From assembly GCA_003694805.1 (NCBI GenBank), contig RFJU01000099.1:1-44334 (forward strand): a stretch of 44,334 nt of DNA, written 5' to 3'. The DNA is from Candidatus Woesearchaeota archaeon. GTDB lineage: Archaea; Nanobdellota; Nanobdellia; Woesearchaeales; J110. The notes below the pieces were generated by a model. It saw only the letters and a program-made list of their open reading frames with translations, made no database searches and was not told the DNA's origin. Below are positions 1 to 44,334 of the stretch, one piece after another. Each line of letters opens with the position of its first letter. The first letter of the stretch is position 1. Made by a program: the position numbers and the translations under genes.

Positions 1-271
1 CTCATCGTTTCGTCTCCATGAATGTTTTTTTGTTTTTTTTGTTACGTTGCCGCAGGCGAGTTCTTGTTCGGTCGCGCCCCGCGGTTCTCGTACTGTTTTT
101 GCTTGGTTGTTGCAGCGCTGTCGTTGTTGCGGCGTCGTGTTTGTTTTGTATCGCTTTCTTGTATTGCTTTCTTGTTGTGGTCTGCCTTGTGTTTTGTGAT
201 GTCTTTGGGCGGTCTTCTGCGGGAGCGTTGCGTTGTCTTCAGCAGGTTGTGTCTCTTCCCGAGCGTTTTTG

Positions 272-619
272 TTAGAACTCGTCCATGTCTTCGAGCTTGT
301 CCAAGTAGCCTTGTTGTTTGAGAAAGCTTACTTGTGTTGGGCGGTACTTGAAGATGATATCGCCTCGCTCGTCCCCTCCAAATTCCCAGGGCTCTACCAG
401 GACGAAATCGCCTTCCCGCACCCACAGTCTGCGCTTGAGCCTGCCAGGTATGCGACACACGCGTGTCTTGCCGTCTAAGCAGCGCACGTGGCATCGGCTT
501 CCGCCTAGTCGGCTTTCTAAAACGCCGATGGTTTGGTTGCCCCGTGGGAGTTTTGCGCGGCGTATTTCTTCTTGTTCTGCCTGGGCTCGTTCCTGGGCGA
601 GTTTTTCTTTTTTGCTCAT
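272..619 (-). CDS. eif1A: Translation initiation factor aIF1A
   Basis: This 115-residue protein is the archaeal homologue of eIF1A/IF1, which binds the A site of the small ribosomal subunit during initiation. The N-terminus is charged (KKEKLAQERAQAEQEE). The OB-fold core follows from about residue 25, with GVLESRLGGSRCHVRCLDG, then CRIPGRLKRRLWVREGDFV and the closing strand GDIIFKYRP. The tail is acidic (LEDMDEF), as is usual for the family. Length is normal. It starts with ATG and ends with TAA. A TATA-like TTTTTAAAC on the minus strand near 711-722 would give a leader of about 70 nt. No partner gene is co-directional with it in the window. Confidence 0.95.
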   Translation of the reverse strand: MSKKEKLAQERAQAEQEEIRRAKLPRGNQTIGVLESRLGGSRCHVRCLDGKTRVCRIPGRLKRRLWVREGDFVLVEPWEFGGDERGDIIFKYRPTQVSFLKQQGYLDKLEDMDEF

Positions 620-1085
620 AGTGGTAAGGATTTTGTTTTGTCAGGGTCTTTCGTTGTTGATGTCCCCAGCGGTGCTGCTGGTATGACAGCCCTTTTCAGA
701 AAGGAGGGTTGTTTAAAAATGTATCGGTGGTTTCTTGACGATATTCTTAGGAAGGGGCGTTTCTCCAGCGTCTTTTTTCGCGTGCGTCCTCAGCCAGGTG
801 TTGAAGACGCTTATCATACGGCGTGAGACGATTGAAACAAACTATTGGAAGAGAAGAGAGAACGAGTGTGAAGACGTGAAGAAGTAGTTACAACAAAGGG
901 TTGCCAACAAAAAAACAAACACAGAACAACAAAAAGGTAAACACAAAACAACAACAAAACGAACACAAAGAAAAACAGTTGCAACAGGAAAGCAACAGGA
1001 GAGCGCCCCCTCCTCGTATCCAAAGTGTATCATCCGGAGCATCTAAGAAAAATGTTTATATAGGGGTATGGGCTGGAAGGGCGGT
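620..1085. other. Divergent intergenic region between aIF1A and the subtilase
   Basis: No gene is supported in these 466 bases. They contain a TATA-like element for aIF1A (minus, about 711-722), an 8-bp inverted repeat AGCGTCTT at 767-774 and AAGACGCT at 804-811, and a stretch at about 890-1000 that is nearly T-free on the + strand and rich in CAA and ACA. The subtilase TATA box lies at the right end. Hydrophobic reading frames on the minus strand here arise from the T/G-rich complement and are not credible genes. Confidence 0.6.
1053..1063 (+). promoter_or_regulatory. TATA box of the subtilase gene
   Basis: GTTTATATAGG lies 24-32 bp upstream of the ATG at 1086. That is the archaeal TATA-to-start-site spacing, so the transcript is probably leaderless. 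It rules out the in-frame ATG at 1068, only about 5 bp after the box. Confidence 0.75.
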
Positions 1086-3491
1086 ATGTTCGTTCCTCGC
1101 CCGTTTGGGAAGTTTGCCTCGACATCTGCTCCTTCCTTCTGGGTGTTCATCTTCACCGCTGTTCTCGCTCTCTCCTTTCTTGTTTTCATTGAAACGCGTG
1201 TTGAGACGCAAATAAGCCTGGCAACGTGGGAAGAGCAGAGCGCTTTGCCATTGTGGAGAGCGCAGAGGTCGTTTGGACTTGCCATCCAGGGTGCTGCGCG
1301 TGATGTGGTGCAGAGCGCTGGAGGGGCGCCGCTGCCCGGCAGTGTTGGTGCAGGTCTTGGTGCTGACCTCGTGAAGGCCGCGCCCCGCAACGCGGTTGGT
1401 GGCGCCGTTGCGAGTGTTGATGCGAAGCAGGTGCTGGTTCAATTCAGCGAGGAAGGGTTGGTTGAGCAGGGCGTTGATGGGTCTGTTCGGTTCGCCAGCG
1501 CTGCGCTGGAAGCCCTTCGCGAGCGGTTCGGCCTAGGCGGAGGAGAGCGCGTGTCGCCACAGACAGCAACGTTTTCATTTTCAGTACAGGATCCCGGCAG
1601 GGTGGAAGAAGCGGTTGCCGCGTTTAACGCGCTACGGGGGGGTGGCGAAGTAGTTTTTGCAGAGCCGGACTACCCCGTCACGGCGGCGGTTGTGCCGAAC
1701 GATGAGTATTTTCCTCTGCAGTGGGGGTTGCGGCGCGTGAATGCCACGGCGGCGTGGGATGTCGAGACGGGCTCTCCTCTCGTCATCGTGGCCGTGCTGG
1801 ACAGCGGCGTTGACCTCGACCATCCCGAGTTCTCCTCACTCCTGTGGCGAAATCTTGGAGAGGTTGCTGGCAACGGGGTTGATGATGACGCGAACGGCTT
1901 TGTAGACGATGTTCAGGGGTGGAACTTCGTGGTTAATTCCTCCGATGTTGACGATGACTTCGAGCACGGCACCATGGTTGCGGGTGTCGTCGCCGCGGTG
2001 ACGAATAATAACAAGGGCATTGCGGGGACGTGTTGGTCTTGCAAGCTCATGGTCGTGAAAACCCTGGACGCGACAGGTGTCGGGACGGTGAGCAGCGCGG
2101 CGAGGAGTATCTGGTATGCCACTGAGAACGGTGCTGATATCATCGTAGCGAGCTGGACAACGCAGGAGAGTTCTGTGCTTCGCGAAGCCGTCGATGCGGC
2201 GGCGGCGAAGGGAGTGGTCATAGTCGCAGCTGCGGGGAATGATAACACGCCTACCCTGCAGTACCCTGCTAGTTATGAGCGCGTGGTTAAAGTGGCCGGG
2301 ACGAATAGTCAGGATGGGCGCGCGAATGAGGCGGGGTGGGGAAGTTCGTTTGGTTCTGACACTGACCTCGCCGCGCCGAGTACCGGCATTGTTTCCACGT
2401 ATCCTGGCGGCATTTATGTCAACGCGTCGGGGACGTCGCTGGCGGCGCCGTTCGTTGCGGGGGCTGCTGCGCTCGCGAAAGCGCATCGTCCCGTCTTGGA
2501 AGGGTTGGCGCTTCGGCGCGTCTTGGAGGGGGGTGTTGATCGCTTTGGCGAAGCGCTCGGCGTCCCGGATCACTTCATCGGAGAAGGGCGGTTGAACCTT
2601 GCCAAAGTGCTTTCTTTCGAGAACGCAACGAGTGCTGAAGCAGTGATTTCTTTTCCCGTGGCTGAGAGCGTCGTGAACGGCTCTGTTGTGGTGAGAGGAC
2701 GTGCGGGCGGGGAAGGTTTTTTGCTCGAAGAGGGGCCTGGTGATTACCCGAGTGCGTGGTCCACCATCAACAGCGGGACTCGTGTTTCCGAAGGAGAGCT
2801 GGGCGTGTGGGATACGACGCGCGTTCCGAACGGAAGGTATGCGCTGCGCCTCTCCGTGTGGGACAACGCAGGGGAGGCGCACGAGTGGGTGCACGTGCAG
2901 GTCGAGAACACACCTTGCAACGTGGGAAGCGAGCGTGAATGCGGGGGCGGCGTGGGTGTTGGTGCGTGCACTCCTGGCGTTGAGCGCTGCCTCGCTCCAG
3001 GGTTTTGGAGTGCGTGCGAGGGGCGGGTCGATCCGCAAAGCGAGGTTTGCGGTGATGGTGTTGATAATGATTGCGACAATGAAACTGACGAAGGCTGTTT
3101 TCTTTGTGACGACGCTGACGGAGATGGCACCGAGGGCAAGAGCGCAACGTGCACGTCAGGGAGGGATTGCGATGATTTGAATAGCTCGATTCATCCTGGC
3201 GCGAACGAGGTATGCAACAACCAAACCATTGATGAAGATTGCAGCGGCGCGTATTGCTTGCCAGGCGACCCGAATGAGGATTTCAAGGTGGACTTGTTTG
3301 ATTTGACGCTGGTGGGGAGCACGTTTGGATGCAATGCTGCTGCGAGTCAGTGCTGGGATGCGAAGGCAAAGCGGGGGGATACGAACGCGGATGGCGTCGT
3401 GGACGTTGTCGATCTTTCGTCCATCAGTTCTTTTTTTGGATCTCGGTATGGTGCTAACGAGAGCGCATCTAATGCCTCTTCTCAAACGTGA
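1086..3491 (+). CDS. Secreted subtilisin-like serine protease (S8) with MopE and dockerin-like repeats
   Basis: This 801-residue protein has an N-terminal membrane or signal segment at about residues 15-36 (FWVFIFTAVLALSFLVF). A propeptide-like region follows, then an S8 catalytic domain. The triad is complete: Asp239 (VLDSGVD), His294 (HGTMVAG) and Ser451 (GTSLAAPF). The oxyanion Asn385 sits in AAGND. A beta-rich linker follows, then Cys/Asp-rich MopE-type motifs (EVCGDGVDNDCD, RDCDDLNSSIHPGANEVC). The C-terminus has two calcium-loop repeats of dockerin type (DPNEDFKVDLFD and DTNADGVVDVVD). It should be an extracellular or surface-anchored protease stabilised by Ca2+. The start is set by the TATA box, not by the longer frame. 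No cohesin is visible in the window. Confidence 0.93.
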   Translation: MFVPRPFGKFASTSAPSFWVFIFTAVLALSFLVFIETRVETQISLATWEEQSALPLWRAQRSFGLAIQGAARDVVQSAGGAPLPGSVGAGLGADLVKAAPRNAVGGAVASVDAKQVLVQFSEEGLVEQGVDGSVRFASAALEALRERFGLGGGERVSPQTATFSFSVQDPGRVEEAVAAFNALRGGGEVVFAEPDYPVTAAVVPNDEYFPLQWGLRRVNATAAWDVETGSPLVIVAVLDSGVDLDHPEFSSLLWRNLGEVAGNGVDDDANGFVDDVQGWNFVVNSSDVDDDFEHGTMVAGVVAAVTNNNKGIAGTCWSCKLMVVKTLDATGVGTVSSAARSIWYATENGADIIVASWTTQESSVLREAVDAAAAKGVVIVAAAGNDNTPTLQYPASYERVVKVAGTNSQDGRANEAGWGSSFGSDTDLAAPSTGIVSTYPGGIYVNASGTSLAAPFVAGAAALAKAHRPVLEGLALRRVLEGGVDRFGEALGVPDHFIGEGRLNLAKVLSFENATSAEAVISFPVAESVVNGSVVVRGRAGGEGFLLEEGPGDYPSAWSTINSGTRVSEGELGVWDTTRVPNGRYALRLSVWDNAGEAHEWVHVQVENTPCNVGSERECGGGVGVGACTPGVERCLAPGFWSACEGRVDPQSEVCGDGVDNDCDNETDEGCFLCDDADGDGTEGKSATCTSGRDCDDLNSSIHPGANEVCNNQTIDEDCSGAYCLPGDPNEDFKVDLFDLTLVGSTFGCNAAASQCWDAKAKRGDTNADGVVDVVDLSSISSFFGSRYGANESASNASSQT

Positions 3492-3619
3492 CCTGATTGG
3501 TGGAACGTGATTGGCGGAGAAGGCGTTGTAGCTATGACGCTGCCGTTATAGTGAGTAGCCGTGTAGGTCTGCTTGTTGCGTTAGCACGCCCTGCTTGGAT
3601 GCGTCTCCTCTTGCATAAC

Positions 3620-3630
3620 GTTTATATATC
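3620..3630 (+). promoter_or_regulatory. TATA box of the RDD protein gene
   Basis: GTTTATATATC lies about 27 bp upstream of the GTG-ATG pair at 3651/3654, consistent with a leaderless transcript. Confidence 0.7.
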
Positions 3631-3653
3631 TACGGTGTTGGCCCTTTCTTGTG

Positions 3654-4130
3654 ATGGGGCAGAGTAGGAGTAGTTCATCGTTGAATCTTCCGAAGAGAGA
3701 GGGCATCGAGGTCCCTGCGCGGTTTTGGAAGCGAATGCTCGCGTTCCTGCTTGACTTGTTTTTCCTCCGCCTCTTTGTCCTCGCTCCCTTTTCATCGTTG
3801 TTCGAGCAACGAGCGTCCACTTCGTTGTTGATGGAGGAGTCGCTCCCTGCTCCTGTAATGGCGGGTGCGTTCATTGTCGTCTTGCTGGTGTGGCTGTACT
3901 TCACGATGTTCCAGTTCGTCTTGAAGCAAACACCGGGTATGATGATTGCAGGCTTGTGGGTGCGTGGCCGCGTCGGGCTCGTGAAGGCAGCGGTGCGCAA
4001 CCTGTTCATCTTGCCCGTGTTCCCGTTTTTCATATTATGGATTGTTGAGCCGGTCCACCTCTTGCTCAAGAAAGTTCGGTGGCTTGAAGTCGTGACTGAG
4101 ACCAGGACGGTCGAGGTGTTCCGTGCATGA
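3654..4130 (+). CDS. RDD family integral membrane protein
   Basis: This protein has about 158 residues. The RDD signature is visible: PARFWKRMLAFLLDLFFL combines the conserved Arg with the Asp of the first membrane helix. Further helices lie around FIVVLLVWLYFTMFQFVL and NLFILPVFPFFILWIV, with KQTPGMMIAGLWV between them, the typical RDD loop (K.TPGK...G). RDD proteins are small membrane proteins of mostly unknown role; some act in ion transport or envelope stress. The adjacent GTG at 3651 could be used instead of the ATG at 3654. It may be co-transcribed with sppA, which follows 161 bp downstream with no clear TATA box of its own. Confidence 0.85.
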   Translation: MGQSRSSSSLNLPKREGIEVPARFWKRMLAFLLDLFFLRLFVLAPFSSLFEQRASTSLLMEESLPAPVMAGAFIVVLLVWLYFTMFQFVLKQTPGMMIAGLWVRGRVGLVKAAVRNLFILPVFPFFILWIVEPVHLLLKKVRWLEVVTETRTVEVFRA

Positions 4131-4291
4131 GGTGGCGTATGAATGTGATAACCTGTGAATGTGAGGATTGTCTATGAGTGTTTGCCAGAGTACAGAAGGA
4201 TGTTACGTCGGATGTGAGGGTTTTGGCGTTGCTAAGTGCACGAACTGGACGGCGCTTTGTTCGCCGCCTGTTTCTCATATGAGGTGAAAGA

Positions 4292-5227
4292 ATGGTCAAG
4301 AAGTATACAAGCAAAGTGCATGAGAAGGGCGAGTTGCCCCTCAGTAAGAAGGTGTGGGTGAGTTTGTTGCTCTTGCTAGCGTTTTTCTTCGTTGCTAGCA
4401 TTCTCGCAAGCATTGTTTCGCTGAGTGATGTCTCCGTAGAAGGAAGCGGGAACGTTGCTCGCATCAAGTTACATGGCGTGATCACCGTTGATGACGGCCT
4501 TGGCACGTTTAGTCCTGACACCATCATTGCAGAAGATGTCGTTTCCTTGCTTGAGAAGGCCGATGAGGACGCGTCCATTAAAGCAGTGGTGTTAGATATT
4601 AACAGCCCCGGCGGATCTGCGGTGGCGAGTGATGAGATTGGAAGGGTTGTTCGTCGTTTGAATAAGACGGTCGTAGCAGTCATTCGAGAAGTAGGCGCGA
4701 GCGGGGGGTATTGGATTGCTAGCAATGCCGATTTCGTCGTGGCGAACAGGATGAGCATTACTGGCAGTATTGGCGTTACCTCGAGTTACTTGGGGTTTGG
4801 TGGTTTTCTTCGCGATCATAATGTGACGTACAACAGGTTAGTTGCGGGGAAGTTCAAGGACATGGGATCCCCGTTCAGAGAATTAACGGATGAAGAGCGT
4901 GCTTTGTTCCAGGAAAAACTCGACAGGATTCACTCGTTCTTCATTGAGGAGGTTGCGCAGAACAGGAATCTTTCGTTGGAGGAGGTGAAGAACCTCGCTA
5001 CGGGCGAGGTGTACTTGGGTGTTGAGGCGCTTGATGCAGGGTTAGTCGATGCTCTGGGCGGTTTTGAGGAGGCTGAACAGTTTTTGGAGGAGGAGTTAGG
5101 AGAGGACGTTTCCTTTGTGACGTTTAAGAAGAAGAAGACGTTTCTTGATGTTATAGAGCAGGTGATTTCGGGCGGGTCCTTTGCGCTTTTGCACGGCGCC
5201 GTGGACGTTCCAGTCATGCGGACCTAA
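4292..5227 (+). CDS. sppA: Signal peptide peptidase SppA (S49)
   Basis: This 311-residue membrane-anchored serine protease degrades residual signal peptides in the membrane. After a basic N-terminus comes one transmembrane helix (residues about 22-44), then the ClpP-like S49 fold. The likely catalytic dyad is Ser137 in GASGGYWIAS and Lys189 in GKFKDMGSP. VVLDINSPGGSAVASDEI is the family substrate-binding segment, and LATGEVYLGVEALDAGLVDALGG is the conserved C-terminal part. Length matches the short archaeal and Gram-positive form. The ATG is preceded by GAGGTGA at 4281-4287. A T10 run follows the gene. It would suit an organism exporting many lipoproteins and pilins. Confidence 0.93.
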   Translation: MVKKYTSKVHEKGELPLSKKVWVSLLLLLAFFFVASILASIVSLSDVSVEGSGNVARIKLHGVITVDDGLGTFSPDTIIAEDVVSLLEKADEDASIKAVVLDINSPGGSAVASDEIGRVVRRLNKTVVAVIREVGASGGYWIASNADFVVANRMSITGSIGVTSSYLGFGGFLRDHNVTYNRLVAGKFKDMGSPFRELTDEERALFQEKLDRIHSFFIEEVAQNRNLSLEEVKNLATGEVYLGVEALDAGLVDALGGFEEAEQFLEEELGEDVSFVTFKKKKTFLDVIEQVISGGSFALLHGAVDVPVMRT

Positions 5228-5250
5228 GAAGGTGATTGCAAAGGCGCAGG

Positions 5251-5260
5251 TTTTTTTTTT
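5251..5260 (+). terminator. T10 tract ending sppA
   Basis: An uninterrupted run of ten T lies 24 bp after the sppA stop codon. U-tracts are the usual archaeal termination signal and the cleavage target of aCPSF1/FttA, which is encoded at 20949-22838. Confidence 0.65.
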
Positions 5261-5349
5261 GAACTGGTGCTTTCCAGAGCCGCGTTTTCGTACTGCTCAT
5301 TTCGGGCCAGTTTCCAAAGCAAGCAATGAGGCGTTCAGAACCATCCTAG

Positions 5350-5358
5350 AAAAAAAAA
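5350..5358 (-). terminator. T9 tract ending the S7 gene
   Basis: A nine-A run on the + strand gives a U9 tract about 65 bp beyond the S7 stop on the minus strand. With the sppA tract it insulates two convergent genes. Confidence 0.55.
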
Positions 5359-5420
5359 GTGCGGGCAGGTATCACGTCTCAAGTCATAATGTGGTGATGC
5401 TTGCCTTGTGTTGATTCTGG

Positions 5421-6020
5421 TTACCTGCTGCTGTCCGCTTGTCGTTCAAGTTCGAGCTTCTTCGCGATTGCTGCGGACTGGTTGCTGAGTTGGTATGCGT
5501 TGATGATTTCATCGGCGAGGCAAGAAGCAATGGTGCGTTTTGTGTTGAATGCTTTTTGTGCTGCCCCTTGGGTCATGAATTTGAGGGCGAGGTCGACGCG
5601 ACGCTGCGGTGCACACTCAACGGGTTTGGGGTAGCGCGCCCCGCCATATTCAATAGTGATTATTTCTTCTCGTGGGGCCGCGTTCTCAATTGCTTTGACG
5701 AGGACGGCTACGGGGTTTTTGCCGAGCTTTTTTTCAATGAGCGAAAACGCTTTTTCAACGGTGGTGAATGCTTTTTCGGCTTTTCCTGTGTTGTGGCCGC
5801 TGCTGATGGTGTGTTTTTTTCCTTTGTGGCCGGTGACCATCACGCGGTTGATGAGGCGTTCGACAATGAATATCTTTGACTTGTGGAATCTGTTGCCTGC
5901 GTAGCGCGCTCCCGTTTTTGGAACGATAACCGGCGTTGTCTGAATGTAGTTGACAAGGCCGGGGTCATCGACGGTTATCCCGGTGCAGTCCCACTTGTTG
6001 AATGCTAAAACCTCGGTCAT
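5421..6020 (-). CDS. rps7: Small-subunit ribosomal protein uS7
   Basis: This 199-residue S7 nucleates the 30S head by binding 16S rRNA. Family segments are clear: MTEVLAFNKWDCTGITVDD at the start, KTGARYAGNRFHKSKIFIVERL, GHKGKKHTISSGHNTGKAEKA, and the C-terminal YQLSNQSAAIAKKLELERQA. A longer in-frame extension to 6092 exists, but a minus-strand TATA box at 6044-6053 lies inside it. The ATG at 6020 is then about 28 bp downstream, as expected for a leaderless message. The gene stands alone, not in the classical S12-S7-EF2 cluster. Confidence 0.95.
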   Translation of the reverse strand: MTEVLAFNKWDCTGITVDDPGLVNYIQTTPVIVPKTGARYAGNRFHKSKIFIVERLINRVMVTGHKGKKHTISSGHNTGKAEKAFTTVEKAFSLIEKKLGKNPVAVLVKAIENAAPREEIITIEYGGARYPKPVECAPQRRVDLALKFMTQGAAQKAFNTKRTIASCLADEIINAYQLSNQSAAIAKKLELERQADSSR

Positions 6021-6043
6021 TGACGATGCGAAAACCCGGGTTT

Positions 6044-6053
6044 GTTTATAAAG
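6044..6053 (-). promoter_or_regulatory. TATA box of the S7 gene
   Basis: The minus strand reads CTTTATAAAC, centred about 28 bp before the ATG at 6020. It fixes the S7 start at the shorter form. Confidence 0.7.
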
Positions 6054-6142
6054 CTTTTCCTCCGGGGTGGACGGTGGAGGGGGCGCAAACAAGCGCTATC
6101 AGGCGTTATCTGTTAATTCTTTTGGTTTCTTTTCTTCACAAC

Positions 6143-6152
6143 ACTTTTATAG
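6143..6152 (+). promoter_or_regulatory. TATA box of the DUF192 gene
   Basis: ACTTTTATAG is centred about 28 bp before the ATG at 6176, supporting that start over the upstream in-frame ATGs from 6002. Confidence 0.65.
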
Positions 6153-6175
6153 TTTGGCAGTCCTTGCGTCCGTGT

Positions 6176-6769
6176 ATGCCGTATTGTTCAAACATCTGCT
6201 CTCGTTTCGTTTGCTTGTGTTTCTTCGTGCTTCTTGGCATGCTCTTGATTGCTCTTGTTTCTTGTTCGAACGCTCCTCAGGGGGAGGGTGACGGCATGAC
6301 GGCGCAGCAGCCAGGCTACGCCATCCCTGATTCTGCCTCTCCAGGTCTTCGCAAGAACAGTTCAGAGCGTGACGGATTGCAAGACGGCGTGCTCGCAAGG
6401 GAAGGAGAGGTGCGCTTCGGAAAGGACGTCTTCGTTGTTGAGTTTGCACGAACGCCGAAAGAGCGTCAGAAGGGTTTAATGGGGAGGGAGTCGTTGGGCG
6501 ACCGAGAGGGTTTGCTCTTTGTTTTTGAGGATGATGCGCCCAGGACGTTTTGGATGAAAAACACGCTACTCCCCCTTGACATGATTTTTCTTGACCGGGA
6601 AGGGGTGGTAGTGCATCTTGAAGAGAACGCACAGCCTTGCCGCAAGGATCCGTGCCAGCTCTACACAAGCCCTGTTCCCGCACGATTTGTCCTTGAGGTA
6701 AAGGGGGGAGTTGCGCGGGCTGTTGGCATTCACGTGGGCGACAGAGCAGTGATTCGCAGTCTTGTTTGA
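6176..6769 (+). CDS. DUF192 family predicted lipoprotein
   Basis: This 197-residue protein begins with a signal sequence ending in a bacterial-type lipobox, LVSC (Cys about residue 35), preceded by a hydrophobic stretch. The mature part has a low-complexity linker, then a complete DUF192 domain with its hallmark pieces RTPKERQKGLMGRESL, GLLFVFEDDAPRTFWMKNT and LPLDMIFLDREGVVV. DUF192 proteins are small secreted or cytosolic beta-barrels with no firmly established biochemical role. It is the first of four neighbouring genes with lipoprotein signals. The start at 6176 is chosen because a TATA box lies at leaderless distance. Confidence 0.88.
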   Translation: MPYCSNICSRFVCLCFFVLLGMLLIALVSCSNAPQGEGDGMTAQQPGYAIPDSASPGLRKNSSERDGLQDGVLAREGEVRFGKDVFVVEFARTPKERQKGLMGRESLGDREGLLFVFEDDAPRTFWMKNTLLPLDMIFLDREGVVVHLEENAQPCRKDPCQLYTSPVPARFVLEVKGGVARAVGIHVGDRAVIRSLV

Positions 6770-6795
6770 GGTGAGCGAGAAGGAGGGTTGAGAGA

Positions 6796-6806
6796 AACTT
6801 TTTAAA
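6796..6806 (+). promoter_or_regulatory. TATA box of the 6830 lipoprotein gene
   Basis: ACTTTTTAAAG lies about 28 bp before the ATG at 6830, giving a leaderless or near-leaderless transcript. Confidence 0.6.
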
Positions 6807-6829
6807 GGAAAGGAGGTGTTGTTCTTTTT

Positions 6830-7378
6830 ATGGCTTGGCAGGGCGCGTTAGGCGGGTTACACGTCGCCACGAAGAGCAATGCAGCGCGAGGGGCTGGTTT
6901 CTTGCTTGTTCTGTGCATGGCGGTGTTGTCGCTGGTCGTGCTTAGTTCTTGTACCGCGTGGGAGGCGCTGAAAGAGAAATCTTCGTTTCAGGAAGTGTGG
7001 AATAGTTCCGAGGAGTTCGTTCAGGATATTCGTAATGGGAGCGAGAGCGTTGTGGCGTTTCTGAACGGGACGAAGAAGGTTAACCAGTCTGAGGCGCGCT
7101 CGCTCGCTTTGGAAGCGTGGACTGCTCAGTTTTTGCAGGTGCAAAGCTTGCTCCGAGAGCTGGGTGCGCCTTTGCGATACAGCAAACAAGAGGTTGTTGA
7201 AAGCGCTGTTGTGGTGCGTGAAGAGCAGAGCGTGGGAGGGTATTGTTTTACGATAAGAACTGTTCTTGACGTGGAGCGTTTTGAGCGAAACAGATTTACC
7301 AAGTTTCCTAAGTCAGCGTGGGTTGGCGTTGACGGTGGTGTGCGGACGTTCACTGGCGTGTCTTGCAAGAATTCCTAA
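6830..7378 (+). CDS. Predicted lipoprotein, unknown function
   Basis: This 182-residue protein has a 40-residue export signal: positively charged, then GFLLVLCMAVLSLVVLSSC, where LSSC is a good lipobox. The mature part is Asn-, Ser- and Glu-rich with several N-glycosylation sequons (NSS, NGS, NGT, NQS). It ends in a compact region with GGYCFTIRTVLDVERF and a terminal Cys that could pair. I recognise no family. It resembles other small surface lipoproteins in this cluster only in its signal. A hairpin follows the stop codon. Confidence 0.75.
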   Translation: MAWQGALGGLHVATKSNAARGAGFLLVLCMAVLSLVVLSSCTAWEALKEKSSFQEVWNSSEEFVQDIRNGSESVVAFLNGTKKVNQSEARSLALEAWTAQFLQVQSLLRELGAPLRYSKQEVVESAVVVREEQSVGGYCFTIRTVLDVERFERNRFTKFPKSAWVGVDGGVRTFTGVSCKNS

Positions 7379-7379
7379 C

Positions 7380-7397
7380 AGCGTGTTTAAGCACGCT
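7380..7397 (+). terminator. Hairpin after the 6830 lipoprotein gene
   Basis: AGCGTG and CACGCT form a perfect 6-bp stem with loop TTTAAG, directly after the stop codon. A T-run follows at about 7436-7442. The gene at 7471 converges on it, so the region may serve both strands. Confidence 0.5.
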
Positions 7398-7470
7398 TCT
7401 CTTATGCGGCTTTTGTGAAATGAAAGGTCGCATAATTTTTTTCTTGCAAGAAGTGTCTGTGTAAAGTCGG

Positions 7471-8508
7471 TTACGACGTGCTTTTTGTTTGGAACAGCGT
7501 TGTGAGGCCGAGACGTGCTGTCCAGTTGACGTTGTTGTCGTAGCATTCTTGGCGCAGAGAAGCTATTGATTCGAGGTTGCTTGTTTTGATGGATTTGCAG
7601 GCGCTTGTTTCATTGGTATGGGAGACGAAGCCAACGGTGCACCAGCCTTGTTGTCTGAGGCGTTCTTGGCCGGTCAGGTGCGATAAGAGTTCTTTGCAGG
7701 CGGCGTGTGTATTCCCGTTGCGTGCTAGCGCAACGCCGTAGCACACTGCTTGTTTCCAGTCGGTGAACGCGTCTTTGCAGGCGGCGAGGTTTTTGAGTTG
7801 CTGGGAGATCGTGCAGGTGTTTTCTTTGCAGACTTCAAAGGGAGATGTGCAGTCTTCGTCGCGCGTGCACGTGCGCAGGCAGTTCCCTTCAATGCAGGCT
7901 TCGCGGTATGGGCAGTCATCATCTGTTACGCATTGGAAAGGCGAGCATTTTCCTCTGAGGCAGTATGGCGTGTTCGGTGTTTGGTTGGCGCATTCATTGC
8001 TTGTTGTGCAGGAAAGGAGCGTGCAGGTTCCCTGCGTGCACGTGTAGTCGGGGGGGCAGTCGCTGATGGCGGCGCAGGTTTTTTCTTGGAAGCATTCTCC
8101 ATCGATGCAGAAAGGATGTGTGTTCGGGCAGTGGTTGTCAATGGCGCAGGACGTGCATCTGTTTTTGACGCAGAATGGGCGGGGGGTTTTGCAGTCCTTG
8201 CTGCTCTGGCAACAGTTGGGAATGCGTGTGTGGACGCATTGGTTTCCTGTCTGGTTTGAGCATGCATCTTGCGTGCAGGGATTCTTGTCATCGCAGGTTG
8301 GCGGGCAGACGTGAACGCTCGTGCTTGCTTGGCGCGTGTGAAGGGAGGGGCAGTCTGCTCTGTTTTGGACAAAGGTTTCGGTGTCGGGGCACCAGTGTGT
8401 CTGCTTTGTTGTTTGGCAAGATGCCAAGACAAGCAGGCTTGCGAGGGTGAGGACTACCGCAAGTGTTGTTTGGTGCTTGTTTGCAAGAGGCAGGTGGTTT
8501 CGTTTCAT
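7471..8508 (-). CDS. Cys-rich predicted lipoprotein
   Basis: This is a surface lipoprotein of about 345 residues. The signal runs from MKRNHLPLANK through a hydrophobic core to the lipobox LASC. Roughly residues 60-250 are extremely Cys-rich, built from short repeats such as CDDKNPCTQDAC, CPNTHPFCIDGEC and CTRDEDCTSPFEVC. These resemble the disulfide-rich repeats of secreted bacterial and archaeal surface proteins. The C-terminal third is a separate, less Cys-rich helical part (ACKDAFTDWKQAVCYG). An in-frame ATG at 8535 would add nine residues; neither start has a clear ribosome site. It is probably co-transcribed with the paralogous upstream gene ending at 8576. Confidence 0.8.
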   Translation of the reverse strand: MKRNHLPLANKHQTTLAVVLTLASLLVLASCQTTKQTHWCPDTETFVQNRADCPSLHTRQASTSVHVCPPTCDDKNPCTQDACSNQTGNQCVHTRIPNCCQSSKDCKTPRPFCVKNRCTSCAIDNHCPNTHPFCIDGECFQEKTCAAISDCPPDYTCTQGTCTLLSCTTSNECANQTPNTPYCLRGKCSPFQCVTDDDCPYREACIEGNCLRTCTRDEDCTSPFEVCKENTCTISQQLKNLAACKDAFTDWKQAVCYGVALARNGNTHAACKELLSHLTGQERLRQQGWCTVGFVSHTNETSACKSIKTSNLESIASLRQECYDNNVNWTARLGLTTLFQTKSTS

Positions 8509-8575
8509 TCCAATCGGGGAGCTCCCTTTTTGCATGTCTTTTTGAGGTCGTTGTTTGTTGTTCGTTGCTTTTTCA

Positions 8576-9859
8576 TTATTGGTTGTTGTTTTGTGGGTTG
8601 TTATCTTCGTAGAGGGAGAGTGCCGCGACTGGTCCGGTGGTTGCTTGGGTGAGAAAGTCGAAGCTCAGGAAGATGCCTGGCTTGAGTGCTGTGCGGCTTC
8701 CTCGGGGGAGGGTGTATCGCTCGTCATTGACGAGGAAGGTGGCTTGCGGTTCTTGTTGGTGGGGGAGGGAAATGCTGATGAGTTTGATGGTGTATTCCTC
8801 GCCTTTCATGGTTTGCGTTTCTGCTTCGCCTCGTGCGAGGGTGTAAATGACGCTTGTGCAATCCTCTTTGCAGGAGGAGGCGTCTTCTCCTTCTTCACAC
8901 AGGTGGTTGCCGCAACAGGGTGTGAGGGGCGTGTGTTCGCATTGTTGCCTGAAGACGTTGTAGGTATCGCTCGTGCACGGGTTAAAGTCGCGGCAAAGCG
9001 GGCAGTCCGGGCTCGGGTATTCTCCTTGTTCGCAGACGCCGTTGCCGAGGCAGGGTGTTTGAAGGGCGTGGGTGCACGTGAAGTTGGTTGACTCGTTGCA
9101 GACGTCTTTTGTGCAGGGGTTTCCGTCAGCACAGTGAACGGGGCAGGAAGAGAGAAACGCGTCCTGGAGCCCGAAAAAGCCATAGGTGAGTGCAGAGGGA
9201 TGCTGTTCGTTTCGTGTGCTTGGTTCGTCTTGCCCTGTGTCTTGGCGTTTGTGTCCTTCGTCGGTGCGTTGCTTGGCGTATTGTTGAAAGGTCATTGTGA
9301 TGAGGGATGCTGAAGCGTCGTGTTTGCTTGTTGGGGTTTGGTTGTTTGTTGGTTCATTCTCGTTGGTTTGTAGAGTGAGGTTGATGATGACGTAGGCGGT
9401 TGTTTCGTTCACGAGGGTTGTTGCAACAATACGGGGGGTTTTGTTTTTCCAGCGTGGGTCGGCTCGCAGATAGGCTGCGAATGCTTTTGCGCTTCGCTTC
9501 GCCTTGAGTTCGGGGGCGAAGAGTTCGTACGCATTTTCATATGCTTTGTTTTGGAGTTGTTGTTCGAGGAGCGTTGCGTGTTCAGCGAGGGCTTGTGCAA
9601 ATGCCGTTTCTTGTTTTGTGTTCGTGGGCGTGTTTGGTGTGCAGGACGTGAGTGCTGTAGTGAAGAAGAGAAGGAGAAGAACAGTTGTGGGATGAAGCGC
9701 TGCGAGGAGTCTTGGCGGGCGCGGCGTTCTGGAGAGCTCGCGTTTTTCGTCGTGGAAGAATAGTTTGTTCTTGGTGTTTCTCGCTTTTCTCAAAAACCTC
9801 GGGCGGCTTGCTTGCGGGGTTGCTCGCGTTTGGTTCGCTTGTTCCGCTATTCTGGCCAC
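8576..9859 (-). CDS. Cys-rich predicted lipoprotein with N-terminal helical domain
   Basis: This protein has 427 residues from a GTG start 8 nt after the PhoU-like gene stop, so it may be translated by coupling. The lipobox LTSC lies unusually deep, near residue 73, behind a basic stretch; no internal ATG, GTG or TTG near the signal offers a shorter start. After the lipid site comes a domain with AFAQALAEHATLLEQQL and YELFAPELKAKRSAKAF, recalling NTF2-like or DUF4878-like helices. A Cys-rich part follows (GNPCTKDVCNESTNFTC, GNGVCEQGEYPSPDCPLC, GNHLCEEGEDASSC), then a beta-rich C-terminus. The Cys motifs match those of the neighbour at 7471-8508, implying shared ancestry. Confidence 0.78.
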   Translation of the reverse strand: MARIAEQANQTRATPQASRPRFLRKARNTKNKLFFHDEKRELSRTPRPPRLLAALHPTTVLLLLFFTTALTSCTPNTPTNTKQETAFAQALAEHATLLEQQLQNKAYENAYELFAPELKAKRSAKAFAAYLRADPRWKNKTPRIVATTLVNETTAYVIINLTLQTNENEPTNNQTPTSKHDASASLITMTFQQYAKQRTDEGHKRQDTGQDEPSTRNEQHPSALTYGFFGLQDAFLSSCPVHCADGNPCTKDVCNESTNFTCTHALQTPCLGNGVCEQGEYPSPDCPLCRDFNPCTSDTYNVFRQQCEHTPLTPCCGNHLCEEGEDASSCKEDCTSVIYTLARGEAETQTMKGEEYTIKLISISLPHQQEPQATFLVNDERYTLPRGSRTALKPGIFLSFDFLTQATTGPVAALSLYEDNNPQNNNQ

Positions 9860-9866
9860 TGTTCTA

Positions 9867-11015
9867 TCACCGTTCTGTTGTTCTGAGATCGATGCTCCGC
9901 TCCGCTATGGAGCGTGTGTGGAGCACGATTTCTCTGTAGTGGGCTGTTGCGAGGGTGAAGTATGGATGGTGTTCTTTGCGGACATTGCTGACCAAGGTTT
10001 CGCGGAGCGAGGCGGTTTTTTCTATGACGTTGTTGACTTCAGCAACGTTTTTTGTGAAAACCGCCTGCATTGCGTTTTCAAGGAGGTTGAAGACCATATC
10101 GTGAACTTCAAGAAGACGTTCGGATGTTTGTTTTGGTATGGGTGTTCGCGTTTGGTTCTTGTTTGTGGCGCTTTCTTCGTGGGTTTGTCCTTGTTTGCTT
10201 TTTCTTTGGCCTTCTTCGTTTCGGTTCTGTTGGTGTAGGGATGCGTCTTCTTCACCCTTCGTTACGATACTTGCAATATCTTTTGTTCTGTCTGCTATTT
10301 TTTCAAGGCAGTCTGCAATATGCCAGAAGAACACAGCTGTGACGGGGGAGACGCCGAGTGTTTTGGTGAAGATGGGCTGGTTGAGTGCTCTGACAACAAG
10401 CTTGACGAGGTAGAAGACTTGGCGGTTGATTTCGATGTCGCGTTGGATGAGTTCTTGTGCTGATTCATACGTGGAGGTGTTGGTTTCATTCGAACCCCGC
10501 GGCGTATTCGCTGTGCTGGATTGCTTTGTTTCTGTCCTTCGTCGTTCTTGTGCTATGAGTGAGCGCAGGCTTTGTGCGTTGGTTTTGGTGTTGTAGTAGA
10601 TGCGCCTGATGGTTTGCTGCAGGGATGGTTTTGAGGTGTCGAGGAAGCATTTGGCGATGATGTGGTCTGAGTTTTCTTCGACGACTTCGAGTGCTATGAG
10701 TTCGTGGAGGAGTTCTCTGAATTGGTTGCGTCTTTTGCCAAGGTTTCCTTTAATAATTATTTTGTCATAGTCTTTGACGTAGGCGGCGATGACCTCGCGT
10801 TTAAGCCCTTGGAGTGTCGTGTCGTTTGCATTGATGGTGATGGTTTTTTGCGTGGTGCGCTTGCCTGTTCGGGGTGTGATGAGAAGGTCGCCGGTCACGA
10901 GCTGTTCTACGGAGAGGAGCGCTCCTTTGCCCAGTCCTTGGGAGGTGACCCATTGTTTAGGGAGGGTGATGCTGTAGGTTGATTTTCCAAAGGCGATGAG
11001 TTTGCGCAGGTCCAT
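9867..11015 (-). CDS. AbrB-PhoU domain regulator
   Basis: This 382-residue cytoplasmic regulator starts with a SpoVT/AbrB DNA-binding domain (MDLRKLIAFGKSTYSITLPK, QWVTSQGLGKGALL; residues 1-50). Two PhoU-like helical bundles follow from about residue 95 on. One carries VFYLVKLVVRALNQP and VFFWHIADCLEKIADRT, the conserved acidic metal-site helix; the last carries RLLEVHDMVFNLLENAMQ. A Gln/Lys/Glu-rich linker separates them. Such fusions are known in archaea as phosphate-uptake or redox regulators. No pst transporter gene lies in the window, so the target is unknown. It sits divergent from a small zinc-ribbon gene across an AT-rich double promoter and upstream of two Cys-rich lipoproteins. Confidence 0.9.
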   Translation of the reverse strand: MDLRKLIAFGKSTYSITLPKQWVTSQGLGKGALLSVEQLVTGDLLITPRTGKRTTQKTITINANDTTLQGLKREVIAAYVKDYDKIIIKGNLGKRRNQFRELLHELIALEVVEENSDHIIAKCFLDTSKPSLQQTIRRIYYNTKTNAQSLRSLIAQERRRTETKQSSTANTPRGSNETNTSTYESAQELIQRDIEINRQVFYLVKLVVRALNQPIFTKTLGVSPVTAVFFWHIADCLEKIADRTKDIASIVTKGEEDASLHQQNRNEEGQRKSKQGQTHEESATNKNQTRTPIPKQTSERLLEVHDMVFNLLENAMQAVFTKNVAEVNNVIEKTASLRETLVSNVRKEHHPYFTLATAHYREIVLHTRSIAERSIDLRTTER

Positions 11016-11136
11016 TGTTTTGAGGGTTTGTGTTGATGTTTTGGCGTGATTGTTTGAAAGCGTTGGTTCTGTTTGATTTTGTGGAGGCGGTGCTGTTATT
11101 TATTTGTGCCGAATTTGTTGGGATTCACAAGAGAGT

Positions 11137-11180
11137 TATTTATAAAGTTTAAAAATACATATGTATAAACACTATATACT
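11137..11180. promoter_or_regulatory. Back-to-back promoters with a central palindrome
   Basis: A minus-strand TATA box (CTTTATAAATAAC) at about 11137-11148 faces the PhoU-like gene. A + strand TATA (CTATATAC) at about 11172-11179 faces the zinc-ribbon gene. Between them lies a perfect 12-bp palindrome, ATACATATGTAT, at 11155-11166. The position suits an operator controlling both genes; an AbrB-type dimer is a natural candidate ligand. Both leaders would be around 100 nt, unlike most genes in this window. Confidence 0.5.
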
Positions 11181-11238
11181 ATTATTGCAATAACTATTTA
11201 TTTTTGTCCTGCTTTCCTTTTCGTAGTCAACAAACGTG

Positions 11239-11297
11239 CTAGCTTGCTACGAAACAGGCCTGCTTTCACAGGAAATCGCTGCAAGCTTGCAAGCTAG
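11239..11297 (+). promoter_or_regulatory. Hairpin-forming 5' leader of the zinc-ribbon gene
   Basis: CTAGCTTGC at 11239-11247 is complementary to GCAAGCTAG at 11289-11297. This closes a stem immediately upstream of the ribosome site at about 11298-11310. The enclosed part holds further self-complementary pieces (CAGGCCTG; GCAAGCTTGC). It could control access to the ribosome site; this is inferred from sequence only. Confidence 0.4.
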
Positions 11298-11310
11298 GGA
11301 GGGGGGTGAG

Positions 11311-11475
11311 ATGAAAAACGTCGAAGACGTGCTGTTGTGCAGGAACTGTCTCAAAGAGATATTTGGCGAGCCCATCTTGGAAAATGGCCACGCCTATTGC
11401 TCATTTGAGTGCGTGGGAGAAGACTTGGCCAGGTGGGAAGCCATTGAAGAACTCCAACGGGAAGCGTTTATTTAG
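11311..11475 (+). CDS. Small zinc-ribbon protein
   Basis: This protein has 54 residues. The ATG at 11311 is preceded by GGAGGGGGGTGAG, a strong ribosome site, so it is preferred over the longer frame starting at 11236. Two Cys pairs (CRNC and, 17 residues on, CSFEC) form a treble-clef or FCS/MYM-like zinc site: CRNCLKEIFGEPILENGHAY then CSFEC. An acidic helix (EDLARWEAIEELQREAF) ends the protein. It could be a small adaptor or nucleic-acid binding protein; no specific family is recognised. It ends in TAG. The upstream leader can fold (see 11239-11297). Confidence 0.75.
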   Translation: MKNVEDVLLCRNCLKEIFGEPILENGHAYCSFECVGEDLARWEAIEELQREAFI

Positions 11476-11854
11476 CCAATGCGCTTTAGCCAATGTAGCT
11501 CGTGTACGTTATGTACCTGGTCCTGCTATGCAATGAACAAGGAGCGCTTACAGCGTTACAGGAAGGCGAGGCAAACGCGGGGCATAGTTATTCATAGTTG
11601 TTTATAGTTATGGAAGGAGGTTCCCCAACGTTCCCCATATATTCTCATCGTATGGTGGTTCTTTGACACGGCGTTCGGTTTTCAACACCAGCCTCCCCGT
11701 TTAAGAACGAAAGATAAGAACGAAAGAACGATTGAGCAGTGTTGCAGTGTTGAGGTCGTCGCCTTGTTGAGCGCCGCGTTCCCTTGTCCCCGCTTGCAAA
11801 CGACCAGCAGGGAAGGAAAGGTTTTTTAAAGTGTCTTCGGCTCCAGAGCGACGT
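11476..11854. other. Intergenic region upstream of aIF2-gamma
   Basis: No coding region is supported in these 379 bases. There is a TATA-like CATATATTC at about 11637-11645, followed some 60 bp later by purine-rich near-repeats of AAGAACGAAAG (about 11704-11728). At the right end is the aIF2-gamma TATA box. A short non-coding transcript from 11665 to 11820 is possible but not demonstrable here. Confidence 0.45.
11821..11831 (+). promoter_or_regulatory. TATA box of aIF2-gamma
   Basis: GTTTTTTAAAG is centred about 28 bp before the ATG at 11855. It excludes the in-frame GTG at 11831, which overlaps the box. Confidence 0.65.
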
Positions 11855-13210
11855 ATGGCTGCAGAGAAGAAGCAAAAAAAGCAGAGATCGTCTCAAAAAG
11901 GGGCAAAAAAAGCCGGTGCATCACCAGGCACTGCCTCTCCCGAAACGCCTGCCAAGAGCAAGCACGACAAGAACAGCGACCACGCGCAGCCCGAAGTGAA
12001 CATTGGCTTGGTGGGGCATGTTGATCATGGAAAGACAACACTGACCGAGCGCCTCTCTGGAAAGTGGACGGACACGCATTCTGAAGAGCTCAAGCGCGGC
12101 ATCACGATCCGTTTGGGATACGCAGACAGTGCGTTTTATGAGATTCCTGGAAAGAGCGGGGTGGAGCGGTTTACCACCTCCCCTTTTGATGAGAAGACAA
12201 AGAAGCCGAATACGTTTTTGCGTAAGGTAAGTTTTGTTGACGCGCCGGGGCACGAATCTCTCATGGCGACCATGTTGGCAGGGACGACCATTATCGACGG
12301 CGCGCTCCTTCTCGTGGCTGCAAATGAACCCTGCCCCCAGCCACAAACCAAGGAGCACCTTATGGCTTTGCAAATTTGCGGCATTGACAACGTTATTGTC
12401 GTCCAGAACAAGATTGACGTCGTGAGCTCTGAACGGGCCATGCGCAATTACAACCAAATTAAGGAGTTCTTGAAAGAGACAAAGTTTGCAGATGCTCCTA
12501 TCATTCCTGTTTCTGCTCAGCGAGGAGTCAATATTGATGCTCTCATCGCCGCGATTCAGGAGTTCATCCCGACGCCCAAGCGGGACGAGACGAAGCCGCC
12601 CATTTTCGTTGTGGCGCGTAGTTTTGATGTGAACAAGCCAGGCATTCGGCCTCGCCAGTTCAAAGGAGGTGTTTTGGGTGGCGCGCTCAAGCAAGGGGTT
12701 TTGCGTCGAGGAACACGGGTTGAGCTGAGACCGGGAAGAATTGTGGAAGAACAAAACAAAGTCGTTGCCAAGCCCCTTTTCGCAAAGATTAAGAGCATTA
12801 TGACGGGGGGCTTTCCTGTTGAAGAAGTTCGGCCAGGAGGTTCTGTCGGCATCATGACTGATTTGGATCCGGCAATGGTTTTTACTGATGCAATGGCGGG
12901 GAACGTGGTAGGACTGCCGGGGGAGCTTCCTCCTGTGTGGAATGAGTTGGTATTAGAAACGCATTTGCTTGAGCGAGTTGTTGGGAGTGCTGAAGAGATC
13001 CGGGTCAACCCCCTCATTAGGGGGGAGGTTCTTATGCTCAACGTTAATTCTGCTGCTACGGTTGGTTTGGTGCGCCAAGTGCATAAAAACAACGTTGTGT
13101 GCGTGTTGAAAAAGCCGGTTTGTGCCGAGGTTGGGGCTCGGGTTACTATTTCTCGGCGGGTTGGGAATCGATTCCGCCTTATTGGTTACGGCATCTTGCA
13201 GGAAGCATGA
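11855..13210 (+). CDS. eif2g: Translation initiation factor aIF2 gamma subunit
   Basis: This 451-residue GTPase is the core of aIF2, which delivers initiator Met-tRNA to the 30S subunit. The GTPase motifs are intact: G1 GHVDHGKTTL, switch I RGITIRLGYA, G3 DAPGHE, G4 NKID and G5 SAQ. Domains II and III follow (IPVSAQRGVNIDALI, FDVNKPGIRPRQFKGGVLGG, LLERVVGS, RRVGNRFRLIGYGIL). The N-terminus carries a Lys/Ser-rich extension of about 45 residues. The zinc knuckle that most aIF2-gamma proteins have between switch I and G3 has lost all four cysteines; the segment reads GKSGVERFTTSPFDEKTK. The gene converges on the S27ae cluster. The start is set by the TATA box. Confidence 0.95.
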   Translation: MAAEKKQKKQRSSQKGAKKAGASPGTASPETPAKSKHDKNSDHAQPEVNIGLVGHVDHGKTTLTERLSGKWTDTHSEELKRGITIRLGYADSAFYEIPGKSGVERFTTSPFDEKTKKPNTFLRKVSFVDAPGHESLMATMLAGTTIIDGALLLVAANEPCPQPQTKEHLMALQICGIDNVIVVQNKIDVVSSERAMRNYNQIKEFLKETKFADAPIIPVSAQRGVNIDALIAAIQEFIPTPKRDETKPPIFVVARSFDVNKPGIRPRQFKGGVLGGALKQGVLRRGTRVELRPGRIVEEQNKVVAKPLFAKIKSIMTGGFPVEEVRPGGSVGIMTDLDPAMVFTDAMAGNVVGLPGELPPVWNELVLETHLLERVVGSAEEIRVNPLIRGEVLMLNVNSAATVGLVRQVHKNNVVCVLKKPVCAEVGARVTISRRVGNRFRLIGYGILQEA

Positions 13211-13216
13211 ACTCGC

Positions 13217-13255
13217 CGTGCAGAAATTAGCGTCGGCGTTCGCGCGCCCTGCACG
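13217..13255 (+). terminator. Hairpin after aIF2-gamma
   Basis: CGTGCAG at 13217-13223 pairs with CTGCACG at 13249-13255. A T-rich run (CTTTTCTTGTT) follows from about 13259. It lies between convergent genes. Confidence 0.4.
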
Positions 13256-13383
13256 CCGCTTTTCTTGTTCGCGAGTGGAAGGGCGCTTTGCCCGTTCTTG
13301 AGTAGCGTTCTGAGAAGAATTGCTAGGTGTGAAAAAGACGCAAGAAGAAAGGGGTGTGGCGGACGTGCTGGTTTTCGTTGTTT

Positions 13384-13593
13384 TCAGCTCTTTTTCTCCA
13401 TGTAGCCGCACTTGCCGCAGGTGAGGCGGTCTTTATGCGCTGCGAGGAAGAATCCTTGTCCGCACTTGGGGCAGGTTTTGTTCTTACGCTTGACGTGGCC
13501 GTTCTCTATTTCGAAGAGCGTTGCGAGCTTATACGCTGGTTTTTTTGAGCGTTCTTTTTTTTCTTTTTTTCCACCGCTTTTTTTCGCTGCCAC
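13384..13593 (-). CDS. rps27ae: Ribosomal protein eS31 (S27ae)
   Basis: This is a 69-residue zinc-ribbon ribosomal protein of the small subunit. A Lys-rich N-terminus (KKSGGKKEKKERSKK) precedes the Cys4 ribbon, CPKC then 14 residues then CGKC. Length is slightly above the usual 50-60 residues because of the basic tail. The GTG start has GGAGG seven bases upstream. It follows S24e by 64 bp, the normal archaeal order, as the last gene of the run. Confidence 0.93.
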   Translation of the reverse strand: MAAKKSGGKKEKKERSKKPAYKLATLFEIENGHVKRKNKTCPKCGQGFFLAAHKDRLTCGKCGYMEKKS

Positions 13594-13657
13594 TTGACTG
13601 CCTCCACGAACATATCTTGTTGTTCTTCTTCCTTCTTTATTTTGCTAACGCGTCGTC

Positions 13658-14077
13658 TTATTCTGTTTTAGCATCACTTGCTGCGCTGTCTTCTCCCTGG
13701 GCGGTTTCTTCTCCGCCTTGATCTTTCGATTCTGCTTGCTCTGCTTTCTCCTCTGTTTTTTCCTGGGTTTGTTCCTGCTTCGGCTCTTCTTTTTGGTTTC
13801 GCTTCTGGAGATGCGCTAGTTCTATTTGTTGTAAGCTTTCTTTTTTCTCGTACACGCATGCTGTGATCAGTGCTTGGTTTGTTCCGTAGCTGGTGTGCAC
13901 TGAGCGAATGACGACAAGGTCTTGTGGCGCTCCTGCAGCTTTGGCCAGGGCCTTGCGCAGCAAGGCTTTGCTTGGCGTTGTTGATTCCGTGGTGCACGTT
14001 GCTGTGATGAGCCTTCTGTCAAGGAGTGGTTGGCGTTCGTCCTGAGTTATGGCGAGGTTAATTTTTTGTTCTGTCAT
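13658..14077 (-). CDS. rps24e: Ribosomal protein eS24
   Basis: This protein has 139 residues. The S24e fold covers about residues 1-95: NPLLDRR-type motif QPLLDRRLITATC, TPSKALLRKALAKAAGA, then DLVVIRSVHTSYGTNQALITACVY. The remaining 40 or so residues are a low-complexity Glu/Lys/Gln tail (KEEPKQEQTQEKTEEKAEQ) that most archaeal S24e lack. It lies between Spt4 and S27ae in the conserved archaeal order. The ATG at 14077 follows an A-rich stretch without a Shine-Dalgarno motif. Confidence 0.93.
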   Translation of the reverse strand: MTEQKINLAITQDERQPLLDRRLITATCTTESTTPSKALLRKALAKAAGAPQDLVVIRSVHTSYGTNQALITACVYEKKESLQQIELAHLQKRNQKEEPKQEQTQEKTEEKAEQAESKDQGGEETAQGEDSAASDAKTE

Positions 14078-14182
14078 TTTTTTTGTTCTTGGTGTATGGT
14101 TGGCTTTGTTTCTTGATCGTGCGTCTTGGCTTGAGGAGGCGCTATTCGCCCACGTCCAAGCATGAAGGCGGCTCTGTTCTCT

Positions 14183-14368
14183 TCAGCGTATTTTAAGGGC
14201 GTACTCGCCGTTTTTCTCTACTCCCATTTTATGGGCGATAACGCTTTTTTCCACATTGAGGAAGTGGATGAGTCCTTGAAACACTGTTGTGAAGCTGTCT
14301 TTCTTGCAGATGGGGCAGAGCTCGCCTTCAACAAAGATTTTGCAACGTTTGCATACTTTCTTTTTCAT
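14183..14368 (-). CDS. spt4: Transcription elongation factor Spt4 (RpoE'')
   Basis: This 61-residue protein is the zinc-binding partner of Spt5/NusG, which clamps RNA polymerase for processive elongation. The four zinc ligands are in CKRC and CPIC. The following SFTTVFQGLIHFLNVEKSVIAHKMG is the Spt5-contact sheet. Length is normal. It starts 15 bp after the RpoE' stop and in the same frame, separated by two TAG codons (14384-14386 and 14375-14377). Confidence 0.93.
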   Translation of the reverse strand: MKKKVCKRCKIFVEGELCPICKKDSFTTVFQGLIHFLNVEKSVIAHKMGVEKNGEYALKIR

Positions 14369-14383
14369 GATACGCTACCGTCT

Positions 14384-14968
14384 CTATTTTTCTTTGGTCT
14401 TTCCTTGCTTTTTCTTCTTTTCGTCGGCTCCGCCAGAGATGTCAGCTTCGATCCATTCTTCTTTTCCAAGGCCTTGTTGGCGCATCGTCATGCCTAGCTT
14501 GGGGTTGGCGACGTCTTTGTAGCTGATGGCCACGATGCGGGCTCGGCAGAGGTCGCCTATTTTTAGTGTTCTTCCCGTATCTTTTCCTTGGAGAACCTTG
14601 TCTTTGGTGAACGAAACGAAATCATTCATTGCTTGGGAGATGTGCACCAAGCCGTCAATGGGGCCTACGTCAAGGAACACCCCGAATTCTGCAATGTCCT
14701 TAACCCTTGTGGGGAGGACTTCTTGCATTTCAGGCTCGAAGGTTATTAAGTCAAAGACGCTTTCGTAGTAATGAGCGCCGTCGCCGGGAATGATGATGCC
14801 GTCTTGTATGTCTCGGATGTCGCCGACGTCGATGACCAAGCCGGTTTCTTTTGAGATGAAGCCAGTGAATTTTTCGCGTACTTGTTCTGTTATGGCTTGC
14901 TTGAGATCCTTGCCGAACTGGTCTGGAGGAACCCTGATGTGGTCTCTGACGGTGACTGAGTAATACAT
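14384..14968 (-). CDS. rpoE1: RNA polymerase subunit RpoE' (Rpo7/Rpb7)
   Basis: This 194-residue subunit forms the polymerase stalk with Rpo4. It has the N-terminal tip domain (MYYSVTVRDHIRVPP, FGKDLKQAITEQVREKF, GIIIPGDGAHYYESVFDLI) and a C-terminal S1/OB domain (EFGVFLDVGPIDGLVHISQ, DLCRARIVAIS). A short Lys-rich tail follows. The ATG at 14968 has AGGTGA 10-15 bases upstream, a sequence that also contains the stop of the PIN gene. An in-frame GTG at 14980 overlaps that stop and is less likely. It ends in TAG, which matters for reading the TAG codons near 19005. Confidence 0.95.
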   Translation of the reverse strand: MYYSVTVRDHIRVPPDQFGKDLKQAITEQVREKFTGFISKETGLVIDVGDIRDIQDGIIIPGDGAHYYESVFDLITFEPEMQEVLPTRVKDIAEFGVFLDVGPIDGLVHISQAMNDFVSFTKDKVLQGKDTGRTLKIGDLCRARIVAISYKDVANPKLGMTMRQQGLGKEEWIEADISGGADEKKKKQGKTKEK

Positions 14969-14976
14969 GGTTTGTT

Positions 14977-15459
14977 TCACCTTTTGAGGAAGAGGTATTT
15001 CCTTTGGCGAACGCCGATCACGCTCCCGCCTTTTTCCTTAACGCGTTGCTGGAGGGCGGCGTCCTGCGTTGCGACATACACGCCGGGCCGTGCTAGTTCG
15101 ACCAATGCGTCGTCGGCGTAACGTGACGTGGAACAAGAAATCGTTTTTAAAGCTTTGTGTTTTATCAAGTCTGCTGCCAGCTTGGCTGCTCGCTGATCTC
15201 TGGCTTTTCCTGTTTGTTGGATGGTTTGGAGCTCTTTGAGTGTTGGCTCGACGATGCAGATCTCGTGGGGTTGGTCGAGGAGGCGGCGTATTTCTGTAAA
15301 GATGTCAATGCCGCACTGCCCTGGCAGGAGGAGGATGTTGGTATCGAGGAGAACAAGGGCTGCCCGTCTCGGTGCTGTTGATGGAGGGGGTGATTGGGAG
15401 GGGGTTTGGAACGCTTCGTTGAGATGGTCGTGCTTGGAGGCGTTCATCGGCTGAGCCAC
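14977..15459 (-). CDS. PIN-domain ribonuclease, Fcf1/Utp24-like
   Basis: This protein has 160 residues. After a Pro/Ser-rich N-terminus of about 30 residues comes a PIN nuclease domain with its acidic metal-binding residues: Asp39 in LLDTNILL, Glu in VEPTLKEL, Asp in YADDAL and Asp in VATQDAALQ. This is the archaeal COG1412 type, related to Fcf1/Utp24, which cleaves pre-rRNA. The gene is found beside aIF2-gamma and rpoE' in many archaea. The GTG at 15459 is supported by AAGGAGG seven bases upstream; the ATG at 15447 is the alternative. Confidence 0.88.
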   Translation of the reverse strand: MAQPMNASKHDHLNEAFQTPSQSPPPSTAPRRAALVLLDTNILLLPGQCGIDIFTEIRRLLDQPHEICIVEPTLKELQTIQQTGKARDQRAAKLAADLIKHKALKTISCSTSRYADDALVELARPGVYVATQDAALQQRVKEKGGSVIGVRQRKYLFLKR

Positions 15460-15462
15460 GCT

Positions 15463-16365
15463 TCATCCTCCTTGGGTTCTTTGTAGAATGAGCAAGTCTT
15501 CTGTTGTGAGTTTCTCGCCGCGAGCCATTTTTTCTTCTACTTCTTTTGCTCGTTCTTTGATGGTTTTTTTCTCCTCTTCTGCTCTTGATTTCTCGACTTG
15601 GACGTTTTGTTCTTTGAGTTTTTCCTTGATGGCTTTTATGAAGGCTAGTTTTTCTTTGAGTTGCGTGTTGAGTTCGTTGTACGTGTTCTTTTGGGCGAGG
15701 AATTTTTCGTAGAGTTCTCGTTCCTTCTTGCGAAGTTCGTCGATTTCCTTGGATTGCTTGATGAGGTCTTCATGGTGTGATTGGGACTCTGCTGCTTGAT
15801 CTTGTATTTTTCTGTGAATAGCATTGGCCTCTGCTTTTATGGTGTCAATCTGCTTGGATTTTTCGCGGATGCGTTTGTGCAGGGCGCTGACTTCTTTGAG
15901 GGCTTCTTGCTTCTTTTTGAGCTCCTTGATGGTTTTCATCAGGCGCTGTTCTGCCTCGAAGCTCATGGGGACTGTTTGGAGTTTGTACTCTAGCGCTTCA
16001 ATGTTCTTGAGCATTTTTGCAGGGTCGCCTTTAATCTTGCTTCTTTCTAGAAGTGCCTTGTATCGTGCTTTGAGCGCTTTTATTTCGCCCACTTCTTTGT
16101 TGATGATGGCGTTGATTTCGTCTCGGCGCTTTTTGAGGTCTTTAACTTCTCCTGTCAGAGAATTTCTCACTTGTTTTTCTTCCTTTATTGCTTCGATATG
16201 CTGTGCTATTTTCTTTCCGACTTCCTCACGCTCGCGAAACCACGCTTCTTTTTCCTTATTGACTGCTGAGAGCTTTTTCTTGAGCTGTTCGACTTCTTCT
16301 CGTGCTCGTTTGAGCTCTTGCAGCAGCTCTTGAACATCTCCTGGCGGTGTTGGCGAATCGTTCAT
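15463..16365 (-). CDS. Archaeal coiled-coil protein (COG1340-like)
   Basis: This 300-residue protein is almost wholly heptad-patterned and charged (EEVEQLKKKLSAVNKEKEAW through KERAKEVEEKMARGEKLT). It has a central hinge-like segment GDPAKMLKNIEALEYKLQT and a short C-terminal module TTEDLLILQRTQGG. This domain order and ending match the widespread archaeal coiled-coil family COG1340, whose role is unknown. There is no signal or membrane segment, so it is cytoplasmic. The stop lies four bases before the PIN start, so the two are translationally linked. Its place at the head of the PIN-RpoE'-Spt4-S24e-S27ae run suggests a link to ribosome or transcription biology. Confidence 0.82.
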   Translation of the reverse strand: MNDSPTPPGDVQELLQELKRAREEVEQLKKKLSAVNKEKEAWFREREEVGKKIAQHIEAIKEEKQVRNSLTGEVKDLKKRRDEINAIINKEVGEIKALKARYKALLERSKIKGDPAKMLKNIEALEYKLQTVPMSFEAEQRLMKTIKELKKKQEALKEVSALHKRIREKSKQIDTIKAEANAIHRKIQDQAAESQSHHEDLIKQSKEIDELRKKERELYEKFLAQKNTYNELNTQLKEKLAFIKAIKEKLKEQNVQVEKSRAEEEKKTIKERAKEVEEKMARGEKLTTEDLLILQRTQGG

Positions 16366-16443
16366 AGTCTTTACAAAACGATCAGTGAGTACTTGATAGG
16401 TAGGCGGTTTTTGCCTTGCTCGTTTTTCCTTATGTAGTTTTTC

Positions 16444-16470
16444 ATATAAAAAAAATTAAAAAAAATATTG
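16444..16470 (-). terminator. Tandem T-tracts ending the L1-L10-L12 operon
   Basis: On the minus strand two T8 tracts separated by AA lie about 35 bp past the L12 stop, followed by ATATG. This is an archaeal U-tract terminator. The adjoining TTTATATG may also act as a TATA element for the coiled-coil gene. Confidence 0.6.
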
Positions 16471-16504
16471 TGGTTTTTGAAGAGAAAGTGGATGCCGAGG
16501 TTTT

Positions 16505-16819
16505 TTAGCCAAACAGGGCGCCGAGCCCTGCGGCGGCTTGCGTCTCGTCCACTTCTTTTTTCTCTTCTTTTTTCTCTTCCTTCTTTGACGGTTCCTGCGT
16601 TCCTCCCGCCTCTTGCGCGGGTGCTTGCGCCGGCGCAGGAGCCGCCGCGGCTGTTTTAATCGCTTCTTCTATGTCGACGCCTTCAAGCGCTGCGAGAAGC
16701 GCTTTCACTCTCGCTTCGTCAACTTTGACGCCTGCTGCTTCAAGGACTTTCTTGACATTTGCTTCGTTGATTTCCGTTCCAGCTTTGTGCAACAACATGC
16801 ACGCATACACGTATTCCAT
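16505..16819 (-). CDS. rpl12: Large-subunit stalk protein P1 (archaeal L12)
   Basis: This 104-residue stalk protein recruits translational GTPases. The N-terminal dimerisation domain [38 protein letters not shown] and GVDIEEAI is followed by an Ala/Pro hinge ([13 protein letters not shown]), a charged Lys/Glu run and the conserved end GLGALFG. The ATG at 16819 has GGGAGGT six bases upstream; a TTG two codons earlier is ignored. It is the last gene of the L1-L10-L12 operon. Confidence 0.96.
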
Positions 16820-16879
16820 TTTCAACCTCCCTTCGTTGAAGTTCTTCTTTTTTACCTTTCGTTGGTTGGCCTATCTTTG

Positions 16880-17725
16880 TTATCCTGTCTTTGCTTGTAT
16901 CGCGGCGACCTGACGATGTGCTTTTGCCAGGACGTCCTTGATCGTGTCTTTGGTGATGATGTTTGCCTCTCTTGCAAGCGCGAGGGACTCCGCCGCCGCG
17001 GTTGTCAGGAAGAGGCGGATTGTTTCTTTGGTTGGGTAGTGGATGAACATTGCCAGGTTAAAGCTTTCGCTCGCGGCTGCTGCGAAGTCGCGTTGGTACG
17101 CTTCTTCGTCGATGTCAAGGGTGTCTTTGGTGATGATTTCTCCTTCCTCATAGACTGCGATGAGGTCGAGGCCTATTTTCATCGGTTCAATGCCGAGTCG
17201 TGCAAGGATGCCTGCGAGCTTTTCGCTTACTTCCTCGCCTTCTTTGGCTACTACCGCGTCTGCCTTGATTGCTATTTTTCCGTTTTCAACGCCGGTTTTG
17301 ATGCCGAAGGCGCCGAGTTCTCCGATGATGGGGCCTGGGGCGAAGCTCGTTGGTCCTGCTGGGACGACGATGTCCGCCGGGGCGGTTTGGCCTGCTTTTA
17401 TGGGTGCGCTGGATTGTGATTTTTTAAGTGTTCTGAAGAGCGAGAAGGGGTTTTCCTTGGTGAAGATGAGCGCTGGCATGCCGCGAAGGTACGTGCTGAG
17501 TTGATCGATTCCTTCTTTTTTTGCTTGCTTGAACGCGAGGCGTATGAGTGTCTTCTTGCTCATGCGCATCTCGACGGTTCCCCTGAGCTTTTCCTTCATG
17601 GTCTGCAGCTGCTTGGCTGGAAGGTTTTGCAGGTTGACGACGCCAATGATAGGGTAGGCCTCTATCTTGGCGACAAGGTCTTCAATTGCCTGCTTTTTCC
17701 GCGGTTGAATTTTTGCAGCTTTCAT
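16880..17725 (-). CDS. rpl10: Ribosomal protein uL10 (P0), short C-terminus
   Basis: This 281-residue stalk base protein binds 23S rRNA and carries P1 dimers. The N-terminal L10 domain is clear (KKQAIEDLVAKIEAYPIIGV, MKEKLRGTVEMRMSKKTLI, YLRGMPALIFTKENPF), as is the archaeal insertion domain (AGPTSFAPGPIIGELGAFGI, VSEKLAGILARLGIEPMKIG). Helical P1-binding segments follow (ETIRLFLTTAAAESLALARE, KDTIKDVLAKAHRQVAAI). The protein ends there, without the acidic tail and LFG ending usual in archaeal P0 (about 330 residues). Its ATG overlaps the L1 stop as ATGA. Confidence 0.94.
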   Translation of the reverse strand: MKAAKIQPRKKQAIEDLVAKIEAYPIIGVVNLQNLPAKQLQTMKEKLRGTVEMRMSKKTLIRLAFKQAKKEGIDQLSTYLRGMPALIFTKENPFSLFRTLKKSQSSAPIKAGQTAPADIVVPAGPTSFAPGPIIGELGAFGIKTGVENGKIAIKADAVVAKEGEEVSEKLAGILARLGIEPMKIGLDLIAVYEEGEIITKDTLDIDEEAYQRDFAAAASESFNLAMFIHYPTKETIRLFLTTAAAESLALAREANIITKDTIKDVLAKAHRQVAAIQAKTG

Positions 17726-18372
17726 GAGAGCACCACCGGCTTGCTCATGGTGAGCTTGATTGCCACGTTTTTAATGTTCTCTTTCTCTTTGGGGAGGTGG
17801 TGGATGACTTGGTCGTATACGTAAAGGATGTTGTCAACCACTTCCTCTTCCGGCTGGCTCGCCTTGCCGATGGAGAGTTGGATTTGCGGTGATTTTTTAG
17901 CCATAATGCGCACGGTTTTTTGGAGTTTTTCCACTGTCGCCTTCACGTTTCCTTTCGGGGGAATGATGCATCCCGCTTTGGGGTTTGGCATTTTTCCTCG
18001 TGGTCCGAGGGTTCGTCCAAAGACTGCGGCGACGCGCTGCATGATGTTTGCTTGCGCAATGAAGTAGTCGTAGGTTGACGCGAGTTTCTTTGCTTTTTTC
18101 TTATCAGCGTATTCATCGAAGTGGGATGCTTCAACGGCGAAGTCGCAGTATTTTTTGGCGTCTTCCAAGAGTTCTGGGCCGACAAGGGCGCAAACCGTTA
18201 TTTTCCTGCCAATGCCGTGGTGGAGGTTGACGAAGAAGTCTACTTGGTCGGAGGGGTTTTTGAGATTGAGGTTTTTTAGGTTGATGATGATATCAACTGA
18301 TTGGTCAAAGTTGCGCTGGGGCGAGTCTTTCTTGAGTGCTTGAAGCGCTTTAAGAACCGTTTCCTTCTTCAT
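17722..18372 (-). CDS. rpl1: Ribosomal protein uL1
   Basis: This 216-residue protein forms the mobile L1 stalk at the E site. Family signatures are present: NFDQSVDIIINLKNLNLK, FVNLHHGIGRKITVCAL, VFGRTLGPRGKMPNPKAGCI and GNVKATVEKLQKTVRI. In many archaea L11 precedes L1; here L1 leads the operon and the upstream neighbour is divergent. A minus-strand TATA box at about 18445-18455 gives a leader of about 50 nt. That leader contains a UUCG-capped hairpin overlapping the ribosome site, and archaeal L1 is a known autoregulator. Confidence 0.96.
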   Translation of the reverse strand: MKKETVLKALQALKKDSPQRNFDQSVDIIINLKNLNLKNPSDQVDFFVNLHHGIGRKITVCALVGPELLEDAKKYCDFAVEASHFDEYADKKKAKKLASTYDYFIAQANIMQRVAAVFGRTLGPRGKMPNPKAGCIIPPKGNVKATVEKLQKTVRIMAKKSPQIQLSIGKASQPEEEVVDNILYVYDQVIHHLPKEKENIKNVAIKLTMSKPVVLS

Positions 18373-18379
18373 TATTCTT

Positions 18380-18396
18380 CCCTCCTCCCGAAGGAG
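18380..18396 (-). promoter_or_regulatory. UUCG hairpin overlapping the L1 ribosome site
   Basis: The minus strand reads CTCC-TTCG-GGAG (18385-18396), a 4-bp stem with a stable UUCG loop. Its 3' arm is the beginning of the Shine-Dalgarno run GGAGGAGGG. The two structures compete for the same bases. Confidence 0.4.
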
Positions 18397-18602
18397 TGCT
18401 TGGCGGGGTTGGATGCGTGATCCTGGGTTGAGAACCGTGAACGTTTTTTTAAATCTTGTGGTTTTTCAGGCTTCTTGTTTTTCAGGCTTCTTCTTAACTT
18501 CCCCGTTTGGCGCGTTTCAGAGGGGCTGGTTGAACTTCGTACAAGGCAGCAGGTGTGCAACCGCTAAATTTTTGTAGTCATGAGCTGCTTCCCCGTCCAA
18601 AA

Positions 18603-19364
18603 ATGACGACGATGTTTGCGCTCCGGGCAAAGTGTGAAGATGCTATTCTTGCTTGTTCAGATCTGCAGGTTGAGATGTATTCGGAAAGGGGCACGTGCGT
18701 TAAGAAGCGGGAGCGTAAACTCGTTTCGGACCACGCCACAACCGTTTTTGGTTTGAAGGGGGATGTTGATCTCGACCTTGAAAGAGCGTTTTTAGGGGAT
18801 GTTTTTGGCGTGTACAATGGACGAGCATCTGAGCGCCGCTGTAGGCGCGTTGGGGACTTGCTCGCGGGGGAGCTTGAGAAGGAGAGCGGCTCTCGATGGT
18901 TTGCACCCATGAGCGAGTTTGGACGTGAGCAGCGAAGGAGAGGCACTCCTGCGTACGCGTTGCCGCAGCTCCTTCTCGTCACTAATCATCCTTCACTTTC
19001 CATGTAGGCCATTGAGTCATCGGGCAGGGTGAAGGTGAGGCGGTACGTTGGGGGTTTGGAGGCGGTCCTTCTTGAAGGGAGGGGTGAGAAGATAGTGGAG
19101 ACCTTCATTCGAAAAAGCCTTCGCGCACGTTAGGTCAGCCCCCTTGCTGTTGATTGTTCCGAACTCATCTACTTGGGCATGCAAGGCTTGGAGGCGGCGT
19201 CGAGGGATCTTGGCACGTCAGGGAGCGATTTGTTCATGGTGCTTCCGCATACCGTGATTGATCACGGGAGGGAATTGCTGCGAGCCATTTCTCAGGCGAA
19301 GAAGAGGGTTCGCCGGGCGCTTCAGCGAAGGTATTATTATAACGTGTATGGGAACAAAGAGTAG
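18603..19364 (+). pseudogene. Proteasome beta-like Ntn hydrolase with two in-frame TAG codons
   Basis: A single frame of 253 codons is broken only by TAG at 19005-19007 (codon 135) and 19131-19133 (codon 177). The N-terminus MTTMFALRAKCEDAILACSD aligns with the intact beta subunit encoded at 23279-23899: Thr after Met, DA(I/V)(L)A..D, then a Lys pair (CVKKRERKL) where the catalytic Lys falls. Later pieces fit the fold: DHATTVFGLKGDVDLDLERA, LPQLLLVTNHP, then after the first TAG AIESSGRVKVRRYVGG, and after the second LGMQGLEAASRDLGTSGSDL followed by DLFMVLPHTVIDHGREL. A TATA-like CTAAATTTTT at about 18564-18573 sits near leaderless distance. There are no frameshifts, TAA or TGA until the end. 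TAG is an ordinary stop elsewhere in the window, so recent inactivation is the conservative reading; amber readthrough is the alternative. Confidence 0.65.
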
Positions 19365-19464
19365 GGAATAAAGCGTAAGCAAGAAGCAAACGGCTCGGGG
19401 TGAAGGCCCGTTGCTTGGCTGAGGAGGTTGGTTTCTGCGTCGAGGCCGTGCGTTGTTGTTTCGT

Positions 19465-19477
19465 AAAGTTTTTTAAG
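19465..19477 (+). promoter_or_regulatory. Probable tRNA promoter
   Basis: AAGTTTTTTAAGA is a TATA-type box centred about 58 bp before the tRNA 5' end. It implies a precursor with a 5' leader of about 30 nt, to be removed by RNase P. Confidence 0.45.
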
Positions 19478-19528
19478 AGGGCGGTGTGCCTCATTCCCCA
19501 TCCTGCCAGGTACGTTGGCTCCCGCGTT

Positions 19529-19610
19529 GCCGCAGTCGCATAACCTGGTATTGCGCCTGGCTTGAGACCAGGTCCCTTACGGGATTCCCGGTTCGAATCC
19601 GGGCTGCGGC
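19529..19610 (+). tRNA. tRNA-Ser (anticodon UGA)
   Basis: This is an 82-nt type II tRNA. The acceptor stem GCCGCAG/CTGCGGC is perfect over 7 bp. The anticodon stem CCTGG/CCAGG encloses the loop CTTGAGA, giving anticodon TGA. A long variable arm (TCCC..GGGA) and the T arm CCCGG-TTCGAAT-CCGGG follow. The base after the acceptor stem is G, the archaeal serine discriminator, which with the long variable arm supports Ser over Leu. CCA is not encoded. A T6 run at 19612-19617 follows. Confidence 0.92.
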
Positions 19611-19611
19611 G

Positions 19612-19617
19612 TTTTTT
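19612..19617 (+). terminator. T6 terminator of tRNA-Ser
   Basis: Six consecutive T start one base after the discriminator, consistent with termination or 3' processing immediately past the tRNA. Confidence 0.55.
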
Positions 19618-19757
19618 CTCAACGGGTGATGTCCACGCTTTTTCTTGTTGTTTGCGTCTTGGCTTGCTGTCGTTGCTAGTTTGCGCCGGAGGCGTGGTTT
19701 TGCGGCGCCGCACGATCCCTTCATCCCCCTTTGCTCCCTTCTGTTTTTTTAAAGAAT

Positions 19758-20294
19758 TCACGCTTTGCGGGGGGTTGCGTGCTCTCGTGACGTGAGGTAG
19801 CGGTGCAAGTTGAGGTACGATTTGATGACGTCTTGAAGCTCGTTGCATCTGCGAATGGTTTCTGATTTCGCCGCGTCGACGTATCCTTTGCGAACAAATT
19901 TGTCCACGAAGATTCTGAAGAAGTAGAGGAGGGGCCTTCCTTCCCATTGTTTTTTGCGATCGGTATGGAGGTAGGCGTCGAAGGAGAAGAAGAGCTTTCC
20001 TTGCTGGAGCCTTCGCTTGACGCCGTCGATGGTGACGTCGACATCTTTGAGTTCTGAGGCAATCATGAACACGCGAATTTCTTCCTTGCAATAGTCGCTA
20101 AACGTTCGCCACGGCATGATTTCAAGCACGACTTGACGCCCTTTTGGCTCGACTTGCTCAAAATTTTTTATTTCGTTTTTGTTCCAGTGGTGTTCTTTGA
20201 AGAAAGTGTCAATGATTTTGTAGAGTTTTTGCAGGTTGAAGATGCCTTCGTAGCTGAATTCTTTGCCGTCGATAAGCGTGTATACTTCCGCCAT
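19758..20294 (-). CDS. Conserved-looking protein of unknown function (relative of 20363-20845)
   Basis: This protein has 178 residues with no signal or membrane helix. The N-terminus YTLIDGKEFSYEGIFNLQKLYKIIDTFF is a beta hairpin followed by a helix. A central mixed beta sheet contains VVLEIMPWRTFSDYCKEEIRVFM and DVDVTIDGVKRRLQQGKLFF. The C-terminal helix is rich in aromatic and basic residues (LYFFRIFVDKFVRKG, CNELQDVIKSYLNLHRYL). The layout (Y.G.F..LY, strands, K-DV.V...QG+..F, terminal helices) is repeated in the next upstream gene, so the two look like diverged duplicates. No family is recognised. It is probably co-transcribed with that neighbour, 68 bp apart. Confidence 0.75.
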   Translation of the reverse strand: MAEVYTLIDGKEFSYEGIFNLQKLYKIIDTFFKEHHWNKNEIKNFEQVEPKGRQVVLEIMPWRTFSDYCKEEIRVFMIASELKDVDVTIDGVKRRLQQGKLFFSFDAYLHTDRKKQWEGRPLLYFFRIFVDKFVRKGYVDAAKSETIRRCNELQDVIKSYLNLHRYLTSREHATPRKA

Positions 20295-20362
20295 GGTCGT
20301 TCTCTTCTCGTCTTTTATTCCGTCTTTATTTTCAGTTGTTGGTTTTTTTGCTTCTTATCGTC

Positions 20363-20845
20363 TTAATACGAGCTCACATTCGTGTGCATGTTTAAGAATT
20401 TTTTTATTTCTGTGTGGAGGCGCAACGTGAGGTAGTGGAGGGTGTCTATGTGCTGAACGTCCTTTTCATTTTCTCTGAGCTTGTGCATGAGTTTACCGAG
20501 GGAGGCGGCGAGTTTCTCGTGGAAGTTGTTTCCCTTTTCTGGAAAGATTTCAGGGTTGCCTGCTGACACGTTGAAGCTGAGGTTGATTTCGAACCTTCCT
20601 TGCTGGAGGGTTTTTCCTTGTACGTGCACGTCTTTAACGTCCCAGAAATGCCAGTCGATAGTGATAAAGTAGGTGTAGTATTCGTCAACGTCTAGCTCCG
20701 CCTTCCACTTCAGTTCTGTTTCGTCCCATTTTGCTTTGTAGCGCACCTCGTCAACGTCGAAACGCCGCTTAATAAGCCAGTCTCGAACGAACCGGTAGAG
20801 CCCCTCCATATCAAAAACGCCCTTGTAGCGAATGAGAAAGCCCAT
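20363..20845 (-). CDS. Conserved-looking protein of unknown function (relative of 19758-20294)
   Basis: This 160-residue soluble protein starts FLIRYKGVFDMEGLYRFVRDWL. It continues with alternating strands rich in Tyr and Trp (ELKWKAELDVDEYYTYFITI, DWHFWDVKDVHVQG, LQQGRFEINLSFNV) and ends in helices with HEKLAASLGKLMHKL and LHYLTLRLHTEIKKFL. The same order of elements occurs in the downstream gene, pointing to an old duplication. A minus-strand TATA box (CCTTTTTATACC, about 20869-20880) lies 26 bp or so before the ATG, so the pair is transcribed from a leaderless start here. Function unknown. Confidence 0.77.
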   Translation of the reverse strand: MGFLIRYKGVFDMEGLYRFVRDWLIKRRFDVDEVRYKAKWDETELKWKAELDVDEYYTYFITIDWHFWDVKDVHVQGKTLQQGRFEINLSFNVSAGNPEIFPEKGNNFHEKLAASLGKLMHKLRENEKDVQHIDTLHYLTLRLHTEIKKFLNMHTNVSSY

Positions 20846-20867
20846 ACTGGCAGTTTTGGTCGGACAG

Positions 20868-20880
20868 GTATAAAAAGGTT
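20868..20880 (-). promoter_or_regulatory. TATA box of the 20845 gene pair
   Basis: The minus strand reads CCTTTTTATACC, spaced about 28 bp from the ATG at 20845. Confidence 0.65.
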
Positions 20881-20948
20881 TTGGGAGGAGAACAAGCAGG
20901 CGCGCTTTTTATCGGCAGATGAGGTGGTTTATTATCAGGTAGAGATTG

Positions 20949-22838
20949 TCAGCAGAGGCGGATCGCGTCGATGTTGCGAGGCGCCGCGGTTTCTATGCGG
21001 TACGTTTTGTGAATGCTTCGTGCGAGGTCTAAGATGCGGGATGCTTCGCCGTGGTTGAGAATGATTTTTTTGGGTTTGGGGTTGACTCTGCGCACGTAGT
21101 TCATAAGCTCTCTCCTGTCCGCGTGGCCACTGATTTCTAGCTTGTGCACTTCAAGCCGTACAGGAACGGTTTCTATTTTTGCTCCGTCTTGAAAGCTGAT
21201 TTCCGTGGCGCCTCGTTGGATGCGCTTGCCCAGACTGCCTTCTGGGAGAAAGCAACTGAAGATGAGACTGTTTTTGGGGTTGTCAGCAAGCTTTCTAAAG
21301 TATTGAACGGACGGTCCTCCTTCCATCATGCCGCTTGTGGCGAGGATGAGGCAGGGGCCTCCTTCTTCGATGAGTTGTTGGCGCTCTTTGTTGCTTCCGA
21401 CTCGCTTGATGTTTTCTGCGAGGAAGGGGTTGTTGTCTTTATGAAAGATTTGTTGGCGCACGGTGCTGTTGAGGAATTCAGGATATGCAGTATGGATTGC
21501 CATGATGTCCCACACCATGCCGTCGATGTAGATAGGTATTGGATCGAGGCGGCCGCTTCGTATCATGTTTTCAAGAATGACAACAACTTCTTGGGCCCTT
21601 CCGGATCCGAGGACGGGCATAAGAACTTTTCCTCCTCGTTTGATTGTTTCTTCAATGACTTGGCAGAACGCTTCATCTTGCTCCTTGACGGGAGGGAGGA
21701 CGTTGTCCTTGCCACCGTACGTGCTCTCAAGGATGAGGGTTTCGCATCGAGGAAAGGACGTGTTGGCCGGCGCGAGCATTGCCGTTTTTGCGTATTTGAT
21801 GTCGCCAGTGTAGACGAGGTTGTGCAGTCCGTTTCCTATGTGTATGTGGACGATGGCGCTGCCGAGGACGTGGCCTGCGTTGTAGAGGGTGATGCGCACA
21901 TCTGGGGTGATGTCTGTGACTTCTTCGTAGTCGAGGGTTATGGTGTGTTTAACCATCTCCTTGATTTCTTCAGAGGTGTAGATGGGTTCTTTGCCTTCCA
22001 TGCGCTGAATTTTGACGAGGTCTAGCTGGAGGAGGGCCATAATGTCTCGTGTGGGTGCTGTGCAGTAGACGGGTCCTTTGTATCCGAACTTGAAGAGGTA
22101 GGGGAGAAAGCCGACGTGGTCAAGGTGGGCGTGAGTGATGACAACGGCGTCGAGTTCTTGAATGTTGAACTCAGGGACTTCGACATACGGGTAGGCCGCC
22201 TGTTCGCTCGTCGTGTCAAGGCCGCAGTCGAGAAGAACGCGAGATTCCGGCGTTTGGAGCAGGATGCAGCTTCGCCCCACTTGTCTTGCCGCGCCGAGGT
22301 GCGTGATGCGGACCCATTCTTCCTTTTTTTGGCGAAGCCAGCCGTTGTAGATGCGCTGGCCTGTCTTGTGCAGGAATTTTCTGCGGTAGTCCGAGTTTTG
22401 GTAGAGGACCGACCTGATGTTTTCAATGAGTTCTGAGCGTATCGCGGGGGTTCTCTTGATGAGTGGAACCCATAAGGTTTCTTCGCGAATGCTTTGGAGG
22501 TTTTCTCCTTGCTTTCCAATGGCGACGCCGGGCTTTTCTACTTCGATGATGACTTGGCTTCGTGGCTTGTCAAAGATGATTTGCCCTATTTTTGACTCCT
22601 CGCCCAGAATTTGCCTGATTTTCTTCTCAGCGTGTTCCTCTTCGAGGAGGAGGGATGGGGAGGGGCGTAGCTCAATGCGTTTTTTGACGTGATTGACTGC
22701 TCGGCGGATGGCGCCTCCGTCATTGAGAAAAAAGGATTTATCATCGGTGTAGAGGACGATGTTTGCGCCTTCGAACATTGCTTCTTTGATTTTTTCTTTG
22801 GGTATTTTCGTTTCTATTTCTTTAATGATATCTGTCAT
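20949..22838 (-). CDS. cpsf1: aCPSF1/FttA, KH-MBL-beta-CASP ribonuclease and termination factor
   Basis: This 629-residue enzyme is the archaeal CPSF73 homologue that cleaves RNA at U-tracts and drives transcription termination. The N-terminal 170 or so residues are two KH-type RNA-binding modules (EAMFEGANIVLYTDDKSFFL, VIIEVEKPGVAIGKQGENL). The metallo-beta-lactamase domain carries HAHLDHVG (motif 2), GHVLGSAIVHI (motif 3) and YTGDIKYA (motif 4). The beta-CASP domain has VLMPVLGSGRAQEV, LATSGMMEGG and SGHADRREL. Length is normal. The ATG follows a 5' region rich in CAA triplets on the sense strand. Many U-tracts after genes in this window are its expected targets. Confidence 0.96.
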   Translation of the reverse strand: MTDIIKEIETKIPKEKIKEAMFEGANIVLYTDDKSFFLNDGGAIRRAVNHVKKRIELRPSPSLLLEEEHAEKKIRQILGEESKIGQIIFDKPRSQVIIEVEKPGVAIGKQGENLQSIREETLWVPLIKRTPAIRSELIENIRSVLYQNSDYRRKFLHKTGQRIYNGWLRQKKEEWVRITHLGAARQVGRSCILLQTPESRVLLDCGLDTTSEQAAYPYVEVPEFNIQELDAVVITHAHLDHVGFLPYLFKFGYKGPVYCTAPTRDIMALLQLDLVKIQRMEGKEPIYTSEEIKEMVKHTITLDYEEVTDITPDVRITLYNAGHVLGSAIVHIHIGNGLHNLVYTGDIKYAKTAMLAPANTSFPRCETLILESTYGGKDNVLPPVKEQDEAFCQVIEETIKRGGKVLMPVLGSGRAQEVVVILENMIRSGRLDPIPIYIDGMVWDIMAIHTAYPEFLNSTVRQQIFHKDNNPFLAENIKRVGSNKERQQLIEEGGPCLILATSGMMEGGPSVQYFRKLADNPKNSLIFSCFLPEGSLGKRIQRGATEISFQDGAKIETVPVRLEVHKLEISGHADRRELMNYVRRVNPKPKKIILNHGEASRILDLARSIHKTYRIETAAPRNIDAIRLC

Positions 22839-23278
22839 GGGTCTCTAAAACCTCTCTTGTTGTGTTGTGTTTTGTTGGATGGTTGTTCGGTTGTTCTTTT
22901 GTGTTGTTTTTTTCCTTTCGTGTCGTTATTGTTTCAGTTGTGCTTCTTGTCTTTCTTGTTTCACAGATAGCAATCGTTTCATTCAGTTCAGATTGGAATT
23001 GGTGAAACAGCCTAAGAATCGTGTTTCCTTCAGGCTGAAAAAGTAATGGTGAGGTTCCGTTGTTCCGGTGATGACGGTGATGAATACGTAGTGTGGTGTT
23101 CGTAGGTGTTTGCAAAAGCGGTTTTCTTGCAGGTTCTTTTTTTGTGAAAAAAAGTTTTGTGAAAAAAAAGTGTGGTTGCCGATTGTCGTTAGGTTGTTCG
23201 TTGTTGTTGGTAAGAGTGCCGCGCTCGGCGTTGAAGAGGATTGGAAGATGGTGTTCGCGGCGTTCTGCTTAGATCTGC
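22839..23278. other. Intergenic region between psmB and aCPSF1
   Basis: I see no credible gene in these 440 bases. The minus strand near aCPSF1 (about 22850-22930) is A/C-rich with CAA and ACA repeats. The far end holds tandem T-tracts that would end psmB transcription (23132-23170). The 60-97 residue frames here are low-complexity. Confidence 0.55.
23132..23170 (-). terminator. Tandem U-tracts downstream of psmB
   Basis: On the minus strand there are T-tracts of eight and seven separated by CACAAAAC. The + strand equivalent forms an A/T-only stem (CTTTTTTT-GTG-AAAAAAAG). The site lies about 110 bp past the psmB stop and is the best terminator candidate in this gap. Confidence 0.55.
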
Positions 23279-23899
23279 CTAGATTGTTGTTGTGATTGTT
23301 TTCTTGAGGACTTCGCGGTAGCCTTGCTTGTCAACAACAGCGACGATGACGCCGCCGCCGCTTGCAGAGTCTCTTTGCAGGGCTGCGTTGATTGCTTTGA
23401 CGGCGAGGTCGACTGCTTGCTGCGAGGTGAGGTCTTTTTTGTAGTTGGTTTCGAGAACGCCGTAGGCAAAGAGGCTTCCTGAACCGCTTGCGACGAAGTC
23501 TTCCGCTTCGCTGAGCGATCCGTCCATGTAGATGTCGTACAGCCCTGGCTTTTTATCGTATCCTCCGAGGAGGAAGTGCGTCACGCTGGGTATCATGCGG
23601 CGCACCATCCCATACACCCATCCTGAGAGGAGGTTGGCTGTTTCCTTGACGGTTGGGGCCCTGCCTGTCCGGATGGTTTGCAGCTGGAGCTCTGAGCGCA
23701 GGTATTTTGCGAGGAGTTGTATATCAGAGACTGACCCTGCCGTTGTTATAGCGATGGTGTCCGTCACAGGAAGGACTTTTTTGACGTGCTTATTCGCGAT
23801 GAAGTTGCCCGCTGTTGCGCGCATGTCTGCCGCGAGGACGACAGCGTCCTTTGCAATAATGCCTACAGTGGTGGTTCCTGTTTTCATGGATTCATTCAC
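23279..23899 (-). CDS. psmB: Proteasome beta subunit
   Basis: This protein of about 206 residues is the catalytic subunit of the 20S proteasome. A short propeptide (NESMKTG) precedes the nucleophile in TTTVGIIAKDAVVLAADMRA. The active-site Lys is in NKHVKKV, and the conserved late motif is SGSGSLFAYGVLE. The Ser/Asp site follows in QRDSASGGGVIVAVV. A GTG at 23899 is preferred because GGTGA stands eight bases upstream; a GTG at 23911 would add four residues. A palindromic TATA box GTTTATAAAC (23984-23993) precedes it. The gene ends in TAG. A divergent, interrupted relative lies at 18603-19364. Confidence 0.94.
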   Translation of the reverse strand: MNESMKTGTTTVGIIAKDAVVLAADMRATAGNFIANKHVKKVLPVTDTIAITTAGSVSDIQLLAKYLRSELQLQTIRTGRAPTVKETANLLSGWVYGMVRRMIPSVTHFLLGGYDKKPGLYDIYMDGSLSEAEDFVASGSGSLFAYGVLETNYKKDLTSQQAVDLAVKAINAALQRDSASGGGVIVAVVDKQGYREVLKKTITTTI

Positions 23900-23983
23900 G
23901 GTAATGCTCACCTAAGCTCTCGTTCCTCTCTTCTTGAGAACGTCTTGATCAGAACTCATAACAAAGAGCGAGAACGGATACGG

Positions 23984-23993
23984 GTTTATAAAC
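23984..23993 (-). promoter_or_regulatory. TATA box of psmB
   Basis: GTTTATAAAC, a perfect palindrome, lies about 90 bp before the GTG. It implies a leader of about 60 nt. Confidence 0.5.
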
Positions 23994-24005
23994 GTTTTGG
24001 TTGGT

Positions 24006-24548
24006 TTAATGGACTTTGGCAAAGATTTCGCCGGTGAGGTTGTGTCTGGGAGCGCCTGTTTTGTTTCTCTGGAAGGTGAGGGTGACGCTGGCCAGGTCTT
24101 TGTCCCCTTTCGTGTAGCGATGGTTGAAGGTGCTGCAGAGGTTTTCAATATCGAGGATGACTTCTCCTTTCTTGCCGGGGGGGATGGTTACGTACGTCCC
24201 TCCTGAAAGAACATTGTCAGAGCAGACTTCGAGGGCGTATGCGTTGGTGATGTTTATTGCTTTGCCGAAGTTGTTCCTGAGGGTGACTTTTACTTGGGCA
24301 GGGGCTTCTTGTATGTAGAAGTCTTCGCAAACGAGTTGGGGGCCGAATTCGCATCGTTCAGGAAAGTATTGGCTTGGCGTGAGAAGGCCGTAGTAGGCGA
24401 GGGAGCCAACAACGACGAGGATGACGAGAAATCCCCACCCGTACGTGATGAGGTATTCGAGGGCTGCTTGTCCTGCTCGTGTTTTGAGTTGTTCTTCCGC
24501 AGCGATGCGGCGCGGGTGCTTGTGGGTTGTTGGCTGCTTCTGCGGCAT
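24006..24548 (-). CDS. Type IV pilin-like protein 1 (four-Cys family)
   Basis: This 180-residue protein has a class III signal: a basic leader, then RAG|QAALEYLITYGWGFLVIL, the hydrophobic helix that packs in the pilus core after PibD/FlaK-type cleavage following Gly. The head has the motif shared by all six pilins here: P-E-R-C, seven residues, then C (CEFGPQLVC). A second Cys pair follows (EVCSDN ... ENLCSTF), and the final strand is TGEIFAKVH. Sequons (NIT, NLT, NKT) suggest surface glycosylation. The ATG is preceded by GAGGTGA. It is the last pilin of the series. Confidence 0.88.
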   Translation of the reverse strand: MPQKQPTTHKHPRRIAAEEQLKTRAGQAALEYLITYGWGFLVILVVVGSLAYYGLLTPSQYFPERCEFGPQLVCEDFYIQEAPAQVKVTLRNNFGKAINITNAYALEVCSDNVLSGGTYVTIPPGKKGEVILDIENLCSTFNHRYTKGDKDLASVTLTFQRNKTGAPRHNLTGEIFAKVH

Positions 24549-24614
24549 CGCTCACCTCTTTTTTTTCGTTTGGGATCTTTTAGGACTGACCGCGTAGTTA
24601 ACGTTATCTTGATG

Positions 24615-25193
24615 TTATTCTTTTACGACTTTTGCATAGATTTCGCCGTCGGTTTCGTGGGGGTACCCCCCTGCTTCGAGGCGGTAGGCAAGTTCTACGA
24701 GTATTTTGACGCGCTCCCCTTCTAAAAACGTGCCGGCAGGGAAGGAGCAGACGAATTCTTTGATTTCTCGGTTGTTCCACGTTGACCCATCGTGGGTCAT
24801 GTCGCCCGCGGTGGAGGTTGTGCCTTCGATGGTGCAGTTGGCCGTTCCTGCTATGATGGATTTTCCGACGTTTTGGGTGAGCTTGAAGCGAACGTTTCCT
24901 TGGTCGGTCACTTGGTAGTCTTGGCAGCTGAACTCGCTTCCTACAACGCATTTGTTGGGAAGGAACTTGCCTGGGTTGATGAAGCCAAAGTAGCTGATTG
25001 CTGCCATCATGATGAGAATGATGAGGAAGGCCCATCCGTACGTGGTGAGGAATTCGAGGGCGGCTTGCCCTTGTTTCCCTTGCTTCTGGGCGGGCAGGTA
25101 TTCATCCGGACGGGCGGTTGCTTCGAGACGCTGGTGAGGATTGTTTTGTTTGCTCCTTCGTTGACAGCAGGGTTTTTTTCGCAGGGAGGTCAT
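24615..25193 (-). CDS. Type IV pilin-like protein 2 (four-Cys family)
   Basis: This protein has 192 residues. The start at 25193 is fixed by a TATA box at leaderless distance; the longer frame to 25277 spans that box. After a basic leader of about 45 residues comes the processing site KQG|QAALEFLTTYGWAFLIIL. The head carries LPNKC, seven residues, C (CVVGSEFSC), a second pair (NCTIEG ... EFVCSFPAG), and ends with GGYPHETDGEIYAKVVKE. It is closest in layout to the minor pilin at 25433, which also has GGYP before its last strand. Confidence 0.88.
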   Translation of the reverse strand: MTSLRKKPCCQRRSKQNNPHQRLEATARPDEYLPAQKQGKQGQAALEFLTTYGWAFLIILIMMAAISYFGFINPGKFLPNKCVVGSEFSCQDYQVTDQGNVRFKLTQNVGKSIIAGTANCTIEGTTSTAGDMTHDGSTWNNREIKEFVCSFPAGTFLEGERVKILVELAYRLEAGGYPHETDGEIYAKVVKE

Positions 25194-25212
25194 GGACGTT
25201 CTTGAGCTCCTT

Positions 25213-25225
25213 TCTTTTATAAATA
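25213..25225 (-). promoter_or_regulatory. TATA box of pilin 2
   Basis: ATATTTATAAAAG on the minus strand is centred about 26 bp before the ATG at 25193. Confidence 0.7.
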
Positions 25226-25432
25226 TTGTGTTGTTCTTTTGTAACAGTACCTTCAACGGTTTGCTCATGGGCTTCATTTCTTCTTTGTTTTTTTTAAATT
25301 AATGCGCTTCCCTCACCCAGCCAGTGGTTTTCCGCTAAGAATAAAGAACAAAGAAGCGAAAAAGAATAACTCGCAGGTGTTATTTCGTGTTCTCTCTTCT
25401 ACGCTGCAGGGGGGAGTCGTAGTATGTATGCA

Positions 25433-26482
25433 CTACCCAAATAATCCTCCAATGCCTCCCCCGCTTCCACTGCTTCCGCTTCCGGGACAGCAGTACCCTG
25501 AGCAAATGTGATGTCGTATACAGTCATTGCTCGTAGCTAACCCTGTGTACGAGTACCCGTCAGGACAAGTGCAAGGGGACCCGCCAGGGCATTCTTCATC
25601 GATTGCGCCGTCGCAGTCATCGTCAATGTTGTTGTAGCACACTTCCGTGGCTGCGGGATTAATTGCAGCGTCGTTGTCGTCACAGTCCCCAAACGACCAG
25701 GCCGGCTGGTTATAGCCTGCGTATCCGCTGTTGGCGGGGTCGCAGACGGTCCTGTTTTCGACGTAGGTGTCTCCGTCGGCGTCGTTGCAGCAGTCCCTGT
25801 CTTGCGTGTCCACCTTGCCGTCAAAGTCGTTGTCAAATCCGTCCTGACAGAATTCGATATTCGTATCTTCTGGGTCGTCAGAAATGGGAGGGGGGAGTTT
25901 GTCCTCGCTTGCTGTGCTTTGAACGTGGATGTCCGTCTCTCGAGGGTAGCCGCCGCGGGCCGGGGTGAATTGGACAGCGATGTCAAGTGCGGCTTGCTCG
26001 TCTTTTTCAAGCACCCGTCCCGGGAACCTGCACGTGACGATGACGCCTCCCTCGCTTGTGATTGACGTTTTTTTGCTTCGAGGGCCTCCGTTTAGGTTGT
26101 CAAAGAAGCATTCTTCTGCTTTTGTTCCGTCTTGCAATGTTGCTGTGGCGTTGAGCGTTCCTGCTTTGTCTTCGTTGCTTGCCACTTGCACTTGAACAAA
26201 GGTTGCGTCAGCGTCGGGGTCGTAGAAGACGCGGTGCTCTTGGCAGTTGAACTCGCTTCCTGCCTTGCATGCTTCTTTTTTGAGGATGTTTTCGCCAATG
26301 ATGCCGGAGTACATCATAGCGCCTAGGGCGAGCGTCATGAGAATGAGTGCAAGAACAATAATGGTGGTGTTTTCAACAATGAGGCCTTGCCTTCGCGGGG
26401 GGCTTTGAAAGAACGTCCGCGTTTTTTGCGTGTTTTTTTGCGTCGTCCTTCGCCTGGCCGTTTCTTCTTGGCCTGTTCTCAT
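25433..26482 (-). CDS. Pilin-like adhesin candidate with MopE repeats
   Basis: This protein of about 349 residues has a long basic leader, then the prepilin-like site RRQG|LIVENTTIIV and a hydrophobic helix ending MMYSG. The head has the family pattern: CKAGSEFNC (C, seven residues, C), a second pair (ECFFDN ... VTCRFPG) and GGYPRETDIHV. A long C-terminal extension follows, with Asp/Cys-rich MopE-type calcium motifs (FCQDGFDNDFDGKVDTQD, GDCDDNDAAINPAATEVC, NNIDDDCDGAIDEEC), a Cys cluster and a Gly/Ser tail ending GGGIGGLFG. It is the best candidate for a pilus-tip or adhesive minor pilin. The start at 26482 is chosen from the TATA box ACATTTAAG; an ATG five codons earlier overlaps its spacing. 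It ends in TAG. Confidence 0.83.
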   Translation of the reverse strand: MRTGQEETARRRTTQKNTQKTRTFFQSPPRRQGLIVENTTIIVLALILMTLALGAMMYSGIIGENILKKEACKAGSEFNCQEHRVFYDPDADATFVQVQVASNEDKAGTLNATATLQDGTKAEECFFDNLNGGPRSKKTSITSEGGVIVTCRFPGRVLEKDEQAALDIAVQFTPARGGYPRETDIHVQSTASEDKLPPPISDDPEDTNIEFCQDGFDNDFDGKVDTQDRDCCNDADGDTYVENRTVCDPANSGYAGYNQPAWSFGDCDDNDAAINPAATEVCYNNIDDDCDGAIDEECPGGSPCTCPDGYSYTGLATSNDCIRHHICSGYCCPGSGSSGSGGGIGGLFG

Positions 26483-26592
26483 ATTCGTTTTTTTCATATC
26501 GTTTTTCTTAAATGTTTTCTTTTTGAAGCCGTCACAGACCGATTTTCTTGTGCAGGAGCGGTGCTGTGCCGCTTGGCAGCTACGCCTTTGCC

Positions 26593-27231
26593 TTATGGCT
26601 CTGGCGGAGCCGTCCCGGTGCTGGCTTTTCCCACGACTTCGCCGTGAGCAGCGAGGGGGTATTTTCTCTCAGGGACGATAGTAAAGGCAGTGTTTGCTTT
26701 GATGCGTTCCCCGTACGTGAACGCTTGGGGGAAATAACAGTAGGTTGAGAATGATTCTCCAGGCAACACCTTGATGGTTTCTGCTTTCTGTGCACCGTCT
26801 TGAGAGACGAGGTAGCAGCGAGTCGCGGTCAATTCTTTTTCGGGTATTGTCGCGGTGAGATTGACCCTTGCGGGTTCTGGTATGGCAAGGCCGAGGCGAA
26901 GGGAGAGGTATGCCCTGCCGGTGGCGGTGTCATTGAAGATTTGAAAATCCTTGCAGATTACCTCTGATGATGTCACGCATCCTTCGGGAATGTAGCGTTC
27001 GGCGGAGAAGACGCCGAAATAGGCGAGGGCTGCGACGATGACGAGAAGCGTGATGATTGCCCACCCGTACGTCATCATAAACTCGATTGCCGCTTGCCCC
27101 CTTGCCGCTTGCCCCTTCGTCGTTGCTTGCCTCATCGATGCGTGCGATGCTTGCCCGGGGGGAGTGCACGTTGCCGTCCTGCAGTGTTTTTGCACACTGC
27201 CTTTTCGAGCGATACTGGTACGGTGCTTCAT
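26593..27231 (-). CDS. Type IV pilin-like protein 3 (four-Cys family)
   Basis: This protein has up to 212 residues. The processing site is AARG|QAAIEFMMTYGWAIITLL. The head follows the family pattern: PEGC, seven residues, C (CVTSSEVIC), the second pair (RCYLVSQ ... TYCYFP) and the last strand HGEVVGKAS. A short Pro/Thr tail is added. The leader is uncertain: an in-frame ATG (MRQATTKGQAARG) would shorten it to about 17 residues, a more usual length. No TATA box fits 27231 well, so it may be expressed from the upstream pilin promoter. Confidence 0.85.
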   Translation of the reverse strand: MKHRTSIARKGSVQKHCRTATCTPPGQASHASMRQATTKGQAARGQAAIEFMMTYGWAIITLLVIVAALAYFGVFSAERYIPEGCVTSSEVICKDFQIFNDTATGRAYLSLRLGLAIPEPARVNLTATIPEKELTATRCYLVSQDGAQKAETIKVLPGESFSTYCYFPQAFTYGERIKANTAFTIVPERKYPLAAHGEVVGKASTGTAPPEP

Positions 27232-27309
27232 AAAGAGCGTGACGAAGGCGTTGTGCGCGTGCTTCGCTTGCAGGAAGGAGTGATGGTGCCCGTTGCGCTA
27301 CAACGGTCG

Positions 27310-27924
27310 TTATTGGACAGTACCATAGATTTCCCCCGCGCCGACATGGCTGAAGTTCGGGTTGTCGTTATTCCATTCCACGTTGAACTTGAGCTTGAGC
27401 CGCCTTCCTGACTCGTATGGCGTTTGGAACTCACACGTTATTAGTTTCTTTTGTTCGATGAGTATCTTGCCGATGGGGTTTGGGGTGAGTGTTTTGCAGT
27501 CTTGGAACGCGTTGGCCGTTGCTTCCTTGTATTGGAGTTTCGTGATGTTCACTACTTGAGCTGCTGCGTTTTTGAGCTCGAACTTGACGTGGGTCGTGTT
27601 AATTTGAAAACCCGTGCAGGGGAGTTCTTGCTGGAAGTTGCAGCGCTCCGGAAGGATTTTGGATGGGTCGAGGACGCCGAAGTAAGCCAGGGCGCCGATA
27701 GCGACGAGGACTGCGAGAAGAGCCCAGCCGTAGGTCATGAGAAACTCGATCGCCGCCTGTGCTTTGCGAGGGGTTGGGCACAGGTTTTTCGGCGTTGTTG
27801 CTCTCGATGGTGACCTCAGGCTCTTCTTTGTCGTGAGGATGTGTTGGGGTTGTGAAGCCCCTCTCAGGGCGTCGTTGGATTTCTTCTGGGACGGGTTCAT
27901 GATCTTCTTCCTTTGCGCCTTCAT
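27310..27924 (-). CDS. Type IV pilin-like protein 4 (four-Cys family)
   Basis: This protein has up to 204 residues. The signal reads PRKA|QAAIEFLMTYGWALLAVL, with Ala in place of the usual Gly at the cleavage position. The head has LPERC, seven residues, C (CNFQQELPC), the second pair (DCKTLTP ... ITCEFQTP) and the final AGEIYGTVQ. The leader of about 55 residues is long and basic; an ATG eight codons downstream (MNPSQKK) is possible. A TATA-like CCTTAAAAAG at about 27980-27990 suggests its own promoter. Confidence 0.85.
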   Translation of the reverse strand: MKAQRKKIMNPSQKKSNDALRGASQPQHILTTKKSLRSPSRATTPKNLCPTPRKAQAAIEFLMTYGWALLAVLVAIGALAYFGVLDPSKILPERCNFQQELPCTGFQINTTHVKFELKNAAAQVVNITKLQYKEATANAFQDCKTLTPNPIGKILIEQKKLITCEFQTPYESGRRLKLKFNVEWNNDNPNFSHVGAGEIYGTVQ

Positions 27925-28020
27925 TTTTTATTTGCTTTTTTTGGGAGCTGCGCTCTTTGGTACCTCTTGGCTCCTTGTCTTTTTAAGGTTTTACTTTTTT
28001 TCGGCCTTGTTCCTTGTTCT

Positions 28021-28515
28021 CTAGGGCACGACTTTTGCGATGATAACACCTTGTACTGGTCTTGGGTAGGATTGCTTGATGTACTTTACATTGGCGCGTA
28101 TTTTTGCACGGCTCCCTGGCTCGAGGTCTAGCTGCTCAGCACACGTTATTTGAACATACCTGCCGGGCTTGACGACTACTTCCTGCTTGTTCTGGCCGTC
28201 AAAACGACAGTTGCCCCAGTTAATCTTTCTTCCGGAATCAAGTGTGAACAAAAGGTGCTCTTGTTTGAGCGTGATGGGGTAGCTGTAGCTGTTCTTGAGG
28301 AGGAGGAAGAGGCCTTTCGTGGCGGAGAGTGAGAAGTCTTGGCATACGAGTGGGGCTTCAAGAGAGCAGTATTCCATGAAGGGAAAATGCGGAATGGTGA
28401 AGATGCCAACGTAGGCGAGGACTGCTGTGATGAGAAGGAGCGTGAGAATCGCCCAGCCATAGGTGAGGAGAAAATCAAAAACGACCTTGGAGGCGTTTGT
28501 CAAGTCTTCCTTCAT
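28021..28515 (-). CDS. Divergent pilin-like protein 5 (four-Cys family)
   Basis: This protein has about 164 residues. The ATG at 28515 is chosen because GGAGGA stands eight bases upstream; longer in-frame starts at 28551 and 28530 exist. The membrane helix keeps the family signature (FDFLLTYGWAILTLLLI), but the cleavage motif is eroded: NASKVV replaces the Gly-Gln-Ala, and Asp replaces Glu. It may remain uncleaved as an initiating or anchoring subunit. The head retains CSLEAPLVC (C, seven residues, C), the second pair (NCRFDG ... ITCAEQ) and the last strand GVIIAKVVP. It ends in TAG. It is first of the pilins in transcription order. Confidence 0.82.
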   Translation of the reverse strand: MKEDLTNASKVVFDFLLTYGWAILTLLLITAVLAYVGIFTIPHFPFMEYCSLEAPLVCQDFSLSATKGLFLLLKNSYSYPITLKQEHLLFTLDSGRKINWGNCRFDGQNKQEVVVKPGRYVQITCAEQLDLEPGSRAKIRANVKYIKQSYPRPVQGVIIAKVVP

Positions 28516-28679
28516 TGTTTGTTCCTCCATTCTTCTCTCGTGTTCCTTCATTTCTTTCGCGGGGAGAGCGGTTCTTCAGCGAGGAAGGGTGCAGCCCCCT
28601 TCGTTTTTTCGCGTCACGTGCTGGCAGGGGTCGCCGTTGGCCCGTCGGAGCTCGTACTTTGTCGCTCGCTAGCCTGTGG

Positions 28680-28964
28680 TCACGGCTTTCGCTTGTTATG
28701 GCTTCCTTGAATGCTTTTGAGGTCGTCGCGAGTTCGAACAAGGAGGCTGAAGAGGATGATGATGACAATCGTGTTGAGAAAGGTGACGCCGAAGTTGAGT
28801 ATAGCAAGAAGCGAAGGCTCTTCACTGACGGCCGAGATGCGAAAGCCAAGAGCGATGCCGAGAAAGAGTACGACGAGGACGATGATTGGGAAGATCGTCT
28901 TGTGTTGAGCGAGAGTGAGCGCGTCGGCGGAGGTTTTTTCTTTTGTTGCTTGCGTCCTGGTCAT
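28680..28964 (-). CDS. Small two-helix membrane protein of the pilus locus
   Basis: This protein has 94 residues. There are two predicted transmembrane helices (IFPIIVLVVLFLGIALGF and AILNFGVTFLNTIVIIILFSLLV), flanked by a Lys/Thr-rich N-terminus and a basic C-terminus (RTRDDLKSIQGSHNKRKP). No family is recognised. It lies between the TadC-like genes and the pilins, preceded by its own TATA box (CTTTATAAAC, 29061-29070). It may scaffold the platform or pilins. The second helix is short and carries Asn, as in oligomerising segments. Confidence 0.72.
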   Translation of the reverse strand: MTRTQATKEKTSADALTLAQHKTIFPIIVLVVLFLGIALGFRISAVSEEPSLLAILNFGVTFLNTIVIIILFSLLVRTRDDLKSIQGSHNKRKP

Positions 28965-29060
28965 GGTATTGGTGGTTGCGTCTCGCCGCAGTGGCTGTTG
29001 CTGTGGCGTTCCTTCGCGATGGCTGTTGTTTTGATGATTGTGTTAGGTCTTGTCAAGCGA

Positions 29061-29070
29061 GTTTATAAAG
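29061..29070 (-). promoter_or_regulatory. TATA box upstream of the two-helix protein and pilins
   Basis: CTTTATAAAC on the minus strand implies a start near 29040 and a leader of about 75 nt for the gene at 28964. It is the likely promoter of the pilin half of the locus. Confidence 0.55.
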
Positions 29071-29128
29071 GTTGTTGTTGGGATTCGCGACACTCGTTTG
29101 GTTCTGCTCTGCTATGATGCGTTGCTGT

Positions 29129-30178
29129 TTAGAAGGTGATGAGTCCCTTAAAAATGACATCAAAGAGGACGCTGAAGATAAAGAGGAAGAAAAGGCCGGA
29201 GAAGAGGAAGAGGGGAATGTATTTCAACCCGCCTTTGACGTTGCCCGTTTCTATAATGGAAACAATCATTGCTGAAAAGATGGCAATGACTGATATGGCC
29301 GCGACGCTGAAGATACGAAAGTGGATGGGCTTCATCCCGCTTGAAGATATGCTGATTGGTATTTGCCCTGAGGCAGGGATGGATGTTGCTACTTTGTTTC
29401 CAAATCCGACCATGACATTGACAAGTTGGTAGGAGAGAGCAAAGAGAAGAGGGCATATGATGATGACAAGCGCGCCCATGAAGATGATGTAGGTGACCGT
29501 GCTCGCCGCCATTTCTTCTTTGAGCTGCCTTGTTTTTTTCAGATTCTCTATGATTTTATCTATGACATCGACTACGCGGCCTCCGGAATCTACTTCGCTG
29601 ACGATGAGGTTCATTGCTCGGCGAAGGTTGGGAGAATCGTATTTTTTGGAGAATTCAATCATTGCTTCGTTGACGTCGCTGCCGGTGAGGACTTTCTTGC
29701 TCACGAGCGCTATTTCGTTCGCGAGGACTCCGAATTCGGGTTTTATTGCTGCCCAGAGTGATTTTTCAAAGGAGAGTCCTCCTTTGAGGTTGGTGGAGAC
29801 GAGGGTGAGGTAGTCTGGAAGTCTATCCTCTAACTCCTTCGTGCGGTGAAAGATTCTCATGTTGTAGTAGAAGTATAGCGCTGAAGCGAGAAGGATGAGA
29901 AAGAAGGGGATGAGAAAGAGCCAGGAGAAGAAAACTATTAAGAACGCTTTGAGCGGGTTTTCCCAATGGACGAAATCTACAATTTTAAGAAAATAAACAA
30001 AGTACGTGAGGGCTACGGCCACCCAGAAGAGCGAGCCAAAAAGTCGATAGGGGACTTCGTACACGCCCGCTTTGAAAAGGTATTCTTTCAAGTAGGGGCG
30101 AAGCTTCTTAGGGACGAATGCCTTGCCAAATGAGTCGACAAGGTTTTTGAGGAGTTTTGAGGTGAACGTTTCTTCCAT
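29129..30178 (-). CDS. TadC/FlaJ-type pilus platform protein 2
   Basis: This 349-residue integral membrane protein is the inner-membrane platform on which the ATPase turns. Two N-terminal helices (LFWVAVALTYFVYFLKIV, IVFFSWLFLIPFFLILL) precede a cytoplasmic T2SSF domain (LPDYLTLVSTNLKGGLSFEKSL, SEVDSGGRVVDVIDKIIENL). Three further helices follow, ending in a short tail. The paired Leu/Gly-rich helical repeats are characteristic of T2SSF. It follows the first TadC-like gene by 93 bp. Tad systems and archaeal pili often use two such proteins as a heterodimer, and the archaellum uses one. Confidence 0.9.
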   Translation of the reverse strand: MEETFTSKLLKNLVDSFGKAFVPKKLRPYLKEYLFKAGVYEVPYRLFGSLFWVAVALTYFVYFLKIVDFVHWENPLKAFLIVFFSWLFLIPFFLILLASALYFYYNMRIFHRTKELEDRLPDYLTLVSTNLKGGLSFEKSLWAAIKPEFGVLANEIALVSKKVLTGSDVNEAMIEFSKKYDSPNLRRAMNLIVSEVDSGGRVVDVIDKIIENLKKTRQLKEEMAASTVTYIIFMGALVIIICPLLFALSYQLVNVMVGFGNKVATSIPASGQIPISISSSGMKPIHFRIFSVAAISVIAIFSAMIVSIIETGNVKGGLKYIPLFLFSGLFFLFIFSVLFDVIFKGLITF

Positions 30179-30271
30179 GGTGTTTCTCTCTTCCGTGCAG
30201 TGCTCTTTATTGATTTTTCCGGCTCTTGGTGGTGAGGCCCTGCTCTGTTCGCGTTTTGATCAAAGGCGGTG

Positions 30272-31114
30272 TTATATGTTGACGTTTGGCCGGATTGTTT
30301 TGAACATGCTGATAAAAACAAATTCTATGATGAGGAGGATGAAGATGAGAAGAGAATACAGGGTGAGGTTCACTTCAAGGCTGATGAGACTGGCGACGAG
30401 GATGAAGAGTGTGAGGCCTAAAGAGGGAACGACAATGGCAAGAAGCATGTAGAACATGGTTATGCCGTTAAGTTTTTTCCCGTAGCGTTGGATTTCGATG
30501 AGCTGTTGATTAGCAATTTCGTCAAGGGTCGCTTCTAAGAATTTGCTGACGTCAACGCCTATTTTTATGGCATTCGTTATTTGGAAGAGTATTGCCCTGA
30601 ATCGTTTGGAGGGGGTGTAGCGAGAAGCAGTTTCCAGGGCGTCTTCGACGGGTGTCCCGAGGTCGATGTCCCTCACGATTTCTTTGAAGAATTTGTTCGC
30701 CACGCCGTACGAGTGGGTTGCATCAACAAGCGAATTGACAAGGGGCGTTCCCGCGTTGAGTTTGACGATGAGAAATCGACCGGCAAAGAGCACTTCCTTG
30801 TCTATTTCTTTGGCTCTCCTGCTAATGACTGCATCTACTGACTTGACGAAGAGGAAGAGGAAGAGGAGAAACGTGACAAGAAAGGTGGGCAGCAAGGTAA
30901 AGAGCGAGATTTCAAATCGTGCGTAGAGAAAAGCCGCCATGATCGTTAGTCCTATCGACATGACAAGCGCGGCCTTAATCTTTTCTTCGAGGTATTCATC
31001 GACTTTTTTGTTTATCCTCGCCATGCGAAGCTTTTTCCTGAGACCAGGGTTTGCTGTCGCGAGGAACCGTACTGGTAGTTCGAAGAGTTTGGAGGGTCGT
31101 TTAGCGGGTGTCAT
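30272..31114 (-). CDS. TadC/FlaJ-type pilus platform protein 1
   Basis: This 280-residue membrane protein has two N-terminal helices (IKAALVMSIGLTIMAAFLYA, LLPTFLVTFLLFLFLFVKSV) and a T2SSF cytoplasmic domain (LFAGRFLIVKLNAGTPLVNSL, DIDLGTPVEDALETASRYTP, IKIGVDVSKFLEATLDEI). Two more helices close the protein. The ATG overlaps the ATPase stop as ATGA, so the two are translationally coupled. Together with the next gene it likely forms the dual platform. Confidence 0.9.
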   Translation of the reverse strand: MTPAKRPSKLFELPVRFLATANPGLRKKLRMARINKKVDEYLEEKIKAALVMSIGLTIMAAFLYARFEISLFTLLPTFLVTFLLFLFLFVKSVDAVISRRAKEIDKEVLFAGRFLIVKLNAGTPLVNSLVDATHSYGVANKFFKEIVRDIDLGTPVEDALETASRYTPSKRFRAILFQITNAIKIGVDVSKFLEATLDEIANQQLIEIQRYGKKLNGITMFYMLLAIVVPSLGLTLFILVASLISLEVNLTLYSLLIFILLIIEFVFISMFKTIRPNVNI

Positions 31115-33162
31115 TCTAACTTTAGCTTGCCCATGTAGTACTTGGAGATTATGATACCGATTTGGTGGACGTCTTCAATGCCTTTGTTGACCATCCATTG
31201 AAGGACTGATTTTTTTTGCTGAAGATCCTTGAAGATTTCTTCTTCGCCAAGGCCAGTATAGAGTTTGAGCTTCTCGAGCGTGACGGTGCTGTGGTTGACT
31301 TGTTCGATTTTGTCTTTTTGGACGTTGAGTCTGAGGAGAACGCGTACGTCACCGTTGGGGAGGACTTCTGCAAGTTGAAGTGTTCTGCGCTTGCCTGTTC
31401 GTCGGTTTCTGTTTTGGACAACGAGCATACTAATTGCTGAGATGAGCGGCTTGGGGATGTCAATTGGGGGGTTAGTGAGTCGAGTAATGGTTTCGTCGGC
31501 GTTGTTGGCGTGAATGGTGCCGTAAACAGAGTGGCCGGTGTGCATTGCCTCAAGAAGGACTTGTGCTTCTCGCTGGCGCCTGATTTCTCCAACAATGATG
31601 CGGTCGGGGCGCATACGCAGGGCGTTGACGAGGAGGTCAAGCATGGTTACGCCTCCTTTTCCTTCTGGGTTGGGGAGGCGGGTTTCCATGGGGACCCAGT
31701 GGAGTGTTTTAGGGAGGACGAGTTCTCGTGTATCTTCGATTGAGATGATGCGTTGGTTTGGGGGGAAGAAGTTGCTAATGACGTTGAGCATGGAGGTTTT
31801 TCCCGAGCCGGTGCCTCCTGCAATGAGTATGGAGAGCTCATTTTGGATGGCGAGCCATATCAGCGCTGCGGCTTCGAAAGATATTGTGCCTTCTTTGAGA
31901 AATTTGGTTATAGTCCACGGGTCGGCTGCGAATTTCCTGATAGTGATGGTGTTTCCATCTGAACTAATGGGTGCCAGTGTCGCGTTGACGCGGTCTCCAG
32001 TATGGAGGTGCGCGTCCATGAGGGGGTTGAGCGTCGTGATTTCTTTTCCAACTTCTCGCCCTATCATGGTGGCATAGTGGCGAATTCTTGCTTCTGTCAC
32101 GATTTTTATGTTTGTTTCGAGCCATCCGTATTTTCTGTGATACACCCAGACAGGTTCCTTGTGGTTGTTAATGACTATTTCTTCGAGGTTGGGGTCTTTG
32201 AGGAGGATTTCTATTTTTCCGAGTCCGAGGTTTTCTTGGATGAGGTAGTTGACAAGCATGTTTGTCGTGTCGGAGTCGGTGTGGGGGAAGTATTTTTCAA
32301 TGAGGTTGCGTATTTCCATTTTGAACTGGTCTCTGATGCTGACCACTTCATTCTCCTCGAAGTTTTCAATGTCTTCCAGGTTAATTTTTGAGACGAATTC
32401 TTGGCGTATTTTTTCGAGAATAACTTTTGTAGTGTCGCTGATGTTGCTGATGCTGACGAAGTATATAGGGACCGGTTTTTCGTCTTCAAAGATGATTTTT
32501 ATGTCAATGATTATTTTATTTATTTCAAGTGTGTAGCGGTCAAGAAGGTGTCGTTTGGGCTGTGTGGGTGTTGTCTTGAGTTTTTGGAGTGACGACTCCA
32601 TTTTTTTGAGGCTTGCGATAGCTTCTTGTTCCGTTTCGCTAGTTGGGCGGGGGAAGCTGGGAAGGTCTGTTGGTTGATTAGTTGCTTGATCGTCAGCGCC
32701 AGTTCGGGTTGTTTGTTGTTTGGATGAAGTTTGTTGTTTTGCTGAATGTTCGCCTCGTTCTTTCTGTGGGGGCTCATCGAGTGGGCGTTGGGGAGCTCCT
32801 GGAGTGGAGAGTTGTGCAGAAGGAGTGTCGCCTTTCGCTCCGCTTTCGGAAGTGGCTTGTTCAGAGGCTTTGTTTGGCTCTTGTTTTTCAGCGTTCTTTT
32901 CTTGGTGGGTGGTTTGTTCTTGCGGTTCTTCCTTTGAGGGCGGAGTTGAAGAGCTTGAGGTTGAGGGGCTGGATGGTGGTTGAAGCTCTGTCGGCTCTTT
33001 TGTTGGTGCTGGTAGCACGGCTCGGGGCGTTTCTTCTTCATGAGTTTTCGCTTCGGCTTTGTCTTTTTTGTCCTCTTTCTTTTCTTCTTTCTGATCGTGG
33101 TCTAATGGTTTGATCTCATTGAGCGAGTCAACGTGGGGGATGCTGTCTAGTGGATTTGTCAT
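31111..33162 (-). CDS. TadA/FlaI-type secretion ATPase
   Basis: This 683-residue hexameric ATPase would drive pilus assembly. The first 200 or so residues are disordered, rich in Gln, Glu, Pro and Ser. The N-terminal domain follows (TLEINKIIIDIKIIFEDEKP). The RecA-like core has Walker A GGTGSGKTSM (about residue 445), the Asp box IEDTRELVLPK, Walker B RIIVGEIRR (about 520) and the His box MHTGHSVYGTIHANN. The C-terminus is a helical QKKSVLQWMVNKGIEDVH. The Asp/His boxes place it in the type II/IV secretion superfamily. It overlaps the coiled-coil gene upstream and the TadC-like gene downstream by four bases each. Confidence 0.95.
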   Translation of the reverse strand: MTNPLDSIPHVDSLNEIKPLDHDQKEEKKEDKKDKAEAKTHEEETPRAVLPAPTKEPTELQPPSSPSTSSSSTPPSKEEPQEQTTHQEKNAEKQEPNKASEQATSESGAKGDTPSAQLSTPGAPQRPLDEPPQKERGEHSAKQQTSSKQQTTRTGADDQATNQPTDLPSFPRPTSETEQEAIASLKKMESSLQKLKTTPTQPKRHLLDRYTLEINKIIIDIKIIFEDEKPVPIYFVSISNISDTTKVILEKIRQEFVSKINLEDIENFEENEVVSIRDQFKMEIRNLIEKYFPHTDSDTTNMLVNYLIQENLGLGKIEILLKDPNLEEIVINNHKEPVWVYHRKYGWLETNIKIVTEARIRHYATMIGREVGKEITTLNPLMDAHLHTGDRVNATLAPISSDGNTITIRKFAADPWTITKFLKEGTISFEAAALIWLAIQNELSILIAGGTGSGKTSMLNVISNFFPPNQRIISIEDTRELVLPKTLHWVPMETRLPNPEGKGGVTMLDLLVNALRMRPDRIIVGEIRRQREAQVLLEAMHTGHSVYGTIHANNADETITRLTNPPIDIPKPLISAISMLVVQNRNRRTGKRRTLQLAEVLPNGDVRVLLRLNVQKDKIEQVNHSTVTLEKLKLYTGLGEEEIFKDLQQKKSVLQWMVNKGIEDVHQIGIIISKYYMGKLKLE

Positions 33163-34976
33163 GACTGCACCTCGCTGGCCTTGTGATTGGTTGCAGCTTT
33201 TGCTAAGCGCTCAGAGGATGGTTCTTGCGTGGCGGAGGACATTTTTGATGAGTGCGGCGCTAACTGCTCCGTCGCTGCTGCTAGGAAAGAAGATGCTGCT
33301 CGCGGTTGTTCCTCCGCACGCTTCCTCTGTTGTCGGTTGAGGTCCGCGTGAGATTTCATTGTTGAGAGTGTTCTTTGCGCTGTTCTGATTTTGTGGTATG
33401 CAGTGAGAATGGTGGTGAATAGTTTCTTTCTGCCGTCACTGTCTTCTTGAGGGTAGCGGAGGAAGAGTTCTTTGACGCGACGGTATTTTTTTTGTGCTGA
33501 GTGGACTTTTTGCTTGTCGAGGAGCGTATTGATGTCGTCAAGGTATCGATTTATGCTGGTTCTGAGTGTTGCGCAGGTCTCTTTCAATTCCCGCTTGTGT
33601 TGTTCTACTTTGAGTTTGAGTTCTTGTTTTTTGATTTGTATTTCATCGTAGAGGTGTTTGAGTGTTGCTTGCCACTCTTGCGCTTGTGGTGTTCCCGCAA
33701 GGGCACTTGCTTCTCTTTTGAGAATTTTGTACTGTTTCATTGCTACCGTGACCTTGTCTTCGGCAAGACTTTTTCGCAGTTCCTTTTCCGCTTCCTTGAG
33801 GAGCCGTATTGTTTCTTTGCGTTTTTGCGCTCGTTCTTGCTCCTTCTTTTCTTTGGCTTCTTTTTCTTTTTTCTTTTTGGCTTCTTCCTGCATTGCTTGC
33901 TTCATTGCTGCCAACGCTTGTTTTTTCGCTTCTGCGAGCAGCTCTTCTTTGGAGAGGGCCAGTTTGTCTCGCTCTTCTTTTAAGCGATTGATTTCTTCTT
34001 CCTTCGCTTTTAGTTCTTCTTCCAGTTCTTTTTTTACTTCTTCTTTAAGTTTGTCGACATCAATGCTTGCCTTGACTTCGGGAGGAGTTGTTGGGGCTAC
34101 GAAGATGGGTGTTTGGAACGGTTGCGGCGAGGAACTCGTTGGTGTTGGAGCGGGAGCTGATCGTAGACCCGCCTCCTGTGCCAACCCTTGTGCCGATGTT
34201 TGAGACGGTTCGGGTGTTTGCACAGAAGGTGTGCTGCTCGCAGACAGCACACCGCTTTCAGCGTGGCTGCTCTGTGCTGAACTGGGAGCGGGCGCTTGTA
34301 TTTTTTGGGTGGCGGGCGTTTGCGGCGCTACGAAGACATTGATGTTGGGGTTAAAGAGGCCGCTCTTAGAAAGTTCTTTTTGGGCTTCGAGGATGGCACG
34401 AATCCTCCTTCGTTCGTTCTCGTCCTTTTCCTCCTCATCGTTGGAGGAAACGCTTGCAGGCCTGGCGAGGAGGTTGTAGTGGTGCTCTTGAGCCTTGCCT
34501 GTAACAATTGCTTGAAGCGCTTGAAGGGAGGGGTCCTGCATGAACGTTCCTGGGTGGATGTTTCGGTGCAAGTACTGCTTCGTTGCTTGGAAGAACTCGT
34601 CGGTGAAGACGCCGCGCTTTTCAAGGTCGTTGATGAGGTCGCTGAGGTTTCGTTGGTACTTTTCGTTGGAAACATAGAGCCTGATTTTTATAGCGAGCTC
34701 TTCTAGTATTTTGCGCAGGGCTTCACGCTCGTTGCTCCCTTCTGGTGCCTTCGAGAACGCTTCTTCTGCGTCAATGAATATTTTTTTAGCAAGGTCTTTG
34801 TTGTTGCGGGAGAGTGCTTCATCCACTTCTCTGGCGTAGTCGCGTTGTATGAACAATCCAAACTCGTCGTCCGTTGCGCGTATCTTGCTCGCTGTCCTGC
34901 TTTGTGATTCGCGGAGCAGTTCTTCTCGTTCGAAGAACTCGATGATGTCGTTATGGAGGTATTCTGAGAGTTCCAT
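33159..34976 (-). CDS. Large coiled-coil protein of the pilus locus
   Basis: This 605-residue soluble protein is of no recognised family. The N-terminal helical region (ELSEYLHNDIIEFFEREELL, GNNEREALRKILEELAIKI-type helices) is followed by a Pro/Ser/Thr/Gln-rich linker of about 100 residues. A long coiled coil follows (VDKLKEEVKKELEEELKAKE to AKEKKEQERAQKRKETIRLL), then a C-terminal helical region resembling repeated short hairpins (YLDDINTLLDKQKVHSAQKKY). It overlaps the ATPase by ATGA, so it is very likely a stoichiometric cytoplasmic partner, perhaps a ring or adaptor as FlaC/D/E or FlaH-like proteins are in archaella. Confidence 0.8.
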   Translation of the reverse strand: MELSEYLHNDIIEFFEREELLRESQSRTASKIRATDDEFGLFIQRDYAREVDEALSRNNKDLAKKIFIDAEEAFSKAPEGSNEREALRKILEELAIKIRLYVSNEKYQRNLSDLINDLEKRGVFTDEFFQATKQYLHRNIHPGTFMQDPSLQALQAIVTGKAQEHHYNLLARPASVSSNDEEEKDENERRRIRAILEAQKELSKSGLFNPNINVFVAPQTPATQKIQAPAPSSAQSSHAESGVLSASSTPSVQTPEPSQTSAQGLAQEAGLRSAPAPTPTSSSPQPFQTPIFVAPTTPPEVKASIDVDKLKEEVKKELEEELKAKEEEINRLKEERDKLALSKEELLAEAKKQALAAMKQAMQEEAKKKKEKEAKEKKEQERAQKRKETIRLLKEAEKELRKSLAEDKVTVAMKQYKILKREASALAGTPQAQEWQATLKHLYDEIQIKKQELKLKVEQHKRELKETCATLRTSINRYLDDINTLLDKQKVHSAQKKYRRVKELFLRYPQEDSDGRKKLFTTILTAYHKIRTAQRTLSTMKSHADLNRQQRKRAEEQPRAASSFLAAATEQLAPHSSKMSSATQEPSSERLAKAATNHKASEVQS

Positions 34977-35009
34977 TCTTGTTGCGGAGTGTCTTTCCTC
35001 TTAGTTTTT

Positions 35010-35459
35010 TTAGGCTTCGAGTGTTTGCTTGACGTATTTTTCCCAGAGGATGTCTGGGTTGTTCATCTTTCTTCTTTTGGCTTCTGCGAAGAAGAAGTCT
35101 TTTTGAGCTTCGAGCTCCCTTCTCAAGTGATCTTTCCAGAACTGCGGGATTTTTGACTGGGGGAGTTTTCGATCTCTTGCCCGGTTGAAGAAATCTTCCT
35201 TGAAGTTTTGGATGGTTGGCCGCTCTTCTTTGACGACGGTCGGCTTGATGTCAAATGCTCTGTTCAGGTAAATATAGGGCTTGGTAAACTTGTATTCCAA
35301 TCCGAGAATCTTTTCTTCGACTAAGAAGTCAACCCAAGATTGAATCACGTCTTCTGGAACGCCGAGTCGCTTTGCGGCTGCTGAAACAGAGATGCGTTCG
35401 TTTCCTTTGAAGAGTGCGAGCAGTTTGTCAACTCCGGTCTCTATCGTGTCCTCTCCCAT
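35010..35459 (-). CDS. Winged-helix protein heading the pilus ATPase operon
   Basis: This protein has 149 residues. The first 60 or so form a winged helix-turn-helix (VDKLLALFKGNERISVSAAA, KRLGVPEDVIQSWVDFLVEE, then a wing KILGLEYKFTKPYIYLNR). The remainder is helical and charged (IQNFKEDFFNRARDRKLPQS, EKYVKQTLEA). The fold suggests DNA binding, but its position as first gene of the coiled-coil/ATPase/TadC operon also fits a structural role, since winged helices occur in such machines. A minus-strand TATA box (AGTTTAAATAAC, about 35484-35495) sits at leaderless distance. Confidence 0.78.
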   Translation of the reverse strand: MGEDTIETGVDKLLALFKGNERISVSAAAKRLGVPEDVIQSWVDFLVEEKILGLEYKFTKPYIYLNRAFDIKPTVVKEERPTIQNFKEDFFNRARDRKLPQSKIPQFWKDHLRRELEAQKDFFFAEAKRRKMNNPDILWEKYVKQTLEA

Positions 35460-35483
35460 TCGTGATGAAAAGCAAAATCTTGT

Positions 35484-35495
35484 TATTTAAACTTT
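35484..35495 (-). promoter_or_regulatory. TATA box of the pilus ATPase operon
   Basis: AGTTTAAATAAC on the minus strand is about 28 bp before the ATG at 35459, giving a leaderless start for a five-gene operon running to 29129. Confidence 0.6.
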
Positions 35496-35637
35496 GTTCA
35501 TTATTTTGGAGTGGTGGGTTTGTCTTGCTTCGACGGGAAACAGGGGTGACGTGGGGGTTGGTAGCTGGCTGATCGCGAGACCGGGTGGCGAGGAAGAGTG
35601 CCCCTCTTGCAAACCTTGCAAAGTGTGTGCGTCGCTG

Positions 35638-36630
35638 TTACGGGCAGGTCGCGTTGCTCCACCTCGTGGCAAGTATTTGGAACGTTGCGAGGTGTTCAGT
35701 GTCCAGTTGAAAGGAAGGGTCGACAAACCCGGTTATGGAGAATACTTCTTCTCCGCAGGTGAAGTTGAGGTCTTTGAAGAGTTGGTAATCCGTGAATGAG
35801 CGGTTGTGCTTGTTCGTGACGAGTGTTGATGTGTTAATGAGCGTTTCAATTCCGCAGCAGGAGGAGTTGGTAAAGTTTCCTTCATAGCGTTCAAGGAAGC
35901 TCGGGGCTTCGTCGAACCAGCGGTATTCTTTGTTTTGATACATCTCAGTCAGGCCTGGAACCCCCCATATTCCTGTGATTTCTCGGGGGGAGCGCCGGAT
36001 GATTCGTCGTTCAGAAAATTCTTTGATGATGCCTGGGTCGGTGAGGCCTTCAACAGGCATGGAAATGTTGTATATTTTGGTGTAGTTCCAAGTGGCAAAA
36101 ACGTCGTAGAGCTTGACTGTTGCATTGAGGGTTACATCGAGGTGGAAGGGGTATTTTTGGGTTATGGTGACGTTGTGAAATTCGTATTCGAACGTTATCT
36201 TCATCGTGTCCGCCACGTGACGTTGCACTTCGTCGAGCCATCGTTGGGCTGAGTTGTTATAAGCAAGGCCGCAGGGAGGCCCTCCGGGGGTGATGTTTCC
36301 CTCAAGAAAGCAGGTGTGGAATGCTAATTGTGCATCGGCAACATAGCCGTTGTCTTTGATGTAGGTGCTCATTGCCTCCAGCGTGTTTCTGCTTCCTACG
36401 GTGAGGGCTAATTCGATGTATTCATCCAGGTCGTTGAGGAAGTTGTTGAGGTAGAAGACACGAAGGTTGATGATGTCAAGGTCGCTTTGCACGTCTGCCG
36501 TGTAGGTCCAGATGAAGAGTGCAAGAAGGAGGGTCGCGAGGCTTATGGCAATCATGGTGAACACGACGCCGCGCTTGCCTTTGTTCAGCAGTGGCGTGGT
36601 GGGCGCTTGCTGGTTTCTTTGCGGAGTCAT
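35638..36630 (-). CDS. Single-pass pseudopilin/TadE-like protein
   Basis: This 330-residue protein has an N-terminal basic segment and one helix (KRGVVFTMIAISLATLLLALFIW). The large outer domain is beta-rich with many sequons (NIT, NNS, NVT, NYT, NFT) and Cys pairs (CFLEGNITPGGPPC, SSCCG, FTCGEE). The KRG|VVFTM site resembles an archaeal prepilin site. The ATG at 36630 overlaps the previous stop (ATGA), so the two are made together. This is a plausible minor pilin or extracellular adaptor. It is exported and probably glycosylated; no precise family is recognised. Confidence 0.78.
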   Translation of the reverse strand: MTPQRNQQAPTTPLLNKGKRGVVFTMIAISLATLLLALFIWTYTADVQSDLDIINLRVFYLNNFLNDLDEYIELALTVGSRNTLEAMSTYIKDNGYVADAQLAFHTCFLEGNITPGGPPCGLAYNNSAQRWLDEVQRHVADTMKITFEYEFHNVTITQKYPFHLDVTLNATVKLYDVFATWNYTKIYNISMPVEGLTDPGIIKEFSERRIIRRSPREITGIWGVPGLTEMYQNKEYRWFDEAPSFLERYEGNFTNSSCCGIETLINTSTLVTNKHNRSFTDYQLFKDLNFTCGEEVFSITGFVDPSFQLDTEHLATFQILATRWSNATCP

Positions 36631-37145
36631 TGCCAAACCTCGATGTGTGCAGTGAGAGGGCCGAATATCGCTGAATCGTTGATTTGGTAGAATGTCAACC
36701 TCTGGGATGTGAAGTGCGTCATGCTCTCGGATGCGGTTTGCCCCTGTCTTGTGTAGTAGGGCGTGGTGTTCATGAGAAAACGGGCGCCGAAGGCAGGAGG
36801 GATGAGGTCTTCAATGAGTTCTTTGGAGAGGTTGTAGAGTTGTTCGCCGCAGAGAGTGCACCCTTTTTCCTTTTCGAGGTAGTGAAGTTCCGTAAGGAGG
36901 GTGAGGAGGGTTTGCCCCGTTTCGTTGACGACGGAGCTCTTGAGAATGTCCGCAACGGTTTCGCTGTCCGTGTCGCGAATGTCCGTTCCTTGGAGGTAGA
37001 GCATGAAATCTTCTGCAACGTTGATATTTTGGGGCGTTGCACTATCCGTTTGGGCGTAGCGAGTGATAAACAAAATGGTGAAGATGATGATTGCGCTTGC
37101 TATGAATGCGTCTATGACGTAGAAGTAACTCCCCTTTTTCCCCAT
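36627..37145 (-). CDS. Pseudopilin-like protein
   Basis: This protein has 172 residues. The MGKKGSYFYVIDAFIASAII leader is a compact type IV prepilin-like signal: GKKG at the cleavage site, then a helix with an acidic residue (VIDAFIASAIIIFTILF). The outer region is helical, then beta, with a CTLC motif (EKGCTLCGEQLYNLSKELI). It is the first gene of the upstream pair, starting just after a TATA box (GTTATATAAAG, about 37170-37180) at leaderless distance. It may prime pilus assembly together with the next gene. Confidence 0.8.
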   Translation of the reverse strand: MGKKGSYFYVIDAFIASAIIIFTILFITRYAQTDSATPQNINVAEDFMLYLQGTDIRDTDSETVADILKSSVVNETGQTLLTLLTELHYLEKEKGCTLCGEQLYNLSKELIEDLIPPAFGARFLMNTTPYYTRQGQTASESMTHFTSQRLTFYQINDSAIFGPLTAHIEVWQ

Positions 37146-37169
37146 AGTGCGTTTTTTTTGCCGTTCCTT

Positions 37170-37180
37170 CTTTATATAAC
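37170..37180 (-). promoter_or_regulatory. TATA box of the pseudopilin pair
   Basis: GTTATATAAAG on the minus strand is centred about 28 bp before the ATG at 37145. Confidence 0.65.
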
Positions 37181-37328
37181 TTGCCGTTCGTTCTAAGAGT
37201 GGTCAGAACTGTTGAGGTCTGCGGGTGTGTGGTGTTGTTAGTTGGCACATACGAACTTGTTGGCGGCGCGGTGCGGGCTGCTGCTTGGGTCGTAGTTGTT
37301 ATTGCGTTGTGGTTGTTCGTAAGGTTTG

Positions 37329-38420
37329 TTAGTCTGTGAAGCGCGGGAGTGGTTTTCCGTCAAGGAGGAGGCGGGGGTTTTTGATGACTTGGTCAAGATG
37401 AATAATTGATTTGATAGTTCCGCCAAACCAGTTGTTGCTCCCGAAGGCGATGTGTGCGGTGTTTCTTGCTTTTTCGTCGAGGACAGTGAGGCCTACGATG
37501 CTTGCGAGGGGGTTGAGTCCAATTCCGAGCTCGGCCACTTTTCTTATTCGCTCTGGGTATTTTGCTCTTTTTTCGGCCCAGCGGAGTGTTTCTTCTAGCT
37601 CTTGTGCTGCGCTGCCTCCTGTGATGGCTGTTACGCTGCCATGTTTGATGGTGAGCGTGACCGGGGCTTTGGGGAGTATGGTCCCTCGCCTGACGCGTAG
37701 ACTTCCGTCAATGACAAGAACGCCGTTGGCGGTGTTTTCCACGGGTGCGATGTAGACTTCCGAGCCTGGGATGTTTCCGCCTGTGCCTGGTTCGGGGTAG
37801 GTCGCGTTTGCTAGGATTGCTCGCGCGCCGCGAACACTCATTGTCAGGTCGGTTCCGGCCGGTGTTTTTATTTGGACCGAGTTTGCGCGGGTTAGTGCTT
37901 CTTTGAGTAACGCTCCTTCTTTTGCCATCGCGTCGTAATCCGCTGCAAGTGCTTTGATAAAGGCAGGAAGGTTTTGTGGAGGTAGGCTTTGGAGGTTGCT
38001 GGCTGACAAGAATCGATGGCGGCGCGCTGCGCAGAATGAACGAAAGCTCTTCTTTATTTGTGGAAGCGTCCCTATTTTTCCTGAGAGGGTGAGAATGATG
38101 ATGCTTTCTTGGGGAAGTTTGAGGAGTTCTTCGCTGAAGAGCTCGTCTCCTTCTTCGCCGATGTCCCTCTTGCGGAGGACTATGAGTTTGTGGTTCTTGC
38201 CGAGTGTCTTTGCTGCTTGCGCAAAGCGGCGAGCGAGGAACAAGCTTGCTTGGCTTGTGGGCGTTCCCTCGTCCCCGACGACGAGTATGAATTCATTGCG
38301 CAAGGACAAATTCTTGCTGAGGAGGCGGGTGAAAATGCTGAGGTCCGCTTCTTGCTCGGGATAGTGCTGATGATTCTGGCGTGCTTGCGTGCTTTGTTGG
38401 AGGTGTTGTTGTTCGTGCAT
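37329..38420 (-). CDS. Aminopeptidase T-like metallopeptidase (M29/COG2309)
   Basis: This protein has about 363 residues. The Gln/His-rich N-terminus is unusual. The core matches the leucyl aminopeptidase T family: TPAGTDLTMSVRGARAI, then PEPGTGGNIPGSEVYIAPVE (metal-ligand Glu), VAELGIGLNPLASI (Glu) and NTAHIAFGSNNWFGG with IIHLDQVI (His and Asp ligands). Cytosolic, it would trim peptides. The start at 38420 is chosen because a TATA box (CTTTTAAAAG, about 38510-38519) and tandem repeats precede it. The longer frame to 38648 crosses both. Confidence 0.84.
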   Translation of the reverse strand: MHEQQHLQQSTQARQNHQHYPEQEADLSIFTRLLSKNLSLRNEFILVVGDEGTPTSQASLFLARRFAQAAKTLGKNHKLIVLRKRDIGEEGDELFSEELLKLPQESIIILTLSGKIGTLPQIKKSFRSFCAARRHRFLSASNLQSLPPQNLPAFIKALAADYDAMAKEGALLKEALTRANSVQIKTPAGTDLTMSVRGARAILANATYPEPGTGGNIPGSEVYIAPVENTANGVLVIDGSLRVRRGTILPKAPVTLTIKHGSVTAITGGSAAQELEETLRWAEKRAKYPERIRKVAELGIGLNPLASIVGLTVLDEKARNTAHIAFGSNNWFGGTIKSIIHLDQVIKNPRLLLDGKPLPRFTD

Positions 38421-38473
38421 AGTTTTTTGGTTTGATCGTTGTCGGAGCGGGCGGCCTCGCTGTTTTTTCTTCG

Positions 38474-38509
38474 TATTCTTCAAAAAATGCTTATTCTTCA
38501 AAAAATGCT
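38474..38509. repeat. Perfect 18-bp tandem duplication
   Basis: TATTCTTCAAAAAATGCT occurs twice without a gap (38474-38491 and 38492-38509), directly on the transcribed side of the aminopeptidase TATA box, where transcription should start. It may be a slippage duplication or paired protein-binding sites. Confidence 0.85.
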
Positions 38510-38697
38510 CTTTTAAAAGCTTTGGTTTTTGTATGTGCCCTTGGCGTGCGTGAAGCGTGAACAGTGAACACCGTCTTTTGCTCGATCTCATTCCTTGTCC
38601 TCGTCTTCGAACCGTCATTACGTCTTTGTTCAATTCGTTCCCGTCCACCCCTCGTGTTTTTCATCATCCTTTTCATCATTCTTTCTTCGTGACGAAA

Positions 38698-38708
38698 GTT
38701 TATAAAGG
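38698..38708 (+). promoter_or_regulatory. TATA box of corA
   Basis: GTTTATAAAGG lies about 29 bp before the ATG at 38733, giving a leaderless transcript. Confidence 0.7.
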
Positions 38709-38732
38709 AACAAGGGCAAGGGATGGCTTGTC

Positions 38733-39674
38733 ATGATGCAGGTTTTGGAATTTGAAAAAGACAAGGTAAAGCCAGTTTCATTCCAGGAGATGCGCTTTCA
38801 CGCGGTGAAGTGGATTGATGTTTTTGAGCCATCAATGGACGAGTTCAAAAAAGTTGCGAAGCTCTGCAACATTCCTTTGCAAGATCTTTTGCGCATTCAA
38901 AAGGATGTTCGTTCTGACGTTTATGAGTACGAGCATTTCAGCTGTGTATTTTTCAAGCAGGCATTTCACAAGGGTTTTTCGTTTCGGGCAAAGGCGATGC
39001 TCATCATCTCTTCGCCAAATCTGATTATCACGCTGAGATTGCATGACAAAGATTTGTTTGAAGGTTTGTTTTCTGAGCGAAACGACCATTTGAAGAGCGC
39101 TTTTGTCAAGGGCTCGAGTGCGTTACTCAATATCATCTTGGAAAGAATTACTCATCGCTACTTTGATTTGATGGATTTGATAGAGGACAAGATCGACAGG
39201 GTGGAGAATGAGGTGCTCTCTAACTTGAAAGAAGGAACGACCAAGCACATATTTGAGCTCAAGAAAGGGCTGATTTATTTTCACCGTGCACTTTCAAGCA
39301 ACAGAGAGTTGCTCAATAAGTTAGAGAAGGGGACTGGCTCGCAGATTAACGAGCGTCATTTGAAAAACCTCCGCTACACCTATGCAGATACGGTCCAGCT
39401 CATCGATATCGCTGCGACGTACAGGGAGGTGTTGGTTTCCGCTATTGATATTTACTTGACGAATGCTTCGAACAACATGAATCTTGTTATGAAGCGCATG
39501 ACTGCCTTGGGATCGCTCGTCCTTGTTCCAACACTCATTACCGGAATTTATGGCATGAATTTCAAGTACATGCCTGAGATTACCTGGCCGTACGGGTATG
39601 CGTTTGCGTGGTTCTTAATCATTTCCTCAGTGGTGGTGCTCTGGACGTATTTTAAGCAGAAAGATTGGCTGTGA
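38733..39674 (+). CDS. corA: CorA family divalent-cation channel
   Basis: This 313-residue protein is a pentameric Mg2+ (or Co2+) channel. A cytoplasmic alpha/beta funnel domain (WIDVFEPSMDEFKKVAKLCN, SSPNLIITLRLHDKDLFE) precedes the long helices (EDKIDRVENEVLSNLKEG, LYFHRALSSNRELLNKLE-like). The two membrane helices flank the signature YGMNF loop (SLVLVPTLITGIYGMNFKYM), and the end KQKDWL is typical. Length is normal. Start and leaderless promoter agree; ATG-ATG offers two adjacent starts. Confidence 0.95.
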   Translation: MMQVLEFEKDKVKPVSFQEMRFHAVKWIDVFEPSMDEFKKVAKLCNIPLQDLLRIQKDVRSDVYEYEHFSCVFFKQAFHKGFSFRAKAMLIISSPNLIITLRLHDKDLFEGLFSERNDHLKSAFVKGSSALLNIILERITHRYFDLMDLIEDKIDRVENEVLSNLKEGTTKHIFELKKGLIYFHRALSSNRELLNKLEKGTGSQINERHLKNLRYTYADTVQLIDIAATYREVLVSAIDIYLTNASNNMNLVMKRMTALGSLVLVPTLITGIYGMNFKYMPEITWPYGYAFAWFLIISSVVVLWTYFKQKDWL

Positions 39675-39870
39675 GTTGAGTGTGAGCTCAAGGAAAAAGA
39701 GAAGAAAAGAGAAGAGTTGGCTTAAAAAAAATTCTTGACTGGTGAGAGCAGTGGCGAAGGCTAAGAGGGGGGCCTGTCGCTATCGGTAAGCTTAAAAAAA
39801 TGCGTGCTTTTTTGCTTTTCGTCTTCAAAGAGAGTTTTGAGCATCATTTGGTTGGGAGAGGTTGTTTCGT

Positions 39871-40965
39871 GTGGGCAGTGTTGAAGAGCGCATAAAGGAG
39901 CTTGAGCATCTTATTGCAACGTGCCAGTACAATAAGCGCACGCAGAAAGCCATAGGGCTCTACAAAGCACAACTAGCCAAGTTAAAGGCGAAGCAGGAAG
40001 CGAGGTCTGGCAAGAGCGGGAAGGGTGAAGGATACCAAGTAAGGAAGACGGGTGACGGCACGGTTATCTTGCTTGGCTTCCCCTCCGTTGGAAAGTCCAC
40101 GCTTCTCAATCAATTAACGGGTGCCAACTCCGAGGTGGGCGAGTATGCTTTCACGACGCTCACCGTCGTCCCCGGCGTTCTTCGTTTCAATCACGCAAAG
40201 ATTCAGGTTCTTGACGTTCCAGGCATCGTCAAGGGAGCCGCAAGCGGGAAGGGGAGGGGAAGAGAAGTGCTTGCGTGTATGCGAAGTGCAGATCTCTGTC
40301 TCATCTTGCTTGACGCGCATCACCCCGAGCACTTGTCCGTCATCAAAAAAGAAGTGTTTGAGACGAACATTCGTCTTGACCAAACAAGGCCCGACGTGAA
40401 AATCAAGAAGAAGACAAGAGGAGGTATTAGCATTGGTACGACAGTGAAGCTTTCGCGAATTGACCCTGATACTATTGAGGCAATCTTGAAGGAGTTTCGC
40501 ATAAACAACGCTGATGTCGTCATCCGTGAAGACATTGATGCTGATCAACTCATCGACGTCATTGAGGGAAACAGAGTGTACATGCCAAGTTTGGTCGTGC
40601 TCAACAAAATTGATGAGCTCTCGAAAAAAGAGTTGGAAGCGGTGAAGAGGAAAGTGCATCCCGATATTTGCATTTCAGCAAAGAACAATGAACATGTTGA
40701 AGAGTTGAAAGCGTTGATTTTTGAAAAGCTCGGACTTATCAGCGTGTTTTTGAAAGAACCTGGAAAAGCGGCGGACATGGAGGAGCCATTGATCATGTTC
40801 CGCGGCGCGAGTGTTCGCGACGTGTGTGAAAAGCTTCATAAAGACTTTGTGAAGAATTTCAAATTCGCGAGAGTGTGGGGGCGCTCTGCCAAGTTCGGCG
40901 GGCAAAAAGTGATGCTGGGCCACTGCTTAGAGAATGGAGATGTTTTGGAGTTGCACATTCGCTGA
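39871..40965 (+). CDS. DRG-family GTPase with TGS domain
   Basis: This protein has about 364 residues. An N-terminal helical region (SVEERIKELEHLIATCQYNK) precedes the GTPase domain with G1 GFPSVGKST, G3 DVPG (DVPGIVKGAASGKGRGREVL, the DRG signature), G4 NKID and G5 SAK. The C-terminal TGS domain starts at EPLIMFRGASVRDVC and ends at GDVLELHIR. DRG proteins bind ribosomes and rescue stalled translation in eukaryotes; the archaeal role is thought similar. The GTG at 39871 is preferred because GGGAGAGG stands nine bases upstream; a TTG at 39862 abuts that site. TATA-like CTTAAAAAAATG lies near 39791. Confidence 0.92.
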   Translation: MGSVEERIKELEHLIATCQYNKRTQKAIGLYKAQLAKLKAKQEARSGKSGKGEGYQVRKTGDGTVILLGFPSVGKSTLLNQLTGANSEVGEYAFTTLTVVPGVLRFNHAKIQVLDVPGIVKGAASGKGRGREVLACMRSADLCLILLDAHHPEHLSVIKKEVFETNIRLDQTRPDVKIKKKTRGGISIGTTVKLSRIDPDTIEAILKEFRINNADVVIREDIDADQLIDVIEGNRVYMPSLVVLNKIDELSKKELEAVKRKVHPDICISAKNNEHVEELKALIFEKLGLISVFLKEPGKAADMEEPLIMFRGASVRDVCEKLHKDFVKNFKFARVWGRSAKFGGQKVMLGHCLENGDVLELHIR

Positions 40966-41159
40966 GTGTTCTGTTCTCGTACTGTTACTGAGCCTTCGTG
41001 GCGGGCTTCTTGGTGGCGAAGGTCGACAAGAGGTCGACAAGATCAGAACATGGAGGGCGAAGCGAGGAAGGGGGGCTGCGAAAAAAAGCACAAAAAGCCG
41101 AACCATTAGATTTTTATGTGAGTAGCTACACCGCTTCTTGCCGTGGAGTGTGGTTTAGC

Positions 41160-43394
41160 ATGAAAATACTGGCGATTCACGCCGACTACGTGAAGGTTGA
41201 ACCAAAGAAGAAAGCAGTTGCCTTGGCCGATGCGGTGCAAGAAGGCAAAGGAGCGATACACGAGCAGGAGTGTTTGGTTGTATTCATTGCCGTAGAGAGT
41301 CGCGACGAAGCTGTTTTGGAGAGCGTTATTTCGAAATTTGCTTCCGAAGTGAAGCAGATAGCAGAGCAGGTAAAGACGAAGCGAATCATGCTCTACCCGT
41401 ATGCTCATCTTTCCTCCGATCTTGCAAGGCCAGAGGTTGCCAAAGAAGCGTTGAATAAGGCGGTTTTGGTCTTGAAAGAGCTTGGTTTCTCGGTGAAGAA
41501 GGCGCCGTTTGGTTGGTACAAAGCGTTCGAGTTAAAATGCAAAGGCCATCCTTTATCAGAACTCTCGCGAGAGATTGTTGGGAGCACCAAGCTAGCTCAT
41601 GCAAGGAGTGAAGAGTTCAAGCTCGAAGAAAAAAAGGTTAGCAAGGAGGAGAAGGTCCGTCTCTCCGCAGCGTTTGCCGTTGCTAAGGCGATTGCAGAGA
41701 TGCAACCAAAGGCGGAGTTCGGACTGGTGGGCCTCCACCAGGACCGCGCGTTCCTCGAAGTGAAAGGGTTGACCATTAAAAAAGAGCAGATTCCCCATCT
41801 TGAAAAGCGTATCATTGCCTTGCTCAAGAAAGGAGGTGCTATTGTTCGTGCGCCTGCCTCGGCGGTTTTGAAGTCAGGGCATGCTGGGCGTGCAGCAAAA
41901 GAATCAAGAGGCCAGGATGAGCGTTTACGGCTTGGCCCTTTGCAAAGAGAGATTATTGAGGACCTTGGAGCTGGCGAAGACGTTCTCATTTGGAGCGCGT
42001 TGGGCGTTTCCCTTGTTCCAACACTCAAACAGCCTTTCTTGAAAGACGTTGGAGAAGTGAAGGCGTTCAAGCTCGTTGACGTTGGAAGCGCGTACTGGCG
42101 CGGGAACGCAAATAATGAGCAGCTTACCAGGCTCTATTGGGTCGGTTTTGCATCGAAAGACGAGCTTGCTGCGTACGAGGAGAGCGTGCGTGAGGCTGAG
42201 CAAAGAGACCATCGCCGGTTGGGGAGGGAGCTGAGAATTTTTTCTATGCACGAAGAAGCGCCAGGCATGCCCTTCTTCCACGATAACGGCATTTTTCTCT
42301 ACAACACACTCGTGCGATTTATGGAAGAGGAAATGTTTCGGCTTGGCTACACGCTGAGCAGGACGCCGCTTATCTTGAACAAGTCTTTGTGGCTTCGCTC
42401 GGGGCATTGGGACCATTACCGCGAGAACATGTATTTCACGAAGATTGACAATCAAGAGTTCGCTGTCAAGCCAATGAACTGCCCGGGGCATATTTTGATG
42501 TATAAAACTCGGCTTCGATCATATCGCGACTTGCCGATAAAGCAGGGAGAGTTCGGCATGGTGCACCGGCACGAGTTGTCGGGTGTGTTGTCAGGATTGT
42601 TTCGGGTGCGATGTTTCACGCAGGACGACGCGCACATCTTCTGCACGGAGGACCAGATTCAAGAGCAGATTATCGAGCTTATCGGGCTTGTTGACAAAGT
42701 GTACAGGACGTTTGGGTTCAAGTACGCTGTTGAGCTCTCTACGAAACCGGAAAAAGCAATGGGCGATCCTAGGATTTGGGAGCTTGCAGAGAATTCGTTG
42801 AAGGACGCGCTGAAAGCCAAGAACATGCCGTTTTCCATCAACGAAGGGGATGGTGCGTTTTATGGTCCTAAGATTGACTTTCACGTTAGGGACGCGATGG
42901 GGAGGAGTTGGCAGTGCGGCACGATTCAGTTGGACTTTTCCATGCCTGAGAAGTTTGATCTTTCCTATGAGGGGAGTGATGGAAAGAAGCACCGACCGGT
43001 TATGATTCACCGAGCAATTTACGGCTCGCTTGAGCGGTTCATCGGCATCTTGCTGGAGCATTTTGGGGGGAAGTTTCCTTTGTGGTTAAGCCCGATGCCT
43101 GTTCGGATCGTGACAGTGACGGATCGTGCTTTGTCTTTTGCCAGGTCTGTTCGTGACGCGCTCAGAAACGAAGGGATTCGTGCTGAGCTTGACGCGAGGG
43201 GCGAGACTATTGGGAAGAAGGTTCGCGAGGCCCGGCTTGACATGGTGAACTTCATCGTAACCATTGGCGACAAGGAGGTCCAGCAAAAAAAGCTGGCGGT
43301 GAGAGATCGTGAAGGGAAGGTTGAATTCGGCGTTGATCTTGATGAGTTCTTGCAACGCCTGAAACGAAAAATTGCTGAAAAAAGTCTTTCCTAA
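41160..43394 (+). CDS. thrS: Threonyl-tRNA synthetase, archaeal type
   Basis: This 744-residue class II synthetase has the archaeal N-terminal editing domain related to D-Tyr deacylase (MKILAIHADYVKVEPKKKAV, KRIMLYPYAHLSSDLARPEV), which removes mischarged serine. The catalytic core has FFHDNGIFLYNTLVRFMEEE, the zinc Cys in MNCPGHI, motif 2 region HRHELSGVLSGLFRVRCFTQ and motif 3 region HRAIYGSLERFIG. The anticodon-binding domain ends the protein (AELDARGETIGKKVREARLD). The start at 41160 is chosen because the protein begins exactly with the editing domain there; the longer frame adds 54 Lys/Arg-rich residues spanning a likely TATA element (TAGATTTTTATG, about 41107). Confidence 0.96.
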   Translation: MKILAIHADYVKVEPKKKAVALADAVQEGKGAIHEQECLVVFIAVESRDEAVLESVISKFASEVKQIAEQVKTKRIMLYPYAHLSSDLARPEVAKEALNKAVLVLKELGFSVKKAPFGWYKAFELKCKGHPLSELSREIVGSTKLAHARSEEFKLEEKKVSKEEKVRLSAAFAVAKAIAEMQPKAEFGLVGLHQDRAFLEVKGLTIKKEQIPHLEKRIIALLKKGGAIVRAPASAVLKSGHAGRAAKESRGQDERLRLGPLQREIIEDLGAGEDVLIWSALGVSLVPTLKQPFLKDVGEVKAFKLVDVGSAYWRGNANNEQLTRLYWVGFASKDELAAYEESVREAEQRDHRRLGRELRIFSMHEEAPGMPFFHDNGIFLYNTLVRFMEEEMFRLGYTLSRTPLILNKSLWLRSGHWDHYRENMYFTKIDNQEFAVKPMNCPGHILMYKTRLRSYRDLPIKQGEFGMVHRHELSGVLSGLFRVRCFTQDDAHIFCTEDQIQEQIIELIGLVDKVYRTFGFKYAVELSTKPEKAMGDPRIWELAENSLKDALKAKNMPFSINEGDGAFYGPKIDFHVRDAMGRSWQCGTIQLDFSMPEKFDLSYEGSDGKKHRPVMIHRAIYGSLERFIGILLEHFGGKFPLWLSPMPVRIVTVTDRALSFARSVRDALRNEGIRAELDARGETIGKKVREARLDMVNFIVTIGDKEVQQKKLAVRDREGKVEFGVDLDEFLQRLKRKIAEKSLS

Positions 43395-43578
43395 ACCGTT
43401 CTCGCGGCGTTCTTGCATATCTCCAGTAGCGATGATAAGTGTTTCAACAAGGAAGAACGTCTCATCTTCGTTGTTGTCTTCGTTGGTTGATAGTAGCAGC
43501 GAGCGTAACACTTATATAGTAGTCTTCGTGGTTTAGGTAATAGAAACATGGATTGAGAGAGGGGTGTTCACAAAAAAA

Positions 43579-43740
43579 ATGGATGTTCAAGTCTTGTTCG
43601 CTTCGCTCAAGGAGAAGTGGCAGAACGGATTTGATACGGTGAAGGCGTACTTTGCTTCCTTGCTCTTTTCTGAGAAGGTAGCGTGGGGAGCGCTTGGAGT
43701 GGGTGTTGTTCTCGTGATTATAGGCATTGCCCTCCTGTGA
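43579..43740 (+). CDS. Small tail-anchored membrane protein
   Basis: This protein has 53 residues. An amphipathic N-terminal part (MDVQVLFASLKEKWQNGF) is followed by one C-terminal helix rich in Gly, Val and Ile (AWGALGVGVVLVIIGIALL). A TATA box CTTATATAG (about 43513-43521) precedes it by some 60 bp. GGGGTG stands about 12 bases before the ATG. Codon use and the clean hydrophobic tail support a real gene, but no family is recognised. Confidence 0.55.
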   Translation: MDVQVLFASLKEKWQNGFDTVKAYFASLLFSEKVAWGALGVGVVLVIIGIALL

Positions 43741-43921
43741 CGAAGGTTTGCAAGAAGGGTGGTGCAGAGAACAGAGATCTTCAAGAATGCGAAGATGCTA
43801 CCATGAATGGGTGACATAAAATATTTATAGTATTCGTTCGCTCTCTCTTCTTGTTGCACGGTTGCGTTTACGGCCGTGATTCAGGGGGAGAAGGAGGTGA
43901 GTTGCAATCGGCCAATTTGAA

Positions 43922-44122
43922 GTGTTTAGCTTCTTGCACAAGGCTGACGGGTGGTTCACGTCAAGAGAGATTGCCGAGCAGCTGGGCGCGAGTTTGGGTT
44001 CTGTTACCATGTCGCTCAAAAAGCTTCGTGAGAGCAACCTTATTGACTGTAGGAGCGGCCCAAAGCAGAACAGTTATGTTTATCGAGGGCTTTGCGGCTC
44101 AGCGGCGAAAAAAAAGCCATGA
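43922..44122 (+). CDS. Winged-helix transcriptional regulator, start uncertain
   Basis: This is a small helix-turn-helix protein of 66 residues from the GTG at 43922: FSFLHKADGWFTSREIAEQL, GASLGSVTMSLKKLRESNLI and the wing DCRSGPKQNSYVYRGL. This is a MarR/ArsR-like winged helix. A perfect Shine-Dalgarno AAGGAGGTGA lies at 43891-43900, but the only in-frame codons at normal distance are non-standard. ATC at 43907 would add IGQFE, which completes the first helix. A TATA box AATATTTATAG is near 43818-43828. Its end overlaps a Lys-rich frame on the other strand. Confidence 0.65.
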   Translation: MFSFLHKADGWFTSREIAEQLGASLGSVTMSLKKLRESNLIDCRSGPKQNSYVYRGLCGSAAKKKP

Positions 44123-44299
44123 TCGCTTTTTCTTGGATGTTTTCGTAGATGACTTCTTCGTTGAAGACTGTTTTGCAGTCTTTCCAGTCTTCTTTTTACT
44201 TTGCGTTTTCTTGCTTGAAGCCTTCTTTGTTTTTTTCGTGACGTTGTGACGAGCCGAAGTCCGAGAAGCCGGCTTCTTAGAGCTGGCTACGCTGCTGGA
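44099..44299 (-). CDS. Lys/Ser/Thr-rich reading frame, incomplete start
   Basis: A minus-strand frame of 66 codons runs from a TGA at 44300-44302 to the TGA at 44099-44101. It reads SSSVASSKKPASRTSARHNV, then a run built only of Lys, Ser, Thr, Ala, Gln and Gly, and ends KKKRSWLFFRR. The composition is that of a nucleic-acid-binding tail (H1-like). No start codon lies in the frame. It overlaps the end of the helix-turn-helix gene by 24 bases. It could be the C-terminal tail of the gene ending at 44277, reached by a +1 frameshift at CTC-TAA-G, or a chance result of a pyrimidine-rich strand. Confidence 0.4.
   Translation of the reverse strand, partial: SSSVASSKKPASRTSARHNVTKKTKKASSKKTQSKKKTGKTAKQSSTKKSSTKTSKKKRSWLFFRR
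44163..44197 (+). terminator. Hairpin and T-run after the winged-helix gene
   Basis: GAAGACTG at 44163-44170 can pair with CAGTCTT at 44176-44182 or with CAGTCTTC at 44185-44192. A T5 run follows at 44193-44197. It may end + strand transcription, but the same bases encode part of the Lys-rich minus-strand frame. Confidence 0.35.
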
Positions 44300-44334
44300 T
44301 CACTTCGATTCCCTTGGGGTGAACGCTATCGAAC
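44277..44334 (-). CDS. Partial CDS, C-terminal end at window edge
   Basis: The last 18 codons of a minus-strand frame enter from beyond the window: FDSVHPKGIEVIQQRSQL followed by TAA at 44277-44279. The peptide looks protein-like, but too little is visible to assign a family. Its stop coincides with the Lys-rich frame in +1 relation. Confidence 0.4.
   Translation of the reverse strand, partial: FDSVHPKGIEVIQQRSQL

Follow-up and report, generated by a model that had tools for sequence, protein, structure and literature searches.

The interrupted reading frame at 18603-19364 is in all likelihood a recently disabled copy, i.e. a pseudogene, of a dispensable accessory proteasome-like hydrolase with an N-terminal threonine, belonging to a sparse and divergent DPANN family; we assign this reading a probability of about 0.84. 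The frame lies on contig C99 of a Candidatus Woesearchaeota genome (1.21 Mb in 176 contigs), and this whole stretch of 44,334 nucleotides is referred to as the window. Translation confirmed the description in the earlier note of one frame, here 253 codons on the plus strand, that is interrupted solely by two in-frame TAG codons (19005 and 19131) and contains no frameshift. The terminal stop at 19362-19364 is a TAG as well. A base-shuffled region of equal composition would show at most two stops over 253 codons with P=0.0004. The relevant features are as follows.

17722-18372, minus strand: ribosomal protein L1 gene, divergent neighbour
18603, plus strand: ATG start (translation)
18603..19004, plus strand: N-terminal part (134 codons) of the frame for the proteasome-like hydrolase, carrying the Thr1/Asp17/Lys33/Gly47 equivalents (translation, alignments, full-length homology)
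19005..19007, plus strand: first in-frame TAG, codon 135; homologues all have Trp/Tyr/Phe/His there; core strand of the model (translation, alignment columns, AlphaFold2 model)
19008..19130, plus strand: middle segment, codons 136-176, with a GRGE motif where the family has GSGS (translation, alignments)
19131..19133, plus strand: second in-frame TAG, codon 177; variable, partly gapped column; loop after a helix (translation, alignment, model)
19134..19364, plus strand: C-terminal segment, comprising the Asp166 equivalent, the final helices and the closing TAG (translation, alignments, model)
19528..19612, plus strand: tRNA-Ser (anticodon UGA), downstream neighbour, no suppressor
23279..23911, minus strand: psmB, intact canonical proteasome beta subunit, a separate control gene (Pfam Proteasome, no internal stops, near-normal branch)

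A TTTTTTTAAATC run near 18444, between the L1 gene and the frame, is a candidate for the TATA-like element of the earlier note and could equally well serve the divergent L1 gene. Further downstream, the proteins encoded at 19758-20294 and 20363-20845 (minus strand) have no Pfam match and resemble each other in length and aromatic-rich make-up; they are possible paralogues.

Searches of Pfam, NCBIfam and PDB sequences with the 253-codon product gave no match, and the N-terminal part as query against genome contigs and viral contigs returned no close relatives. Among 288 genomes of the order, one full-length homologue was found (24% identity, E=1e-9). In a pairwise BLASTP the product aligned to this homologue, L134, across the whole frame, spanning both TAGs (E=3e-16). 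L134 is an intact protein of 246 residues that matches Pfam Proteasome above the cut-off, and it served as bait to collect the wider family. Genome G149 of the same order carries a homologue. The weak matches L004-L006 and L009-L012 were for the most part put down to chance; the exception is L011, which coincides with a genuine member of the family, G143. L008 likewise coincides with a genuine member, G153. On the genome's own codon usage the frame ranks first of all six, albeit weakly, with 0.028 bits per codon (median of long open reading frames 0.18, 10th percentile -0.02). Judged from the sequence, the frame is a real gene because it matches an intact protein at full length across both TAGs; homology is decisive here and codon usage weak.

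An AlphaFold2 model built on the family alignment reached a pLDDT of 86.6 and a pTM of 0.84, values that are silent on whether the protein is made. W or X stood in for the TAGs when the alignment, fold and tree were calculated, purely as a device of calculation. The best 50 PDB matches of the model in Foldseek were all proteasome core-particle chains. Residues T2, D20, K39 and G53, corresponding to Thr1, Asp17, Lys33 and the oxyanion Gly47, are invariant in alignment A1, the Lys column being unstable in other alignments, and the Asp166 equivalent is likewise retained. At the Ser129 site the copy studied here is the only one with Arg; nearly all relatives have Ser, L135 has Thr and L253 Leu. 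Homology, the proteasome fold of a beta sandwich flanked by helix pairs and the Thr1/Asp17/Lys33/Gly47 equivalents thus place the product in the proteasome-like Ntn-hydrolase family, although the Ser129 near the active site is missing. The identity proposed from the letters alone therefore holds, despite the empty profile searches.

The family occurs in about 12 of the 353 genomes of the order, and its other listed members are all open; none of them is split and none has a TAG at either site. Such a patchy distribution indicates that the family is most likely dispensable. No other genome of the same genus or family was present among the relatives found. Some members are longer (324-333 residues) and have extra sequence inserted behind the first helices, and tandem pairs of divergent proteasome-like genes are found in two genomes of the order (L053 838-2879 on G129:C45; G001:C21:46786-48075). 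An intact family gene adjoins a gene for an NFACT N-terminal domain protein (PF05833, RqcH/NEMF-like) at L135 5001-6855, L136 5001-6860, L139 1733-3992 and L247 1456-3355, of which L135 and L247 seem to represent one region; L139 seems to share one with G234. The NFACT homologue of the window's own genome lies on another contig (C131). This adjacency is a hint of a link between the family and ribosome-associated quality control.

The canonical psmA and psmB genes of this genome are intact. As the earlier note had stated, the interrupted gene is distinct from psmB: it occupies a separate locus, and direct BLASTP between the two products was not significant. The psmB of this genome is 48-59% identical to that of family-bearing relatives, and its branch measures 0.57 against a median of 0.34, in a genome sample different from that of the family tree. 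In the family tree, the 18603-19364 copy has the longest end branch (3.27 changes per column; family median 1.02), which carries long-branch and composition warnings. Together with the Arg at the Ser129 site, this long branch suggests that constraint may already have been relaxed before the stops arose. Disabling mutations in the presence of intact homologues elsewhere are a mark of a pseudogene, and both are found here, in the two TAGs and the open relatives.

The long branch also bears on an unlikely alternative, the best placed of those we considered, in which the stops stem from sequencing or assembly errors, or from a disabled allele within a mixed strain population, and the gene is intact in the species as a whole. 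The fragmented genome, probably metagenome-assembled, is in keeping with such an origin. However, an assembly error would hardly produce two separate changes to stop codons within 130 bases of otherwise undisturbed sequence, and the branch length would be left unexplained.

At the position of the first TAG, the three nearest relatives have Trp; otherwise Tyr or Phe and once His are found, and psmB has Tyr. Opposite the second TAG the relatives show Lys, Ser, Thr, Asp, Arg, Gly, Leu or a gap. The model places the first TAG in a core strand and the second in a loop. Since the residue classes differ between the two sites, one reassigned meaning of TAG is not suggested by the alignments.

Two ambers alone had been considered notable in the earlier note, and this argument fails. 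Going by the codons that this gene contains, TAG results from about 50-53% of the nonsense changes possible in a single step, and the probability that both of two such changes are TAG is 0.25-0.28. The inference from ambers only is weak because roughly half of these changes give TAG anyway. The lack of indels mildly favours either young lesions or read-through.

Recoding was surveyed in 949 kb of the 1.21 Mb genome, including the window. Here 61 of 377 long open frames end in TAG, and the median open stretch past the stop is 25 codons for TAG, 29.5 for TAA and 22 for TGA. Global TAG recoding, already regarded as unlikely in the earlier note, is rejected, since open stretches past TAG are not longer than those past TAA or TGA. 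The supporting observation that TAG terminates several genes of the window is correct for rpoE', psmB and two pilin-like genes, but not for the zinc-ribbon gene (14183-14368, minus strand), which ends in TGA. Pyrrolysine decoding is likewise rejected, since the best PylS profile match scored 9.1 bits against a cut-off of 178. No tRNA with a CUA anticodon was found among the 30 matches to Rfam, in an ARAGORN run over the 949 kb that allowed introns, or in a custom cloverleaf scan. This negative result is not decisive, because tRNA-Trp and tRNA-Tyr were also missed and the tRNA inventory is incomplete. Two Rfam matches uncalled by ARAGORN, L089 and L093, look on visual inspection like Ala(TGC) and Arg(CCT). 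Introns of 17-55 bases are common in the tRNA genes here (L075, L082, L089, L090, L091, L092), and L089 also seems to have extra bases inserted around the T-arm.

The copy resembles its relatives to about the same degree on either side of the first TAG, with a ratio of 1.08 (0.84-1.10 in other members), which makes both stops recent compared with the divergence of the gene. The same equality, the kept Thr1, Asp17, Lys33, Gly47 and Asp166 equivalents and the absence of frameshifts speak against decay, since apart from its stops the gene would look functional. These properties, the lack of indels and the frame that is open on both sides could also be explained if the TAGs were read through inefficiently, by near-cognate decoding or by a CUA tRNA hidden in the gaps of the inventory, so that a little full-length hydrolase is formed. 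In bacteria, stop codons in frame within otherwise conserved genes are reported to be widespread, and read-through may occur at some of them (PMC7918605). Such read-through is possible but unsupported, and we consider it slightly less probable than an artefact: three methods found no CUA tRNA, PylS is lacking, open stretches past TAG are not extended in the 377 long frames, listed relatives have no TAG, the residue classes disagree and this copy evolves at an accelerated rate. Marginally more doubtful again is a regulated double amber read-through, which would yield small amounts of full-length hydrolase by an unrecognised mechanism. Separate translation of N- and C-terminal pieces that then associate is rejected as the least credible option: the N-terminal piece does carry the Thr1, Asp17, Lys33 and Gly47 equivalents and a TTG-start frame of 63 codons exists at 19173, but the break at codon 135 falls within a core strand in the model, an ATG start is missing from the middle piece and no split relatives are listed. 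Of the two outcomes left standing in the earlier note, a very young pseudogene fits the long branch and the Ser129 change, and local suppression gains no positive support from the tRNA, PylS, extension and residue-class results.

For the preferred reading, a recent pseudogene, we propose the following course of events. The ancestral protein presumably lost Met1 and thereby exposed the catalytic Thr, as in proteasome beta subunits and their homologues. The lineage may then no longer have needed the enzyme, and constraint on the gene would have relaxed; intact psmA and psmB can cover general proteolysis. Two nonsense substitutions would have come next, ahead of any indel. No active enzyme would be expected from the present copy, because the first TAG alone cuts off the second half of the fold.

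Hence, this is probably an ordinary, recent pseudogene, and exotic decoding is not supported. Two indel-free in-frame ambers look striking, yet in a gene of this kind about one quarter of double-nonsense lesions would be TAG-TAG, and recoding need not be invoked. Should the TAGs be decoded after all, DPANN archaea would provide an unusual example of stop-codon read-through. The family itself is a little-described group of DPANN proteasome-like proteins that Pfam detects only partly, and its NFACT (RqcH-like) adjacency in several genomes is a hint, open to testing, that it may act in protein quality control.

The gene shares with pyrrolysine and amber-suppression genes an in-frame TAG within an otherwise conserved frame, but differs from them in that neither PylS nor a CUA tRNA was found, listed relatives lack the TAG and the residue classes at the two sites differ. 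Nonsense codons in a coding frame are likewise a feature of the bacterial genes with conserved in-frame stops (PMC7918605), whereas the stops described here are common to no relative. Canonical archaeal psmB (PF00227) has the same fold and catalytic layout; the 18603-19364 gene, in contrast, lies at a different locus and has neither a Pfam match nor a propeptide. Fuchs, Alva and Lupas (2021) described 22 subfamilies of proteasome-like proteins, and several of these are archaeal with a scattered occurrence (PMC8665760). With the divergent homologues of that study, WPH, PHI, ACC and others, our gene shares the proteasome-like fold, the N-terminal Thr after Met, Asp17/Lys33/Gly47, the long C-terminal helix, a patchy occurrence in archaea and the co-occurrence with a canonical proteasome; unlike them, it has two TAGs, and Arg stands in place of Ser129. 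In some relatives (324-333 residues) a long insertion follows the first helices and is similar to that of PHI, a resemblance by description. Likened in this way, by description only, the DPANN family fits the subfamily landscape of that study (PMC8665760).
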